Shown here in pieces: positions 1 through 46,889 of a stretch of DNA of 46,889 bases (the first letter of the stretch is position 1; the number at the start of each line of letters is the position of its first letter). Where the stretch lies: contig JBBEBG010000002.1 in NCBI GenBank assembly GCA_040882465.1, positions 1 to 46,889 of the forward strand, given 5' to 3'. Both the position numbers and the translations under genes were made by a program. This DNA is from Gemmatimonadota bacterium (GTDB taxonomy: Bacteria > Gemmatimonadota > Gemmatimonadetes > Longimicrobiales > Gaopeijiaceae). Under the pieces are notes generated by a model. That model did not search any database. It had not been told where the DNA came from and saw only the letters and a program-made list of their open reading frames with translations.

Positions 1-43
1 CGTTCACGTGCGGCTTCGTTCGCTCGAATTTCGCCTTGGCCAT
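1..43 (-). CDS. tuf: Elongation factor Tu, N-terminal fragment (cut by window edge)
   Basis: Only the first 14 codons lie in the window; they read MAKAKFERTKPHVN, the characteristic N-terminus of EF-Tu, which in full-length proteins continues into the VGTIGHIDHGKTT GTP-binding loop. EF-Tu delivers aminoacyl-tRNA to the ribosome. The ATG is at 41-43 on the minus strand. The gene follows a Thr-Tyr-Gly-Thr tRNA cluster in the same orientation, the same arrangement as upstream of tufB in E. coli, so it is probably the last part of that transcript seen here. The fragment is short, but start, motif and context agree. Confidence 0.9.
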   Translation of the reverse strand, partial: MAKAKFERTKPHVN

Positions 44-100
44 CGCTTTCCTCTTGGTCTTCCGTTCAGGTCCGCTGGAGCCGACTCATCTTTTTTCACG

Positions 101-172
<72 letters not shown>

Positions 173-211
173 CTCGCCACCGGCAGGTCCCCTGAGGTTC
201 CTGCACCGGAA

Positions 212-285
212 AGCGGGAGACGGGACTCGAACCCGCGACCCTCAGCTTGGAAGGCTGATGCTCTAGCCAACTGAGCTACTCCCGC
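212..285 (-). tRNA. tRNA-Gly (anticodon TCC)
   Basis: The minus strand folds into a standard cloverleaf with acceptor stem GCGGGAG/CTCCCGC. The anticodon stem TCAGC/GCTGA carries the loop CTTCCAA, so the anticodon is TCC. The T arm is GCGGG-TTCGAGT-CCCGT. CCA is not encoded. It lies between tRNA-Tyr and tRNA-Thr(GGT) in the tRNA-tuf operon. Confidence 0.95.
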
Positions 286-389
286 ATGGCGTGCCGCTAT
301 TCCTTCAGATTCCTCTTGAATCTCTGTCTTTTCGCCCCCGCCACCCGCGAATTTTTCCGTCGGGCTTCCGGAGATGCCGGCCACTCCTA

Positions 390-472
390 TGGTGGGGGTA
401 GGATTCGAACCTACGAAGGCATGAGCCAGCAGATTTACAGTCTGCCCCGTTTGACCGCTTCGGTACCCCACC
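390..472 (-). tRNA. tRNA-Tyr (anticodon GTA)
   Basis: The acceptor stem pairs GGTGGGG with CCCCACC. The anticodon stem GCAGA/TCTGC holds the loop CTGTAAA with anticodon GTA. The 83-nt length and long variable arm are typical of bacterial tRNA-Tyr (a class II tRNA). CCA is not encoded. It is the second tRNA of the Thr-Tyr-Gly-Thr cluster. Confidence 0.95.
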
Positions 473-531
473 CCAGCAAGCGCGTCGCCGTGCGGACTCC
501 GCGCAGAGCGCGGACTCGGACACGGCGGACG

Positions 532-604
532 AGCTGACGGAGGGACTCGAACCCCCAACCTGCCGCTTACAAGGCGGCTGCTCTACCAGTTGAGCTACGT
601 CAGC
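532..604 (-). tRNA. tRNA-Thr (anticodon TGT)
   Basis: The acceptor stem pairs GCTGACG with CGTCAGC. The anticodon stem GCCGC/GCGGC holds the loop CTTGTAA with anticodon TGT, and the T arm contains TTCGAGT. It is the first tRNA of the cluster, starting about 10-15 nt after the predicted transcription start of the promoter at 621-649. CCA is not encoded. Confidence 0.95.
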
Positions 605-620
605 GGTAACAGAGCTTTTT

Positions 621-649
621 AGTCTAGTTTATGCCTGGAGAAGTGTCAA
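621..649 (-). promoter_or_regulatory. Sigma-70-type promoter of the tRNA-tuf operon
   Basis: On the minus strand a perfect -35 hexamer TTGACA (644-649) is followed, after exactly 17 bases, by TAGACT (621-626), a 4 of 6 match to the -10 consensus with the key T-A---T positions intact. Transcription would start near 614, just ahead of tRNA-Thr(TGT). The -35 hexamer includes the TGA stop codon of cysS (646-648), so the two units abut with no spare DNA. Confidence 0.8.
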
Positions 650-2076
650 TCACGCTTCCAGCGTGTTCCGGAAGGTCCGTCTTCGAGGACGATCCCTTTC
701 CCCGCAAGTTCATCGCGGATCGCATCCGCGGCCGCCCAATTCCGCTCATCGCGTGCCCGGGCCCGAGCCTGAATCCGGTCTTCGACCCAGATTCGGAGCG
801 AATCGTCCACTTTTCGGTCCTTCCGTCCCACCTCGAGGAGCCCCAACACCTCGTCGAGCGAGGCGAGGACGCCGAGAGCCCGCGACTTCTCACTAGGTCG
901 GATGGCGGGCGACCCATCCAGCAGGGCGTTCACCTTGTTCAGGAAGACAAAAAGCGCCGCCATCGCCCCGGAGACGTTCAGGTCGTCGTCCATGGCGCGG
1001 GCGAAGGCCGCGACCGCCTCGTCCGCCAGAGTCGCGAGATCTCCGGCGTCCGCACCCTCGTCCGTCGAGTGGGCGCCGAGGCGGGCTTCGAAGTCGAGGA
1101 GCCGGCTCACCGCACGAGCGGAGGCGTCGAGCCCCTCCCGCGTGAAGTTCAGGTCGCTCCGGTACTGCGCGGAGAGGAGCTGGTGCCGAATCGCGGCGGG
1201 AGACGTCCCGCCCTCGAGGAGCTCGCGGACCGTGATGAAGTTTCCGAGGGACTTGGACATCTTTCGCCCCTCCACGGTCAGGTGCTTCACGTGGAGCCAG
1301 GTCCGGACGAAGGGTTTCCCGGTCGCCCCCTCCGATTGGGCGATTTCGTCTTCGTGGTGCGGAAACACCAGGTCTTCTCCACCCAGGTGGAGATCGAGGG
1401 TCGGGCCGATTTCCGCGAGCGCCATCGCGGAGCACTCGAGGTGCCACCCCGGCCTCCCGCGCCCCCACGGCGCGTCCCAGGCGGCCCCGACCTCTTCGTC
1501 CCCAGGTTTTACGGCCTTCCAGAGGGCGAAGTCCCGCGCGTCCTCCTTCCCGTATTCATCCTGGGCGACCCGCTCGCCGATCCGCCCTTCATCGAGGTCC
1601 TTTCCCGACAGCTTTCCGTATTCCGGGAAGGCGGAGATGTCGAAAAAAACCGACCCCTCCTCGGTCGGATACGCCAACCCGCGATCCAGGAGGGTCTGGA
1701 CCAGGTGGATCATCTGAGGGATGTAATCGGTGGCGCGGGGATAGGCGTCGAATCGGCGCACCCCGAGGAGGTCGGATTCCTCGAGGACCGACTTCAGGTG
1801 CGGCGCCGTGTAGTCGTGCAGCGACTTCCCCGCGAGCGCCGCCGCCTTGATCGTCTTGTCGTCCACGTCCGTGAAGTTCATGACGAACCGCACGTCCAGC
1901 CCCTTCCACTCGAGGTACCGGTGGACGATGTCGTAGAAGAGAAAGCTGCGAAAATTGCCTACGTGCGCCGGACCATAGACGGTTGGGCCGCATCCGTAGA
2001 TCCCCACCTTTCGGACCTCGAGGGGTTCGAAAGGATCGAGGGAACGCGTGAGCGTGTTGTAGAGGCGAAGCGTCAT
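646..2076 (-). CDS. cysS: Cysteine--tRNA ligase
   Basis: This 476-residue class I aminoacyl-tRNA synthetase attaches cysteine to tRNA-Cys in the cytoplasm. The HIGH-type motif is PAHVGN around residues 36-41 and the KMSKS loop is at 272-276. The zinc ligands expected for CysRS are visible as C29, C215, H240 and E244. The start chosen (MTLRLYNTLT) matches the usual CysS N-terminus; an in-frame ATG 20 codons upstream would add an atypical Gly/Pro-rich extension and run into the upstream gene. It lies 26 bases after the secreted hypothetical gene at 2103-2600. Its stop codon lies inside the -35 box of the tRNA-tuf promoter. Confidence 0.96.
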   Translation of the reverse strand: MTLRLYNTLTRSLDPFEPLEVRKVGIYGCGPTVYGPAHVGNFRSFLFYDIVHRYLEWKGLDVRFVMNFTDVDDKTIKAAALAGKSLHDYTAPHLKSVLEESDLLGVRRFDAYPRATDYIPQMIHLVQTLLDRGLAYPTEEGSVFFDISAFPEYGKLSGKDLDEGRIGERVAQDEYGKEDARDFALWKAVKPGDEEVGAAWDAPWGRGRPGWHLECSAMALAEIGPTLDLHLGGEDLVFPHHEDEIAQSEGATGKPFVRTWLHVKHLTVEGRKMSKSLGNFITVRELLEGGTSPAAIRHQLLSAQYRSDLNFTREGLDASARAVSRLLDFEARLGAHSTDEGADAGDLATLADEAVAAFARAMDDDLNVSGAMAALFVFLNKVNALLDGSPAIRPSEKSRALGVLASLDEVLGLLEVGRKDRKVDDSLRIWVEDRIQARARARDERNWAAADAIRDELAGKGIVLEDGPSGTRWKRD

Positions 2077-2102
2077 CGAGTCGGCGGAAGAAGCCTCCGG
2101 GA

Positions 2103-2600
2103 TCACCGGAGGAGTCGTACCTCGTCCACCTGCCACTCCCCGGAGTCTCTGAGGAAGCCGACGAAGAGAGTGCGTTGGATGTCCTGCGAGGTTCCGGCGA
2201 CCCGCCCCGACCAGAGGACTTCGGCGTACCCTCCGAACGGGGAGCCATCCACCGGCGCCGCGCGGCTCACGACCGCGATCCCTCCGTCGTAGCCCCGCAA
2301 GAATTCTCGAAGGGACGCGACCGCCTGTCGCGCCGAGAGCCCGACGTGGCCCGCGTTTCCGAGGTGAAGCCGGATTCCGCTGGGCGCGAGGAGGGAGGTG
2401 AGGGCGTCCCCGGACGGATCGGCGAGCGCGCGCGCGAATGCGATCGAAGCCGCCTCGAGGGGGCTTCCCGGAACGCGGATCGTATCGGCGACAACCGGTG
2501 CGAGCTCCATGCCCCGGAGCGCGGCGGGGACAAGAAAGACGATCGCGGTCAGGGACAACGCGGCGCGCAACAGGATGGCCCTCCTCGATCTGTGTGTCAT
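2103..2600 (-). CDS. Hypothetical secreted protein (possible NTF2-like fold)
   Basis: The 165-residue product starts with a basic stretch (MTHRSRR) and a hydrophobic segment (residues about 8-30) that looks like a signal peptide or membrane anchor. The rest is a small mixed domain ending in a strand-rich part (TLFVGFLRDSGEWQVDEVRLL), resembling the last strands of NTF2/SnoaL-like proteins; that resemblance is weak and inferred. Its ATG shares one base with the stop of pyrF (TGATG), which fixes the start and implies translational coupling. No function is recognised. It may be envelope-located. Confidence 0.75.
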   Translation of the reverse strand: MTHRSRRAILLRAALSLTAIVFLVPAALRGMELAPVVADTIRVPGSPLEAASIAFARALADPSGDALTSLLAPSGIRLHLGNAGHVGLSARQAVASLREFLRGYDGGIAVVSRAAPVDGSPFGGYAEVLWSGRVAGTSQDIQRTLFVGFLRDSGEWQVDEVRLLR

Positions 2601-3310
2601 CACTCGCTTCGCCCGCCCCGTTCCATCGCTGCGCGGACCGCTTCCGCCGCCACCGCCGGATCCGAGGCCTTCGTGACCGTCCGGCCGACCACGAGATAGG
2701 TCGCGCCCGCGCTCACCGCCTCGGCGGGGGTCGCGGTCCGTGCCTGGTCCCCGGGATCCTCGCCGGGGAGCCGGACTCCCGGTACCACGATCAGGACCTC
2801 CGGCCCCAGCCGGTCGCGAATTCGTCGTGCCTCTCCCGCCGCGGCCACGATCCCGTGCGCTCCGTACCCGACGGCCGATATGGCCAGCCGCTCCACTTCT
2901 TCTTCGGCGACCGCGGAAGGGCGCCCCCAAGCCTCGGCGAGCTCCACCGACGAGTGGGAGGTGAGAACCGTAACACCGAGGAGCCGCGTGGGCGACCCTT
3001 CGACTGCTCCGCGCGCCGCCGCCACCATCCGGGGGCCGCCGACGGCATGCACCGTGAGAAGGTCGGCGCCCAGCTCGGCCGCCGCACGCGCCGCGCCGGC
3101 GACCGTATTCGGGATGTCGTGGAGCTTCAGGTCGAGGAATACCCGGTGCCCCCTCGCCTGGAGCTCGCGTACGATCGCCGGCCCTTCACGCGTGAACAAC
3201 TCCAACCCGACCTTGAAAAACCCCGGGCGCCCACCGAGCCGGTCCACGAGTTCTAGGGCACTCCCCCCGGAAGGGAAGTCGAGCGCGACGATCACCTCAG
3301 CCCCGGGCAT
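2600..3310 (-). CDS. pyrF: Orotidine 5'-phosphate decarboxylase
   Basis: This 236-residue TIM-barrel enzyme converts OMP to UMP, the last step of de novo UMP synthesis. The catalytic signature DLKLHDIPNT (residues 60-69) supplies the Asp-Lys-Asp residues; the early D11 and K33 also fit the family. The start MPGAEVIVALDF is preferred because beta-strand 1 follows directly; an ATG eight codons upstream is possible. The gene overlaps the end of pyrD by 14 bases and its stop overlaps the next start, so pyrD-pyrF is a tight pyrimidine unit. Length is normal for the bacterial family. Confidence 0.96.
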   Translation of the reverse strand: MPGAEVIVALDFPSGGSALELVDRLGGRPGFFKVGLELFTREGPAIVRELQARGHRVFLDLKLHDIPNTVAGAARAAAELGADLLTVHAVGGPRMVAAARGAVEGSPTRLLGVTVLTSHSSVELAEAWGRPSAVAEEEVERLAISAVGYGAHGIVAAAGEARRIRDRLGPEVLIVVPGVRLPGEDPGDQARTATPAEAVSAGATYLVVGRTVTKASDPAVAAEAVRAAMERGGRSE

Positions 3311-4295
3311 GCCCCACCTGCTCGAGGGATGCATCAGGACCCTCGTCCCGGCTCCGGGAAGAGGGCGTCGGTTCGCTCCCCACCTCCCCGGCGCCGACCA
3401 GTTCCGCGACGGATCGGATCCCGTGCGAAACTCCGTACCTTTGTAACTCTTCTGCTACCCTTCCGGCTGCCCGCGGATCCCAAAATGACGCCGTTCCGAC
3501 CTGCACGAGAGACGCCCCGGCGAGGAGGTATTGGAGCGCGTCTTCCCCGCTCGCCACGCCGCCGGCGCCCACGAGGGGGAGCCGGGTGAGACGCGACGCG
3601 CTCCAGACCGCGTGCACCCCGATGGGGAGGAGGGCCGGGCCACTCATCCCTCCCGATCCGGCCCCGAGGACCGGCCTGCGGGTCTCCGGATCGAAGGCCA
3701 GGGCCGGAAGGGTGTTGACGAGAGTGAGCCCATCCGCGCCCTCGGACTCCGCCGCCTGGATCACCGGTTCGAGTACGGGAGCGTTCGGAGCGAGCTTCAC
3801 GAGGAGGGGACGCGGCGTGACCGAACGAACTCTTCCCACCACCTGTTGGATCGCATCCGGGTCGAGGGCGAAAGGAAAGGCCCCCTGTTTCGCGTCGTTA
3901 GGGCAGGAAAGGTTCAGCTCGAAGCCCACGAAGCCGGTCCCTCCCTCGAGAATCTCCACGGTGCGGACATATTGGTCCAGCGTATTTCCGGCAACGCTCA
4001 AAAAAACGGGGAGCTCCGCAAGATGGTCCCGAATCCAGGGGAGCTTCTCCCGGAGGACGGCAAAAGCGCCAGGATTCGCCAGCCCGACCGAATTCAGCAT
4101 CCCCGCGCGGAACTCGGCCACTCGCGGCGCGGGATTCCCTACGCGGGGCTCGAGGGTTACGGACTTCGTGACGAGTCCACCGACGCGATCGAGGTCCACG
4201 ACCTCGGCGACCTCCTCGCCAAACCCACAGGTCCCCGCGGCGAGGAGAATCGGGTTCCCGAACCGGATCCCGAAGCGCTCGACCGTCTGATCCAT
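3297..4295 (-). CDS. pyrD: Dihydroorotate dehydrogenase, class 1B type (catalytic subunit)
   Basis: The 332-residue protein oxidises dihydroorotate to orotate using FMN. The catalytic base is C131 in NLSCPND, as expected for soluble class 1 enzymes (class 2 uses Ser), and K44 in TKSVT fits an FMN contact. FMN-phosphate binding glycines appear in the VGAGGVASGEDALQYL stretch. Class 1B enzymes normally work with an iron-sulfur/FAD partner, PyrK; none is encoded in this window. The C-terminal tail of about 25 residues is Ser/Asp-rich and runs into the pyrF start. The ATG sits only 2 bases after the amidase stop. Confidence 0.93.
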   Translation of the reverse strand: MDQTVERFGIRFGNPILLAAGTCGFGEEVAEVVDLDRVGGLVTKSVTLEPRVGNPAPRVAEFRAGMLNSVGLANPGAFAVLREKLPWIRDHLAELPVFLSVAGNTLDQYVRTVEILEGGTGFVGFELNLSCPNDAKQGAFPFALDPDAIQQVVGRVRSVTPRPLLVKLAPNAPVLEPVIQAAESEGADGLTLVNTLPALAFDPETRRPVLGAGSGGMSGPALLPIGVHAVWSASRLTRLPLVGAGGVASGEDALQYLLAGASLVQVGTASFWDPRAAGRVAEELQRYGVSHGIRSVAELVGAGEVGSEPTPSSRSRDEGPDASLEQVGHARG

Positions 4296-4297
4296 TC

Positions 4298-5536
4298 TTA
4301 CTGGCCGGGGGGATAACTTTCGAAGAAACGCCGGATGGCCCTCGCCATCGCTCGCGCGGTATCGCGGTGAAACTCGGCGTGGGAAAGGAGACGTTCTTCC
4401 TCGGGATTCGTGATGAACCCCAACTCCACCAGGACCGATGGCATCATCGAGTTCGTGATCACGGCGAACGGCCCCTGCTTGACTCCGCGGTCGGGACCCG
4501 GGTGAAAGGCCCCCAGCTCCCTCTGAACCTGATCGGCCAGCGCTGCGGACCAGTGCTGGTGGTCGAAGGTTCGAAGGTCGCGTAGGATGGCCCCGAGGAG
4601 GGGATCTCCCGCGGTCGCGCCCCCCGGCGACGCGCCCGCCGCGAGCGGGGCATTCTCCAGCGCTGCGACACGTCGTTCGTGCTCGTCCCTCGCCTCGGAG
4701 AGGAAATACGTCTCGAATCCGCGGACTCCGGTTCGGTCCGGAAGCGCGTTGGCGTGAATCGAGATGAAGACACCCGGGCGGTCCCCCTTCCACCCCGTCG
4801 CCGACTCCCCCCGGCTCCAGATGGGGATCGCAACGTCTCGGTCCCGAGTGAGGCGCACCTCGATTCCGGGATCATTCGCGAGCTCCCGCGCGAGGGCCAT
4901 CGCCATGGCCAGCGCCACGTCCTTTTCGCGAGTCCCGCGACCGCCGATCGCGCCGGGGTCCTCTCCTCCATGCCCGGGATCGATCACGACGATCCGGGGA
5001 GCGCGGGCCTCCGCCGGGGTCGTCGCGGGGGGGAGGGGAGAGGGGGAGCCGGGAACCGGATTCCTCACGGTCGCCTCCGACGCGTCGCCCGCCCCCTCGA
5101 CCTGCAGGACGAAGCGCTCCGAATCGAAGCGGTATGCGCGGGGGAGGAGCCCGGGGAAGAGATCCACGAGGAGCTGAACCGGGAGATAGAGGCTCTCCCC
5201 GAACCAGTAAGGGGCGTGCGCCGTCTGGAGGAGCCCCTCGTCCCAGAGGAAAAAAGGCGAGCCGGGCGTGAATCGAAGGGTGAGGCCGGACCGGTGCCGC
5301 AGCACGACGTCTTCTCCGTCGGGCCGGATCGAGGCGCCCCAGCCGAGAGGGCCCAGTGCCGAGGCGTCGAAGGCTGGATACCCGCGATGGCTCGCGATCT
5401 GGATCGCGCTTCCGGGGCCGTGCGGGAGGCTGACTCCGAGGCTTCTTCCTCCCTGGCCGGCCAGGGATGCGGGGAGGAGTGTGAAGAGGGCGGCGGACAG
5501 GAGGAAGGGGCGGCGGATCGTTACTGGGGTCTTCAT
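4298..5536 (-). CDS. N-acetylmuramoyl-L-alanine amidase (Amidase_3), secreted
   Basis: The 412-residue product cleaves the amide between MurNAc and the stem peptide of peptidoglycan in the periplasm. A signal peptide (MKTPVTIRRP plus a hydrophobic core to about residue 28) is followed by a domain resembling the copper-amine-oxidase N-terminal-like fold (PYWFGESLYLPVQLL, 109-123), a Pro-rich linker (about 160-180) and the catalytic domain. Zinc ligands are H189 in DPGHGG, E204 and H261 in SIHANA; the catalytic Glu is in VLVELGFITN. Another in-frame ATG lies four codons upstream. It sits 17 bases downstream of smpB. Confidence 0.9.
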   Translation of the reverse strand: MKTPVTIRRPFLLSAALFTLLPASLAGQGGRSLGVSLPHGPGSAIQIASHRGYPAFDASALGPLGWGASIRPDGEDVVLRHRSGLTLRFTPGSPFFLWDEGLLQTAHAPYWFGESLYLPVQLLVDLFPGLLPRAYRFDSERFVLQVEGAGDASEATVRNPVPGSPSPLPPATTPAEARAPRIVVIDPGHGGEDPGAIGGRGTREKDVALAMAMALARELANDPGIEVRLTRDRDVAIPIWSRGESATGWKGDRPGVFISIHANALPDRTGVRGFETYFLSEARDEHERRVAALENAPLAAGASPGGATAGDPLLGAILRDLRTFDHQHWSAALADQVQRELGAFHPGPDRGVKQGPFAVITNSMMPSVLVELGFITNPEEERLLSHAEFHRDTARAMARAIRRFFESYPPGQ

Positions 5537-5553
5537 GCGGCAGTGCATTCCGT

Positions 5554-6018
5554 TCACTCCCGGCGCATCGCGCGTTGGGCCTCCCTCTCCTGCGTGCGGC
5601 GCTTCAGCTTCTCTCGCTTGTCGTGGAGCTGCTTCCCTCGGGCCAGCGCGAGGGTCGTTCGTGCGTACCCGTTTCGGAAGTAGATGTCGAGCGGGACGAG
5701 GGTCAATCCCTTTTCCTCCACCTTCCCGATCAGCTTTCGGATCTCGTGGCTGTGCAGGAGGAGCTTCCTCGGCCGCTCGGGATCCTGGTTCCAGCGGTTC
5801 GCCGGATCGTAGGGTGAGATGTGGAGCGAGTGGAGCCAGATCTCTCCCCCTTCGACACGTGCGTGGGCGTCCTTGAAGGAGACCTTTCCTTCCCTGAGCG
5901 ACTTCACCTCGGGCCCAGCGAGGACCAGCCCCGCCTCCCACGTGTCGAGGATGTGATACTCGTGGCGAGCCTTCCGGTTCGTCGCGACGATCCGGCGCCC
6001 TCCACGCTCCTCGTTCAT
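5554..6018 (-). CDS. smpB: SsrA-binding protein
   Basis: This 154-residue protein binds tmRNA and brings it to stalled ribosomes for trans-translation. Family signatures are present: NRKARHEYHI near the N-terminus, GPEVKSLREGKVSFKDAHA in the first third, and the basic C-terminal tail (KREKLKRRTQEREAQRA) that enters the mRNA channel. The start MNEERGG gives the usual length; the reading frame stays open further upstream but without family similarity. The tmRNA gene is not in this window. Confidence 0.96.
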   Translation of the reverse strand: MNEERGGRRIVATNRKARHEYHILDTWEAGLVLAGPEVKSLREGKVSFKDAHARVEGGEIWLHSLHISPYDPANRWNQDPERPRKLLLHSHEIRKLIGKVEEKGLTLVPLDIYFRNGYARTTLALARGKQLHDKREKLKRRTQEREAQRAMRRE

Positions 6019-6077
6019 CCCGCCTCCACCGCGGTGCTCGCCACCGTGCCTCCGAGGCGCGGGGCTAGTGTCCCGTC

Positions 6078-7697
6078 CTAGAAGATGAGGACCGGCGTTC
6101 CCACCCCGACGCGGTGGTACAACTCGCGGGCGGCCTCGTTCGTCAGCCGGATGCAACCGTGCGAGACGCGCCTGTCATCGGGGTTGATGAAGTCGATGAG
6201 GAGCTGGGGCCGGTCGGTGCCATGGATCGCGATGCCGTCGCCGAGAAAAAGCGCCGAGGTCCCGAGGGTGTTGGGGGACCGGTAGCGGTCCTCGGGCGCG
6301 GGGATTGCACGGCCCTGTTCCACGTACCACCAATCCGGCGCGATCCACTCGGGGTCTTTTTCCTTGCGGAGAACGTGGAAGAGCCCGACCGGAGTCGTGA
6401 AGGTCCACTCCCGGCCCTGTCCCTCGAGCTGATACCCGGTTCCGGTCCCGGCGCGAGCGGACCAGACGACCTCGGTCCCCTCCATGACGAGCACCCGGTT
6501 TTCGGCGATGTGGACCACGATGTAGGGCCCGTCCGTTTGGACGAGCGGACGATCGAGGGAGAGGTTTCGTTCGAGGGTCTGCTCGGCGAGGACGACCCCT
6601 TCGCCGCCATTGAGGAAGCCCGTGGTCTTCCCATTCCCCCCGAAGGGCGCGAGTCCGTCCTGGCCGGCGGCGCCGGCCGGAAGGAGGAGGGAAGAAGCAA
6701 GGAGCGAAAATACTGCCAGAATGGCAGCGACCGTCCCGGGGCCACCGCCCTCCTGCGTCTTTTCGCGGGCGTCCTGAATCGCGTCCATTCGCTTGACCCT
6801 CCGCTTCTCGTACACACGGGCCACCTGGCCCCCCAGGATGAAGACCGCGGCGCTGTAGTAAATCCAGAGAAAAAGGATCGCTACGACCGCGAGGCTCCCG
6901 TAGGCGCTCGAGTAATTCGCCACCGAAGTGGCGTACCAGGCGAACACCCCCTTCATGACCTCGAAAACAACTGTAGCAAATGTCGCGCCAACGGTGGCGG
7001 TGCGAAAGGGGATAAGGCGCGCCGGGACATACCGATAGAGGAGAAAAAACAGAATCCAGGCCGCGGAGAAGGAGATCACGTGCCCCGCCGTGGCCTGCAG
7101 GAGCTCCGCGACCCGGCTCGCGAGGCCGAGCCCGGCCCCGACGTCGCCGAGCGCCCGGGATGCCACCGTCACACCCACGTTCAGAACGAGGAGGAAACCG
7201 CCCACCACCACGACATAAATGTCGAAGAGTTTTCCCACGAGGATCCCCCGGTCCTTCTCCACATGGAAAACCTGCCGGAGGACGACCCGAAGGGTCGAGA
7301 CGAGGCGGGTCGAGATCCAAAGGAGGAAAAGAGCCGCGAGGATCGTGAAGCCGGTGCGCTCCTCCATCAGCCCCCCGAGAAGGCCACGGACCGCCTGGGT
7401 GAGCTCGATGTCTCCCTCGACCGCCGGAAAATACGAGAGAACGACCTCGATCAGCTCCGGGGAGGCACCGCCGAATCGGGCGGTCAGGACGAATCCCAAA
7501 AGCCCCGCGACGAGAAGGAGGAGGGGAACCCCGGCGAGCAGGACGTTGAAGGTGATCGCGCCGGCCAGGAAGAAAAAGTCGCTCCGGCTGACAATGGTCC
7601 AGAGCTCGGCCAGGAAGCCGAGCGGTCCGGGGCGTTCGCGGAGCGGGGGACGCGCGGGCTCCGCGGAGGAATCCCGCCGCCTAAAGGGGTTGATCAC
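6078..7697 (-). CDS. BrkB/YihY-family membrane protein fused to an L,D-transpeptidase domain
   Basis: One uninterrupted 539-residue frame joins two usually separate proteins. Residues about 25-300 are a six-helix UPF0761/YihY (BrkB) membrane domain, with AITFNVLLAGVPLL at 47-60 and the late helices NYSSAYGSLAVVAILFLWIYYSA. A basic loop (EKRRVKR) and a seventh hydrophobic segment (321-345) follow, then a YkuD-type L,D-transpeptidase domain (about 390-539) with H492 and the S512-H513-G514-C515 active-site motif. YkuD enzymes make 3-3 peptidoglycan crosslinks or attach proteins to peptidoglycan. The seventh helix would place the catalytic domain in the periplasm. The start is a GTG at 7695-7697 with a weak ribosome site. 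An ATG at codon 304 (6786-6788) has GGAGGG eight bases upstream and could start a separate exported enzyme. Confidence 0.88.
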   Translation of the reverse strand: MINPFRRRDSSAEPARPPLRERPGPLGFLAELWTIVSRSDFFFLAGAITFNVLLAGVPLLLLVAGLLGFVLTARFGGASPELIEVVLSYFPAVEGDIELTQAVRGLLGGLMEERTGFTILAALFLLWISTRLVSTLRVVLRQVFHVEKDRGILVGKLFDIYVVVVGGFLLVLNVGVTVASRALGDVGAGLGLASRVAELLQATAGHVISFSAAWILFFLLYRYVPARLIPFRTATVGATFATVVFEVMKGVFAWYATSVANYSSAYGSLAVVAILFLWIYYSAAVFILGGQVARVYEKRRVKRMDAIQDAREKTQEGGGPGTVAAILAVFSLLASSLLLPAGAAGQDGLAPFGGNGKTTGFLNGGEGVVLAEQTLERNLSLDRPLVQTDGPYIVVHIAENRVLVMEGTEVVWSARAGTGTGYQLEGQGREWTFTTPVGLFHVLRKEKDPEWIAPDWWYVEQGRAIPAPEDRYRSPNTLGTSALFLGDGIAIHGTDRPQLLIDFINPDDRRVSHGCIRLTNEAARELYHRVGVGTPVLIF

Positions 7698-7733
7698 GAA
7701 TCGGGCGGCCCCCGTGCGGCGCCCTCGCGTAAA

Positions 7734-8138
7734 TCAGGACTCCTCTCCCTCCTTCGCCGCCGCCCGGGCTGCATCCACCCCCGCGCGGTAAGCCGCCTTC
7801 GAGCGCTCGATCCGGTCCTCCAGCTCGCCCCGGGCCTCGCGCGCAGTCTCTTTTCCCGACTCCACGGCGGTGCGGAATTGGTCCACGCGGTCCATCACCT
7901 CCGTACGAGTCTGGTCCAGCTTGTCCTCGAGTTGGCGCTGCATCTCGCGGACGCGCTCCTCCGCGGCGTCGCGGAACTTCAGCGCCTTCTCCTTGATCTC
8001 CCGCTGCGTCTCTTCACCCGACTTGGGGGCGAACAGGAGTGCGATCCCCGCGCCGAGGAGCGCCCCGAAAATGAACGCTCCGACCCCGCCGCTCTCCCGC
8101 TCCACCACGATGTAGGGCACCTCGTCACGATCCCGCAT
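7734..8138 (-). CDS. YtxH-like membrane-anchored coiled-coil protein
   Basis: The 134-residue product has a glycine-rich transmembrane helix (about residues 18-34, GAFIFGALLGAGIALLFAP) followed by KSGEETQ and a long charged amphipathic region rich in Glu, Arg and Ala, predicted as coiled coil. This is the layout of YtxH/gas-vesicle-like proteins, linked to envelope stress in some bacteria; its molecular role is unknown. A strong GGAGGAGGG ribosome site lies just upstream of the chosen ATG. It precedes the BrkB-transpeptidase gene by 36 bases and is likely cotranscribed with it. Confidence 0.82.
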   Translation of the reverse strand: MRDRDEVPYIVVERESGGVGAFIFGALLGAGIALLFAPKSGEETQREIKEKALKFRDAAEERVREMQRQLEDKLDQTRTEVMDRVDQFRTAVESGKETAREARGELEDRIERSKAAYRAGVDAARAAAKEGEES

Positions 8139-8199
8139 TTCCCTCCTCCTCTTCGCCTTCGATCCGTGTTCGGGCTCGATCCCGCGGACTGGGCTCAAG

Positions 8200-9576
8200 T
8201 TAGGGTTCGCTCCCGGGCGGTGACAGTGGGTAACCCTCCCGCCCGAGCATTCCGTAGGTCAGAACCTTTCCGAGTTCGACCCCAGGCTGGTCGAAGGGAT
8301 CCACTCCGTATAACTCACCGGCGTACGCCGTGGCGATCTGGAAGAGCATGATGAGGCCCCCCAACCCACGCGCGTCCAGGCGTTGGACCGAGATGGCCAG
8401 CGAGGGCCGACCGGCACGGCGGAGAGCCTCGGCGGTGGCCTGCCTCTCGGTCTCGAGGAGCTCGTCGAGGGTGTGTCCGCCCAGGTAGGAAAAGGCGCCG
8501 ACCTCCGGGTGGCTCCTCGGGATCTCCACCGGGGAGTCCCGCTCCTCGACCCGGAGAAAGCAGACGACCTTGTCCTGCGGGCCCTCCATGAGGAGCTGGA
8601 GAAGGGAATGCTGGTCCACGGCGCCGAGCGCCGCGACCGGCGTCGGTCCCACATGCACGGGATTCCCCTTCCGGTCCCGTGCCTTTCCGAGCGACTCCGC
8701 CCAGAGCTGCTGGAACCAGAGCCCGAGGGTCCGAAGCCGGTCGCCATAGGGCATGAAGACGTGAATGCTCCGCCCGGACTCCGCGTGGGCCGCATGGAGG
8801 AGTGTGGCGAAGAGGCCGGCCGGATTTTCTTCCAGCACGTTCGTGCGGCAGCGCTCGTCCATGGCCGCTGCTCCGGCGAGGAGCTCGGCGAGGTCCACCC
8901 CGACCACCCCCGCGGGAAGAAGACCGACCGCGGAGAGGACGGAGAAACGTCCACCGACATTGGCCGGGACCTCGAGCGCGGGGATCCCCCGCTCTCCCGC
9001 GAGCTTCCGCAGCGCCCCGGAAACGGGGTCGGTCGTAAAGAGGAGGTGGCCCGGGAGCGTCGCCTCGTCGAGGACCGCGCGGAGCGCTTCCTCGACCACG
9101 AGATACTGCGCCATCGTTTCCGCGGTGGATCCCGACTTGCTCACGACGTTGAAGAGCGTCTTCCGGAGGTCGAGCCGCCCCAGGAGTGCCTTCGTCGTGC
9201 CTGGATCCACGTTTTCCAGGAAATAGAGCCTGGGAAAGTGCTCCCTCTCCTCTGGAGAGAGCTCGTTCCAGTAGGGTTTCAGGAGGGCGTCCGCGATCGC
9301 TCGGGCCCCGAGGCTCGAGCCCCCGATTCCCACAACCACGAGCGCCTCGAACCACTGTCCGAAGGAGTCCGCGACTTCCCGGACCCCTTCCATCGCCTCC
9401 TGCGCGTAGGGGAGGGCGAAGAAGCCGGCCTCACCGGACTCCCTTCGCGCTTCGGCTTCCGCGTGGGCCGCGCGGAAGCGATCCGCGAGGTCCCCGGTCA
9501 ATCTTCGCGCCTCGATGCCGGGACTGCCGAGCCTGGAATCGAGGAGGTTCGATGGATCGAGTGTGATCCTGGTCAC
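8200..9576 (-). CDS. pgi: Glucose-6-phosphate isomerase
   Basis: This 458-residue cytoplasmic enzyme interconverts glucose-6-phosphate and fructose-6-phosphate. Sugar-phosphate-binding motifs VGIGGSSLGARAI and SKSGSTAET are present, as is the C-terminal part (PFDQPGVELGK) carrying the conserved Gln and Lys. It belongs to the shorter bacterial form of about 450 residues. The start is GTG at 9574-9576, fixed by a 4-base GTGA overlap with the stop of the upstream metallo-beta-lactamase gene; longer upstream frames have no family similarity. It forms a glycolytic cluster with pyk. Confidence 0.95.
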   Translation of the reverse strand: MTRITLDPSNLLDSRLGSPGIEARRLTGDLADRFRAAHAEAEARRESGEAGFFALPYAQEAMEGVREVADSFGQWFEALVVVGIGGSSLGARAIADALLKPYWNELSPEEREHFPRLYFLENVDPGTTKALLGRLDLRKTLFNVVSKSGSTAETMAQYLVVEEALRAVLDEATLPGHLLFTTDPVSGALRKLAGERGIPALEVPANVGGRFSVLSAVGLLPAGVVGVDLAELLAGAAAMDERCRTNVLEENPAGLFATLLHAAHAESGRSIHVFMPYGDRLRTLGLWFQQLWAESLGKARDRKGNPVHVGPTPVAALGAVDQHSLLQLLMEGPQDKVVCFLRVEERDSPVEIPRSHPEVGAFSYLGGHTLDELLETERQATAEALRRAGRPSLAISVQRLDARGLGGLIMLFQIATAYAGELYGVDPFDQPGVELGKVLTYGMLGREGYPLSPPGSEP

Positions 9577-10418
9577 GTCGGCGTTTCTCCGCTGTCGCTC
9601 GCACCCCGAAGCTCCACGGGCCCGGGGCTCTCCTTTTCCTCCACGCGCACGGTCAGCCCATCGTACGCGGGAGCGATTCCCGCGGGAAGGCGCTCCGCCA
9701 GCGCGGTGTGGGACACGCGGTGGGTGAAATGCGTGAAAAACGTTCGTTCGGCTCCAATGAGTCGCGCGGCTTCCACCGCTTCCTCCACGTTGAAGTGGGT
9801 CGGGTGGGGATCCCCCCACCAGAGGGCGTTGAGCACGAGGACCCGTACGCCCTCGAGAAGGGCCATCGCCTCGCTGGGAAGCCGCTTCGCGTCCGTGACG
9901 TAGCCGAGATCTCCCACTCGGAAGCCCATGACGCGCATCGGCCCGTGCGGCACCTCGATCGGGACGAAGTTCTCTCCGGCGACGGGGGTGAATTCTCCCG
10001 CCCGGACCGCGTGCATCTCCAGGTGGGGCTTCGAAGAACCGGGCCCGGGTCGCACCGAAGGGTCGAAGATGTAGTCGAAGCGCCGTACGATCGTAGCGCA
10101 CGCCTCTTCGGAGGCGTAGGCGGGGAGGCTCCGCCGGGTCCTCATCGAAAAGATGCGGAGGTCGTCGACCCCGTGGAGGTGATCCGCATGCACGTGCGTG
10201 AACCAGACCGCGTCCACCCGCGTCACGCCCTCCCGCAGGAGTTGCAGCCGAAGCTCGGGCGGCGTGTCCACGAGAATCGTTTTCCCGTCCTCCCAGGAGA
10301 GGAGCGCCCCATGGCGAAGGCGCCGGTCCTTCGGGTCGAGGGAAGTGCAGACGGCGCATCCGCAACCGAGAACGGGAACGCCGAACGAGGTCCCGGTGCC
10401 GAGGAAGGTGAGCTTCAT
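9573..10418 (-). CDS. PhnP-like metallo-beta-lactamase-fold phosphodiesterase
   Basis: The 281-residue protein has the N-terminal LTFLGTGTSFGVPVLGC strand-loop and the metal motif THVHADH (H75, H77, D79, H80). An early CxCxxC cluster (C19, C21, C24) resembles the structural zinc site of PhnP, which opens phosphoribosyl cyclic phosphate. No phosphonate genes lie nearby, so the substrate here may be another cyclic phosphate or nucleotide. Later metal ligands are suggested by VPHG, GYVTDAK and FTHFTHR. It overlaps pgi by 4 bases and lies 67 bases downstream of pyk. Confidence 0.88.
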   Translation of the reverse strand: MKLTFLGTGTSFGVPVLGCGCAVCTSLDPKDRRLRHGALLSWEDGKTILVDTPPELRLQLLREGVTRVDAVWFTHVHADHLHGVDDLRIFSMRTRRSLPAYASEEACATIVRRFDYIFDPSVRPGPGSSKPHLEMHAVRAGEFTPVAGENFVPIEVPHGPMRVMGFRVGDLGYVTDAKRLPSEAMALLEGVRVLVLNALWWGDPHPTHFNVEEAVEAARLIGAERTFFTHFTHRVSHTALAERLPAGIAPAYDGLTVRVEEKESPGPVELRGASDSGETPT

Positions 10419-10485
10419 CGGCGAGGCGCCGAAGCCGGAAAGCCGGGGCTCAGCGGGGCGCGAGGCATCGTCACGGCGTGGCCCA

Positions 10486-11904
10486 TCAGAGATGCTCGAC
10501 CCTCAGGGTGTTCGTCGAGCCCGACTGATGGAAGGGGAAGCCCGCCGTGACGACGACCGTGTCGCCGGGAACGCCGAGTCCCGAGGCAACGATCGCGCGA
10601 CTCCCGAAATCCCGCAGCGCCTCGTAGCTGACTTCGGATTCGCTTGCGAGGAGGGGGATGACCCCCCAGACGGGCGCGAGCTGCCGGTAGGTGAGCGGGT
10701 CCGTGGTGACCGCGAAGATGGGAACCGGCGGGCGGTGCGAGGCCACGAGCCGCGCCGAAAAACCACTCCGGGTGATCACGAGCACGGCCGGCGCGTCGAG
10801 GGTCTTCAGGGCGTTCACCGTGGCGGACGCGACGGCGTGTTCCCGTCGGGTGGCCCCGGTCCGCCCGTCCGGTCCGGGGCTCGCCACGTAACGCGGCCCC
10901 GCCTCGAGCACGCCGCTCGCCTCGATCTCCCGGATGATTCGCACGAGGGCGTCGAGTGCGAGAAGCGGGTAGCGCCCGACCGCCGTCTCTCCGGAGAGCA
11001 TCACCGCATCCGTGCCATCGAGGACCGCGTTCGCCACGTCGGAAGCCTCCGCCCGCGTGGGCCTCGGGTGCTCGATCATGGACTCGAGCATCTGTGTTGC
11101 CGTGATCACCGGCCGGGCGTGAAAGTTCGACTTCTGGATGAGTCGCTTCTGGGCCAGCGGCACCTCCTCGAAGGGAAGCTCCACGCCGAGGTCCCCGCGT
11201 GCGACCATGACGAGGTCGCCCGCCTCCAGGATCTCGTCCAGGTGTTCGAGGGCGCAGGCGAGCTCGATCTTCGCAACCGTGAGGGCCTGCCCCCCGATCC
11301 TCGCTTTCAGGTTCCGGACGTCCCATCCGGCCCGGACGAAAGAAAGCCCCACGCATTCGACCCCCTCCTCCAGGACAAAAGCGAGGTCGCCCAGGTCCTT
11401 TTCGGTCAGGGACGGCGCGGAGGCCGCGCCCGAGGGAATGCTGATCCCCTTGTGGCTCCCCAGGACTCCGCCACGCACGACGCGGAGGTGGACGCGGTCT
11501 CCGTCAACGCCCTCCGCCCTCAACTCGAGGAGCCCGTCGTCGAGGAGCACCCGGTCGCCCGCTTTCAGGTCGCGCGCCAGGTGCGAGTAGGTGGTGGGAA
11601 GCTCTCCCGGCCCGACATCCCCTTCCGGAGCCAGGACGACTTCGTCGTCGGGCTCGAGCTCGACGGGGAGGTCGAGGCGGCCGATGCGAATCTTCGGGCC
11701 CTGGAGGTCGGCCAGGATCGCCACGGGGCGTCCCTCGGCCGCCGCGGCCTCTTTGACCCGGCGGATCACCCGCGCGTGGGTGTCGCGGTCCCCGTGGGAG
11801 AGGTTGACCCGCGCCACGTCCATCCCTCCTTGAACCAGCTCCCGAATCGTCCCCGCGGCCGCCGTCGCGGGGCCGATCGTGCAGACGATCTTGGTGCGGC
11901 GCAT
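10486..11904 (-). CDS. pyk: Pyruvate kinase
   Basis: The 472-residue enzyme makes pyruvate and ATP from phosphoenolpyruvate and ADP. The N-terminus MRRTKIVCTIGPAT and the motif DVARVNLSHGD are typical. The catalytic lysine motif is AKIE, the metal and substrate region is MVARGDLGVE, and the ITATQMLESMI and SDVANAVLDGTDAVMLSGET blocks complete the barrel. The C-terminal regulatory domain is present (HAVASATVNAL onward). The ATG at 11902-11904 gives the standard N-terminus. A 244-base gap separates it from the divergent rnd gene; I found no convincing promoter there. Confidence 0.96.
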   Translation of the reverse strand: MRRTKIVCTIGPATAAAGTIRELVQGGMDVARVNLSHGDRDTHARVIRRVKEAAAAEGRPVAILADLQGPKIRIGRLDLPVELEPDDEVVLAPEGDVGPGELPTTYSHLARDLKAGDRVLLDDGLLELRAEGVDGDRVHLRVVRGGVLGSHKGISIPSGAASAPSLTEKDLGDLAFVLEEGVECVGLSFVRAGWDVRNLKARIGGQALTVAKIELACALEHLDEILEAGDLVMVARGDLGVELPFEEVPLAQKRLIQKSNFHARPVITATQMLESMIEHPRPTRAEASDVANAVLDGTDAVMLSGETAVGRYPLLALDALVRIIREIEASGVLEAGPRYVASPGPDGRTGATRREHAVASATVNALKTLDAPAVLVITRSGFSARLVASHRPPVPIFAVTTDPLTYRQLAPVWGVIPLLASESEVSYEALRDFGSRAIVASGLGVPGDTVVVTAGFPFHQSGSTNTLRVEHL

Positions 11905-12148
11905 GGAAGCAAGGCCCCGTGGGGAGAAAGACGAGAAGGCGTTTCCGAAGTTGGTCGGGGGCCCGAGGGAGGGCAAGGCGCGTTCCCCGACCTTGCATGG
12001 GGGCTCCAACCCGCCTCCGGGTCCTCATGGCGCGCCTGGCAGGGCCCACCCTGCGGGGGCTTCATGCGACGGAACTTTGGGACTGGAAAGCGTGTATCCA
12101 CAAGCACTTCAGTGTGATATTGCGTGCGGGCGGAGGAGGGGGAGCCCC

Positions 12149-13282
12149 ATGGACATCCAGGTTGTTGATGACGCCGGGGGCCTCGACTCAGTGGGGTCAG
12201 CGCTCGCCGGGGCGAGCCGCGTGGCGCTCGATTGCGAAGCGGCCGGCTACCACCGGTACTCGGATCGCCTCTGCCTCCTCCAGCTGACGGTCGGACCCAA
12301 GACCTTTCTCCTGGACCCGCTCGCGGTGAACCCCGAGCCGGTCGTTGGGCCCCTCCTGCGCGATCCGGCCATCGAGGTCGTCATGCATGGAGCGGATTAC
12401 GACATCCGCCTGCTGGAGCGCGACCTCGGGATCGCGCTCCGGGGGCTCATCGACACGCAGATCGCCGCCGCGCTCATCGGCTCCGAAACCGTAGGCCTCT
12501 CTTCGCTCCTGGAAAACAGATTCGGGATTCGCCTTTCGAAAAAGTACCAGAAGGCGGACTGGGCCCAGCGCCCTCTTCCGGACGCGATGCGCGAGTATGC
12601 CGCGCACGACACCTCGCACCTCCACGAGCTCGCAGAAGGACTTCTGGCCGAGCTGGACGCGCTCGATCGCGTCGAGTGGGCCCGCGAAGAGTGCCGGGAG
12701 CTGGAAAAGGTGAGATTCGAGCCGAACGGGCATCAGGACCCGGTGACGCGGGTGAAGCTCGCGCGCGGGCTAGGCGCCCGCGAAGTGGATCGCCTGCGGG
12801 AGGCGCTCGAGTGGCGGGACGAGGTCGCTCGCGAGTGGGACCGTGCTCTATTTCGCGTGGTCGGGGACGGCGCCCTGGTCGAGGCGGTCCGCCTCGCGCC
12901 CCAGTCGGTGCGCGAGCTCGAGTCCGTGCCCGGGATGAACCGAAACCTGGCGCGTTCCCGCGGCGGGGAGCTCCTCCGCCGCTTCACGGCGGTGGACTCC
13001 CTCGCGGAGTCGGAGCTCCGCGGCTACCCGCGCACGCCACGCACGCGCAACGGCAACGGGCGCCCGACCCCCGAGGTCGAGGAGAGGCTCGCCCGCCTCA
13101 AGGAAATCCGAAACGCCCACGCGGAGATCCTGGGAATCGCCCGTGGGACATTGCTTCCCAATGGCATCCTTCAGCTCCTCGCGGAGTCTCCCCCCGCGAA
13201 TCTGGACGAGCTCGCGGCGGTCGAAGGAATGCGGAAATGGCAGGCGGCACTCCTCGGAAAATTTTTGCTCGATGTGCTCTGA
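12149..13282 (+). CDS. rnd: Ribonuclease D
   Basis: This 377-residue 3'-5' exoribonuclease of the DEDD superfamily trims tRNA and other stable RNA 3' ends. Exo I is VALDCEAAGYHRY, Exo II is VMHGADYDIRLL and Exo III is YAAHD, supplying the four acidic metal ligands. An HRDC-type helical domain follows (about residues 210-290), and a second helical repeat at the C-terminus (LDELAAVEGMRKWQ) looks like another HRDC domain. The ATG at 12149 follows a purine-rich GGAGGAGGGGGAG ribosome site. It is divergent from pyk. Confidence 0.92.
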   Translation: MDIQVVDDAGGLDSVGSALAGASRVALDCEAAGYHRYSDRLCLLQLTVGPKTFLLDPLAVNPEPVVGPLLRDPAIEVVMHGADYDIRLLERDLGIALRGLIDTQIAAALIGSETVGLSSLLENRFGIRLSKKYQKADWAQRPLPDAMREYAAHDTSHLHELAEGLLAELDALDRVEWAREECRELEKVRFEPNGHQDPVTRVKLARGLGAREVDRLREALEWRDEVAREWDRALFRVVGDGALVEAVRLAPQSVRELESVPGMNRNLARSRGGELLRRFTAVDSLAESELRGYPRTPRTRNGNGRPTPEVEERLARLKEIRNAHAEILGIARGTLLPNGILQLLAESPPANLDELAAVEGMRKWQAALLGKFLLDVL

Positions 13283-13313
13283 CGGCTGACCCGAAGACGA
13301 ACCCGGAGGTTGC

Positions 13314-13691
13314 ATGGCTCCCGAAATCCTTCTCAGACAGGACCTTTCCATCTACATCGTGGCCGGAGTCCCCAAGAGCTTCAAGAAGCGGCTTCAGAAG
13401 TTCGTGGACGCCGAGTCCAAGTCGGACGGAGAGGTCATGCTTCTAGACGACGAGATGGCCGAGTGGACACTCGCGCGCGTCCGCGGAGAAAAGCGACGGA
13501 GCCACGAGCAGACGCCGGCCTCTTCGGCGCTCTGGCGCGCCTTCCGCGCGCTGAGCGCGGCTCGTTATCACCTCCAGGACGACCCCATCGAGGGGAGGAT
13601 CCGTGAGGTCCGCGATCAGATCGAAGCGTTGTGGCGCGAGGCGAGCCCCGAGATTGCGGCGCCCGAGGAGGAGTTGGAAGAGGTGGGCTAG
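13314..13691 (+). CDS. Hypothetical protein, 125 residues
   Basis: A small charged protein (MAPEILLRQDLSIYIVAGVP...) without signal peptide or membrane helix. The middle is rich in Lys, Arg, Asp and Glu and the C-terminus is acidic (EIAAPEEELEEV). A CGGAGG ribosome site stands 6-7 bases upstream of the ATG. It follows rnd by 31 bases and may be cotranscribed with it. Its end is 9 bases from the end of the convergent DksA-like gene. No family is recognised. Confidence 0.7.
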   Translation: MAPEILLRQDLSIYIVAGVPKSFKKRLQKFVDAESKSDGEVMLLDDEMAEWTLARVRGEKRRSHEQTPASSALWRAFRALSAARYHLQDDPIEGRIREVRDQIEALWREASPEIAAPEEELEEVG

Positions 13692-13700
13692 GAGCGTTCC

Positions 13701-14081
13701 CTAGACCGACTCCTCTTCACGGACCTTGCAGTCGATGCAATAGCGCGCGTGGGGGAGGGCGTCGAGCCGCTCGAAGCCGATCTCGGCCCCACAGGTGTGG
13801 CAGGTCCCGAACTTCTTGGGCTCGTTATAGAGGCGCCGGAGCGCTTCCTCGATGCGATAGAGGTACCGCCCCTCTTTAGTGGCGAAGAGCGCCGCCTTCT
13901 CGCGCTCCATGGCCTCGGTTCCCTGATCGGCCATGTGATCCGTGTACGCCGCGAGATCCGAATCGTGGGACTCGCGGTCGGCCTTCGCCATCTGGTCGAA
14001 GAGACCCAGGGAGCGAAGCGCCCGAGAACGCTCCTGGAGGAGCCGCTTCTCTATGTGCGTCAGTTGCGCCTTTTTCAGCAT
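13701..14081 (-). CDS. DksA/TraR-family C4 zinc-finger protein
   Basis: The 126-residue product has a helical coiled-coil N-terminal part (LTHIEKRLLQERSRAL...), a central segment with LYRIEEALRRLYNEPKKFGTC, and a C-terminal zinc finger of four cysteines (CHTC and CIDC). DksA-family proteins bind the secondary channel of RNA polymerase and, with ppGpp, adjust transcription; others act as RNA-polymerase-bound transcription factors of unknown targets. The start MLKKAQLTHIE was preferred; an ATG three codons upstream is equally possible and neither has a strong ribosome site. It is divergent from the YggX-like gene. Confidence 0.88.
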   Translation of the reverse strand: MLKKAQLTHIEKRLLQERSRALRSLGLFDQMAKADRESHDSDLAAYTDHMADQGTEAMEREKAALFATKEGRYLYRIEEALRRLYNEPKKFGTCHTCGAEIGFERLDALPHARYCIDCKVREEESV

Positions 14082-14213
14082 CGAACCCATCCGGCGAAAG
14101 AAACCAGCCTGGTCGGAACGGGTAGCTCTCGAACACGCGGGAGCAGTTACGATCCGCGCTAAGCTCGGAAAAATACCGCATCCCCATTCGCGCGTCCACA
14201 GTGGAGGGCCCCC

Positions 14214-14492
14214 TTGGAGTTGATTCACTGCCGCCGTTGCGGCGAGGAACGCCCCGCCCTCGAGAACCCTCCCTTCCGAAACGAGCGAGGCAAACGAATC
14301 CTGGCCTCGATCTGCAGTGCCTGTTGGGGGGATTGGTTGAAACACCAGACCCTCCTCATCAACCATTACGGGCTCGACCCACGCGACCCGAAGGCCCGGG
14401 AATTTTTATACTCGCAGGTGGACGATGTCCTCCTCGGCGACGGCCAGGCCGAGCGGGTGGACGGCTCGGAGCGGGGCATGATCGAGTGGTAA
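14214..14492 (+). CDS. YggX-like Fe(II)-trafficking / oxidative damage protection protein with two CxxC pairs
   Basis: The 92-residue product matches the YggX layout: LGKRI-type segment (RGKRILASICSACW), the W..W..KQT-like stretch (WGDWLKHQTLLINHYGL) and the downstream helix (REFLYSQVDDVLLG). YggX helps protect or repair iron-sulfur clusters. Enteric YggX has a single N-terminal Cys; here there are two CxxC pairs (C6-C9, C34-C37) that could hold zinc or iron. The start is probably TTG at 14214, six bases after GGAGG; a second TTG at 14220 is possible. No ATG is available in frame. Confidence 0.8.
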   Translation: MELIHCRRCGEERPALENPPFRNERGKRILASICSACWGDWLKHQTLLINHYGLDPRDPKAREFLYSQVDDVLLGDGQAERVDGSERGMIEW

Positions 14493-14561
14493 GGTGCGGC
14501 GCGGGGGACGCGCGCCCGGGGTCTCCGGGAGTGCGGGCCCGCCGGAGGTAGCCCCGGGGGA

Positions 14562-15797
14562 TCAGTCCAGGTGGACGCCCTCGCCGCGGAGGACCGGCGC
14601 GATCTCTTCCAGCGCGTCCTCGAGGACCTGGCGTTCGACCGTGAGCGGAGGGGCGAAGCGCACCACCTGCCGGTGCGTCTCTTTCGCCAGGATGCCGCGG
14701 CGCATCAGGGCCTCGCAGAAGGGGCGCGCGGGACCCGAGCTCTCCCGGATCACCACCCCGATCATGAGTCCCCTTCCCCGGACCTGGTCCACGTGGGGCG
14801 ATTCGATCGTGCGAAGGGCCCCGCTGAACCAGCCCCCCAGCGCCTCGGCCCTTTCGGAGAGCTCCTCCTCGAGCACCACGCGAAGGGAGGCGCGAGCCAC
14901 CGCCGCGCCCAGCGGGTTGCCGCCGAAGGTGGAGCCATGGTCCCCGGGGCGGAAGACGTCCATCAGCACGTCGTCCGCCAGGACCGCCGAAACCGGATAC
15001 ACTCCACCACCGAGCGCCTTCCCGACGATCATGACGTCCGGGCGGACCCCCTCCCACTCGCAGCAGAAGAGGCGGCCGGTGCGGCCGAGCCCGGTCTGGA
15101 TCTCGTCCGCCATCAGAGCCACTCCCGCCCGGCGGCAGATCTCCGCGGCGGCCGCGAGATACCCGTCCGGGGGGACGACGACCCCGCCCTCTCCCTGGAT
15201 CGGCTCGACGAGGAACCCGACCGTGTTTTCCGTGATGGCGTTCCGGAGCGCCTCGGCATCCCCGTAGGGAATGAGCCGAAATCCCGGCGTGTACGGACCG
15301 AAGCCCGCACGATACTGCTCCTCCGAGGAAAAGGAGATGATCGTCGTCGTCCGTCCGGCGAAATTTCCCTCGCAGACGACGATCTCGCCCCGATTGCGCC
15401 CGACCCCTTTTATTTCCTCGCCCCACTTCCGCACCATCTTGATCGCGGTCTCGACCGCTTCCGCCCCCGTATTCATGGGGAGGGCGCGCTCGTACCCGGT
15501 TGCCTCGCAGAGCTCGTGGAGGAAGGGGCCCATCTGGTCGTTGTGGAACGCGCGTGAGGTCAGCGTCAGTCGGTCGAGCTGTTCGCGCGCGGCCGCGACG
15601 ATTCGGGGGTGCCGGTGCCCCTGGTTGAGCGCCGAGTACGCCGCGAGCATGTCGAGGTAGCGGGCTCCCTGTACGTCCCAGACCCACACCCCCTCGCCCC
15701 GCTCCAGGACGACCGGGAGCGGCTCGTAGTTATGGGCGCACCAGCGCTCGGCTTCGGCGAGGAGTTCAGGCGTTCGGGAATCCACGGCCTGGGTCAT
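14562..15797 (-). CDS. rocD: Ornithine--oxo-acid aminotransferase
   Basis: This 411-residue class III PLP aminotransferase most resembles ornithine aminotransferase, which moves the delta-amino group of ornithine to 2-oxoglutarate, giving glutamate semialdehyde. The N-terminal part (WCAHNYEPLPVVLERGEGVWVWD) and the glycine-rich NTGAEAVETAIKMVRKW are typical. The PLP-binding region is ALMADEIQTGLGRTG and the Schiff-base lysine is in IVGKALGGG. Substrate specificity is inferred from overall likeness; acetylornithine aminotransferase is the main alternative. Its ATG is at 15795-15797. A TATACT -10-like hexamer lies at about 15836-15842 on the minus strand. Confidence 0.88.
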   Translation of the reverse strand: MTQAVDSRTPELLAEAERWCAHNYEPLPVVLERGEGVWVWDVQGARYLDMLAAYSALNQGHRHPRIVAAAREQLDRLTLTSRAFHNDQMGPFLHELCEATGYERALPMNTGAEAVETAIKMVRKWGEEIKGVGRNRGEIVVCEGNFAGRTTTIISFSSEEQYRAGFGPYTPGFRLIPYGDAEALRNAITENTVGFLVEPIQGEGGVVVPPDGYLAAAAEICRRAGVALMADEIQTGLGRTGRLFCCEWEGVRPDVMIVGKALGGGVYPVSAVLADDVLMDVFRPGDHGSTFGGNPLGAAVARASLRVVLEEELSERAEALGGWFSGALRTIESPHVDQVRGRGLMIGVVIRESSGPARPFCEALMRRGILAKETHRQVVRFAPPLTVERQVLEDALEEIAPVLRGEGVHLD

Positions 15798-15910
15798 CGG
15801 GGTTCTCCGTACTCGATGGACGGCGGACGGAGCCAAAGTATAGGGTGGGGAGGGCCGGTTAGGAACTCGAAAAGGGGGGAATGGTGCCTTTGCGGAGGCG
15901 CCGGAAATCG

Positions 15911-15940
15911 GGGGCCGAGGCTCTCCGGCGCCCCGGCCCC
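15911..15940 (-). terminator. GC-rich hairpin downstream of nrdJ
   Basis: GGGGCCG at 15911-15917 pairs with CGGCCCC at 15934-15940, with further internal pairing possible. It sits 22 bases after the nrdJ stop, between nrdJ and rocD. No T-tract follows on the minus strand, so it may only stabilise the mRNA end. Confidence 0.3.
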
Positions 15941-15962
15941 ACGGCATCGTTGCCTTACTCCG

Positions 15963-18518
15963 TCACCCGCATTCGCTGTACCCACAGACGTGGCACTTCA
16001 CGCACCCTTCCTCGTACGCGAGCTGGCCGGTACCACACTCGGGGCAGCTCCCGAGGTAGGACTGGTCCATTTGGGCCGCCATTCGCGTCGAGCCGGCCTC
16101 CGGGCGGGTCCCCGAAGCGGTCCCGACCGGCGCGGGACTGAGGATCGAGAGCTCCTCCTGCACTCCTTCGCGCTCGGCGAGGTACCGCTCGATGGCCTGC
16201 GCGACCGCGTCCGGCGCCGAGAGGACCTTGTTGGGCCCGATCCCCACGGCGCGGTCGCAAGAGATCCCCCGGAGCTGATCCCGCACGGCCGTGATCGGAA
16301 TCCCCGAGCGAAGGGCGAGCGACGCGAGACGGCCGATCGCCTCCGTGTCCGCCATCGCCGCGCCCCCGGCCTTTCCGAGTGTGCAGAAGACCTCGAAGGC
16401 ACGGCCGCTCTCGTCCTCGTTGATCGTGACGTAGAGATCGCCGAGGGGGGAGTTCATCTTGACCGTGCGCCCGCGGAGCATTTCCGGACGCTGCCGCTTG
16501 TGCCGTCCCGCGCGTGCCTCCTCGTCCCGCTCCTCTCGCTCCCGCCGGGACCGCTCCAGGTCCACCCGGAGGCGATGCGCCTCTTCGCGCGCATCCGCCA
16601 GCTGGCTCTCGAGGGCCGCCCTCTCCCGATCCGCGACTTCGCTTTTCCCCGTTTTCCCCGTCGAGAGGACCTGCATCGGGCGCGAGCCGTCGCGATAGAC
16701 GGTCACGCCCTTGCATCCGAGGCGGAAGGCGAGCTCGTAAATCTCACGCACGTCCTTCTCGGTCGCCTCGTTCGAGAAATTCGTGGTTTTCGAGATCGCG
16801 CTGTCCGTATGATCCTGAAAGGCGGCCTGCATCCGGACGTGCCACTCCGGCGCGATGTCGTGCGAGGTCACGAAGACGCGCTGCAGCTCTTCCGGGACCT
16901 CTTCGAAGTGGATGTGTCCCTCCGAAGCGATCCGCTCCATCAACTCGTCGGAATACCACCCCCCTTCCTTGGCGAGCCGCACGAAATCTTCATTGACGTC
17001 GGGCATCAAGGCCCCCGCCTGATTCCGCATGAAGGCAACGGCGAAGAGAGGTTCGATTCCGCCCGAGCACCCCGCGAAAATCGAGATCGTCCCCGTGGGC
17101 GCCACCGTCGTCAGGTTGCAGTTCCGGAGGCGGCGCTGCGGGCGAATCCGCGACCCGTCGTCGCGGCGCGCGCAGGTCGGGTCGGGGCCCCAGATGGACC
17201 CTTCCCAGGCCGGGAAGACCCCGCGGCTCTCGGCGAGCCGCTCCGAGGCAAGGCGGGACTGCTCGTTGACGAACTCCATGACTTCCCGCGCCATGTCCAC
17301 CCCGTCTTCCGAATCGTAGGGGACGCCTACGCGGACCAGGAGATCCGCCCACCCCATCACCCCGAGCCCCACCCGCCGGATCTCCTGCGCGAGCCGGGTG
17401 ATCTGCTCGAGCGGATACCGATTCGCGTCAATCACGTTGTCCAGGAAGTGGACGGAGAGATGCACCACCCGCGCGAGCGCGCTCCAGTCCACCTTCCCCG
17501 CGGGATCGTCGAAGCGTTCCGCGTCGGCACGAACGAACTTGCCGACATTGATGCTCCCCAGGTTGCAGACATCGTAGGGAAGGAGCGGCTGCTCTCCGCA
17601 CGGGTTCGTCGCTTCGTACGATCCGAGGTGCGGCACCGGGTTGAATTCGTTCGCGCGGTCGATGAAGAAGACGCCGGGTTCTCCCGTCTTCCAGGCCCCG
17701 TGGACGATCAGGCCGAAGATCTCACGGGCGTTTTCGCTCCCGAAGACCTTTCCGGAACGCGGGCTCACTAGGTCGTATTCGCTGTCGTTGCGAACCGCCT
17801 CCATGAACTCGTCCGTGATCGCGACGGAGATGTTGAAGTTCGTGATCTGAGACGTGTCGTCCTTGCAGGTGATGAAGGCACGAATGTCGGGGTGGTCGAC
17901 CCTCAGGATCCCCATATTCGCCCCGCGGCGCGTTCCTCCCTGCTTCACGACTTCCGTCGAGGCGTCATAGAGGCGCATGAAGGAGACCGGCCCCGACGCG
18001 ACCCCCATCGTGGAGCGGACGGTGTCCCCCGCCGGACGGATCCTCGAAAATGAGAAGCCGGTGCCACCGCCGGACTGATGAACCAGCGCCATTGCCTTCA
18101 GTGTGTCGTAAATCCCGCTCTCTCCGTTCGAGAGCGCGTCGTCGACCGGGAGCACGAAACAGGCGGAAAGTTGTCCGAGTGGGCGCCCCGCGTTCATCAG
18201 GGTAGGGGAGTTGGGCTCGAACTTCCCCGTGGTCATGAGGTCGTAAAACTGCCGAGCGAGCTCCTCCACCGCGGCCGGCGAAGCGCCGAAGTCGCGGTCC
18301 TCTTCGGCGACGACCCGCGCCACGCGCCAGAACATCGTTTCGGGCGCTTCGGTCGGGTTCCCTTCCTCGTCCTTCGTCAGGTATCGGCGCGCCAGCACGA
18401 GCCGGGCGTTTTCCGTGAATTCGGCGACCGGCAGGTCGTCGGGAATGCGCCCGGCGGCGAGGAGACCGTCGGATGCGGTGCGGGACTCCGGGGTGAACGG
18501 CATGGTACGGGACTCCAT
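15963..18518 (-). CDS. nrdJ: Adenosylcobalamin-dependent (class II) ribonucleotide reductase
   Basis: The 851-residue enzyme reduces ribonucleotides to deoxyribonucleotides using a B12-derived thiyl radical, with or without oxygen. An N-terminal helical domain leads into the ten-stranded barrel: the redox Cys in [10 protein letters not shown] (C120), the thiyl-radical motif NPCGEQ (C307) and the [14 protein letters not shown] block. A charged coiled-coil linker (about 625-680) precedes a TSCPD-type domain ([13 protein letters not shown]...). The C-terminus has a Cys-rich tail ([17 protein letters not shown]) that likely shuttles reducing equivalents. An alternative start, MPFTPES at 18503, has GGAG nine bases upstream and may be the true one. 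The promoter at 18707-18735 carries two NrdR-like boxes. Confidence 0.95.
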
Positions 18519-18682
18519 TCGGTGAAAGACTTTCCGGCGGGCCTCGCTTCCACCGCCGACACCTCGTCCACGCCGTGGAGGATGGTGTGGGAATTACGTG
18601 GAAAAGAACCCCTGGGTCCGTGGAAAAGCTCCCGGACCCGCGACCCACGACGAACATTTGTGTGGAGAGCCTACGGCTGCCG

Positions 18683-18698
18683 ACACGAAATGTCGTTG
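18683..18698 (-). promoter_or_regulatory. Candidate NrdR box 2
   Basis: The 16-mer ACACGAAATGTCGTTG (plus-strand reading) matches about 10 of 16 positions of the general NrdR consensus aCaCwAtATaTwGtGt and contains the inverted repeat CGACA/TGTCG shifted by two bases. It lies exactly 31 bases from box 1, about three helical turns, the spacing usual for paired NrdR boxes, and falls just downstream of the predicted transcription start. Confidence 0.55.
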
Positions 18699-18706
18699 CA
18701 GGGTCC

Positions 18707-18735
18707 ACAATACCCCACGACATATAGTGGGTCAA
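18707..18735 (-). promoter_or_regulatory. Sigma-70-type promoter of nrdJ
   Basis: On the minus strand TTGACC (18730-18735) and TATTGT (18707-18712) are separated by exactly 17 bases. Matches are 5 of 6 to the -35 and 4 of 6 to the -10 consensus. Transcription would start near 18700, leaving a leader of about 180 bases before nrdJ. The spacer holds candidate NrdR box 1. Confidence 0.7.
18714..18729 (-). promoter_or_regulatory. Candidate NrdR box 1
   Basis: The 16-mer CCACGACATATAGTGG is a near palindrome matching 12 of 16 positions of the NrdR consensus aCaCwAtATaTwGtGt. It fills the spacer between the -35 and -10 hexamers, so a bound repressor would block RNA polymerase. NrdR senses dATP/ATP and represses ribonucleotide reductase genes in many bacteria. 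The nrdR gene itself is not in this window. Confidence 0.65.
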
Positions 18736-18755
18736 GAGAAGATTTTCCGAGTCGC

Positions 18756-21700
18756 CTAAAACGACCATCCTGCGCGAAAATACGCCGTCGGCTGGGGCGA
18801 AGATTCAAGCGGGAGAGCGGTTCCCAGGCGGATTCGGTCGAGCCCTTCCCAGAAAAACGCCGCCGAAAAGACGACCTCGGCGCCCACGGAAGCGACGGTT
18901 TCCCAACTCGTTCCCCCCCCGTCGCCGGCGGTCCGGGCCCCACCCGCGTCGAAGAAGACCCCGGCGGCGACGCGGTCGAGGTAGGCTGGCCAGGATCCCA
19001 GCCCCCGATTCACGATTCCGAGGGGAAAACGCCACTCGGCGGAGGCCGACCAGGCCTGGTCCCCCCGAAGCCCGCCGGAGTCGTGCCCCCGAACCGAGAA
19101 GAAACGGGAAATTCCCCCCACAGAAAACTGTCCGGTTCCGGTCCCCGGGCCCTCCGCGCCCCCCCCCGCGAGGCGAAGCGCCAGGACCTGGTTCGCGTAC
19201 CCGGGCCCCGCCAGGGGACGAAAGAGCTGCCCCGAGACGACCGCCTCGCGAAATCCTCCGTCGGCGCCGGCGTCCCCCGACAGGCTGTCGGGAACGGAGT
19301 GGTCCCACCGCTCCCGGAGCGAGAGGGTGGCCCTCGCACCGGACTCCGTCGAAACCGAGAAGGGGTGGGAGCGTGCCGTCGAGAAGGAGAGGGCCACGCG
19401 CGCCTCGATCAGATCGGACTCGGGGCGGACAAAGCCGTAGCGCCCGCTCTCGGCGCCGTCGAGCTCGAAAAGACGGCGTTCGGTCGAGACGAGACGGGCA
19501 CCGAGCGTGAGCGAGACGGAGCGCCGAACGCCCTGGCGGCGAAGCTCGGCCGCGACCCCGTAATGCCGCTCGCGCAAAATGGGGAGGAGCGAATCCACCG
19601 GCTCGCCTTCCTCGTGCGGAACGCGGACCAATGCCTGTGCATCCCACTCCTGGCCGGTCTCGAACGACAGCACGGGGTTTCCGAGTCCGGCCCACCGATA
19701 GCGGGCGTTCCACTCCACCCGGGTCTCTTCTCGCGAGAAGAGTGCCGCGATCCAGGCGGAATAACCGTGCCGCTCGAGGAGGTCGGTTCCCGAGGTCTCG
19801 ATCCCCCATCCCTCCCGGAGGACGCGCCGATCGGCCACGCGTTCCTCCTCCCGATAGATCGGAAGCCAGTAACGGGGAAGGAGGGTGGGGAAAGAGGAAT
19901 AGCGGACCGGCGCGGCCGTGGCCGGCGGCCCCGACGCGGCGCCGGGCGACGGCTCCCCGGGCCCCAGGGCGAATCGGTCGAGCTCAGGGAGGGGGGTGAA
20001 CCATCCCTCCGGATCGAAGGGGACTCGCGCCAGCTCCCACCCCTCCTCCCAGAGTACGGAGAGGTAGATCCAGTCCCCCGCCGGATCCACTGCCGGAAAG
20101 GTGCCCGCTGTGAGAAGGTCGGTGATCTGGCGGGGCTCTCCGGGCGCCCCGCTCCCTTCCCCGAAAATGACCCCGTAGAGATTGGCGACCCCGGACCGGT
20201 CCGAGCCCCAGAGGAGCGCGCTCCCATCGGGCGCCCACGCCGGTGCCGTGTTCAGGCTCCGATCCTCCACGACCAAATGGAGGAGCGCCCCCTCGGTGTC
20301 GAGGACGAGGACCGCGCTCATCCCTCCCGGCCGCCTGCGGATCACCGCGAGCCGGTCTCCCGTGGGGGACCAGGCGGGAAAGCTCCAGTAGACGCCCGGT
20401 TCCGATTCGCGAAGGCTTCGAAGGAAAGCGCCCTCGTTGGATAGGAGCGCGAGCCGCGTCGTTCCTTCGCCCCCGAGGACCGCCGCGATCGGTCCCTCTC
20501 CGGGATGGGGATCCGCGTGAATGACACGCATGCCGCTCGTCACCCGCGTCACCTCCCCGGAAAGCGTCACCTCGTAGAGGTCGCGCTGGATCCGGTACCG
20601 GTCCATGAATTCGGCGTCGGGGAGGAGAAGAGTCCCCTGGCGGGTCCATCGCGGCGGGGCAGGCGCTCCGTTCCAGCGCGTCAGTGTCCGCTCTCCCTCG
20701 GCGGTCCGGAGGACGAGGCGGGGGTCGCTCCGTCCGTCGTCGCGGAGATAGGCGACTCCTCGCCCGCCCGGGTGTGGTGCCGCGTGAAAGGCTTCGCGCG
20801 CCCCCTCCGTCAGAATCTCCACGGAAGGGAGAGTGTGTCGGGTCGTCCTCGACTCGAGTGCGAACGCCTCCTCGACCACCTCCGCCATCCAGTCGGTCCA
20901 GAGCCCCGTGAAGGAGGCCCCGAAGGCCACTCGCGCGGCGGCGTCGAGCCGGTAGGGGATCCACTGGTCCGCGGCCTCCCGGAGGAAAAGCGCCACGGCC
21001 CCGGCGCCGTGTCGCTCGGCGAGGAAGTCGAAGAAGAGGGAGCCGTAGACGTAGGGTCTCTCTCCTCCCGGCCAGATCGGGGATGCGCTGAGCCCGGTCG
21101 AAAGGGGTTCCGGGCCGGCGCCGATGACCCGCGCTCGCACGACGGCATCGAAGAGAGTGCCGTGCGCTCTCCCCGCGAGCGTATACCGCGACTCGAGCTC
21201 GACGGCGACTCCTTCGATGGCGAGCTGGGGAAGAGTGTACCCGGCGAAATACGGCCATCGGAGCGACGGCCGGCCGAAGAGGCTGCGGAGCGCGCGGCCG
21301 AGCCTCCCGGTGTAATCGAGCTGGAAGACGTGCGCCACCTCGTGCGTGATCACCAGCTCCAGCCACTCGTCGAAGTGGGAGAGCGCGAGCCCATCGAGGG
21401 GCGGATGCACCCAGATCGTGATTCGGCTCGAGGGGGTGACGCGCGCGAATCCGTTCGAGAAGTCGGTGTGATCCGTCAGGAGGAGGTCAATCGGTCCGGC
21501 CGGCGCGGGGAAGAAGCTCCCGATCAGGAGGGCGTGGGCGCGCTCCGCGGTCGCGGCGGCGCGGGGGACGAGGGCGCCGAGTCCCTCGGGATAGGTGATT
21601 CGGAAGTGCTCGGTCCGAAGAGTGAAGTAGTCGAGATCCGGGGGAGGAGCCTGCGCCGCGGCGGGGAAGGCCGCCATGAGCGTCCACGCGAACCGGAAAA

Positions 21701-21770
21701 AGAGGGAGAAGGAGCGCGCCGCCGGACGGACGGCCCTTCCCTTCCACCCGGATCGCTGGCATTCTTTCAA
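18756..21770 (-). CDS. Secreted metallopeptidase-like / beta-propeller / outer-membrane barrel protein
   Basis: A 1,004-residue multidomain envelope protein. A signal peptide (basic n-region, hydrophobic FSLFFRFAWTLMAAF, AAAQA cleavage site near 41) is followed by a peptidase-MA-like domain with the zinc motif HEVAH (143-147) and E186 in AIEGVAVE, as in gluzincin peptidases. The middle (about 290-560) has TolB/WD40-like propeller strands such as PAWSPTGDRLAVI and PAWAPDGSALLWGSDRSG. The last 400 residues alternate strands and end in aromatic YFRAGWSF, typical of outer-membrane barrels. The start is uncertain: TTG at 21770 follows GGGGGAG; ATG at 21797 and at 21677 are alternatives, the last lacking a signal peptide. 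Proteolysis of a surface substrate is plausible but unproven. Confidence 0.82.
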   Translation of the reverse strand: MKECQRSGWKGRAVRPAARSFSLFFRFAWTLMAAFPAAAQAPPPDLDYFTLRTEHFRITYPEGLGALVPRAAATAERAHALLIGSFFPAPAGPIDLLLTDHTDFSNGFARVTPSSRITIWVHPPLDGLALSHFDEWLELVITHEVAHVFQLDYTGRLGRALRSLFGRPSLRWPYFAGYTLPQLAIEGVAVELESRYTLAGRAHGTLFDAVVRARVIGAGPEPLSTGLSASPIWPGGERPYVYGSLFFDFLAERHGAGAVALFLREAADQWIPYRLDAAARVAFGASFTGLWTDWMAEVVEEAFALESRTTRHTLPSVEILTEGAREAFHAAPHPGGRGVAYLRDDGRSDPRLVLRTAEGERTLTRWNGAPAPPRWTRQGTLLLPDAEFMDRYRIQRDLYEVTLSGEVTRVTSGMRVIHADPHPGEGPIAAVLGGEGTTRLALLSNEGAFLRSLRESEPGVYWSFPAWSPTGDRLAVIRRRPGGMSAVLVLDTEGALLHLVVEDRSLNTAPAWAPDGSALLWGSDRSGVANLYGVIFGEGSGAPGEPRQITDLLTAGTFPAVDPAGDWIYLSVLWEEGWELARVPFDPEGWFTPLPELDRFALGPGEPSPGAASGPPATAAPVRYSSFPTLLPRYWLPIYREEERVADRRVLREGWGIETSGTDLLERHGYSAWIAALFSREETRVEWNARYRWAGLGNPVLSFETGQEWDAQALVRVPHEEGEPVDSLLPILRERHYGVAAELRRQGVRRSVSLTLGARLVSTERRLFELDGAESGRYGFVRPESDLIEARVALSFSTARSHPFSVSTESGARATLSLRERWDHSVPDSLSGDAGADGGFREAVVSGQLFRPLAGPGYANQVLALRLAGGGAEGPGTGTGQFSVGGISRFFSVRGHDSGGLRGDQAWSASAEWRFPLGIVNRGLGSWPAYLDRVAAGVFFDAGGARTAGDGGGTSWETVASVGAEVVFSAAFFWEGLDRIRLGTALPLESSPQPTAYFRAGWSF

Positions 21771-21803
21771 GCGTTTTCTCCCCCGCGTGAGGAGCATCGG
21801 CAC

Positions 21804-22439
21804 ATGCCGCGTGACGACGGTTCCTTTTGGTACGCTTTGGGACGGACGGTCCAGGCCGCCACGTCCCTCCTCTCCGCACCCGCCGAGAAAAAGCGCCCCT
21901 CCAAGCGACGTCGCGAACCAGACCCGGCGTCCGTTCCCGATGCGACTCCGCTTTCGTCGGTCGTCTCCGGAGCCGTGTCGGCCCTCGGCGCATCGGCGGC
22001 GATGCGCTGGTCCACCGGTCGGCGCCCGGCCATGAGCCGCATCCTCCGGGGCGCGGCGGCAGGCGCGGGCGCGGCGGGCATCCTTTATGCCGCGCGTGTG
22101 TTCCTCGAGAGGGATCGGATGGAACCACCGGATTCGGCCCGCGAGGCCGCCGACGAGCTCCTTGCGGGCGCGGGAAGAGGCGTCCTGTACGCGACCCTCC
22201 TCGATCCCTATCTCCCCGGCCCACCCTTGGTGCGGGGCGCGGTCGCCGGAACGGTGGACTACCTCGCCGTTCCGTTCGGCGGGCTCTTTTCGAAGCTCCA
22301 GGCCCTCTCCCCGGTCCGCAGCATTCCCATCCTCTCGATCCTCCTCGAGACCGGCGACGCGGAAGAGGACAGTTACGTCACCTTCCTCCTCCATGGGATG
22401 ATCCTCGGCGTCCTTTACGGGGACACCGGCGACGCCTGA
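21804..22439 (+). CDS. Hypothetical membrane protein
   Basis: The 211-residue product has a basic, disordered stretch (KKRPSKRRREPDP), then alanine/glycine-rich hydrophobic segments (ILRGAAAGAGAAGILYAARVFL and a C-terminal FLLHGMILGVLYG) suggesting two or more membrane helices. The conserved-looking core LPGPPLVRGAVAGTVDYLAVPFGGLF has no function I recognise. GAGGAG stands about 10 bases upstream of the ATG. The start is 33 bases from the divergent propeller/barrel gene, and the 3' end overlaps the convergent glycosyltransferase gene by 25 bases. Confidence 0.72.
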   Translation: MPRDDGSFWYALGRTVQAATSLLSAPAEKKRPSKRRREPDPASVPDATPLSSVVSGAVSALGASAAMRWSTGRRPAMSRILRGAAAGAGAAGILYAARVFLERDRMEPPDSAREAADELLAGAGRGVLYATLLDPYLPGPPLVRGAVAGTVDYLAVPFGGLFSKLQALSPVRSIPILSILLETGDAEEDSYVTFLLHGMILGVLYGDTGDA

Positions 22440-24163
22440 CCCGGCGACTCCGCACCGACGAGGAGCGGGATTCGCACTCCCTCGATGACCGGCTCCCTTC
22501 CTTGCGCCCGCCGGTAGGAGGCGGGACACGGGTAGATCTCCGGGATGTCCCTTCCTGGGATCCTCTCGGAGGGCGCAAGGATTCCGAAGAGCTCGGTCCC
22601 CGGGACGCTCTCCCCTCCGCCCCATCCAATCAGGTGACAAAAAGCCCCCGGCCGCGCTCGGATGACCGCGGATAAGTAAAGGGCGGAGATCCCGTCCAGG
22701 TGGTCGAAGAGGACGTAGGCCGCTCCGAGGCGATCGGCCTCGTCGAGGAAGGGTCCGGGCTCTCCGGTGAAAGGGAAGATCCGCCCCGGCTTTCCACCGA
22801 GAAGGTGGAACATCGAGGGTTTCCGGTTCAACACGACGGCGAAGCCGGGGAGGTTCGCCCCGGACCAGGCCGCGGCGCTCCTGAACTCGCGGAAGCTCGG
22901 TGCGTGGCACTCAAAGACGTCTCCCAGGGAGGCCATTCGCCGGCAGTCCCCCGCGGCGTCCGCGATTCGAAGCCATCCCGGAACGGCGGGAAGGGCGAGG
23001 AGGAGGATCCCGGCGGCGAGGACCGCGGTCCCGAGCGTCTTTCCCAACGGGAGCGCGGCGTAGCGGACGGCCTCCCCGGCATAGAGAAGGAGGATCGGGA
23101 TCAGGGGGAGGAGAAACCGGTCGCCGGACCAGACTTCGGGCCAGACGAGGATGAGCCCGAAGTAAAGGGGCACAAAAAGCTCCGCCACGCCAGCCCCCAA
23201 CCGCACGCGCAGGGTCCATCCCCAGAGCGCGAGAGCGGCGATGACGAGTCCCGCGATCGCGACCGTGGGGATGCTCCCGCTCCCCCACCATTGGGCACCC
23301 AGGATCTCGCCGGCGTACAACTTGAGGTTTTCCCACGCCCGGACCGGGAGGTCGAGGATCCCGATCGTCCCGAGGCCCGGTTCGTAGGGATTCACCATCC
23401 AGAACTCCGACTGGTATGCCCCTTCCCCGCCCCCTTGCGCCCGCAGCACCCACCAGGCGGCCGGAAGTGCGAAGGCTGCGCCGAAGATCGCTCCGGTACG
23501 CCACCTTCGGGTCGCCAGGAGCACGCCTCCCAGGGCCAACACCAGGGGGAGCCCCGCGGATCGGGTAAAAAACGCGAGCAGCGCGGCGGCCGCCGCGAGC
23601 GCGGTCCAACCCCAATGTCCCGGCACCCTTTCGGGGTCGGGAACGGGAGCCGCGCGCGCGGCCGCCCCGATCGGCCGGATTCGGGTCATCCCCACTTCCG
23701 CCCCCCAGAGCCCGAGGAAGGTCAGGAGGAGAAAGGGAGGCTCCGAAAGGATCCATCGCCCGGCGTCTATCCACCCTCCCGCGAGGAGGGTGAGGAGCGC
23801 GACGGCCGCTCCCGCGAGGGGACCCCGCCGCTGCGCGGCCCATCCGAACGCGAAGAGGACGGCGCTCCCCACCGCGAGTGCCGAAAGGAGCTTGAAGGTC
23901 GTCCAGGTGGAGGCGCCCGCCAGGACGAGACCCGCGAGGAGTGCGGGGAAAAGCGGGGGATACTTCGTGTGCGGGGCCGCGCCGGGATCCCAATGCTCGA
24001 CGTAACCGGTCCCTGCCGCGAGGGAGTGGCCGAGGGAGAGGTAGGTGGCGTTGTCTCCCCCCGTGTGTGGCGCCGGGGTGAAGACGGATCCGAGGACGAG
24101 AGCCGCGGCGAGGGCGATCCCCCCGGCCAGGAGCGCGGTTGCGCGGCGATCGGGCCGGGTCAC
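22415..24163 (-). CDS. ArnT/PMT-like membrane glycosyltransferase
   Basis: The 582-residue polytopic protein resembles GT-C glycosyltransferases (GT39/GT83 type) that use polyprenyl-phosphate sugars at the periplasmic face. A first helix is followed by a periplasmic loop with GGDNATYLSLGHSLAAG, holding the acidic residue expected in such enzymes, and about ten further helices. A C-terminal soluble domain (about 430-582) includes conserved-looking DRLGAAYVLFDHLDG. The GTG start at 24161-24163 is fixed by a GTGA overlap with anmK. The acceptor is unknown: lipid A, surface glycan or protein. Confidence 0.8.
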   Translation of the reverse strand: MTRPDRRATALLAGGIALAAALVLGSVFTPAPHTGGDNATYLSLGHSLAAGTGYVEHWDPGAAPHTKYPPLFPALLAGLVLAGASTWTTFKLLSALAVGSAVLFAFGWAAQRRGPLAGAAVALLTLLAGGWIDAGRWILSEPPFLLLTFLGLWGAEVGMTRIRPIGAAARAAPVPDPERVPGHWGWTALAAAAALLAFFTRSAGLPLVLALGGVLLATRRWRTGAIFGAAFALPAAWWVLRAQGGGEGAYQSEFWMVNPYEPGLGTIGILDLPVRAWENLKLYAGEILGAQWWGSGSIPTVAIAGLVIAALALWGWTLRVRLGAGVAELFVPLYFGLILVWPEVWSGDRFLLPLIPILLLYAGEAVRYAALPLGKTLGTAVLAAGILLLALPAVPGWLRIADAAGDCRRMASLGDVFECHAPSFREFRSAAAWSGANLPGFAVVLNRKPSMFHLLGGKPGRIFPFTGEPGPFLDEADRLGAAYVLFDHLDGISALYLSAVIRARPGAFCHLIGWGGGESVPGTELFGILAPSERIPGRDIPEIYPCPASYRRAQGREPVIEGVRIPLLVGAESPGQASPVSP

Positions 24164-25350
24164 CGTCCCGGTCCACCAGGGGTCAGCGACCCCAGCACCC
24201 GCGGGCCGCTCGCGCCGGTCGCCGCGGGGAGGTTTGCCGGGATCCCCTTTTTGTGCGCCCACGCCAGGATGGCGAAGGCGGCCGCCTCGCGGGCGTCCGG
24301 GTCCATGCCGAGCGCCTCCGCCCCGCAACGGACGGGAAGGGGAGCGACCGCCTCGGCGATCGCCGCCACCAGAGCGGGATTCCGGGCCCCCCCACCCGTG
24401 AGCACCACCTCGTCCACGCCGGTGGAAGGAAGGAAGTCGCGGTACGCGCGCGCGATGGACCCGGCGGTGAGGGCGACGAGGGTCGCGAGGAGGCCGTCCC
24501 AATCTTCCTTCGATTCGGGCCGAACACCCTTCACGATCTCGTCCAGGCGCGTCTCTCCGAATCGCTCGCGCCCGGTCGAGCGCGGTGGCCGGAGGGCGAA
24601 GAAGGGATCGGAGAGGAGGTTCGCGAGGAGTTCGGCGTTCACGCGCCCCCGCGCCGCCCGCCGCCCGTCGGCATCCCAGGCCTCCGTCCCGCCCGAGGCC
24701 CGGCGTGCCGCACCGTCGAGGAGGGCGACGCCGGGCCCCGTATCGAAGCCGCGCACCCCGTCCGTGGTGCCGTCGGCGGGAAGAAAAGTGACGTTTCCCA
24801 TCCCGCCGAGGTTCTGGAGCGCGCGCCCCACGCCCTTGCGCCGAAGGAGCGCCCAGTCCGCCCAGGGAACCAGCGGAGCCCCGTGCCCTCCCGCGGCCAT
24901 GTCGCGCCCGCGAAAGTCACTGACGATGGGGCACCCGGTCTCCTCCGCGAGGGTCGCGGGATCCCCGATCTGGAGCGTCGCGCCTCGCTTGCCCCCTGCG
25001 GGTGGCTCGTGCCAAACGGTCTGCCCGTGAGACCCCACGGCCTCGACCTCGTCCGGCGCGACCCCGATTCGGGAGAGGAGCTCCAAAAAGACTCCGGCGA
25101 AGCGTCGCCCGAGATCCGTGGCCAGAAGGGTGAGCTCCCGGACGCCTCCGGAGGCGATCGTTTCCGCGATCCGGTTCCGTTCCGCCGGCGTGTAAGATTC
25201 CGTGAGGAAACCGAGGATCTCCCACTCGAGCGACTCCGCGTCCCGTCCACGGACCTCGAGGAGGAGGGCATCCACGCCGTCCAGGGAGGTGCCGGAGAGG
25301 ATGCCTCCCACAAGCATTCGATCCCGCTTCACCCGTTCCGCGCGCTCCAT
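24160..25350 (-). CDS. anmK: Anhydro-N-acetylmuramic acid kinase
   Basis: The 396-residue kinase phosphorylates and opens 1,6-anhydro-MurNAc released during peptidoglycan turnover, producing MurNAc-6-phosphate. Family features are GGILSGTSLDGVDALLLE near the N-terminus, GSHGQTVWHEP, LQIGDPATLAEETGCPIVSDFRGRDMAAGGHGAPLVP, and the second nucleotide-binding part VVLTGGGARNPALV. An alternative ATG lies 11 codons downstream (25317). The MurQ etherase that usually completes this pathway is not in the window. A 206-base divergent gap separates it from the M20 gene. Confidence 0.94.
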   Translation of the reverse strand: MERAERVKRDRMLVGGILSGTSLDGVDALLLEVRGRDAESLEWEILGFLTESYTPAERNRIAETIASGGVRELTLLATDLGRRFAGVFLELLSRIGVAPDEVEAVGSHGQTVWHEPPAGGKRGATLQIGDPATLAEETGCPIVSDFRGRDMAAGGHGAPLVPWADWALLRRKGVGRALQNLGGMGNVTFLPADGTTDGVRGFDTGPGVALLDGAARRASGGTEAWDADGRRAARGRVNAELLANLLSDPFFALRPPRSTGRERFGETRLDEIVKGVRPESKEDWDGLLATLVALTAGSIARAYRDFLPSTGVDEVVLTGGGARNPALVAAIAEAVAPLPVRCGAEALGMDPDAREAAAFAILAWAHKKGIPANLPAATGASGPRVLGSLTPGGPGR

Positions 25351-25556
25351 TTCAGCAGTTCGCTGGAGAAGTGGGAGGGGTGGTCGCGGGCCCGCCACCG
25401 GTGGTATGTTCGGTTTGGAGGCACCCGCCCCGATTCCCGTTCCGCGGGCGGAAGCTAACGGCGCCCGGGTGGGCTCGCCAACGTGCCGGCGATCGCGGTT
25501 TTCCCGTCCCTCGGACCCTCGACCGGCGACCTGCCAGGACACCGCACTCGCTCCCC

Positions 25557-26771
25557 ATGGAACTCCTGGACCGCGCCCGCCGCATCGCCCCTCGCCTCGT
25601 CGAGTTGCGCCGCGACATTCATCGCAATCCCGAGCTGAGCTTTCGGGAGACGAGAACCGCCGCGCTCGCCGCAAGAGAGGTGGCGGAGGCCGGGTACGAC
25701 GTCCGGACCGGTGTGGCGCGCACCGGTGTCATCGCCGAGATCGGAGACGGGGACGGGCCCACCGTCGCCCTTCGCGCCGACATGGACGCGCTTCCGATCC
25801 AGGAGGAGACCGGGCTCCCCTTCGCCTCCGCCGTGAAGGGGGTCATGCATGCCTGCGGGCACGACTTCCACACCGCCGGCCTCGTCGGCGCCGCCCGGAT
25901 CCTCGCGGAGTTGCACGCCGAAGGGGCCCTCCCCCGAGGCCGAATCCGGCTTCTGTTTCAGCCTTCCGAAGAGGCGAGCGACAGCGAAGGAAAAAGCGGG
26001 GCGATGCGGATGGTGGAGGAAGGGGCGATGGAGGGGGTGGACGCGGCGATCGGGCTTCACGTCGGGGCGCACCTTCCGGCGGGGCACGTCTTTCTCCGCG
26101 AAGGCCCGTTCTGGGGCGGGTCCGACGAAGTCCAGGTCACGATCGAGGGGAAAGGGGCTCACGCCGCACGGCCCAACGAAGGGGTGGACGCCCTCGCCCT
26201 CGCCGCGCTCGGCGTCGTCGCTGCCCAGCAGGTGGTGAGCCGGATGCTCGGCCCTTCGGAGCCCGCCGCGCTCACCTTCGGCACGATCCACGGAGGCACC
26301 GCGCCCAACGTGGTCTGTGAACGCGTGGTTCTCACGGGAAGCCTCCGCTACTTCGATCCCGGCGTGCGGGCTCGGATCCACCGCGGAGTCGAACAGGCCT
26401 TCGCGACCGCCGATGCCATGGGAGGGCGGAGCGAAGTGAGATTTCATGGAGGGTATCCCCCGGTGGTAAACGATCCGACGGTCACCCGATGGGTCGAAGA
26501 GGCGGTTCGACCCGTGATCGGGGACGAGCGGTTCGTCCGGGCGGAGCCGAGCCTCCTCGCCGAAGACTTCGCCTTTTTCGCTCAGGCGGTTCCCGGTGCC
26601 TTCTTCTGGCTCGGAGCGGCGCTCCCGGAGCCGCGGGAACATCACTCTCCGCGCTTCGACGCGGATGAAGAAGTCCTTCCCCTGGGTGCCGCACTCCTCG
26701 CGACTTCGGCGGTCCACATTCTGGAACGCCTCGCGGAGAGTGGTTCCCGGAAAGCGAAGTCAGGGGCATGA
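25557..26771 (+). CDS. M20-family amidohydrolase (hippurate/IAA-amino-acid hydrolase type)
   Basis: The 404-residue metallohydrolase cleaves amide bonds of N-acyl amino acids or small peptides. Metal motifs visible are LRADMDALPIQE, MHACGHDFHTA and FQPSEEAS, with HVGAH and a final region LLAEDFAFFAQ. A dimerisation domain lies in the middle (DEVQVTIEGKGAHAARP). No signal peptide is seen, so it is cytoplasmic. It overlaps the GGT gene by 4 bases (ATGA) and the two are surely cotranslated. The exact substrate cannot be read from sequence. Confidence 0.9.
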   Translation: MELLDRARRIAPRLVELRRDIHRNPELSFRETRTAALAAREVAEAGYDVRTGVARTGVIAEIGDGDGPTVALRADMDALPIQEETGLPFASAVKGVMHACGHDFHTAGLVGAARILAELHAEGALPRGRIRLLFQPSEEASDSEGKSGAMRMVEEGAMEGVDAAIGLHVGAHLPAGHVFLREGPFWGGSDEVQVTIEGKGAHAARPNEGVDALALAALGVVAAQQVVSRMLGPSEPAALTFGTIHGGTAPNVVCERVVLTGSLRYFDPGVRARIHRGVEQAFATADAMGGRSEVRFHGGYPPVVNDPTVTRWVEEAVRPVIGDERFVRAEPSLLAEDFAFFAQAVPGAFFWLGAALPEPREHHSPRFDADEEVLPLGAALLATSAVHILERLAESGSRKAKSGA

Positions 26772-28528
26772 CTCGCGCCGTCTCGAGCCTCCTCTTTTTC
26801 TCCCTCCTCCTCTCCGGGCTCTCCGGATGCGAGGCCGAGTCTCCCGCCCCAGCGCTTGCGGTCGCGAGGGCCCAGGTCGCTTTCCCGGACGAGTGGCAGT
26901 TTCCCGCGGAAGTGGACCCGGTCCTCGCGCCAGACGCGATGGTCAGCAGCACCGACCGGTATGCGACCGAGGTGGGGCTCGACATCCTGCGCGAGGGAGG
27001 GAACGCCGTGGATGCGGCGATCGCGATCGCCTTCGCTCTCGCCGTAGTGCATCCTTCCGCCGGGAACATCGGCGGCGGGGGCTTCATGGTCTTCCGAAGC
27101 GCGGAGGGGGAGGTTCTCGCCCTCGACTTCCGCGAACGGGCGCCGGCCGCCGCGCAGCGCGACATGTACCTCGACGATTCGGGGGAGCTTACCGACGCCT
27201 CGATCGTGGGGCACCTCGCCTCCGGGGTCCCGGGCACGGTGAGGGGGCTCTGGGAAGCGCACCAGCGGCTCGCACGCCTCGAATGGACCGCTCTCGTCCA
27301 GCCCGCGATCGAGCTGGCCGAAGGCTTCACGGTCGGGTCGCAGCTTTCCGCTTCACTCCGCGAATTCCAGGGGAGCCTTTCTCTTTTCGAAGCCACGCGG
27401 GACGCCTTCCTTCCGGGCGGCTCGCTTCCCGCGATGGGGACCGTGCTCCGCCAACCGGAGCTGGCCGCAACGCTGACGCGGATCCGAGACGCCGGACCCG
27501 AGGGCTTTTATTCCGGGGAGACCGCCGGGCTCATCGTCGCCGAGATGGCGCGGGGGGGCGGGATCATCACCACCTCGGACCTCGCGGAGTACACCGCCGT
27601 CTGGCGAGAGCCGGTCACATTCCGGTATCGGGGATACACGGTGCACTCGATGCCCCCCTCCTCCTCCGGAGGGGCCACCCTGGCGCTCATGGCGAATCTC
27701 CTCGAGCCGTATCCGCTCGGAGCGATGAGATGGCACTCTCCCGAATCCATCCACCTGATGGCCGAAGCGTGGAAGCGGGCCTATGCGGACCGGAACCAGG
27801 TTCTCGCGGACCCGGACTTCGTGACCGTTCCCCTCACGCGGATGATCTCTCCCGAATACGCGGCCGAGCGCGGTGGCGGCATCTCGAGGGAGCGTGCGAC
27901 CCCGTCCACGGAAATCGGACCCGGAGCGGCGCTCACGGAAGGGGAATCCACGACCCATTTTTCGATCGTGGACGAGGAGGGGAACGCCGTCGCCCTGACG
28001 ACGACCCTCAACTCGAGCTATGGGAGCAAGGTGACGGTCGCGGGAGCCGGATTCCTCCTGAACAACGAGATGGACGACTTCGCGTCGCGTCCCGGCTTCC
28101 CGAACCAGTTCGGGCTCGTGCAGGGAGAACAGAACGCGATCGAGCCCGGAAAGCGGATGCTCTCCGCGATGACGCCGACCATCGTGGAAACGGCGGACGG
28201 GGCCCTTTTCCTCGTCGCTGGAACCCCGGGCGGGTCCACGATCATCACCACCGTCTTTCAGGTGCTTTCGAACGTGGTGGACTTCGGGATGAATGTCGCC
28301 CAGGCGGTGAACGCCCCGAGAGTACACCACCAGCACCTCCCGGACCGGATCGAATTCGAGGCGGATGGGCTCGACCCCGCCATCGTGGCGGCGCTTGGCG
28401 CCCTCGGGCATACGCTGGAGGAGCGGAGCGGGATTTCGGGGGACGTCCAGGCCATCCTGGTCCTCCCCGACGGGACGATCTCCGCTTATTCGGACCCGCG
28501 CCGGGGCGGAACGGCCGCGGGATATTGA
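26768..28528 (+). CDS. ggt: Gamma-glutamyltransferase, lipoprotein form
   Basis: The 586-residue precursor hydrolyses or transfers gamma-glutamyl groups from glutathione and related peptides. It starts with a lipoprotein signal (lipobox LSGC, C21), so it should be anchored in the envelope rather than free in the periplasm. The N-terminal nucleophile family features are NAVDAAIAIAFALAVVHP, NIGGGGFMVF and the autocleavage site EGES/TTHFS, where T395 becomes the catalytic residue of the small subunit. GGSTIITTVFQVL and NAPRVHHQ complete the small subunit. It is coupled to the M20 hydrolase upstream, suggesting stepwise breakdown of imported or periplasmic gamma-glutamyl compounds. Confidence 0.94.
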   Translation: MTRAVSSLLFFSLLLSGLSGCEAESPAPALAVARAQVAFPDEWQFPAEVDPVLAPDAMVSSTDRYATEVGLDILREGGNAVDAAIAIAFALAVVHPSAGNIGGGGFMVFRSAEGEVLALDFRERAPAAAQRDMYLDDSGELTDASIVGHLASGVPGTVRGLWEAHQRLARLEWTALVQPAIELAEGFTVGSQLSASLREFQGSLSLFEATRDAFLPGGSLPAMGTVLRQPELAATLTRIRDAGPEGFYSGETAGLIVAEMARGGGIITTSDLAEYTAVWREPVTFRYRGYTVHSMPPSSSGGATLALMANLLEPYPLGAMRWHSPESIHLMAEAWKRAYADRNQVLADPDFVTVPLTRMISPEYAAERGGGISRERATPSTEIGPGAALTEGESTTHFSIVDEEGNAVALTTTLNSSYGSKVTVAGAGFLLNNEMDDFASRPGFPNQFGLVQGEQNAIEPGKRMLSAMTPTIVETADGALFLVAGTPGGSTIITTVFQVLSNVVDFGMNVAQAVNAPRVHHQHLPDRIEFEADGLDPAIVAALGALGHTLEERSGISGDVQAILVLPDGTISAYSDPRRGGTAAGY

Positions 28529-28534
28529 CGCGAA

Positions 28535-28557
28535 GCCGGCGGCATGGCGCCACCGGC
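28535..28557. terminator. Hairpin between convergent genes
   Basis: GCCGGCGGC (28535-28543) can pair with GCCACCGGC (28549-28557) with one mismatch and a 5-base loop. It fills the 36-base gap between the convergent GGT and lipoprotein genes and could serve both directions, but no T-tract follows on either strand. Confidence 0.35.
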
Positions 28558-28564
28558 CCCGGGG

Positions 28565-29461
28565 TCAGCCCGAGGTCGCGAGAAGGGTCGGAGTCTGGAG
28601 CTCGATCACGAGGCGTGCCCCTTCGCGGATCTCCGCGTGCCCATCCCGCGTCGTGAGCGCGATCCCCGCACCCGCGAGGGCGCCCACGGCGGCCGCCCCG
28701 ATCGTGGTGTTGCGGTTCCGCCCCAGGATCCGGCCGACGATCGCTCCGGCCGCGGCTCCCGTGGCCACGCCGACCGCCGTCCGCGTGGTGGACCCGTCGT
28801 CCACTTCCTCAATCGTAACCTCGGTCACAACCGCGTCTACGGAGACGCGCCCGCCCCGCAGGAGAAGCGCTTCAAAGGTCAGGAGGAGCAACGCCTCTTC
28901 CGAGGCGTTTTGTGCCTTGCGCGCCTCGGCCACCCTTCCTTCGACCCGGGTCCCTTCGGGAATGAGCACCATCCCATCCGCCGCGAGAACCTCCTCCGCG
29001 ACACGCGCATAAAAGAGGTCGCCCGTGACGTGCGTTCGAGTGGAAAGGGCCACCTCCATCACGATCGGAATCGTGGTCCCCGCGGGAATCGTGACCGGCA
29101 TTGGAGCCGGGGCGGCCGAGGGCGCGGGGGAGGGAGCGGGCGGCGGGGCTGCGGCGACCGCGTCCGGGGCCGGACCCTCGTCGGATGAAAAAACCGACGA
29201 GGGCGGCCGAGTGCTCGAGGTCGCGGACGATGGCGTGGGCGTCACGTTCCCTCCCGCCGGCGCGGGCGCTGGGGACGGGGTGGGTTCGGGCGCGGGAGCC
29301 ACGGACTGAGTCGGAGCCGGGTCGTTCAGGGCGGGCGTCTCTCCTCCGGAGGTTTCCGGCGCGGTCTCCGCGTCCGGAGCGCAGGCGGCGATCCAAAAAA
29401 CAAGTGCCGGGGCGAGGATAGAGGCGAGCCGGCCGCTGGGGGACCTGTCTCGACGGTCCAC
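28565..29461 (-). CDS. Proline-rich lipoprotein with glycine-zipper C-terminus
   Basis: The 298-residue product has a lipoprotein signal (LVFWIAAC, C27), then a Pro/Ala/Ser-rich linker to about residue 125 that could span the periplasm. The folded part starts with TIPAGTTIPIVMEVALSTRTHVTGD and LIPEGTRVEGRV, reminiscent of the C-terminal beta domain of VirB10/TrbI-like proteins. A glycine-rich segment (GVATGAAAGAIVGRILG and GAAAVGALAGAGIAL) resembles glycine-zipper outer-membrane lipoproteins. The GTG start is supported by AAGGAG nine bases upstream. Its function is unknown; no secretion genes are nearby. Confidence 0.83.
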   Translation of the reverse strand: MDRRDRSPSGRLASILAPALVFWIAACAPDAETAPETSGGETPALNDPAPTQSVAPAPEPTPSPAPAPAGGNVTPTPSSATSSTRPPSSVFSSDEGPAPDAVAAAPPPAPSPAPSAAPAPMPVTIPAGTTIPIVMEVALSTRTHVTGDLFYARVAEEVLAADGMVLIPEGTRVEGRVAEARKAQNASEEALLLLTFEALLLRGGRVSVDAVVTEVTIEEVDDGSTTRTAVGVATGAAAGAIVGRILGRNRNTTIGAAAVGALAGAGIALTTRDGHAEIREGARLVIELQTPTLLATSG

Positions 29462-29463
29462 GT

Positions 29464-29469
29464 TATAAT
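29464..29469 (+). promoter_or_regulatory. Candidate -10 element for the ABC transporter gene
   Basis: A perfect TATAAT lies on the plus strand 71 bases before the ABC transporter start, in the 79-base divergent gap. No good -35 hexamer is found 16-18 bases upstream (GGACCT at 17), so this is a weak promoter call. It lies just beside the ribosome site of the divergent lipoprotein. Confidence 0.35.
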
Positions 29470-29540
29470 CTCCTTGTCCGATTTGCGCGGCGTGCGCGCG
29501 CGCTTCCGATCCGACTCTTCCTACACCCCCCACTCCCCGG

Positions 29541-31352
29541 ATGAGCCATCTCCGAACGGTGCTCCCCTACTTCCGCCCCTATCGCGGCACGGTCGCGGCG
29601 GGGTTCGGGCTCCTGGTGATCGCAAGTGGCTTCACCGTGGCGGGACCCTGGCTCCTCCGGCTCGCGGTGGACTCTCTCGGGAGCCCGGACACCACCCCGG
29701 CGCGAATCGGCGGGTACGCGGGGCTGATCGTGGCCGCCGCGCTCGCCGGAGGCGCCGCCCGCTACGGGATGCGGGAGCTCCTCAACGGGGTTAGCCGCAG
29801 GATCGAATGTGACCTGCGCGCGAGTTTCTTTCGCCACCTCCTGCGCCTCGACGCGACTTTCTTCGGGCGCACCCGCACCGGTGACATCATGAGCCGGGCG
29901 ACGAACGACACCCTCGCCGTCCGCCAGGCGGTGGGACCCGCCGTCATGTACGCGGCGAACACCGCCGTGATGACGGCCTTCGCCCTCTCCCTGATGCTCT
30001 GGATTTCGCCGGGACTGACGGCCATCGTCCTCGTGCCGATGGTCGCCCTCCCTCCCGTGGTCCTCGCTTTCGGACGGGTGATCCATCGCCGCTTCCAGAG
30101 GATCCAGGAGCAATTTTCCTCCCTCTCCACGCGGGCGCAGGAAAATCTGACGGGCGTCCGGCTCGTGCGGGCCTACGTCCAGGAGTCCGATCAGGTCGCG
30201 CGGTTCCGCGAGATGAACCGAGAGTACATGGATCGAAATCTCCACCTCGTGCGAGTCGAGGGGCTCTTCCATCCTACCCTCGGCCTCCTCACCGGCATTG
30301 CGATGGTCGCCCTGATCTGGTCGGGGGGAGCGCGGGTCATGGCGGGGACCCTGTCGGTCGGAGATCTCATCGCCCTCATCTTCTACGTGAACCTTCTCAC
30401 CTGGCCGATGATCGCGCTGGGATGGGTGGTCAACCTCTTCCAGCGCGGCGAAGCCTCCATGGGGAGGATCAACGAGATCCTCGGCGCCGAGCCGGCGGTC
30501 GTCCCCGGGGTGGGACGCCCGACCGCGGGCATTCGGGGGGAGATCGAATTCCGCGACGTTTCTTTCCGGTATCCGGGGACGAAGCGGGACGTCTTACGGC
30601 ACCTCGCGTTCAAGGTGGAACCGGGCGAAACCATCGCGATCGTGGGGGCCACCGGATCGGGGAAAAGCACCCTCGTCTCCCTCCTCCCACGGCTCTACGA
30701 TCCGACCGAGGGTCAGATCGTCCTGGACGGGATCCCCCTGGGGGAATACGACCTGGAACGGCTCCGGGCGGAGATCGGCGTGGTCCCGCAGGACACCTTC
30801 CTCTTTTCCGAGACCATCGAATCGAACCTGGGGCTCGGACTTGCGGATGCGATGCCGTCGGGGGGCGACGAAGGCACCGACCCGCGGATTCTCCGGGCTT
30901 CGGAAGTCGCCCAGCTCCACGAGCAGGTCACCGAGTTCCCGGCCGGATATGCGACCTGGCTCGGCGAACGCGGAATCAATCTCTCCGGCGGCCAGAAGCA
31001 GCGCGCGACCCTGGCACGGGCGCTGGCGCGCGACCCGGCGATCCTCATCCTCGACGATGCGCTGAGCTCCGTGGACACGCAAACCGAGGCCAAAATCCTC
31101 GCTCGGCTCGGGACATTCCTGAGAGGCCGGACCTCCTTCATCGTCTCCCACCGCGCGACGGCGGTCCTCCACGCCGACCGCGTCCTCGTTCTCGACGAGG
31201 GGCGGATCGTGGAAGCGGGGACACCGGACGAGCTCCGCGCGAAGGGCGGCGTGTACGCCACTCTCCTCCACCGGCAGCTCCTGGAGAGGGACCTCGAGGA
31301 GGAGAGCGGGAGGGGGAACGCGCCCGGTGCCCTCGCGGGCGCCTCGGGGTAG
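29541..31352 (+). CDS. ABC exporter half-transporter (membrane domain plus ATPase)
   Basis: The 603-residue protein has an N-terminal six-helix type I exporter domain (about 1-310) and a C-terminal nucleotide-binding domain. Walker A is GATGSGKST (369-377), the Q-loop is VVPQDTF, the signature is LSGGQ (481-485), Walker B is ILILDD (501-506) and the switch His is H537. The catalytic Glu after Walker B is replaced by Asp (D506), the pattern of the degenerate member of heterodimeric exporters such as MdlA-type proteins. No partner half lies in the window. Substrate is unknown; lipid or drug export is usual for the family. Confidence 0.92.
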   Translation: MSHLRTVLPYFRPYRGTVAAGFGLLVIASGFTVAGPWLLRLAVDSLGSPDTTPARIGGYAGLIVAAALAGGAARYGMRELLNGVSRRIECDLRASFFRHLLRLDATFFGRTRTGDIMSRATNDTLAVRQAVGPAVMYAANTAVMTAFALSLMLWISPGLTAIVLVPMVALPPVVLAFGRVIHRRFQRIQEQFSSLSTRAQENLTGVRLVRAYVQESDQVARFREMNREYMDRNLHLVRVEGLFHPTLGLLTGIAMVALIWSGGARVMAGTLSVGDLIALIFYVNLLTWPMIALGWVVNLFQRGEASMGRINEILGAEPAVVPGVGRPTAGIRGEIEFRDVSFRYPGTKRDVLRHLAFKVEPGETIAIVGATGSGKSTLVSLLPRLYDPTEGQIVLDGIPLGEYDLERLRAEIGVVPQDTFLFSETIESNLGLGLADAMPSGGDEGTDPRILRASEVAQLHEQVTEFPAGYATWLGERGINLSGGQKQRATLARALARDPAILILDDALSSVDTQTEAKILARLGTFLRGRTSFIVSHRATAVLHADRVLVLDEGRIVEAGTPDELRAKGGVYATLLHRQLLERDLEEESGRGNAPGALAGASG

Positions 31353-31371
31353 CTTCCCCCCAAACGCCGGG

Positions 31372-32799
31372 TCAGTCCTCCGGCCCGGCTTCCTTTTCCC
31401 GGCGGGCGCGCCGGGCCTGGACCGCGCTCCGCACGGCCAGCGTCAGCCCGATCCAGCCGAAGCCCACGGCCAAGACCCATCCGACCGCCCGCGGGAAAAA
31501 TGCGGCCAATGCCGCCACGGCGAGGAGAATGATGACCGCGGTCCAGAGGGTCACGCGGTCCTCGCGGCCGAGCACGCGCTGGCCGGCGATCGCGTCTCCA
31601 AGAGCGGAGCCCGCGCGCACGAGGTCGGCGATCGTGAGGGTCTGTCCCCCGGCTCGGTGCCACCCTTTGGGCCCTGGAAAGGTATGCTCTCCATCGAGGG
31701 GGGTGGTCCCGAGCCCCGGCTCCCCCAGCTCCCTCGGGCGCGCCGACAGGTGATTCGGGAGGACGATCTCCACAGCGGACGCGAGGTCCGCGAAAAAAAG
31801 CGCCTGCACCTGGGAGGCCAGATCTTCGTCGAGGACACCGACATCGAGCTCCCAATTCCCGAGAAGCGAGGCCGAATTCAGGTTCGTGGACCCAATCCGG
31901 CACCACCGCCCGTCCACGACCGACGTCTTCGCGTGGATCATCGGCCCCTGCCACTCGAAGAGCCGCACTCCTGCCATGAGGAGCGACCGGAATCCACCGC
32001 GGGAAAGGCTCCCCACCCAGGGCCAGTTGTTGTGCGCGGGCACCAGGATCCGAACGTCCACCCCGTCCCGGGCCGCCGCCATGAGCGCCTCCGAGACGGG
32101 TCGCGGCGCGAGGAAGTAGGGGTCGGTGATCCAGAGGCGATGGCGCGCCCAGGAAGCCATGAGCTGGGTGGCTCGATAAACGCGCGAGCGCCATGGGCGG
32201 CCTTCGATTAGCCAGACCTTCGAGTTGCCCCGGATCGGAGTATTCGCGGGGTCGGCGCGGAGCTCGGGAGGGATTTTCGCCCCCGTTTCGGTCCACGACC
32301 GCTCGAAGGCCTGCGCGGCGTGAGCCGCCGCGGGGCCGCGAATCTCCACCCCGGTGTCGCGCCAAGGAGGATCCACATCGGTCCCCGCCCACTCCTGGCC
32401 GACGCAGAACCCTCCGATGTAGGCAACCTCACCGTCCACGACGACGAGCTTCCGATGGCCGCGCTGGAAAACGCCGAGAGGGTCGCCGACGCTCGGCGGA
32501 TTAAAGGCCCGGACCGCGACCCCCGCGGCGCGAAACGGACGCCAATAACGCCGCGGAGTCGCCCAACATCCGACCCAGTCGTAGAGGACGCGCACTTGCA
32601 CCCCGGCCCGCGCGCGCTCCGTCAGCGCATCTCGGAACTCGCGGCCGACGTCGTCGTCCCGGAGGATGTAGTTCTCGAAGTGTACGTAAGAGCGGGCTTT
32701 GCGGATGGCCTCGAGCCAGGTGTCGAACGTCGTGGGACCATCGAACTGAAGGGCGATCAGATTCCCGTCAATCCGCGACGAGGCGGTAGCCCGGCTCAT
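31372..32799 (-). CDS. Cardiolipin synthase-like phospholipase D family protein
   Basis: The 475-residue protein has two HKD motifs: H115-x-K117-x4-D122 (GHRKLVVVD) and H289-x-K291-x4-D296 (IHAKTSVVD), the catalytic pair of PLD-type cardiolipin synthases, which join phosphatidylglycerol molecules. Classical ClsA starts with two membrane helices; here none is seen at the N-terminus and a helix pair lies at the C-terminus (about 419-435 and 438-456) before a basic tail (QARRARREKE). This is a rearranged topology. The ATG at 32797-32799 has no strong ribosome site. It is the last gene of the nine-gene minus-strand run and ends 20 bases from the convergent ABC gene. Confidence 0.88.
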   Translation of the reverse strand: MSRATASSRIDGNLIALQFDGPTTFDTWLEAIRKARSYVHFENYILRDDDVGREFRDALTERARAGVQVRVLYDWVGCWATPRRYWRPFRAAGVAVRAFNPPSVGDPLGVFQRGHRKLVVVDGEVAYIGGFCVGQEWAGTDVDPPWRDTGVEIRGPAAAHAAQAFERSWTETGAKIPPELRADPANTPIRGNSKVWLIEGRPWRSRVYRATQLMASWARHRLWITDPYFLAPRPVSEALMAAARDGVDVRILVPAHNNWPWVGSLSRGGFRSLLMAGVRLFEWQGPMIHAKTSVVDGRWCRIGSTNLNSASLLGNWELDVGVLDEDLASQVQALFFADLASAVEIVLPNHLSARPRELGEPGLGTTPLDGEHTFPGPKGWHRAGGQTLTIADLVRAGSALGDAIAGQRVLGREDRVTLWTAVIILLAVAALAAFFPRAVGWVLAVGFGWIGLTLAVRSAVQARRARREKEAGPED

Positions 32800-32861
32800 G
32801 GCGCGTTCGGGGAAGGGGCTCGGCGCATCCTCCCCCTCCAGCCCCCCGATCTTCGCCTCGG

Positions 32862-33368
32862 TCAGACGGTCTCGATCGGGCAGGTCAACCCTCCGCTCGG
32901 AAGCTCGGCCCCCGCCTGCCGGCAGGCGGCGCAGAGCCCATAGATCTCCAGCTTGTGCCGGGTAGGGAGGAAGCCGTGTTCTCCCGCGATCGAGTCCTGG
33001 ATCCTCTGGACCTCCTCGCTCTTGAACTCGGTCACCCTCCCGCACTCCTGGCAGATGAGGTGTTCATGCTCCGGCTGCCGGGAGAGGCGGTGTTCGTAAC
33101 GCTTGAACCCCTGGCTGAAGTCGTGCTCGGCCACGAGCTGGCTGCGCACGAGGAGGTCGAGCGTGCGATAAACCGTGGCTTTGCCGATGCGCTCCCCGCC
33201 CTCGCGCAGCCGCCGCTCGATGTCTTCGACGGAGAGGTGCTCCGACGAAGAAAAAACGACCTCGGCGACGGCCTCCCGCTGCTGCGTCACCGGAAGCCCC
33301 TGATCGCGGAGATACCGCCCGAAGAGACGGACGAATGGAGAAACCTGGGGGGCGGATGTTGGTGTCAT
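32862..33368 (-). CDS. Fur-family transcriptional regulator
   Basis: The 168-residue protein has the Fur winged helix (LPVTQQREAVAEVVF; recognition helix around KATVYRTLDLLV) and a C-terminal dimerisation domain. Two CxxC pairs (CQEC and CAAC) form the structural zinc site, and HEHLICQECG plus the His residues around YEHRLSRQPEHEH supply regulatory metal ligands. Whether it senses iron (Fur), peroxide (PerR) or zinc (Zur) cannot be decided from sequence alone. It sits within a metabolic operon; I did not find a clear palindromic Fur box nearby. Confidence 0.92.
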   Translation of the reverse strand: MTPTSAPQVSPFVRLFGRYLRDQGLPVTQQREAVAEVVFSSSEHLSVEDIERRLREGGERIGKATVYRTLDLLVRSQLVAEHDFSQGFKRYEHRLSRQPEHEHLICQECGRVTEFKSEEVQRIQDSIAGEHGFLPTRHKLEIYGLCAACRQAGAELPSGGLTCPIETV

Positions 33369-33378
33369 GCGAATGAAT

Positions 33379-33816
33379 TCACTCCCTGGAGCTCTGCGTG
33401 CCGGCCGCTCCGCGTAGGCCCGCGGGCGCCGCGAGCTCTTCGATCAGGCCGGCGAAGGCCCCCGGGTCCCCCGCGATGGAAACCGCCCTGGGGGGCTCCC
33501 GCGCCTCTTCCGAACGTCGGACCACGCCATCCATGATTCGCGGAAGGCGGTCCTCGGGCGCTTCCCCTTCCTCCTGAAAGACCGGCTTGAAGGAAACTCC
33601 GCTTCCCGTCTCCTCCGCGCGATAAGCGAGAGTGACGAGCAGGCGGCGATCGCCTTCCACGAAACAACTCGCCGCGATCACTCCGCTTTCGCTCCTTCCA
33701 CGCGCCAGGGGAGGAAAAAGCCAGAGGCGGTCCAGCCGGGAGGGAGGAACCCGCCCGCTCAACTCTCGAAGAGCTTCCCCGAGGGCGCCCGGGACGCCGG
33801 CATCTCGTTCCGTCAT
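33379..33816 (-). CDS. Hypothetical protein, 145 residues
   Basis: A soluble, mixed alpha/beta protein (LDRLWLFPPLARGRSESGVIAASCF, then RRLLVTLAYRAEE) with no signal peptide or metal motif. Strands containing VIAASCFVEG and LLVTLAYRAEETG suggest a compact domain. Its ATG overlaps the NrnA stop by 4 bases (ATGA), and fur follows after 10 bases, so it belongs to the operon. No function recognised. Confidence 0.75.
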   Translation of the reverse strand: MTERDAGVPGALGEALRELSGRVPPSRLDRLWLFPPLARGRSESGVIAASCFVEGDRRLLVTLAYRAEETGSGVSFKPVFQEEGEAPEDRLPRIMDGVVRRSEEAREPPRAVSIAGDPGAFAGLIEELAAPAGLRGAAGTQSSRE

Positions 33817-34874
33817 TCGATTACGCCCTTTCCCCCCTCCGGTTCCGCGGATCCGGCTTCCGCCATCCCGCGCGCCGCTTCGACCGCGTCCTGGATGACC
33901 CGCTCCCTCACCTCCTCGAGGGCGCCCCGCACCAACGCCCCGGAAGCCCTTACGTGCCCACCCCCGCCAAAGCTTCGCGCGAGGGCGTTCACGTCCAGCC
34001 GCCCGTTCGAGCGGAAGGAGACCTTGACCTGTCCCGGCTCGATCTCGCGGAAGAGAAGCCCCACCTCGACGCCCTCGAGCCCACGGGGATAGTCCACCAT
34101 TCCGTCCAAATCTTCCGACGTGCATCCGAGCGCGCGAAAAACCTTCTCCGGTACGGTCATCCATGCCACGCGCCCTTCGGCCGAATGCTCGAGCGTGTCC
34201 AACGTCTCACGGAGAAGCCGGTAGCGGCGCAGCGGCACGTCCCCATAAACGCGCCGGTACAGCCCATCCGGGGAAGCTCCGTGTGTGATCAACTCCGCCA
34301 CGACCCGATGGGCCGAGGGAGTCGCGTTGGAAAACCGAAACGATCCGGTATCGGTGAGGATCGCGACGTACAGCCCCTCCACGATCGACGGCGTCCACGG
34401 ACCGCCGTGCGCGTAAACGAGGTCGAACACGAGCTCGCCCGCGGCGGCGGCCGCCGGATCCCGAAAGGAGACCGCGTCCAGCGCATCCCCGCCGGCGGGA
34501 TGGTGGTCCACCACGGCGAGGGTCAGGTGATCCACCAGCGGCTTCACCCGTCCGATGCGGGACTTCTCGCCGGTGTCCACGACGACGCAGAGGTCGGCGT
34601 CTCGGCAGCGCTCCGCCGCGGCGCGGCTCCCCGCGCCGAGGATCCGCTCCGTCTCGGACACGAGGAAGCGAAAGGACTCCGGAAAGGGGGTCGGGTTGAC
34701 GATCCACGCCTCCTTCCCCATCGCCGACAGGAGGGAGAGGAGCGCGGCCTCACAACCGGTTCCGTCGCCGTCGGCGTTCAGGTGCGTGGTGAGGATGACC
34801 CGCCGGGACCCGCGAAGGAGGCGGAGGAGCCGAGCGACGTCCGTCCGCCGGGATTCTGGAATCTGGTAGCTCAT
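33813..34874 (-). CDS. nrnA: DHH-family phosphoesterase, NrnA type (nanoRNase/pAp phosphatase)
   Basis: The 353-residue protein has the DHH domain with motif I HLNADGDGTG (31-40), motif II VVVDTG, and the name-giving DHH at 123-125, followed by the DHHA1 substrate-binding domain with the GGGH motif (FGGGGHVRASG). NrnA enzymes degrade 2-5-nt RNA and often dephosphorylate 3'-phosphoadenosine 5'-phosphate (pAp). The start MSYQIPES at 34872-34874 avoids a long unlikely extension. It lies 39 bases after the PHP gene and couples to the next gene by ATGA. Confidence 0.92.
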   Translation of the reverse strand: MSYQIPESRRTDVARLLRLLRGSRRVILTTHLNADGDGTGCEAALLSLLSAMGKEAWIVNPTPFPESFRFLVSETERILGAGSRAAAERCRDADLCVVVDTGEKSRIGRVKPLVDHLTLAVVDHHPAGGDALDAVSFRDPAAAAAGELVFDLVYAHGGPWTPSIVEGLYVAILTDTGSFRFSNATPSAHRVVAELITHGASPDGLYRRVYGDVPLRRYRLLRETLDTLEHSAEGRVAWMTVPEKVFRALGCTSEDLDGMVDYPRGLEGVEVGLLFREIEPGQVKVSFRSNGRLDVNALARSFGGGGHVRASGALVRGALEEVRERVIQDAVEAARGMAEAGSAEPEGGKGVIE

Positions 34875-34913
34875 GAGAAGTGGGGCGAAGGGTAGACCAC
34901 CCGTTGCCAAGGG

Positions 34914-35576
34914 TCAAGCGCCCGGAAGCCGCTTCCGGAGCTTCGCCCAGGTCGAGGCGAGATGCACGTAACGGGGGGCCTTTTCGCCGTGGATCGTCCC
35001 ACGGCGCAGCGCTTCCAGGAGGGCGCGCGGCTCGTTCGGGTGAAGGGGGACCTCGATCCAGGTCCGGCCAATCTCCGCGAGGGTGTGCGCATCCGAGCCG
35101 GCACCCCGGAGGAGGGAATGGCGATCCGCGAGCTCGACCGCCCGGAGGTCGCGCGCCGGATCGTGGAGACGCCCGTTGAAGGCCTCGACGACGTCGAGCT
35201 GGGACGCGAGCCGCTCCGCGAGGCGCCCCGACCCCCCCTTGCCGGACGCATAGGGGTGCGGGAGATACACGATTCCTCCCTGCTCCCGGATCAGCCGGCA
35301 GGTTTCGTCGGCCGGAGTCCCCTTCGGAATCTCGCTGCGGAGGTAGAGCCCGATGACGTCTACCCCCTCCGCCGTCTTCACCTCCTCGCCGGGAATGACG
35401 CGGTCGGGGTAACGCTCCGCCATCTCGAGCGCGACCTGGATCCGATTGTGGTCCGTGATCGCGATCCGGCCGATCCCGCCCCGCGCGGCGCGCTCGAGGA
35501 CCTCTTCCGGATCCGACAGGCAGTCCCACGACCCGCGGGTGTGGAGGTGCAGGTCGAGGCGAAGGAGGCCCGTCAC
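34914..35576 (-). CDS. PHP-domain phosphoesterase
   Basis: The 220-residue product is a minimal PHP domain: DLHLHTRGSWDCLSDPEEV supplies metal-binding His and Asp residues, IAITDHN the next, LPHPYASGKGG another His, and GSDAHTLAEIG the last. PHP proteins of the TrpH/YciV group act on RNA 5' ends and on pAp; others are of unknown specificity. It is shorter than YciV (about 280-290). The GTG start at 35574-35576 is fixed by a GTGA overlap with coaE, which implies translational coupling. Confidence 0.88.
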   Translation of the reverse strand: MTGLLRLDLHLHTRGSWDCLSDPEEVLERAARGGIGRIAITDHNRIQVALEMAERYPDRVIPGEEVKTAEGVDVIGLYLRSEIPKGTPADETCRLIREQGGIVYLPHPYASGKGGSGRLAERLASQLDVVEAFNGRLHDPARDLRAVELADRHSLLRGAGSDAHTLAEIGRTWIEVPLHPNEPRALLEALRRGTIHGEKAPRYVHLASTWAKLRKRLPGA

Positions 35577-36178
35577 GCGCTCGCACCGCCGCGAAGGTGA
35601 TCCAGCAGAGCGATTGCCTTCGCCTCCAGCTCCGCGAGCGACCCATCGTTGTCGAGGACGTGGTCGGCCTTCGAGCGCTTCACCGCCGGGTCCCCCTGGC
35701 TCGCCATGATGCTTCGAGCCTCTGCCGGGGCGAGGCCGCGCTCTTCGACGAGACGGCGGAGGCGTTCAGCCTCCGAAGCATCCACCAGCACGACGACGTC
35801 GAACTCGTCCTCCAGCCCGGTCTCGAAGAGGAGGGGGACTTCGCTTGCGGCGAGCGGCGTCCCCTCGTTCGCCCGCTCGGCGATCCAGCGGCGGTGAAGC
35901 GATGCGATGAGGGGATGGAGAACGCGCTCGAGGCGCCGGCGCGCCTCGGGGTCCCGGAACACGATTTCCCGCATGCGCGCGCGGTCGAGCGTCCCGTCCT
36001 CGGCGACCACCTCCTCTCCAAAGGCCTCCCGGACCGCGGCCAGCCCCGGGCTTCCGGGCTGCACCGCCTCTCGCGCCAAGAGGTCCGCGTCGAGGACGGG
36101 GATCCCCCGCGCGGCCCAGATCCGTCCGACGGCGGACTTTCCGGAGGCCACGTTCCCGGTGAGGCCGACGTGGATCAT
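35573..36178 (-). CDS. coaE: Dephospho-CoA kinase
   Basis: The 201-residue kinase catalyses the last step of coenzyme A synthesis. The P-loop GNVASGKS (8-15) follows MIHVGLT; VLDADLLAREA and the EVPLLFETGLE motif are typical of CoaE. The lid/adenine region includes RLRRLVEERGL. The start MIHVGLTG is the standard N-terminus; an ATG 10 codons upstream would overlap the VTT gene and is less likely. It lies 22 bases after the VTT-family gene and overlaps the PHP gene by 4 bases. Confidence 0.95.
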   Translation of the reverse strand: MIHVGLTGNVASGKSAVGRIWAARGIPVLDADLLAREAVQPGSPGLAAVREAFGEEVVAEDGTLDRARMREIVFRDPEARRRLERVLHPLIASLHRRWIAERANEGTPLAASEVPLLFETGLEDEFDVVVLVDASEAERLRRLVEERGLAPAEARSIMASQGDPAVKRSKADHVLDNDGSLAELEAKAIALLDHLRGGASA

Positions 36179-36200
36179 GACGGCCCGCGCCCCGGGAGGC

Positions 36201-36833
36201 TCATCCACCCCCGAAGACGCCCGTCAGGCCGAGCGCCGCGATCGTATTGAAGATGAGGTTGCCCAAAAAAGTCGAGGCGAAGATTCCCACCACCGAAAAT
36301 CCGAGAAAGGCCATCGGGATCACCAGGATCTCGTTCGGAAATGGAGCGAAGCTCGCATAGGCGAAGAGCACGGCGTAGGGCAGCCAGGGGCGATTGCGAA
36401 GGTCTCTCAACATGCGCAGCACTTTCCCATCGGGAAGCTCCACCACCTGGCGCCCGATCGAGCCGAGAAGGAAACCGACCAGGTCGCCCATCGTCATTCC
36501 GACGGCGATCGTCAGGAGGGTCGCGCCCCCATGCATCCCGATTTCCATGAAGAAGGGGAAAAAGAGGACGATGGGGATCGGGACGAGAAGGTTGAAACCG
36601 CTCAGCGCGGACATCGCGAAGAGCCCCGGATACCCCCAAGCGCGGACCGTCTCCTCGATGCCGGCCGCCTCGGCCCCGTAGAGGTTCATCCAGACCGCCG
36701 CGGCGAAGACGCCGAGGAGTGCGAGGACCTTGGCGGTGAAGACCAGGACGCGCCGAACACGTCCCGCCCCGCCCGGACCGGCCCCGGAGGTCGCCTCGGA
36801 CCGGCCGCCCTCCCCTGGCGCGGCGATCGTCAT
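36201..36833 (-). CDS. VTT/DedA-like (SNARE-associated family) membrane protein
   Basis: The 210-residue protein has a disordered Gly-rich N-terminus, a first membrane helix (about 28-50), and the VTT-type core: GYPGLFAMSALSGFNLLVPIP, a reentrant region, GDLVGFLLGSIGRQVVELP, and a later ASFAPFPNEILVIPMAFLG helix with conserved-looking Pro and Glu. Proteins of this superfamily are proposed to flip or scramble lipids such as undecaprenyl phosphate or phosphatidylethanolamine; this member's substrate is unknown. The ATG overlaps the upstream gene's stop by 4 bases (ATGA). Confidence 0.85.
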   Translation of the reverse strand: MTIAAPGEGGRSEATSGAGPGGAGRVRRVLVFTAKVLALLGVFAAAVWMNLYGAEAAGIEETVRAWGYPGLFAMSALSGFNLLVPIPIVLFFPFFMEIGMHGGATLLTIAVGMTMGDLVGFLLGSIGRQVVELPDGKVLRMLRDLRNRPWLPYAVLFAYASFAPFPNEILVIPMAFLGFSVVGIFASTFLGNLIFNTIAALGLTGVFGGG

Positions 36834-37222
36834 CGGGACCGCGAGACCACGTCGCTCGGTGCCTCCCGACTCAGGTCGTCGTCGGTCCCGAAGGTGCGGT
36901 CCGGTCCGGCGGAGATGACCCGGAACCGGCTCGAAAAGACCTCGAGGCGATACCGCGTTCCCCAGGGGTCCACGCGGGATTTCTCTCCGGGATACCGCCC
37001 GTCCATCCACGCATCGAACTCTCCCCGTCGCGTCGGAAGGCCGGTGCGGGATCCCTGGAGGGCGCTCAGATCCACGGCGATCTGCCCCAGCTCCTGGTTC
37101 GTCATCCAGACGTAGGCCGGGGTCAGGAGGGGGCTTGCCCGCTCGAAGATCCTCTCGCGGGTCCGCGGAAAATAGAGCCCCGCTCCCAGCACGATCAGAA
37201 GCACGATCAGGAGCCTTCCCAC
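36830..37222 (-). CDS. Membrane-anchored protein with T2SSG-like C-terminal domain
   Basis: The 130-residue product begins with a membrane helix (GRLLIVLLIVLGAGLYF) and ends with DPWGTRYRLEVF, VISAGPDRTFGTDDDLS, the calcium-binding hallmark of the type II secretion major pseudopilin GspG. However, the prepilin peptidase site (G followed by FTLxE) is absent, so it is not a normal pseudopilin. The GTG start at 37222 is preceded by AGGGGAGA. It couples by ATGA to the VTT gene. A related helix-plus-domain lipid-facing role can only be guessed. Confidence 0.78.
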   Translation of the reverse strand: MGRLLIVLLIVLGAGLYFPRTRERIFERASPLLTPAYVWMTNQELGQIAVDLSALQGSRTGLPTRRGEFDAWMDGRYPGEKSRVDPWGTRYRLEVFSSRFRVISAGPDRTFGTDDDLSREAPSDVVSRSR

Positions 37223-37241
37223 GCTCTCCCCTTTTGCGGCG

Positions 37242-37490
37242 TCACCGGGCCCTCCGCATCCTCCAGGTCCAGCGCAGGTACCGTGCACCTTCGCGCTGCG
37301 GAGGCTGGTGCGTCCCGTCCCCGTAGGCCGTTTCCATCCTCCAGCGCAGGTAGGGCGCGGGGGGAATGGGAAGGTAGGGCGAACGGAGGTACCAACGCCG
37401 CGGACGACTCGCCCAGGAGAGCGCCAGGAGCGCAGGAATCAGCGACGGATGCCGGAGGACCAGCCGGACCATCGAGCTATGGAGTCCCAT
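37242..37490 (-). CDS. Small basic conserved-looking protein
   Basis: The 82-residue product is rich in Arg, Trp, Pro and Tyr, with a short hydrophobic N-terminal part (SLIPALLALSW) followed by RRWYLRSPYLPIPPAPYLRWRMETAYGDG and a C-terminal YLRWTWRM. It recalls, from memory, short uncharacterised proteins ending in a Tyr-Leu-Arg-Trp motif in GC-rich bacteria; this needs a database check. ATG at 37490 has a G-rich upstream stretch; ATG at 37472 is an alternative. It is the first gene of the coaE-fur run, 19 bases before the T2SSG-like gene. Confidence 0.6.
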   Translation of the reverse strand: MGLHSSMVRLVLRHPSLIPALLALSWASRPRRWYLRSPYLPIPPAPYLRWRMETAYGDGTHQPPQREGARYLRWTWRMRRAR

Positions 37491-37685
37491 CGGGCCCCCC
37501 AGGAAAACTCGTCAGACGTGCGCCGCCGCGCGCGTTCGGCGCGAGGGCCCCGGAATCCGGGCCGCCCGGCCCCCCGGGAGAATCCGGAGGGACCCCTGAC
37601 CTCGACCGGGGTATTCCCTCAGGTAGCAAGGTAGCATTCGGACCCCTGTGGTTAGAAGAGCGGAAGCGAGGCGATCGGACGGACC

Positions 37686-38159
37686 ATGCCCGAATTCAAC
37701 ACCTTCGTCAGCCCGGATTACCCGGTTCTCCGGTCGGTGAAGCCCGTTGGCGGTCCCGGCGATCCCGGATTCACCGGGCAGGCCACCCTATCCCTCGCGC
37801 TCCTGGTGAAGGGGATCCCCTCCTTCCTCGCCACGATCCCCGTGCGGCCGGCCGATCTGGACGCCCTGGTGAGAGCTCTCGACAGCGGAAATGTGCGAGT
37901 CGCCGTCGCTGGAGTATCCGTGGATGAAACCGCGCTCCGCGAAGACGACAGCGCCCCGCGCGAGCCATGGCGAGCGGAAAGCCCCATGCACTCGCTTCCG
38001 GCCGCCTTCCTCAGCCTCGTGTGCGCCAATGGGCGGCAGATCGGAGTCGCCCGCATCGTCTCCCGCGAAGAATCGGCCTCCCCGGACGAGGTGGCCCACT
38101 TCGTCCTGAGTCAGATCGCCCGCGGAGTCCAGATTCCGGATCTCGCCTCGACACCCTGA
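37686..38159 (+). CDS. Hypothetical protein, 157 residues
   Basis: A soluble protein ([23 protein letters not shown]...) without signal peptide or known motif. Strands such as [21 protein letters not shown] and [14 protein letters not shown] suggest an alpha/beta fold. It is 35 bases upstream of the YyaL/DUF255 gene in the same direction. The ribosome site is weak. An exact tandem duplication of AGGTAGCA lies in the upstream gap at 37621-37636. Confidence 0.7.
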
Positions 38160-38194
38160 CCCTCGCCAGGTTCAGAGCGGCGTCCAGGGTCACC

Positions 38195-40273
38195 ATGCCG
38201 AATCGCCTTGAACACGAGCGGAGCCCCTACCTCCGCCAGCACGCGCACAACCCGGTGGACTGGTTCCCCTGGGGAGACGAAGCTTTCGCGCGGGCCCGCG
38301 AAAAAAAGCTTCCGATCCTCCTCTCCATCGGCTACTCGGCGTGTCATTGGTGCCACGTCATGGAGCGCGAGTCGTTCGAGAGCCCGGAGACCGCACGGGC
38401 GATGAACGAAGGATTCGTGAACGTGAAGGTGGACCGCGAAGAGCGCCCCGACGTGGACGCCCTCTACATGCGGGCCGTTCAGTCGCTCGGCGGCCAGGGC
38501 GGATGGCCGCTGACCATCTTTCTCACTCCGGAGGGGGCCCCTTTTTATGGGGGAACCTACTTCCCTCCCGAGCCCCGTCACGGACTCCCTTCTTTTCCGC
38601 AGCTGCTCGCCGCGACGCGAGCGGCGTGGGAAGAGCGGCGCCACGAGGTGGAAAGCGCGGCGGCGAGGATCCGCGACCTGCTCGCACGCTCGATGGAACC
38701 GGCGGAGTCCGGGCCGGGCGGCGAGACGCCAGTCGTGGACGCCGGCCTCGTGCCCGAAGCGGTGGGGGAGATTCTCGGAAGGATGGATCCCGCATACGGC
38801 GGCTTCGGCCGCGCCCCCAAATTTCCCCAGCCGGTAGTTCTCGAATTCCTTCTGGAGCACCACGCCCTGACGGGCCACCGCCCCGCGCTCGACGCCGTCC
38901 TCCTCACCCTCCGCCGGATGGCGCGCGGAGGGATCCGGGATCACCTCGGCGGGGGCTTCCACCGGTACGCCGTGGACCAGCGGTGGCTCGTTCCCCACTT
39001 CGAGAAGATGCTTTACGACAACGCCCTGCTCGCGGGTGTATACGTCAAGGCCCATCAGATCACTGGCGACAGTGAGCTCCTGACCGTCGCGCGGGGAATC
39101 TTCGACGACCTTCTCGGCGACTTCCGGGCGCCGGAAGGGGCCTTCTACACCGCGCGGGACGCCGATTCGGAGGGCGAAGAGGGGCTCTTTTACCTCTGGA
39201 CCCCCGGGGAAGTCGAGGCACTCCTTTCGAAGGACGAGGCGCGGCTGATTCGGCGCTGTTACGACGTCTCCGAGGGCGGGAACTTCGAGGGACGAAACAT
39301 CCTTCACCTCCCCCACGACCTCGACGCCGTGGCTCGAGGCGAAGGGATGTCGCGCGAGGCGCTCGACCTCTCGCTCAGCGAATCGCTCGCGACTTTGAAG
39401 GAGGCGCGCGCCTCGAGGGAGCCGCCCCTCCGGGACGACAAGATCCTGGCCGGATGGAACGGCCTCGCCGTGCGAAGCTTCGCCGAAGCCGGGGCGGCCC
39501 TGGGTGAGTCGAGTTACGTCGAGGCCGCCTCGGCGGCCGCCGACTGGCTCCTGGGCACGCTCCGGCCGGCGGGGCGGCTCCTTCACCAGGAACCCCATGC
39601 GGGGACCCGGATCCCCGCATTCCTGGAAGATGCCGCCTCCCTGGGAAACGCCCTCCTTTCCCTCCACGAGGCGACGTTGGACCCGCGTTGGCTCGAAGCG
39701 GCCGTGGAGCTGGACGAAGAGGTGGATGCGCGGTACCGCGACGGTGAGAGCGGCCTCCTCTACGACGCCCCGGACGACGGGGACCGGCTCCTGGTGCGGC
39801 CCAGGGAGAGCTCGGATTCTCCCATCCCTTCCGGAACCTCTCTCGCCGCGGAGCTCCGCATGCGGCTCGCCCGCCTCCTCGGAAGCGACTCCCGTTTCGA
39901 AGACGCGCGGGCGATCGTGGCGCGCGAAGCGCCCCTCATGGCATCCTCTCCCCTCGGGTTCGGGCGCCTTCTCGCGGTGGCGGGCCGGCTGGCCGCGAGC
40001 CCCGTGGAGGTGGCCATCGCCGGCGCGGACGATGGCATCCGCACCGACCTCCTCCTCCGCGAAGTCCACCGCCCCTTCCTTCCCGGGCGGGTCGTTACCG
40101 GCGTGCGAAGGGGGATGGATCCGCCCTTTGCGACCCCACTCCTCGCCGGGCGCGTGCCGGTCGGAGACGCTCCCACCGCCTTTGTCTGCGAGCACTTCGC
40201 CTGCCGGGCCCCCACGACCGATCCGAAGGAGCTCGCCGCCCAGCTTCGGCGCGTCGCGACCCGCCCGGCTTAG
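38195..40273 (+). CDS. Thioredoxin-domain protein of the YyaL/DUF255 (SSP411-like) family
   Basis: The 692-residue protein starts with the family signature [24 protein letters not shown], then a thioredoxin-like domain with [10 protein letters not shown] (C50 and C53) and [13 protein letters not shown]. The rest is an (alpha/alpha)6-barrel like that of N-acylglucosamine epimerases or glycosidases ([43 protein letters not shown]). The biochemical role of this widespread family is not established. No signal peptide is seen. Length matches bacterial members (about 670-700). Confidence 0.92.
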
Positions 40274-40298
40274 GCCGGCCCCAACCTCGTTCCACGGC

Positions 40299-40327
40299 TT
40301 GGCCCTCTCCGGGGGCCGCCCTATCTT
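40299..40327 (+). promoter_or_regulatory. Candidate promoter of the fused E1 gene
   Basis: TTGGCC (40299-40304) and TATCTT (40322-40327) are separated by exactly 17 bases; each matches its consensus at 4 of 6 positions, with TTG and TAT---T kept. Transcription would start near 40334, 20 bases before the ATG at 40354. Confidence 0.45.
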
Positions 40328-40353
40328 GATCCGGACCCTGACACGGAGTGTTG

Positions 40354-42495
40354 ATGGCGACGAGGCTTCCACAACCCGAGACCGTCGCGGCCCGGGACCT
40401 GCACGGTCTCGGTCGGGCCGAGCTCCTCGAGATGTACCGGGTCATGGTGACCTCCCGCCTGGTGGACGAACGAGAAGAGAGCCTCAAGCGACAGAGCAAG
40501 GCGTACTTTCAGATCTCCGGAGCGGGGCACGAGGCGATCCAGGTCGCGATCGCGCGGCACCTCCGTCCGGGGTCCGACTGGATCTTCCCTTACTACCGAA
40601 ATCGGGCCCTGACGCTGGCGCTGGGCCAGTCCCCCTTGGAGCACCTGCTCCAATCCGTCGCCGCCGACGCCGATCCGGCTTCGCGGGGACGCCAGATGCC
40701 TACGCACTACAGCGACCCCGGGCTTCGGATCGTCAGTTCCTCTTCCTGCACGGGGACCCAGTATCTCCACGCGGTGGGGGCCGCCGAGGCCGGAGTTCGG
40801 GCGCAGCTCCTCCCCGAGCTGCGAAGCCGGATGGATGAATTCGAGGACGACGAAGTCGCGCTCGTCTGCTCGGGTGACGGCGCAACCTCGGAGGGGGAGT
40901 TCTGGGAAGCGCTCAATACCGCCTGCAACCTCCGGCTCCCGGTCGTCTTCCTCATCGAGGACAACGAATACGCGATTTCCGTTCCGGTCGAAGTGCAGAC
41001 CGCGGGGGGGAGCATCTCCCGACTGGTCTCGGGATTCCCGAACCTGCACATCGTCCCCTGCGACGGGACGGACCTCCTCGACTCCTTCGAAAAAGCGGGC
41101 GAGGCCGTGGCGCACTGCCGAAACGGCCGCGGTCCGGCCCTCCTCCACGCTCAGGTGGTCCGGCTCCAGCCCCATTCGATGTCCGATGACGACCGCGTGT
41201 ATCGGTCGGCGGCCGAGCTCGACGCGCAGGCCGCCCGCGACCCGATCGTGCGCGCCCGGGCCCTCCTCCTCGACGAGCGTTTCGCCGACGAAGAGGAGCT
41301 CGACGCGCTCGAGGCGGAGCTCCATGACGAGGTGGCGGAGGCGGCCGATGAAGCCCTGAGGCACCCCCAGCCAGATCCCCGCGACGCGACCCGCTGGCTT
41401 TATTCGGAGGTCGTGGACCCGACGGGCCCCGACTTCGACACGGAGGACTCCCCGGCCTACGTGGACGACCGGGGACTCACCATGGTGGACCTCCTCAACG
41501 CCTGCCTTCGCGACGAGATGGCGCGCGATCCCCGGATCGTTTGTTTCGGCCAGGACATCGCCGACTGCTCGCGCGAAGAGGCCCTTGAAGAGGTCTCCGG
41601 AAAGGGGGGCGTCTTCAAGGTCACCCATGGCCTCCAGCGGGAATTCGGCGGGACCCGCGTCTTCAACTCGCCGCTCGCCGAAGCGAACATCGTCGGCCGC
41701 GCGCTCGGGATGGCCGCCCGCGGGCTCAAGCCGGTCGTCGAAATCCAGTTCTTCGACTACATCTGGCCCGCCTTCCAACAGATCCGGAACGAGCTCGCCA
41801 CCCTTCGTTACCGCTCGGGGAACGGCTGGGCGGCGCCCGTCGTGATCCGGGCCCCCTTCGGCGGATACCTGAAGGGCGGCTCCATCTATCACTCGCAGAC
41901 GGGCGCCAGCATCTTCGCGCACACCCCGGGGATTCGCGTCATCCTCCCTTCCACCGCGGAGGACGCGAACGGACTCCTGAGGACGGCGATTCGGTCGGAC
42001 GACCCCGTCCTCTTCCTGGAACACAAGCACCTCTACCGGCAAATCCACAACAAGGGGCGGTATCCAGGGCCGGACTACATGATCCCGTTCGGGAAGGCGA
42101 AAGTGGTCCGCGAGGGATCGGATCTTACGATCGTCGCCTGCGGGGCCCTCGTGCGACGGTCGGTCGAGGCCGCGAAGATCGCCTCCGAGGAAGACGGGAT
42201 CGAGGTGGAGGTGCTCGACCTCCGGTCGCTCAGTCCCTTCGATATGGACCGGGTGGGCGAATCGGTGAAGAAAACCGGGCGTGCCATCGTCGCGCACGAG
42301 GATCCGGTGGCCTGGGGGATCGGAGCGGAGATCGCCGCGCGCATCGCGGACGATCTTTTTCCCTGGCTCGACGGACCGGTGCGCAGGGTGGGGGCGAAAG
42401 AGGCCTGGGTCGCCTACTCGCCCCAGCTGGAAGAAGTCATCCTACCGCAGACCTCGGACGTGCTCCGCGCGATCCGGGAGCTCGCCACGTACTGA
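40354..42495 (+). CDS. 2-oxo-acid dehydrogenase E1 component, fused alpha and beta subunits
   Basis: The 713-residue protein carries both halves of a branched-chain-type E1 in one chain. Residues 1 to about 340 are the alpha part with the thiamine-diphosphate motif GDG (174-176) to N204 (IEDNEYAIS) and the alpha-type HYSDP loop. From about 370 the beta part follows ([53 protein letters not shown]). It decarboxylates branched-chain or related 2-oxo acids and hands the acyl group to an E2 lipoyl enzyme; neither E2 nor E3 is in the window. The ATG at 40354 has GGAG five bases upstream. Substrate is inferred from similarity only. Confidence 0.9.
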
Positions 42496-42541
42496 CGTTC
42501 CGGGGGCCCCCGCAGGCCTGACTGGCCGACCCTTCCCGAGG

Positions 42542-43084
42542 TCAGGCGGTCGTTCCCGACCCGCTTCCGTCGCCCCTCGGCCCGGTCGGCGCGGTATCCG
42601 CCGGGATCGCCTCGGGAGCCCCTGGGCGGTCCGGGGCCCGCTCGCGGATGAAGTCCTCCCCCGGTTCGGGATACCTCCCCACCATTCCCGGCTGCCGCTC
42701 GATGATGCGCCAGTCGGCCTGCCGCCGGTCGAAGTGGCTCCACCCCCACCCGTCCAGCACCTCGTCGCGGAAGATCACGGGGTTAAGATTGCGCCGAAAC
42801 TCTTCCTCCGGATAACCCCGCTCCACGTCGTGGAGCCACATGACCTCGACGATTCCCCCGTCCACGAAGTACTGCTCGAACCAGTATCCCTGCAGTATCA
42901 GGGGCGCCTCCATCGGATCGGACGCGACGACTCCGCCGTGAGGGATCCGAGCGAGAACTTCCGCCTTCGGCGCACCCGGCTCGAAGGTCTCCAGAATCTC
43001 CGCCCCGGGCGGCTGTTCACATCCCGCGAGCAGAAGAATGGCTAGCGTCCAAGCGAACGTCGAGGGCCTCATCCCTTCGCGCAT
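42542..43084 (-). CDS. Small lipoprotein of unknown function
   Basis: The 180-residue precursor has a lipoprotein signal (MRPSTFAWTLAILLLAGC). The mature part begins with a helix-strand unit (ETFEPGAPKAEVLARIPHGG), resembling the N-terminal part of small SmpA/OmlA-like domains, and has a central IVEVMWLHDVERGYPEEEFRRNLNPVIF segment. The last 30 residues are Pro/Asp/Gly-rich and disordered. ATG at 43072 is an alternative start, four codons downstream. It is convergent with the E1 gene, 46 bases apart. Function unknown. Confidence 0.78.
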   Translation of the reverse strand: MREGMRPSTFAWTLAILLLAGCEQPPGAEILETFEPGAPKAEVLARIPHGGVVASDPMEAPLILQGYWFEQYFVDGGIVEVMWLHDVERGYPEEEFRRNLNPVIFRDEVLDGWGWSHFDRRQADWRIIERQPGMVGRYPEPGEDFIRERAPDRPGAPEAIPADTAPTGPRGDGSGSGTTA

Positions 43085-43101
43085 CGTCGTTTCTCTCGAT
43101 T

Positions 43102-43139
43102 AGAAAAGCGAACGCCCCACCCTGGGGGGCGAGGCGTTC
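43102..43139 (-). terminator. Candidate intrinsic terminator after the giant lipoprotein gene
   Basis: On the minus strand GAACGCC (43139-43133) pairs with GGCGTTC (43116-43110), with further GC pairing inside, and is followed by GCTTTTCT (43109-43102), a short U-rich tract. It lies 75 bases after the giant lipoprotein stop and just before the small lipoprotein gene. Confidence 0.5.
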
Positions 43140-43164
43140 AACCCATCGGTGGTCCCCCCCGAGG

Positions 43165-43194
43165 GGGGCCGGCGGCTGGTACGCCGCCGGCCCC
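43165..43194 (-). terminator. Perfect 12-bp GC hairpin downstream of the giant lipoprotein gene
   Basis: GGGGCCGGCGGC (43165-43176) and GCCGCCGGCCCC (43183-43194) form a perfect 12-bp stem with the 6-base loop TGGTAC. It starts 19 bases after the stop of the giant lipoprotein. No T-tract follows, so it may protect the mRNA 3' end or assist the intrinsic terminator at 43102-43139. Confidence 0.5.
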
Positions 43195-43213
43195 TCGCGA
43201 GGAGTGAGACTGC

Positions 43214-46200
43214 TTACGGTACGTACATGATACCCACTGCCGTGGTGAGCGCCGTGGTCGCGTGAAACGGCACCTGGGCGCCGCTCGAAACGAGCCCGTC
43301 GAATCCGCCGCTCAGCCCGATAACCCGGATCTCGCGCGAACCATTGGTCGCGAGACCATCCGCCACGGTCGTAACCGGGAGGGTGAAGGAGAACGTCCAG
43401 TCGAAGTCACGAATCGACCCGTTGTCGAGCGTGGGGAAGCCCGCCGCGAAGAGGGGTGTGGGCGACGCCGTCGCACCCGCGATCGGTCTGTAATACGGCC
43501 CGACCGGACCTGGAAGAAGCGTTCCAAGGTTTTCGACCACCACGAGCCCACCCGGGAACGGGTTAGCGAACGTGATCGTCGGACCCCGCGCCCGAATTTT
43601 GATCGTCGCGGTGCGCACTACGTTCGGAGCAGAGCCCGACGGGGCCGACACCGTCATCTCCGCGATGTAGAAGTTCGCGATGTTCAGCGGTCCGACGGCG
43701 CCGCTGAATGCCGTCCCCGTCTCGACTTGTGTCGAGAGGATCGTCGCACCCGCATGCGCGGATGTTCCGGTGGCACTCGCAGCCATCGGCGCGCCATCGG
43801 TGATATGGCACGGCCTGAACGAGGCTGCAAGCACGGCACCGGCCCAAGCGTGACAGGGGTAAATGGGCACCGGGAGCGGGGACAGCGCCAGCCCTTCGAG
43901 CGTCCCGTTGTAGGCGCGTCCCGTCATGATGGATGGTTTGACCTGCACGCCGGCAGGCGTACCGCCCGCGACCGGCTCACCGTCAGGCGAGACCGCGGCC
44001 ACAACACCGGTCACCGGCTGGAGAGCCCGGATAAAGGCCGGCGACGTGGCCGTTGCCCCAGCCGCGCCGGTCGTGAAGTTGATCGGCTGCGGCATGAGGA
44101 TGAAGTCGTCGAACAACGTGGAGAACTTCAGGGCCGAATTGACGGCCCGCTCATACACCAGGTTTGCCATACCGAGATAGGATAGGTCGAACGAAGCCTC
44201 ATAGACCTCGTTTCCGAAGGTCGCCCCCGGATCCCCGTCCTGCGAAGTGCCCGGGAAGGTCGCCAGGGTGCCTCCGAAGAAGAGCCCCTGTGCGATCAGC
44301 CCCGTGAAGATGGGCCGCACCGTGTTGTTCGTGTAAACGTGCCACGCGATGATCAGCGTCAGGTTGCCCGCGCGGTCACGCGCACGCGCCTGGTAGACCT
44401 CCTGGGTCGGCGTGGCGACGACTCCACCATTGACCAGAACCGCAGGGGCTGCCGCCGTCGTGATGGACGTCGGCGTCTGGACGTACGCGCCCGTGTTGAG
44501 CGGGCTGTTCACGAAGCCCGTACCTGCCTTCGAGGTGCCGAAGGGGGTCACGTTCGCCGGCACCAGAGCCGTGCCCAACAGGTGGCCGATGCCTGCTCCT
44601 GTGAACACGCCTAGGGGCGAGTTCACGGTCGCCGTCGCCGTCACGTGCGAGTGAAGCAGCGCGCGCGAGCCTCCGGGTGCGCCCGGTGCGGCGAAGCCGG
44701 AAATCATGTCGGTCGCCGAGAACTCGAAGTTCGCACCGGCCGGTACCGTCTCAAAGACGTACTGGCGCGCCTGGCCATCCACCGCCATCGCGGGAATGCT
44801 CGGAGGGAAGGGAACAGTCGAGAAAAGGGGACCGAGTGCGGTAGCGCCCCCGACAGTCGTATACAGCGCCGACGGATCATCGGGATCGTAGCCGAACGTC
44901 GTCAGCGTGTGAGATGCGGCGTTGCTCGCCGTCAACTCGCAAACTGTGGGCTCGACAGCGCAAGGTGCGTTGGCCCCGGTGGGTAGGCTCTGGCTCGTCC
45001 AGCTGCTCGTGTTCTCGAGTCCGAAGTCATGCACCTCGACCTGAGCGTTGTAGGTCGTATTGTTGGCCGACTTGGCGATCCCGGTATTCGGAGTACAACC
45101 CTCAGCCGGAGGACCTGTGGTAAGTCCTAGGCACGGCGACTCACCATAGCTGCCAGTGTACACTACAATCGCGCCCGTGCGGACACGGAAGCGTCGCACC
45201 TGGCTGGCGCTCGTCGTGTTCAGCCCGACTCCACCGTCGACCGGGGCCGTATATCCCGTCGCGAGCCCATAGGTCTCGTTGCCCCAGTTCTCGCGGTTCT
45301 CGATGGAAGCCTGCCTGCGGAAGTCGATCGCTTGGCCCGTCGGGGCCTTGTTATCAATGTTGATCGGGAACGGATGCGGTCCCACGATCGCCGGAACGAT
45401 GTTGGGCACCGGGAAGATGACGGCGCCTCCGAACACGAGGGGATTCCCTTCCTTGTCGATCGGCACGCCGAGAATGGCCGGGGCAACGCCCGCCACCCCC
45501 GACTCGAAGCCAGCGCAAGGGAAGGTGAAGTTGAACGGAGCGACCCCATAAGGCGCCGCGACATCCGCGGCGCACCCCGGGAGGCCAACGTTGAGCGACC
45601 CATTCGGAGCCGCGATGCTCCGCGCCGTCAACCCGCCCGGGACTTCCGGCTGATAGATGACGGGAGCCGCCTGGAAGAAGACCGAGCCCGAGCTACCACC
45701 ATACCAAAGCTGACCCGGCAGTGCGCCGGAAGTCGTGCCGATGGCCTTCGCGGTCGGGAGCTTGGTCTGGTAAGCAGCCAGGCCGACCTCGGAGATGTGA
45801 ATCCGATTGAAGTTGGCAAGCGTCAATTCAATGATATTCGATGCGCTCGGTTCATCCGGCCGCTCCGACACTTCGAGGAAGGCCTGAATGTTCTGGAGAC
45901 CATTGAGGTGCCAAGCGTCGCCCGTGGGGATCTCGCCGATGATCATCCCGTCGTACCGATCGGTCTGGAAGGAAAGCTCGATCGTCACCGGAAGCAGAAC
46001 GCCGTCTGGCCCGACCCCGGCCTCCGCGAAAGCACCGGCGGAGAGTGTCTGAGAGGCCACTTTCGTGCCGCCGAGATAGACCGACACCTCCGTCGGCGTC
46101 TCGTCGTTCCCAGCCACATTCATGATGACATTTAGCTGACCGCGGATGGCGCCGATAGGCGCGCTTACAATCCCACCACCCGCGCTGTTCTGGGTCAGCT

Positions 46201-46621
46201 GCTGGATCGAAATCGTCGCGGGCTCGACCGGGATCTGGCTCACCGTAATCTGTCCGCCCACGCTGGCACTCTGCGTGCCCTTCGTGACGGACGCTGTCAC
46301 CACGGTGCTTCCGACCCCCTCGCCCGTCACGCGGCACCCGGGGTTGGAGTCGTCACCGATCTCGGTGGCGTCGCTCGCCACGTTGATGTTCTGCGAGGTG
46401 CATGTCCAGGTGATGTCGGCGCCCTCGGCGCCACCGGAGATGTTGATTGCGAAGTCCGCGGTCTCGTCGACCAGAATCTGCTGATTCTGTGGCGACATGG
46501 ACACGACGAGCGGCGGCGGCGGCAGCGGCGGCGGATCTACGACTTGTACGTCGTCTCCGCAGGCAACCAGCCCGAAGGCCATCAGCCCGGCGAATAGTGT
46601 AGAACGATGCAGCTTCATCAT
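43214..46621 (-). CDS. Giant lipoprotein with Ig-like domain, likely surface-exposed
   Basis: The 1,135-residue precursor has a lipoprotein signal (lipobox LVAC, C21), a short Pro-rich spacer (PPPLPPPP), and a bacterial Ig-like domain (about 38-130: MSPQNQQILVDETADFAINI ... VTASVTKG). The remainder is strand-rich, full of Gly, Ala, Thr, Ser and Asn, and has a low content of charged residues, as in adhesin or cell-surface structural proteins. Cysteine pairs (CLGL...EGCTP, CAVEPTVC, YPCHAW...RPCH) could form disulfides. Two ATGs abut at the start; the second (46618) is better spaced from GGGGGAG. It has a sigma-54-type promoter at 46737-46753. Amino-acid usage differs from its housekeeping neighbours. 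Function is unknown. Confidence 0.88.
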   Translation of the reverse strand: MMKLHRSTLFAGLMAFGLVACGDDVQVVDPPPLPPPPLVVSMSPQNQQILVDETADFAINISGGAEGADITWTCTSQNINVASDATEIGDDSNPGCRVTGEGVGSTVVTASVTKGTQSASVGGQITVSQIPVEPATISIQQLTQNSAGGGIVSAPIGAIRGQLNVIMNVAGNDETPTEVSVYLGGTKVASQTLSAGAFAEAGVGPDGVLLPVTIELSFQTDRYDGMIIGEIPTGDAWHLNGLQNIQAFLEVSERPDEPSASNIIELTLANFNRIHISEVGLAAYQTKLPTAKAIGTTSGALPGQLWYGGSSGSVFFQAAPVIYQPEVPGGLTARSIAAPNGSLNVGLPGCAADVAAPYGVAPFNFTFPCAGFESGVAGVAPAILGVPIDKEGNPLVFGGAVIFPVPNIVPAIVGPHPFPINIDNKAPTGQAIDFRRQASIENRENWGNETYGLATGYTAPVDGGVGLNTTSASQVRRFRVRTGAIVVYTGSYGESPCLGLTTGPPAEGCTPNTGIAKSANNTTYNAQVEVHDFGLENTSSWTSQSLPTGANAPCAVEPTVCELTASNAASHTLTTFGYDPDDPSALYTTVGGATALGPLFSTVPFPPSIPAMAVDGQARQYVFETVPAGANFEFSATDMISGFAAPGAPGGSRALLHSHVTATATVNSPLGVFTGAGIGHLLGTALVPANVTPFGTSKAGTGFVNSPLNTGAYVQTPTSITTAAAPAVLVNGGVVATPTQEVYQARARDRAGNLTLIIAWHVYTNNTVRPIFTGLIAQGLFFGGTLATFPGTSQDGDPGATFGNEVYEASFDLSYLGMANLVYERAVNSALKFSTLFDDFILMPQPINFTTGAAGATATSPAFIRALQPVTGVVAAVSPDGEPVAGGTPAGVQVKPSIMTGRAYNGTLEGLALSPLPVPIYPCHAWAGAVLAASFRPCHITDGAPMAASATGTSAHAGATILSTQVETGTAFSGAVGPLNIANFYIAEMTVSAPSGSAPNVVRTATIKIRARGPTITFANPFPGGLVVVENLGTLLPGPVGPYYRPIAGATASPTPLFAAGFPTLDNGSIRDFDWTFSFTLPVTTVADGLATNGSREIRVIGLSGGFDGLVSSGAQVPFHATTALTTAVGIMYVP

Positions 46622-46622
46622 T

Positions 46623-46637
46623 CACTCCCCCTGAGTG
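46623..46637 (-). promoter_or_regulatory. Hairpin over the ribosome site of the giant lipoprotein mRNA
   Basis: On the minus strand CACTC-AGGGG-GAGTG forms a 5-bp stem whose loop and 3' arm contain the GGGGGAG ribosome site, two to five bases before the tandem ATGs. It could lower translation unless opened. A short stem of this kind can arise by chance. Confidence 0.3.
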
Positions 46638-46642
46638 TGAAT

Positions 46643-46662
46643 GGGCATCGTTCGTGATGCCC
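46643..46662 (-). promoter_or_regulatory. Leader hairpin of the giant lipoprotein mRNA
   Basis: GGGCATC and GATGCCC form a perfect 7-bp stem around a 6-base loop (ACGAAC on the minus strand) in the 5' leader, about 22 bases upstream of the start codon. It has no T-tract and is too weak to call a terminator; it may stabilise the transcript or regulate translation. Confidence 0.35.
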
Positions 46663-46736
46663 GGTGGATTGTGCTACCGACTTCTTTTTCCCGGCATTTC
46701 GCGGCCGACGCGTTGAGATAGTCCGAGCCGATGACT

Positions 46737-46753
46737 TGCAAGTCCGGTGCCAA
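46737..46753 (-). promoter_or_regulatory. Sigma-54 (RpoN) promoter of the giant lipoprotein gene
   Basis: The minus strand reads TTGGCACCGGACTTGCA. This matches the -24/-12 consensus YTGGCACGRNNNTTGCW at every position except the G after TGGCAC. The GG of -24 and GC of -12 are correctly spaced. Transcription would start near 46725, giving a leader of about 105 bases. Such promoters need an enhancer-binding activator; a 15-base inverted repeat (CCTTGT-CGT-ACAAGG, 46775-46789) and two CACCGGAAC repeats (46810 and 46839) upstream are possible binding sites. Confidence 0.7.
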
Positions 46754-46889
46754 TCGGAGCCCCCCTACGCAATCCCTTGTCGTACAAGGAAATTCGAGGC
46801 GGCTCCGGGCACCGGAACCCGCCCGTCTTCAGCGGATTCACCGGAACACCCTCAGATTTTTGAGCAGCGTGTCTCTAAAGTTTTCCACA
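46754..46889. other. Non-coding upstream region of the giant lipoprotein gene
   Basis: No gene is supported here. The stretch holds the inverted repeat CCTTGT-CGT-ACAAGG (46775-46789), a direct repeat CACCGGAAC at 46810-46818 and 46839-46847 (29 bases apart), and AT-richer DNA at the window edge. These are candidate regulator-binding sites for the sigma-54 promoter, without proof. Confidence 0.4.

Follow-up and report, generated by a model that had tools for sequence, protein, structure and literature searches.

An in-frame fusion of BrkB/YihY and L,D-transpeptidase genes in Gemmatimonadota that appears to keep the start and export signal of its second gene

We found that the window, a 46,889-nucleotide stretch of a Gemmatimonadota genome, carries one uninterrupted reading frame in which a BrkB/YihY membrane domain is continued by an L,D-transpeptidase (LDT) of the YkuD family (Table 1). 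The gene is probably an in-frame fusion of an old brkB-ldt pair, in which the start and the signal peptide of ldt were kept and from which a joined and a free product would be made. The two-domain fusion recognized in the original prediction was confirmed, but its strand had to be corrected to minus.

Table 1. Coordinates of the fused frame, its internal features and its conserved neighbours in the window.
Feature	Position	Strand	Basis or remark
brkB-ldt fused reading frame	6078..7697	minus	GTG start as listed (putative); full-length relatives
BrkB/YihY domain (PF03631), six-helix membrane domain	6798..7586	minus	Profile match and model helices
GGAGGG Shine-Dalgarno-like site in the BrkB C-terminal tail codons	6797..6802	minus	Precedes ATG 304
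ATG codon 304, conserved internal start, probable ancestral ldt start	6786..6788	minus	Invariant Met (17/17) and synonymous-codon tests
Signal-peptide-like segment, codons 304-345, ending AAG/Q346	6663..6788	minus	Q346 invariant
YkuD L,D-transpeptidase catalytic domain (PF03734), H492 and SHGC 512-515	6084..6527	minus	Pfam and active site
ytxH-like gene	7734..8198	minus	Directly upstream of fused frame; conserved neighbour
smpB	5554..6021	minus	Directly downstream of fused frame; conserved neighbour
N-acetylmuramoyl-L-alanine amidase (Amidase_3)	4298..5540	minus	Next downstream; another cell-wall enzyme

The frame runs from a GTG at 7697 to a stop codon at 6080-6078 and comprises 539 codons counted from this GTG, with 551 codons open in total. 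The start of the long form is uncertain, because the alignments of most relatives begin only at about residue 27. The Pfam BrkB profile was matched over nearly its whole length by residues 38-300 (E 8.6e-45), with a score of 153.8 bits against a cut-off of 33.7 for PF03631, and TIGR00765 scored 129.2 against 73.15. Pfam YkuD was likewise matched nearly over the whole profile, by residues 391-538 (E 4.3e-24, 86.2 bits against a gathering score of 23.4). The catalytic motif was intact, with H492 upstream of S512-H513-G514-C515-I516-R517, and H492 and SHGC were invariant in the aligned relatives. Judged by its sequence, the YkuD half is a standard LDT, predicted to produce 3-3 cross-links or protein attachment, and its relatives of solved structure were LDTs. 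The AlphaFold2 model of the fused protein (mean pLDDT only 68, pTM 0.52) showed long helices over residues 41-316, matching the approximately six membrane helices expected for the BrkB half, but the confidence was low across the join. In a fold search with this model, nothing matched the BrkB half significantly, and the LDT matches obtained with the whole model were no more than weak.

It had been stated in the original prediction that the two domains are normally separate, and this holds for many members of the order, in which they are encoded by separate adjacent genes. Among 58 related genomes, the uninterrupted fused frame was present in eight other genera of the family at 54-63% identity. 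A family-wide search (121 genomes) gave 19 full-length single-frame fusions with the window's own included, namely 17 in one main clade (the window and 16 genomes) plus L040 and L041. A first scan of a genome collection with the single fused protein as query yielded no matches, and the scan with an alignment as query yielded 46 loci, nearly all from Gemmatimonadota. The public names of the fusion carriers were Gemmatimonadota and in some cases Gemmatimonadales, and Longimicrobiales appeared among the unfused relatives. One MAG titled Gammaproteobacteria (L047, JAHEKL010000072.1) has the fusion within Gemmatimonadota gene order, and its label is probably wrong. The source of most fused members was the CSSed, PLM and LCM isolates (L048-L062), which we take to be from soda-lake sediments. 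That an assembly or sequencing frameshift had joined two genes could be suspected, since elsewhere in the family and order many members have the two genes apart. This was ruled out, because the uninterrupted frame recurs in the eight other genera and in 16 further genomes of the clade, with an identical stop-free join at the same residue, and it is hardly conceivable as an explanation.

The gene neighbourhood indicated how the fusion may have arisen. In other parts of the family, and in two further families of its order, the two genes were often separate neighbours, and a candidate ldt start of such split pairs was frequently located 4 bases before the end of brkB. The block pyk-mbl-pgi-ytxH-brkB-ldt-smpB-amidase-pyrD-pyrF was largely syntenic across the family. 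Because the separate adjacent genes sit in this conserved neighbourhood elsewhere in the order, the fusion reads as a run-on of an old gene pair. In the trees of both domains, 17 fusions fell into one clade. This clade also includes L042, in which the genes are split again, L012, which has only BrkB, and L011, which has only the LDT. L041 is fused but lies inside a split clade, and L040 is placed as sister of the main clade by the BrkB tree, a position that the LDT tree does not show. From these positions of L040 and L041 relative to the main clade, we infer that the fusion arose at least twice and probably three times; as read from the sequences, it was also undone or lost more than once. In the Baikal-deep MAG L012/L066 (genome of 1.6 Mb), the BrkB frame stops near the former junction and a YkuD gene was not found in the genome, which is a natural loss of the enzyme half. 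At six loci (L077, L080, L083-L085 and L089), brkB's place between ytxH and ldt was taken by a gene called transaldolase-like from reading its sequence rather than from a family scan, and smpB followed ldt in several of them. The possibility that a divergent BrkB was hidden in the long frame upstream of LDT-only loci was rejected for the loci read, where the gene reads transaldolase-like.

Codon 304 had been proposed as an internal start for a free enzyme. A Met was present at this place in 17/17 main-clade fusions amid a variable linker, always eight residues past the aromatic (or His) position close to where the BrkB domain ends, and across nine genera no other residue between G289 and N355 was invariant. 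In a test in which synonymous codons, drawn according to the codon usage of the respective gene, replaced those upstream, the mean Shine-Dalgarno (SD) energy at the junction Met was -9.4 kcal/mol versus -6.8 for the recodings (combined z -4.7; the 17 fused sequences are related, and the combined z-scores here and below overstate independence). By comparison, SD energy averaged -4.5 (z -1.0) over 104 other internal Mets in these genes. Few parts of each gene were less structured than the region around the junction Met, which also showed a GC3 dip, with z of +5.8 for low structure and -5.5 for low GC3 against synonymous recodings, compared with -1.3 and +2.6 at the other internal Mets. With one sequence per genus, the junction Met differed from other Mets in SD energy (p 2.8e-5) and in low-structure rank (p 5e-4). 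The mbl starts, used as a positive control, scored weaker than the junction Met (SD -5.6, rank 0.58), so that these measures are suggestive and none is diagnostic singly. At the clade level the internal start is well supported by the conserved Met, the SD site and the synonymous-site signals, but the inference is weaker for the window's single gene, because its own copy has a strong SD (-10.6) without the low-structure or low-GC3 signal. The fused gene of L040 has no start codon at the junction site; therefore, the free form would not be required everywhere. Across the clade, the inner start and the export-cleavage site of the second gene appear to be under selection, and one frame probably yields both the joined and the free enzyme.

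A small residue followed by Gln closes the hydrophobic segment after codon 304 in all fused proteins, with Q346 invariant in 18, and this motif was kept in L040 despite the missing inner start codon. The unfused LDTs of the order have a matching A-x-A/Q ending, and the neighbouring amidase has LAGQ at the corresponding N-terminal position. All copies had the hydrophobic core and the cleavage-like site; the n-region charge was mixed, and the net charge of -2 after Met304 in the window's copy is poor for a free signal peptide. What was originally taken as a seventh helix resembles a retained signal peptide more than an anchor. On this reading it would be cut before Q346, and the LDT is more likely to be released than to stay tethered; the small-residue/Q site in all fused proteins does not sit well with the permanent tether first proposed. 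A terminator-like hairpin with a T-rich tail was observed at 6728-6712 on the minus strand, inside the signal-peptide codons; such hairpins in the region (4 sites versus 2.0 ± 1.5 expected) were not clearly above chance.

These observations can be arranged into the following course of events. Ancestral neighbours, brkB and a gene for a secreted LDT, would have become one continuous frame when the brkB stop was lost in a single Gemmatimonadota clade, with the ldt start codon, ribosome-binding site, signal peptide and signal-peptidase site all retained. Ribosomes initiated at brkB would meet no stop at the junction and produce BrkB-signal sequence-LDT, and those entering at codon 304 would produce a free LDT precursor. 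The hydrophobic segment 322-345 of either product would insert with its N-terminus inside, which fits the presumed cytoplasmic C-terminus of BrkB. Signal peptidase I would probably cut before Q346, and most of the LDT would be freed as a periplasmic enzyme, modifying peptidoglycan by 3-3 cross-linking or protein attachment. BrkB would act separately in the inner membrane, perhaps in lipid or LPS handling as in its paralogue YhjD. The fusion, its history, the conserved start signals and the cleavage-like site are visible in the sequences compared, whereas internal initiation, cleavage and both biochemical activities are predicted from them.

The joined form might alternatively be the functional unit, with BrkB and a seventh helix holding, and perhaps controlling, the LDT at the inner membrane, and with the Met and the small-residue/Q site being incidental. 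In favour of this, 17 genomes of a single clade retain the open frame, a further fusion arose in L041 and probably another in L040, the latter lacking the inner start codon at the junction, and the window's genome (99.6% complete) gave no BrkB or YkuD match besides the fused gene. However, an obligate tether leaves unexplained the synonymous-site signals at the Met and the invariant Gln of the cleavage site, and fission or loss of one half has occurred within the clade (L042, L012 and L011); we regard it as unlikely. An equally doubtful extension is a regulated two-output gene, in which one mRNA would give BrkB-tethered and free LDT in proportions governed by internal initiation and signal-peptidase cleavage, and in which a lipid-handling YihY protein of the inner membrane would be coupled to peptidoglycan cross-linking in high-salt, high-pH habitats.

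The joined form might also be a functionless run-on. Selection would then act on the free LDT, hence the persistence of its start and signal peptide, and the BrkB tail would tolerate the extension. This is a sub-case of the fusion with retained start described above, the one point of difference being whether the joined form matters, and its chances are about even. The long-conserved synteny, the separability of the two genes and the transaldolase-like gene in brkB's place are in line with it, but the fusion was kept in 11 main-clade genera over deep divergence, although the re-splits and losses show that it is reversible.

The original prediction further suggested a link between YihY proteins and peptidoglycan cross-linking. 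For this, the evidence is weak: the partners are lost singly, the transaldolase-like gene replaces brkB, and the pair sits in a housekeeping block. An LDT was present and a BrkB gene was not found in genome G031, and the reverse applied to G032, with BrkB present and no YkuD gene found. Together with the other members in which ldt is absent at the locus and the transaldolase-like replacement, these cases indicate that the brkB-ldt pair is separable, and a shared neighbourhood is by itself weak evidence for shared function. No paper connecting BrkB with LDTs came up in our literature searches, and fusions were not mentioned in a recent LDT review. The best experimental lead found for BrkB function is by analogy to E. 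coli YhjD, a YihY paralogue with a reported role in LPS transport (PMC3219608). In Acinetobacter, a link of LDT to outer-membrane lipid homeostasis was reported (PMC12548408). Because of these two reports, an envelope partnership of BrkB and LDT is plausible.

The fusion bears on a protein family, YihY/BrkB, that is widespread but poorly understood in function. The recurrent fusion and the order-wide pairing with a cell-wall enzyme provide one concrete lead on this family, though the pairing may be merely positional. The case also presents a gene fusion that keeps the start and the export signal of the downstream gene under apparent selection; gene finders annotate one long protein, and would therefore miss both.

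Both protein families and in-frame internal starts are known; their combination is new and evolutionarily traceable. Like other members of the YihY/BrkB family (PF03631, TIGR00765), the fused protein has a complete domain with the six-helix segment and scores above both cut-offs, but a signal sequence and an enzyme follow on at its C-terminus. NCBIfam PRK04214 describes YihY fused to another unknown domain, and the match of the fused protein was far below its cut-off. YhjD of E. coli (TIGR00766) shares the superfamily and weakly matched the BrkB half; it is, however, a separate gene without an attached enzyme, and the LPS role belongs to YhjD. With the YkuD L,D-transpeptidases (PF03734) the protein shares a complete catalytic domain with the conserved His and SHGC, although none of the LDT equivalog models reached its cut-off with the fused protein, and here the enzyme occupies the 3' half of a gene for a membrane protein. 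Archaeal Cas11b is reported to be a second product made from an in-frame internal start (PMC11899642). The two cases are alike in that one frame gives a second product through an internal start, which is predicted here; they differ in that the inner start of brkB-ldt appears to be inherited from a once-separate neighbour gene, and in that its inner product is a predicted secreted enzyme.

Follow-up and report, generated by a model that had tools for sequence, protein, structure and literature searches.

A predicted NrdR operator at the promoter of nrdJ, the class II ribonucleotide reductase gene of a Gemmatimonadota bacterium

The window (the whole stretch of 46,889 nucleotides that was analysed) carries nrdJ on its minus strand at 15963..18518, identified by family models as encoding an adenosylcobalamin-dependent (class II) ribonucleotide reductase (RNR) of 851 aa. 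The protein scores 1144 bits against NCBIfam PRK08665 (cut-off 961) and 701 bits against TIGR02504 (cut-off 400), both of them class II family models. Its Pfam domains are the barrel, the all-alpha domain and TSCPD, and the Pfam domain search detected no ATP-cone. Within the 99.6%-complete genome, nrdJ is the only match to PF02867, the RNR barrel.

Upstream of nrdJ, another reading frame ends at 18756, and 20 bases past its stop codon lies the -35 element TTGACC (18735-18730, minus strand), followed after a 17-base spacer by the -10 element TATTGT (18712-18707, minus strand), a promoter pattern shared with aligned relatives. This TTGACC-17-TATTGT promoter with an NrdR box in its spacer, noted in the preliminary description, was recovered on the minus strand at 18735-18707. 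Boxes were scored over 16 positions against ACACWATATATWGTGT, which we take to be the NrdR box consensus. Box 1, CCACTATATGTCGTGG (18730-18715, minus strand), overlaps the last base of TTGACC, is conserved in relatives and agrees with the consensus at 12/16 positions, the same value on rescoring as first reported. Box 2, CAACGACATTTCGTGT (18698-18683, minus strand), agrees at 10/16 and has a matching box in relatives; it would lie at about the transcription start predicted from the sequence. The minus-strand order is therefore TTGACC, box 1, TATTGT (between both boxes), box 2, a 164-base leader and nrdJ, whose first in-frame start is 18518, 164 bases after box 2. The preliminary description was right that the boxes are paired, but the distance of 31 bases that it gave does not hold: scored by consensus, the boxes are 32 bases apart from start to start, corresponding to a 16-bp spacer, and a distance of 31 bases scores no more than 4/16. 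Excerpts of PMC12051234 give a spacer rule of 14-17 (or 24-27) bp for NrdR boxes, with 15-16 bp the commonest and 15-17 bp the most tightly bound, and excerpts of that paper and of PMC9110341 report that NrdR binding is best when the box centres are separated by an integer number of helix turns.

The repression by NrdR anticipated in the preliminary description presupposes an nrdR gene, and a full one was found on another contig (C36), encoding a 165-aa protein in which both the Zn ribbon and the ATP-cone score above their Pfam cut-offs. It lies away from nrdJ, adjoining a tatC-like gene (named by eye). The protein matches five solved NrdR sequences (best E 1.1e-33) and has, at the same positions, the DNA-contact residues R12, D15, R17, R26-29 and R37 reported for Streptomyces coelicolor NrdR (PMC9110341). 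Autoregulation of nrdR was considered and rejected, there being no box pair upstream of nrdR.

Several results argue that the box pair is no chance match. Box 1 is the sole 12/16 site in the 46.9-kb window, where eight positions in total score at least 10, and at every gap examined (14-17, 25 and 26) no pair in the window sums above the 22 reached here. None of 2000 dinucleotide shuffles of the 400-base region reached this sum. A 55-column sequence model, R1, was built from 24 relatives of the same layout with the window excluded, and its search of the whole 3.53-Mb genome returned a single site, the nrdJ operator (E 1.8e-4; E-values are rough), with no second match at E <= 10; the genome-wide search proposed earlier thus pointed to nrdJ only. 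It might be argued that only box 1 is functional and that this strain's box 2 has decayed, leaving NrdR control weak or lost, as the modest score of box 2 would suggest; moreover, the 23.4 bits of the window are the lowest R1 score among matches with E < 1e-3, the others being training-set members or L055. Yet the spacing of 16 is kept and the GTG half of box 2 is intact, clear box 2 sites occur in the nearest relatives (the counterpart in L004 is CAACAATATTTTGTGG), and, given box 1, the window counts lead one to expect a 10/16 site at either allowed gap about 3 times in 10,000. Decay of box 2 is accordingly improbable as an account of a site that otherwise reads as an NrdR operator.

To place this operator among related sequences, 80 nrdJ loci were taken from a scan, the majority under the title Gemmatimonadota, a synonym of it or one of its subgroups, and nrdR was found in the genomes of 37/80 (30/40 and 7/40), L062 being scored as positive on two weak partial matches. 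Five loci with too little upstream DNA (L014, L018, L027, L047 and L076) were excluded from pair scoring and from the tree contrasts. Among the 75 loci with enough upstream DNA, a pair score of at least 19 was reached in 29/33 nrdR-positive relatives and 0/42 nrdR-negative ones, which bears out the expectation that relatives keep the boxes ahead of nrdJ; independent losses are few in the tree, however, so that such co-occurrence counts overstate the statistics and are not independent evidence. The same score was reached in 0/75 within-gene controls. The nrdR-positive rows under the threshold are L010, L013, L055 and L062, of which the first three are matched by R1 (L010 and L013 belong to its training set). 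R1 misses L008, L012, L015, L031, L058 and L080, in which the score detects box pairs but the promoter layout differs.

It should be noted that R1 spans both promoter and boxes; its spread is therefore no proof of the boxes alone, whereas the pair score is computed from the boxes only. This overlap, together with the position of box 1 almost wholly inside a promoter that is itself conserved (TTGAC and TANNNT at spacing 17 in 23/25 aligned promoters, those of the 24 relatives and the window), lends some plausibility to the view that only the promoter is under constraint and that the palindrome is a by-product of the -35/-10 region to which no repressor binds. We regard this as very unlikely, since box 2, though outside the -35/-10 region, is kept at 15-16 bp, and L031, L039, L058 and L080 retain box pairs without the TTGACC arrangement. 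Furthermore, the box-only score splits nrdR-positive from nrdR-negative loci, yet the latter also show -35/-10-like promoters by eye.

In the tree of 76 NrdJ proteins there is a single deep split, on which the co-occurrence figures largely rest, along with isolated cases; the tree yields three independent nrdR contrasts, on which a sign test was not significant (median p 0.5). One of the isolated cases is L005, close to the window by NrdJ and nested among nrdR-positive rows, which has neither nrdR nor boxes, its genome being a MAG that may be incomplete. That co-occurrence follows few independent events would also suit palindromes bound by another regulator that was co-inherited with nrdR by chance, an explanation that strains belief given that the sequence fits the NrdR box, the spacing fits the NrdR rule and the gene belongs to the NrdR target class.

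The NrdR operator was further surveyed in 295 genomes of the phylum, requested at a completeness of at least 90%. NrdR was found in 133/295, counting G361, whose match is under the family cut-off, and 113/295 carried the operator: both were present in 112 genomes, the operator only in one (G138, which gave no NrdR match), NrdR only in 21 and neither in 161. The 21/133 NrdR-positive genomes that gave no operator match should be read with the stricter filters of the operator search in mind. One sister lineage lacks both NrdR and the boxes. When 30 best-match operator loci from other genomes were examined, 30/30 held nrdJ. At two loci, L100 and L102, the NrdJ match stops at residue 307 though the locus continues, as if nrdJ were interrupted by an insertion such as an intein. 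Three examined genomes of one family (f7) carry two or three separate operator-like sites each; besides those of nrdJ, these are at L117 1125 and 6481, L118 4363 and L120 3909 (all minus strand), the last of which lies ahead of a 446-aa frame distinct from nrdJ.

Taken together, the genome encodes NrdR and holds, overlapping an RNR promoter, two 16-bp boxes (box 2 weak) separated by a 16-bp spacer, an arrangement that is conserved with NrdR and absent without it, though over few independent events. On the promoter, the boxes, their spacing and conservation, the NrdR gene with its domains and the single genomic site, all drawn from sequence, the site is very probably the NrdR operator of nrdJ, at which NrdR loaded with dATP and ATP is predicted to bind and repress. 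Excerpts of PMC9110341 report that for S. coelicolor NrdR to bind DNA dATP alone is not enough and ATP (or ADP) must be present too, and that NrdR with dATP plus ATP is a tetramer requiring both boxes, as excerpts of PMC12051234 also report. By analogy, at high dATP, NrdR carrying dATP plus ATP would form a tetramer gripping both boxes at once, box 1 between the -35 and -10 elements and box 2 roughly where transcription is predicted to start. The tetramer would bend the DNA and cover the promoter, with the -10 element in the bent DNA between the boxes, so that RNA polymerase would be excluded and nrdJ repressed; a drop in dATP would lead NrdR to release the operator. With nrdJ as the sole RNR large-subunit match and no ATP-cone in its product, dATP feedback on dNTP supply in this organism probably acts mainly through NrdR.

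NrdR control of nrdJ is already known from Streptomyces, and the present site is a clean, well-conserved further example. As far as excerpts of PMC9110341 describe it, the S. coelicolor nrdRJ promoter resembles the one here in combining an NrdR with Zn ribbon and ATP-cone, the same DNA-contact residues, two boxes and a class II RNR. It differs in that nrdR and then nrdJ form one transcription unit, whereas nrdR here lies elsewhere, and in that nrdAB is a second NrdR target, whereas nrdJ here is the only RNR barrel match. The nrdDG operator of Listeria monocytogenes, according to excerpts of PMC12051234, likewise has a pair with a 16-bp spacer overlapping the RNA polymerase site; however, it serves a class III RNR in another phylum, and in the present promoter box 1 occupies the -35/-10 spacer while box 2 comes after the -10 element. 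These data place predicted NrdR control of the B12-dependent RNR in Gemmatimonadota, and a literature search found no paper naming NrdR in Gemmatimonadota or Gemmatimonadetes, or clearly on RNR there. An apparently single NrdR operator at the only RNR barrel gene would also offer a simple setting in which to measure NrdR feedback.

Behind the operator, the nrdJ leader (18519-18682, minus strand) and the leaders of relatives contain one-way direct repeats of the form TTTTCCACA/G. In the window these are CTCTCCACA at 18661..18669 and TTTTCCACG at 18619..18627 and again at 18597..18605 (all minus strand), which are DnaA-box-like and are offered as a lead only. Across 32 leaders (5354 bases), TTTCCAC occurs 49 times forward and twice in reverse, the forward copies being spread over 21/32 leaders, and it occurs 0 times in equal stretches inside genes of 31 relatives. 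Genome-wide, TTTTCCACR matched 44 times and its backwards control 35 times, levels so close that the motif is informative only at nrdJ. Excerpts of PMC8203912 report that DnaA regulates nrdAB in Escherichia coli, an RNR gene that has DnaA boxes in its promoter region; the repeats here, by contrast, are DnaA-box-like, lie downstream of the promoter and share one orientation, a feature also compatible with an RNA element. The match to the dnaA domain starts some 500 bases from the end of a contig, where no such boxes were seen, and a search for oriC covered six stretches at chromosome ends, none of which held dnaA. A riboswitch in the leader was rejected, the window giving one sub-threshold and irrelevant Rfam match and 14 related loci giving none at gathering score. 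A conserved leader RNA was likewise rejected as too weak, the evidence being one short hairpin for which two small alignments (7 and 6 sequences) show some two-sided changes. The leaders of L010, L013, L021 and L024 show a hairpin and then a T-run between repeats, with weak covariation, possibly an attenuator.

As for a replacement of NrdR in the sister lineage, substitution by another ATP-cone protein was rejected, as ATP-cone matches occur in only 3/43 NrdR-less genomes. One of these lies in a 373-aa frame (L085 1027-2148, minus strand) whose start is nucleoside deoxyribosyltransferase-like by eye, and the other two fall in open frames 883 and 887 aa long. A different motif, TTTGTGATG, stands upstream of nrdJ in 20/42 NrdR-less relatives and 0 times in controls. 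The pattern TTYGTGATGTKVRWA was found 35 times in 26/42 NrdR-less genomes, mostly at one or two sites per genome, against two matches for the backwards control and four in 38 other genomes (37 NrdR-positive and that of L005). Among 30 of these loci that were examined, nine hold nrdJ, 17 precede an RpoD-like sigma frame (for instance L128 1501-1515, ahead of an ORF at 1633-2523, in the set L125-L154) and four show neither, while the remaining five matches are identical in letters to the sites before nrdJ in L030, L034, L049, L060 and L068. The 17 sigma frames look like one RpoD-like factor, and the one tested scored above the sigma-70 superfamily cut-off and below the RpoD cut-offs.

We tentatively propose, while considering it somewhat doubtful, that RNR control has been rewired within Gemmatimonadota. 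The NrdR-less lineage, lacking operators, would hold nrdJ under TTYGTGATGTKVRWA, a partly DnaA-box-like sequence common to nrdJ and one main other gene, that of the RpoD-like sigma factor, and the NrdR lineage would add the one-way TTTTCCACA array behind its operator. If true, dNTP supply and transcription capacity would be set by one signal in the NrdR-less lineage. This possible rewiring is a more novel thread than the operator itself. In 11/42 nrdR-negative loci, a second, inverted half-site lies upstream of nrdJ, 60-61 bases downstream of the first (L053, L061, L063, L064, L066, L067, L069, L070, L071, L074 and L077); these half-sites resemble TTCGTGAT and ATCACGAA, each with at most one change, and the second falls inside the apparent promoter.
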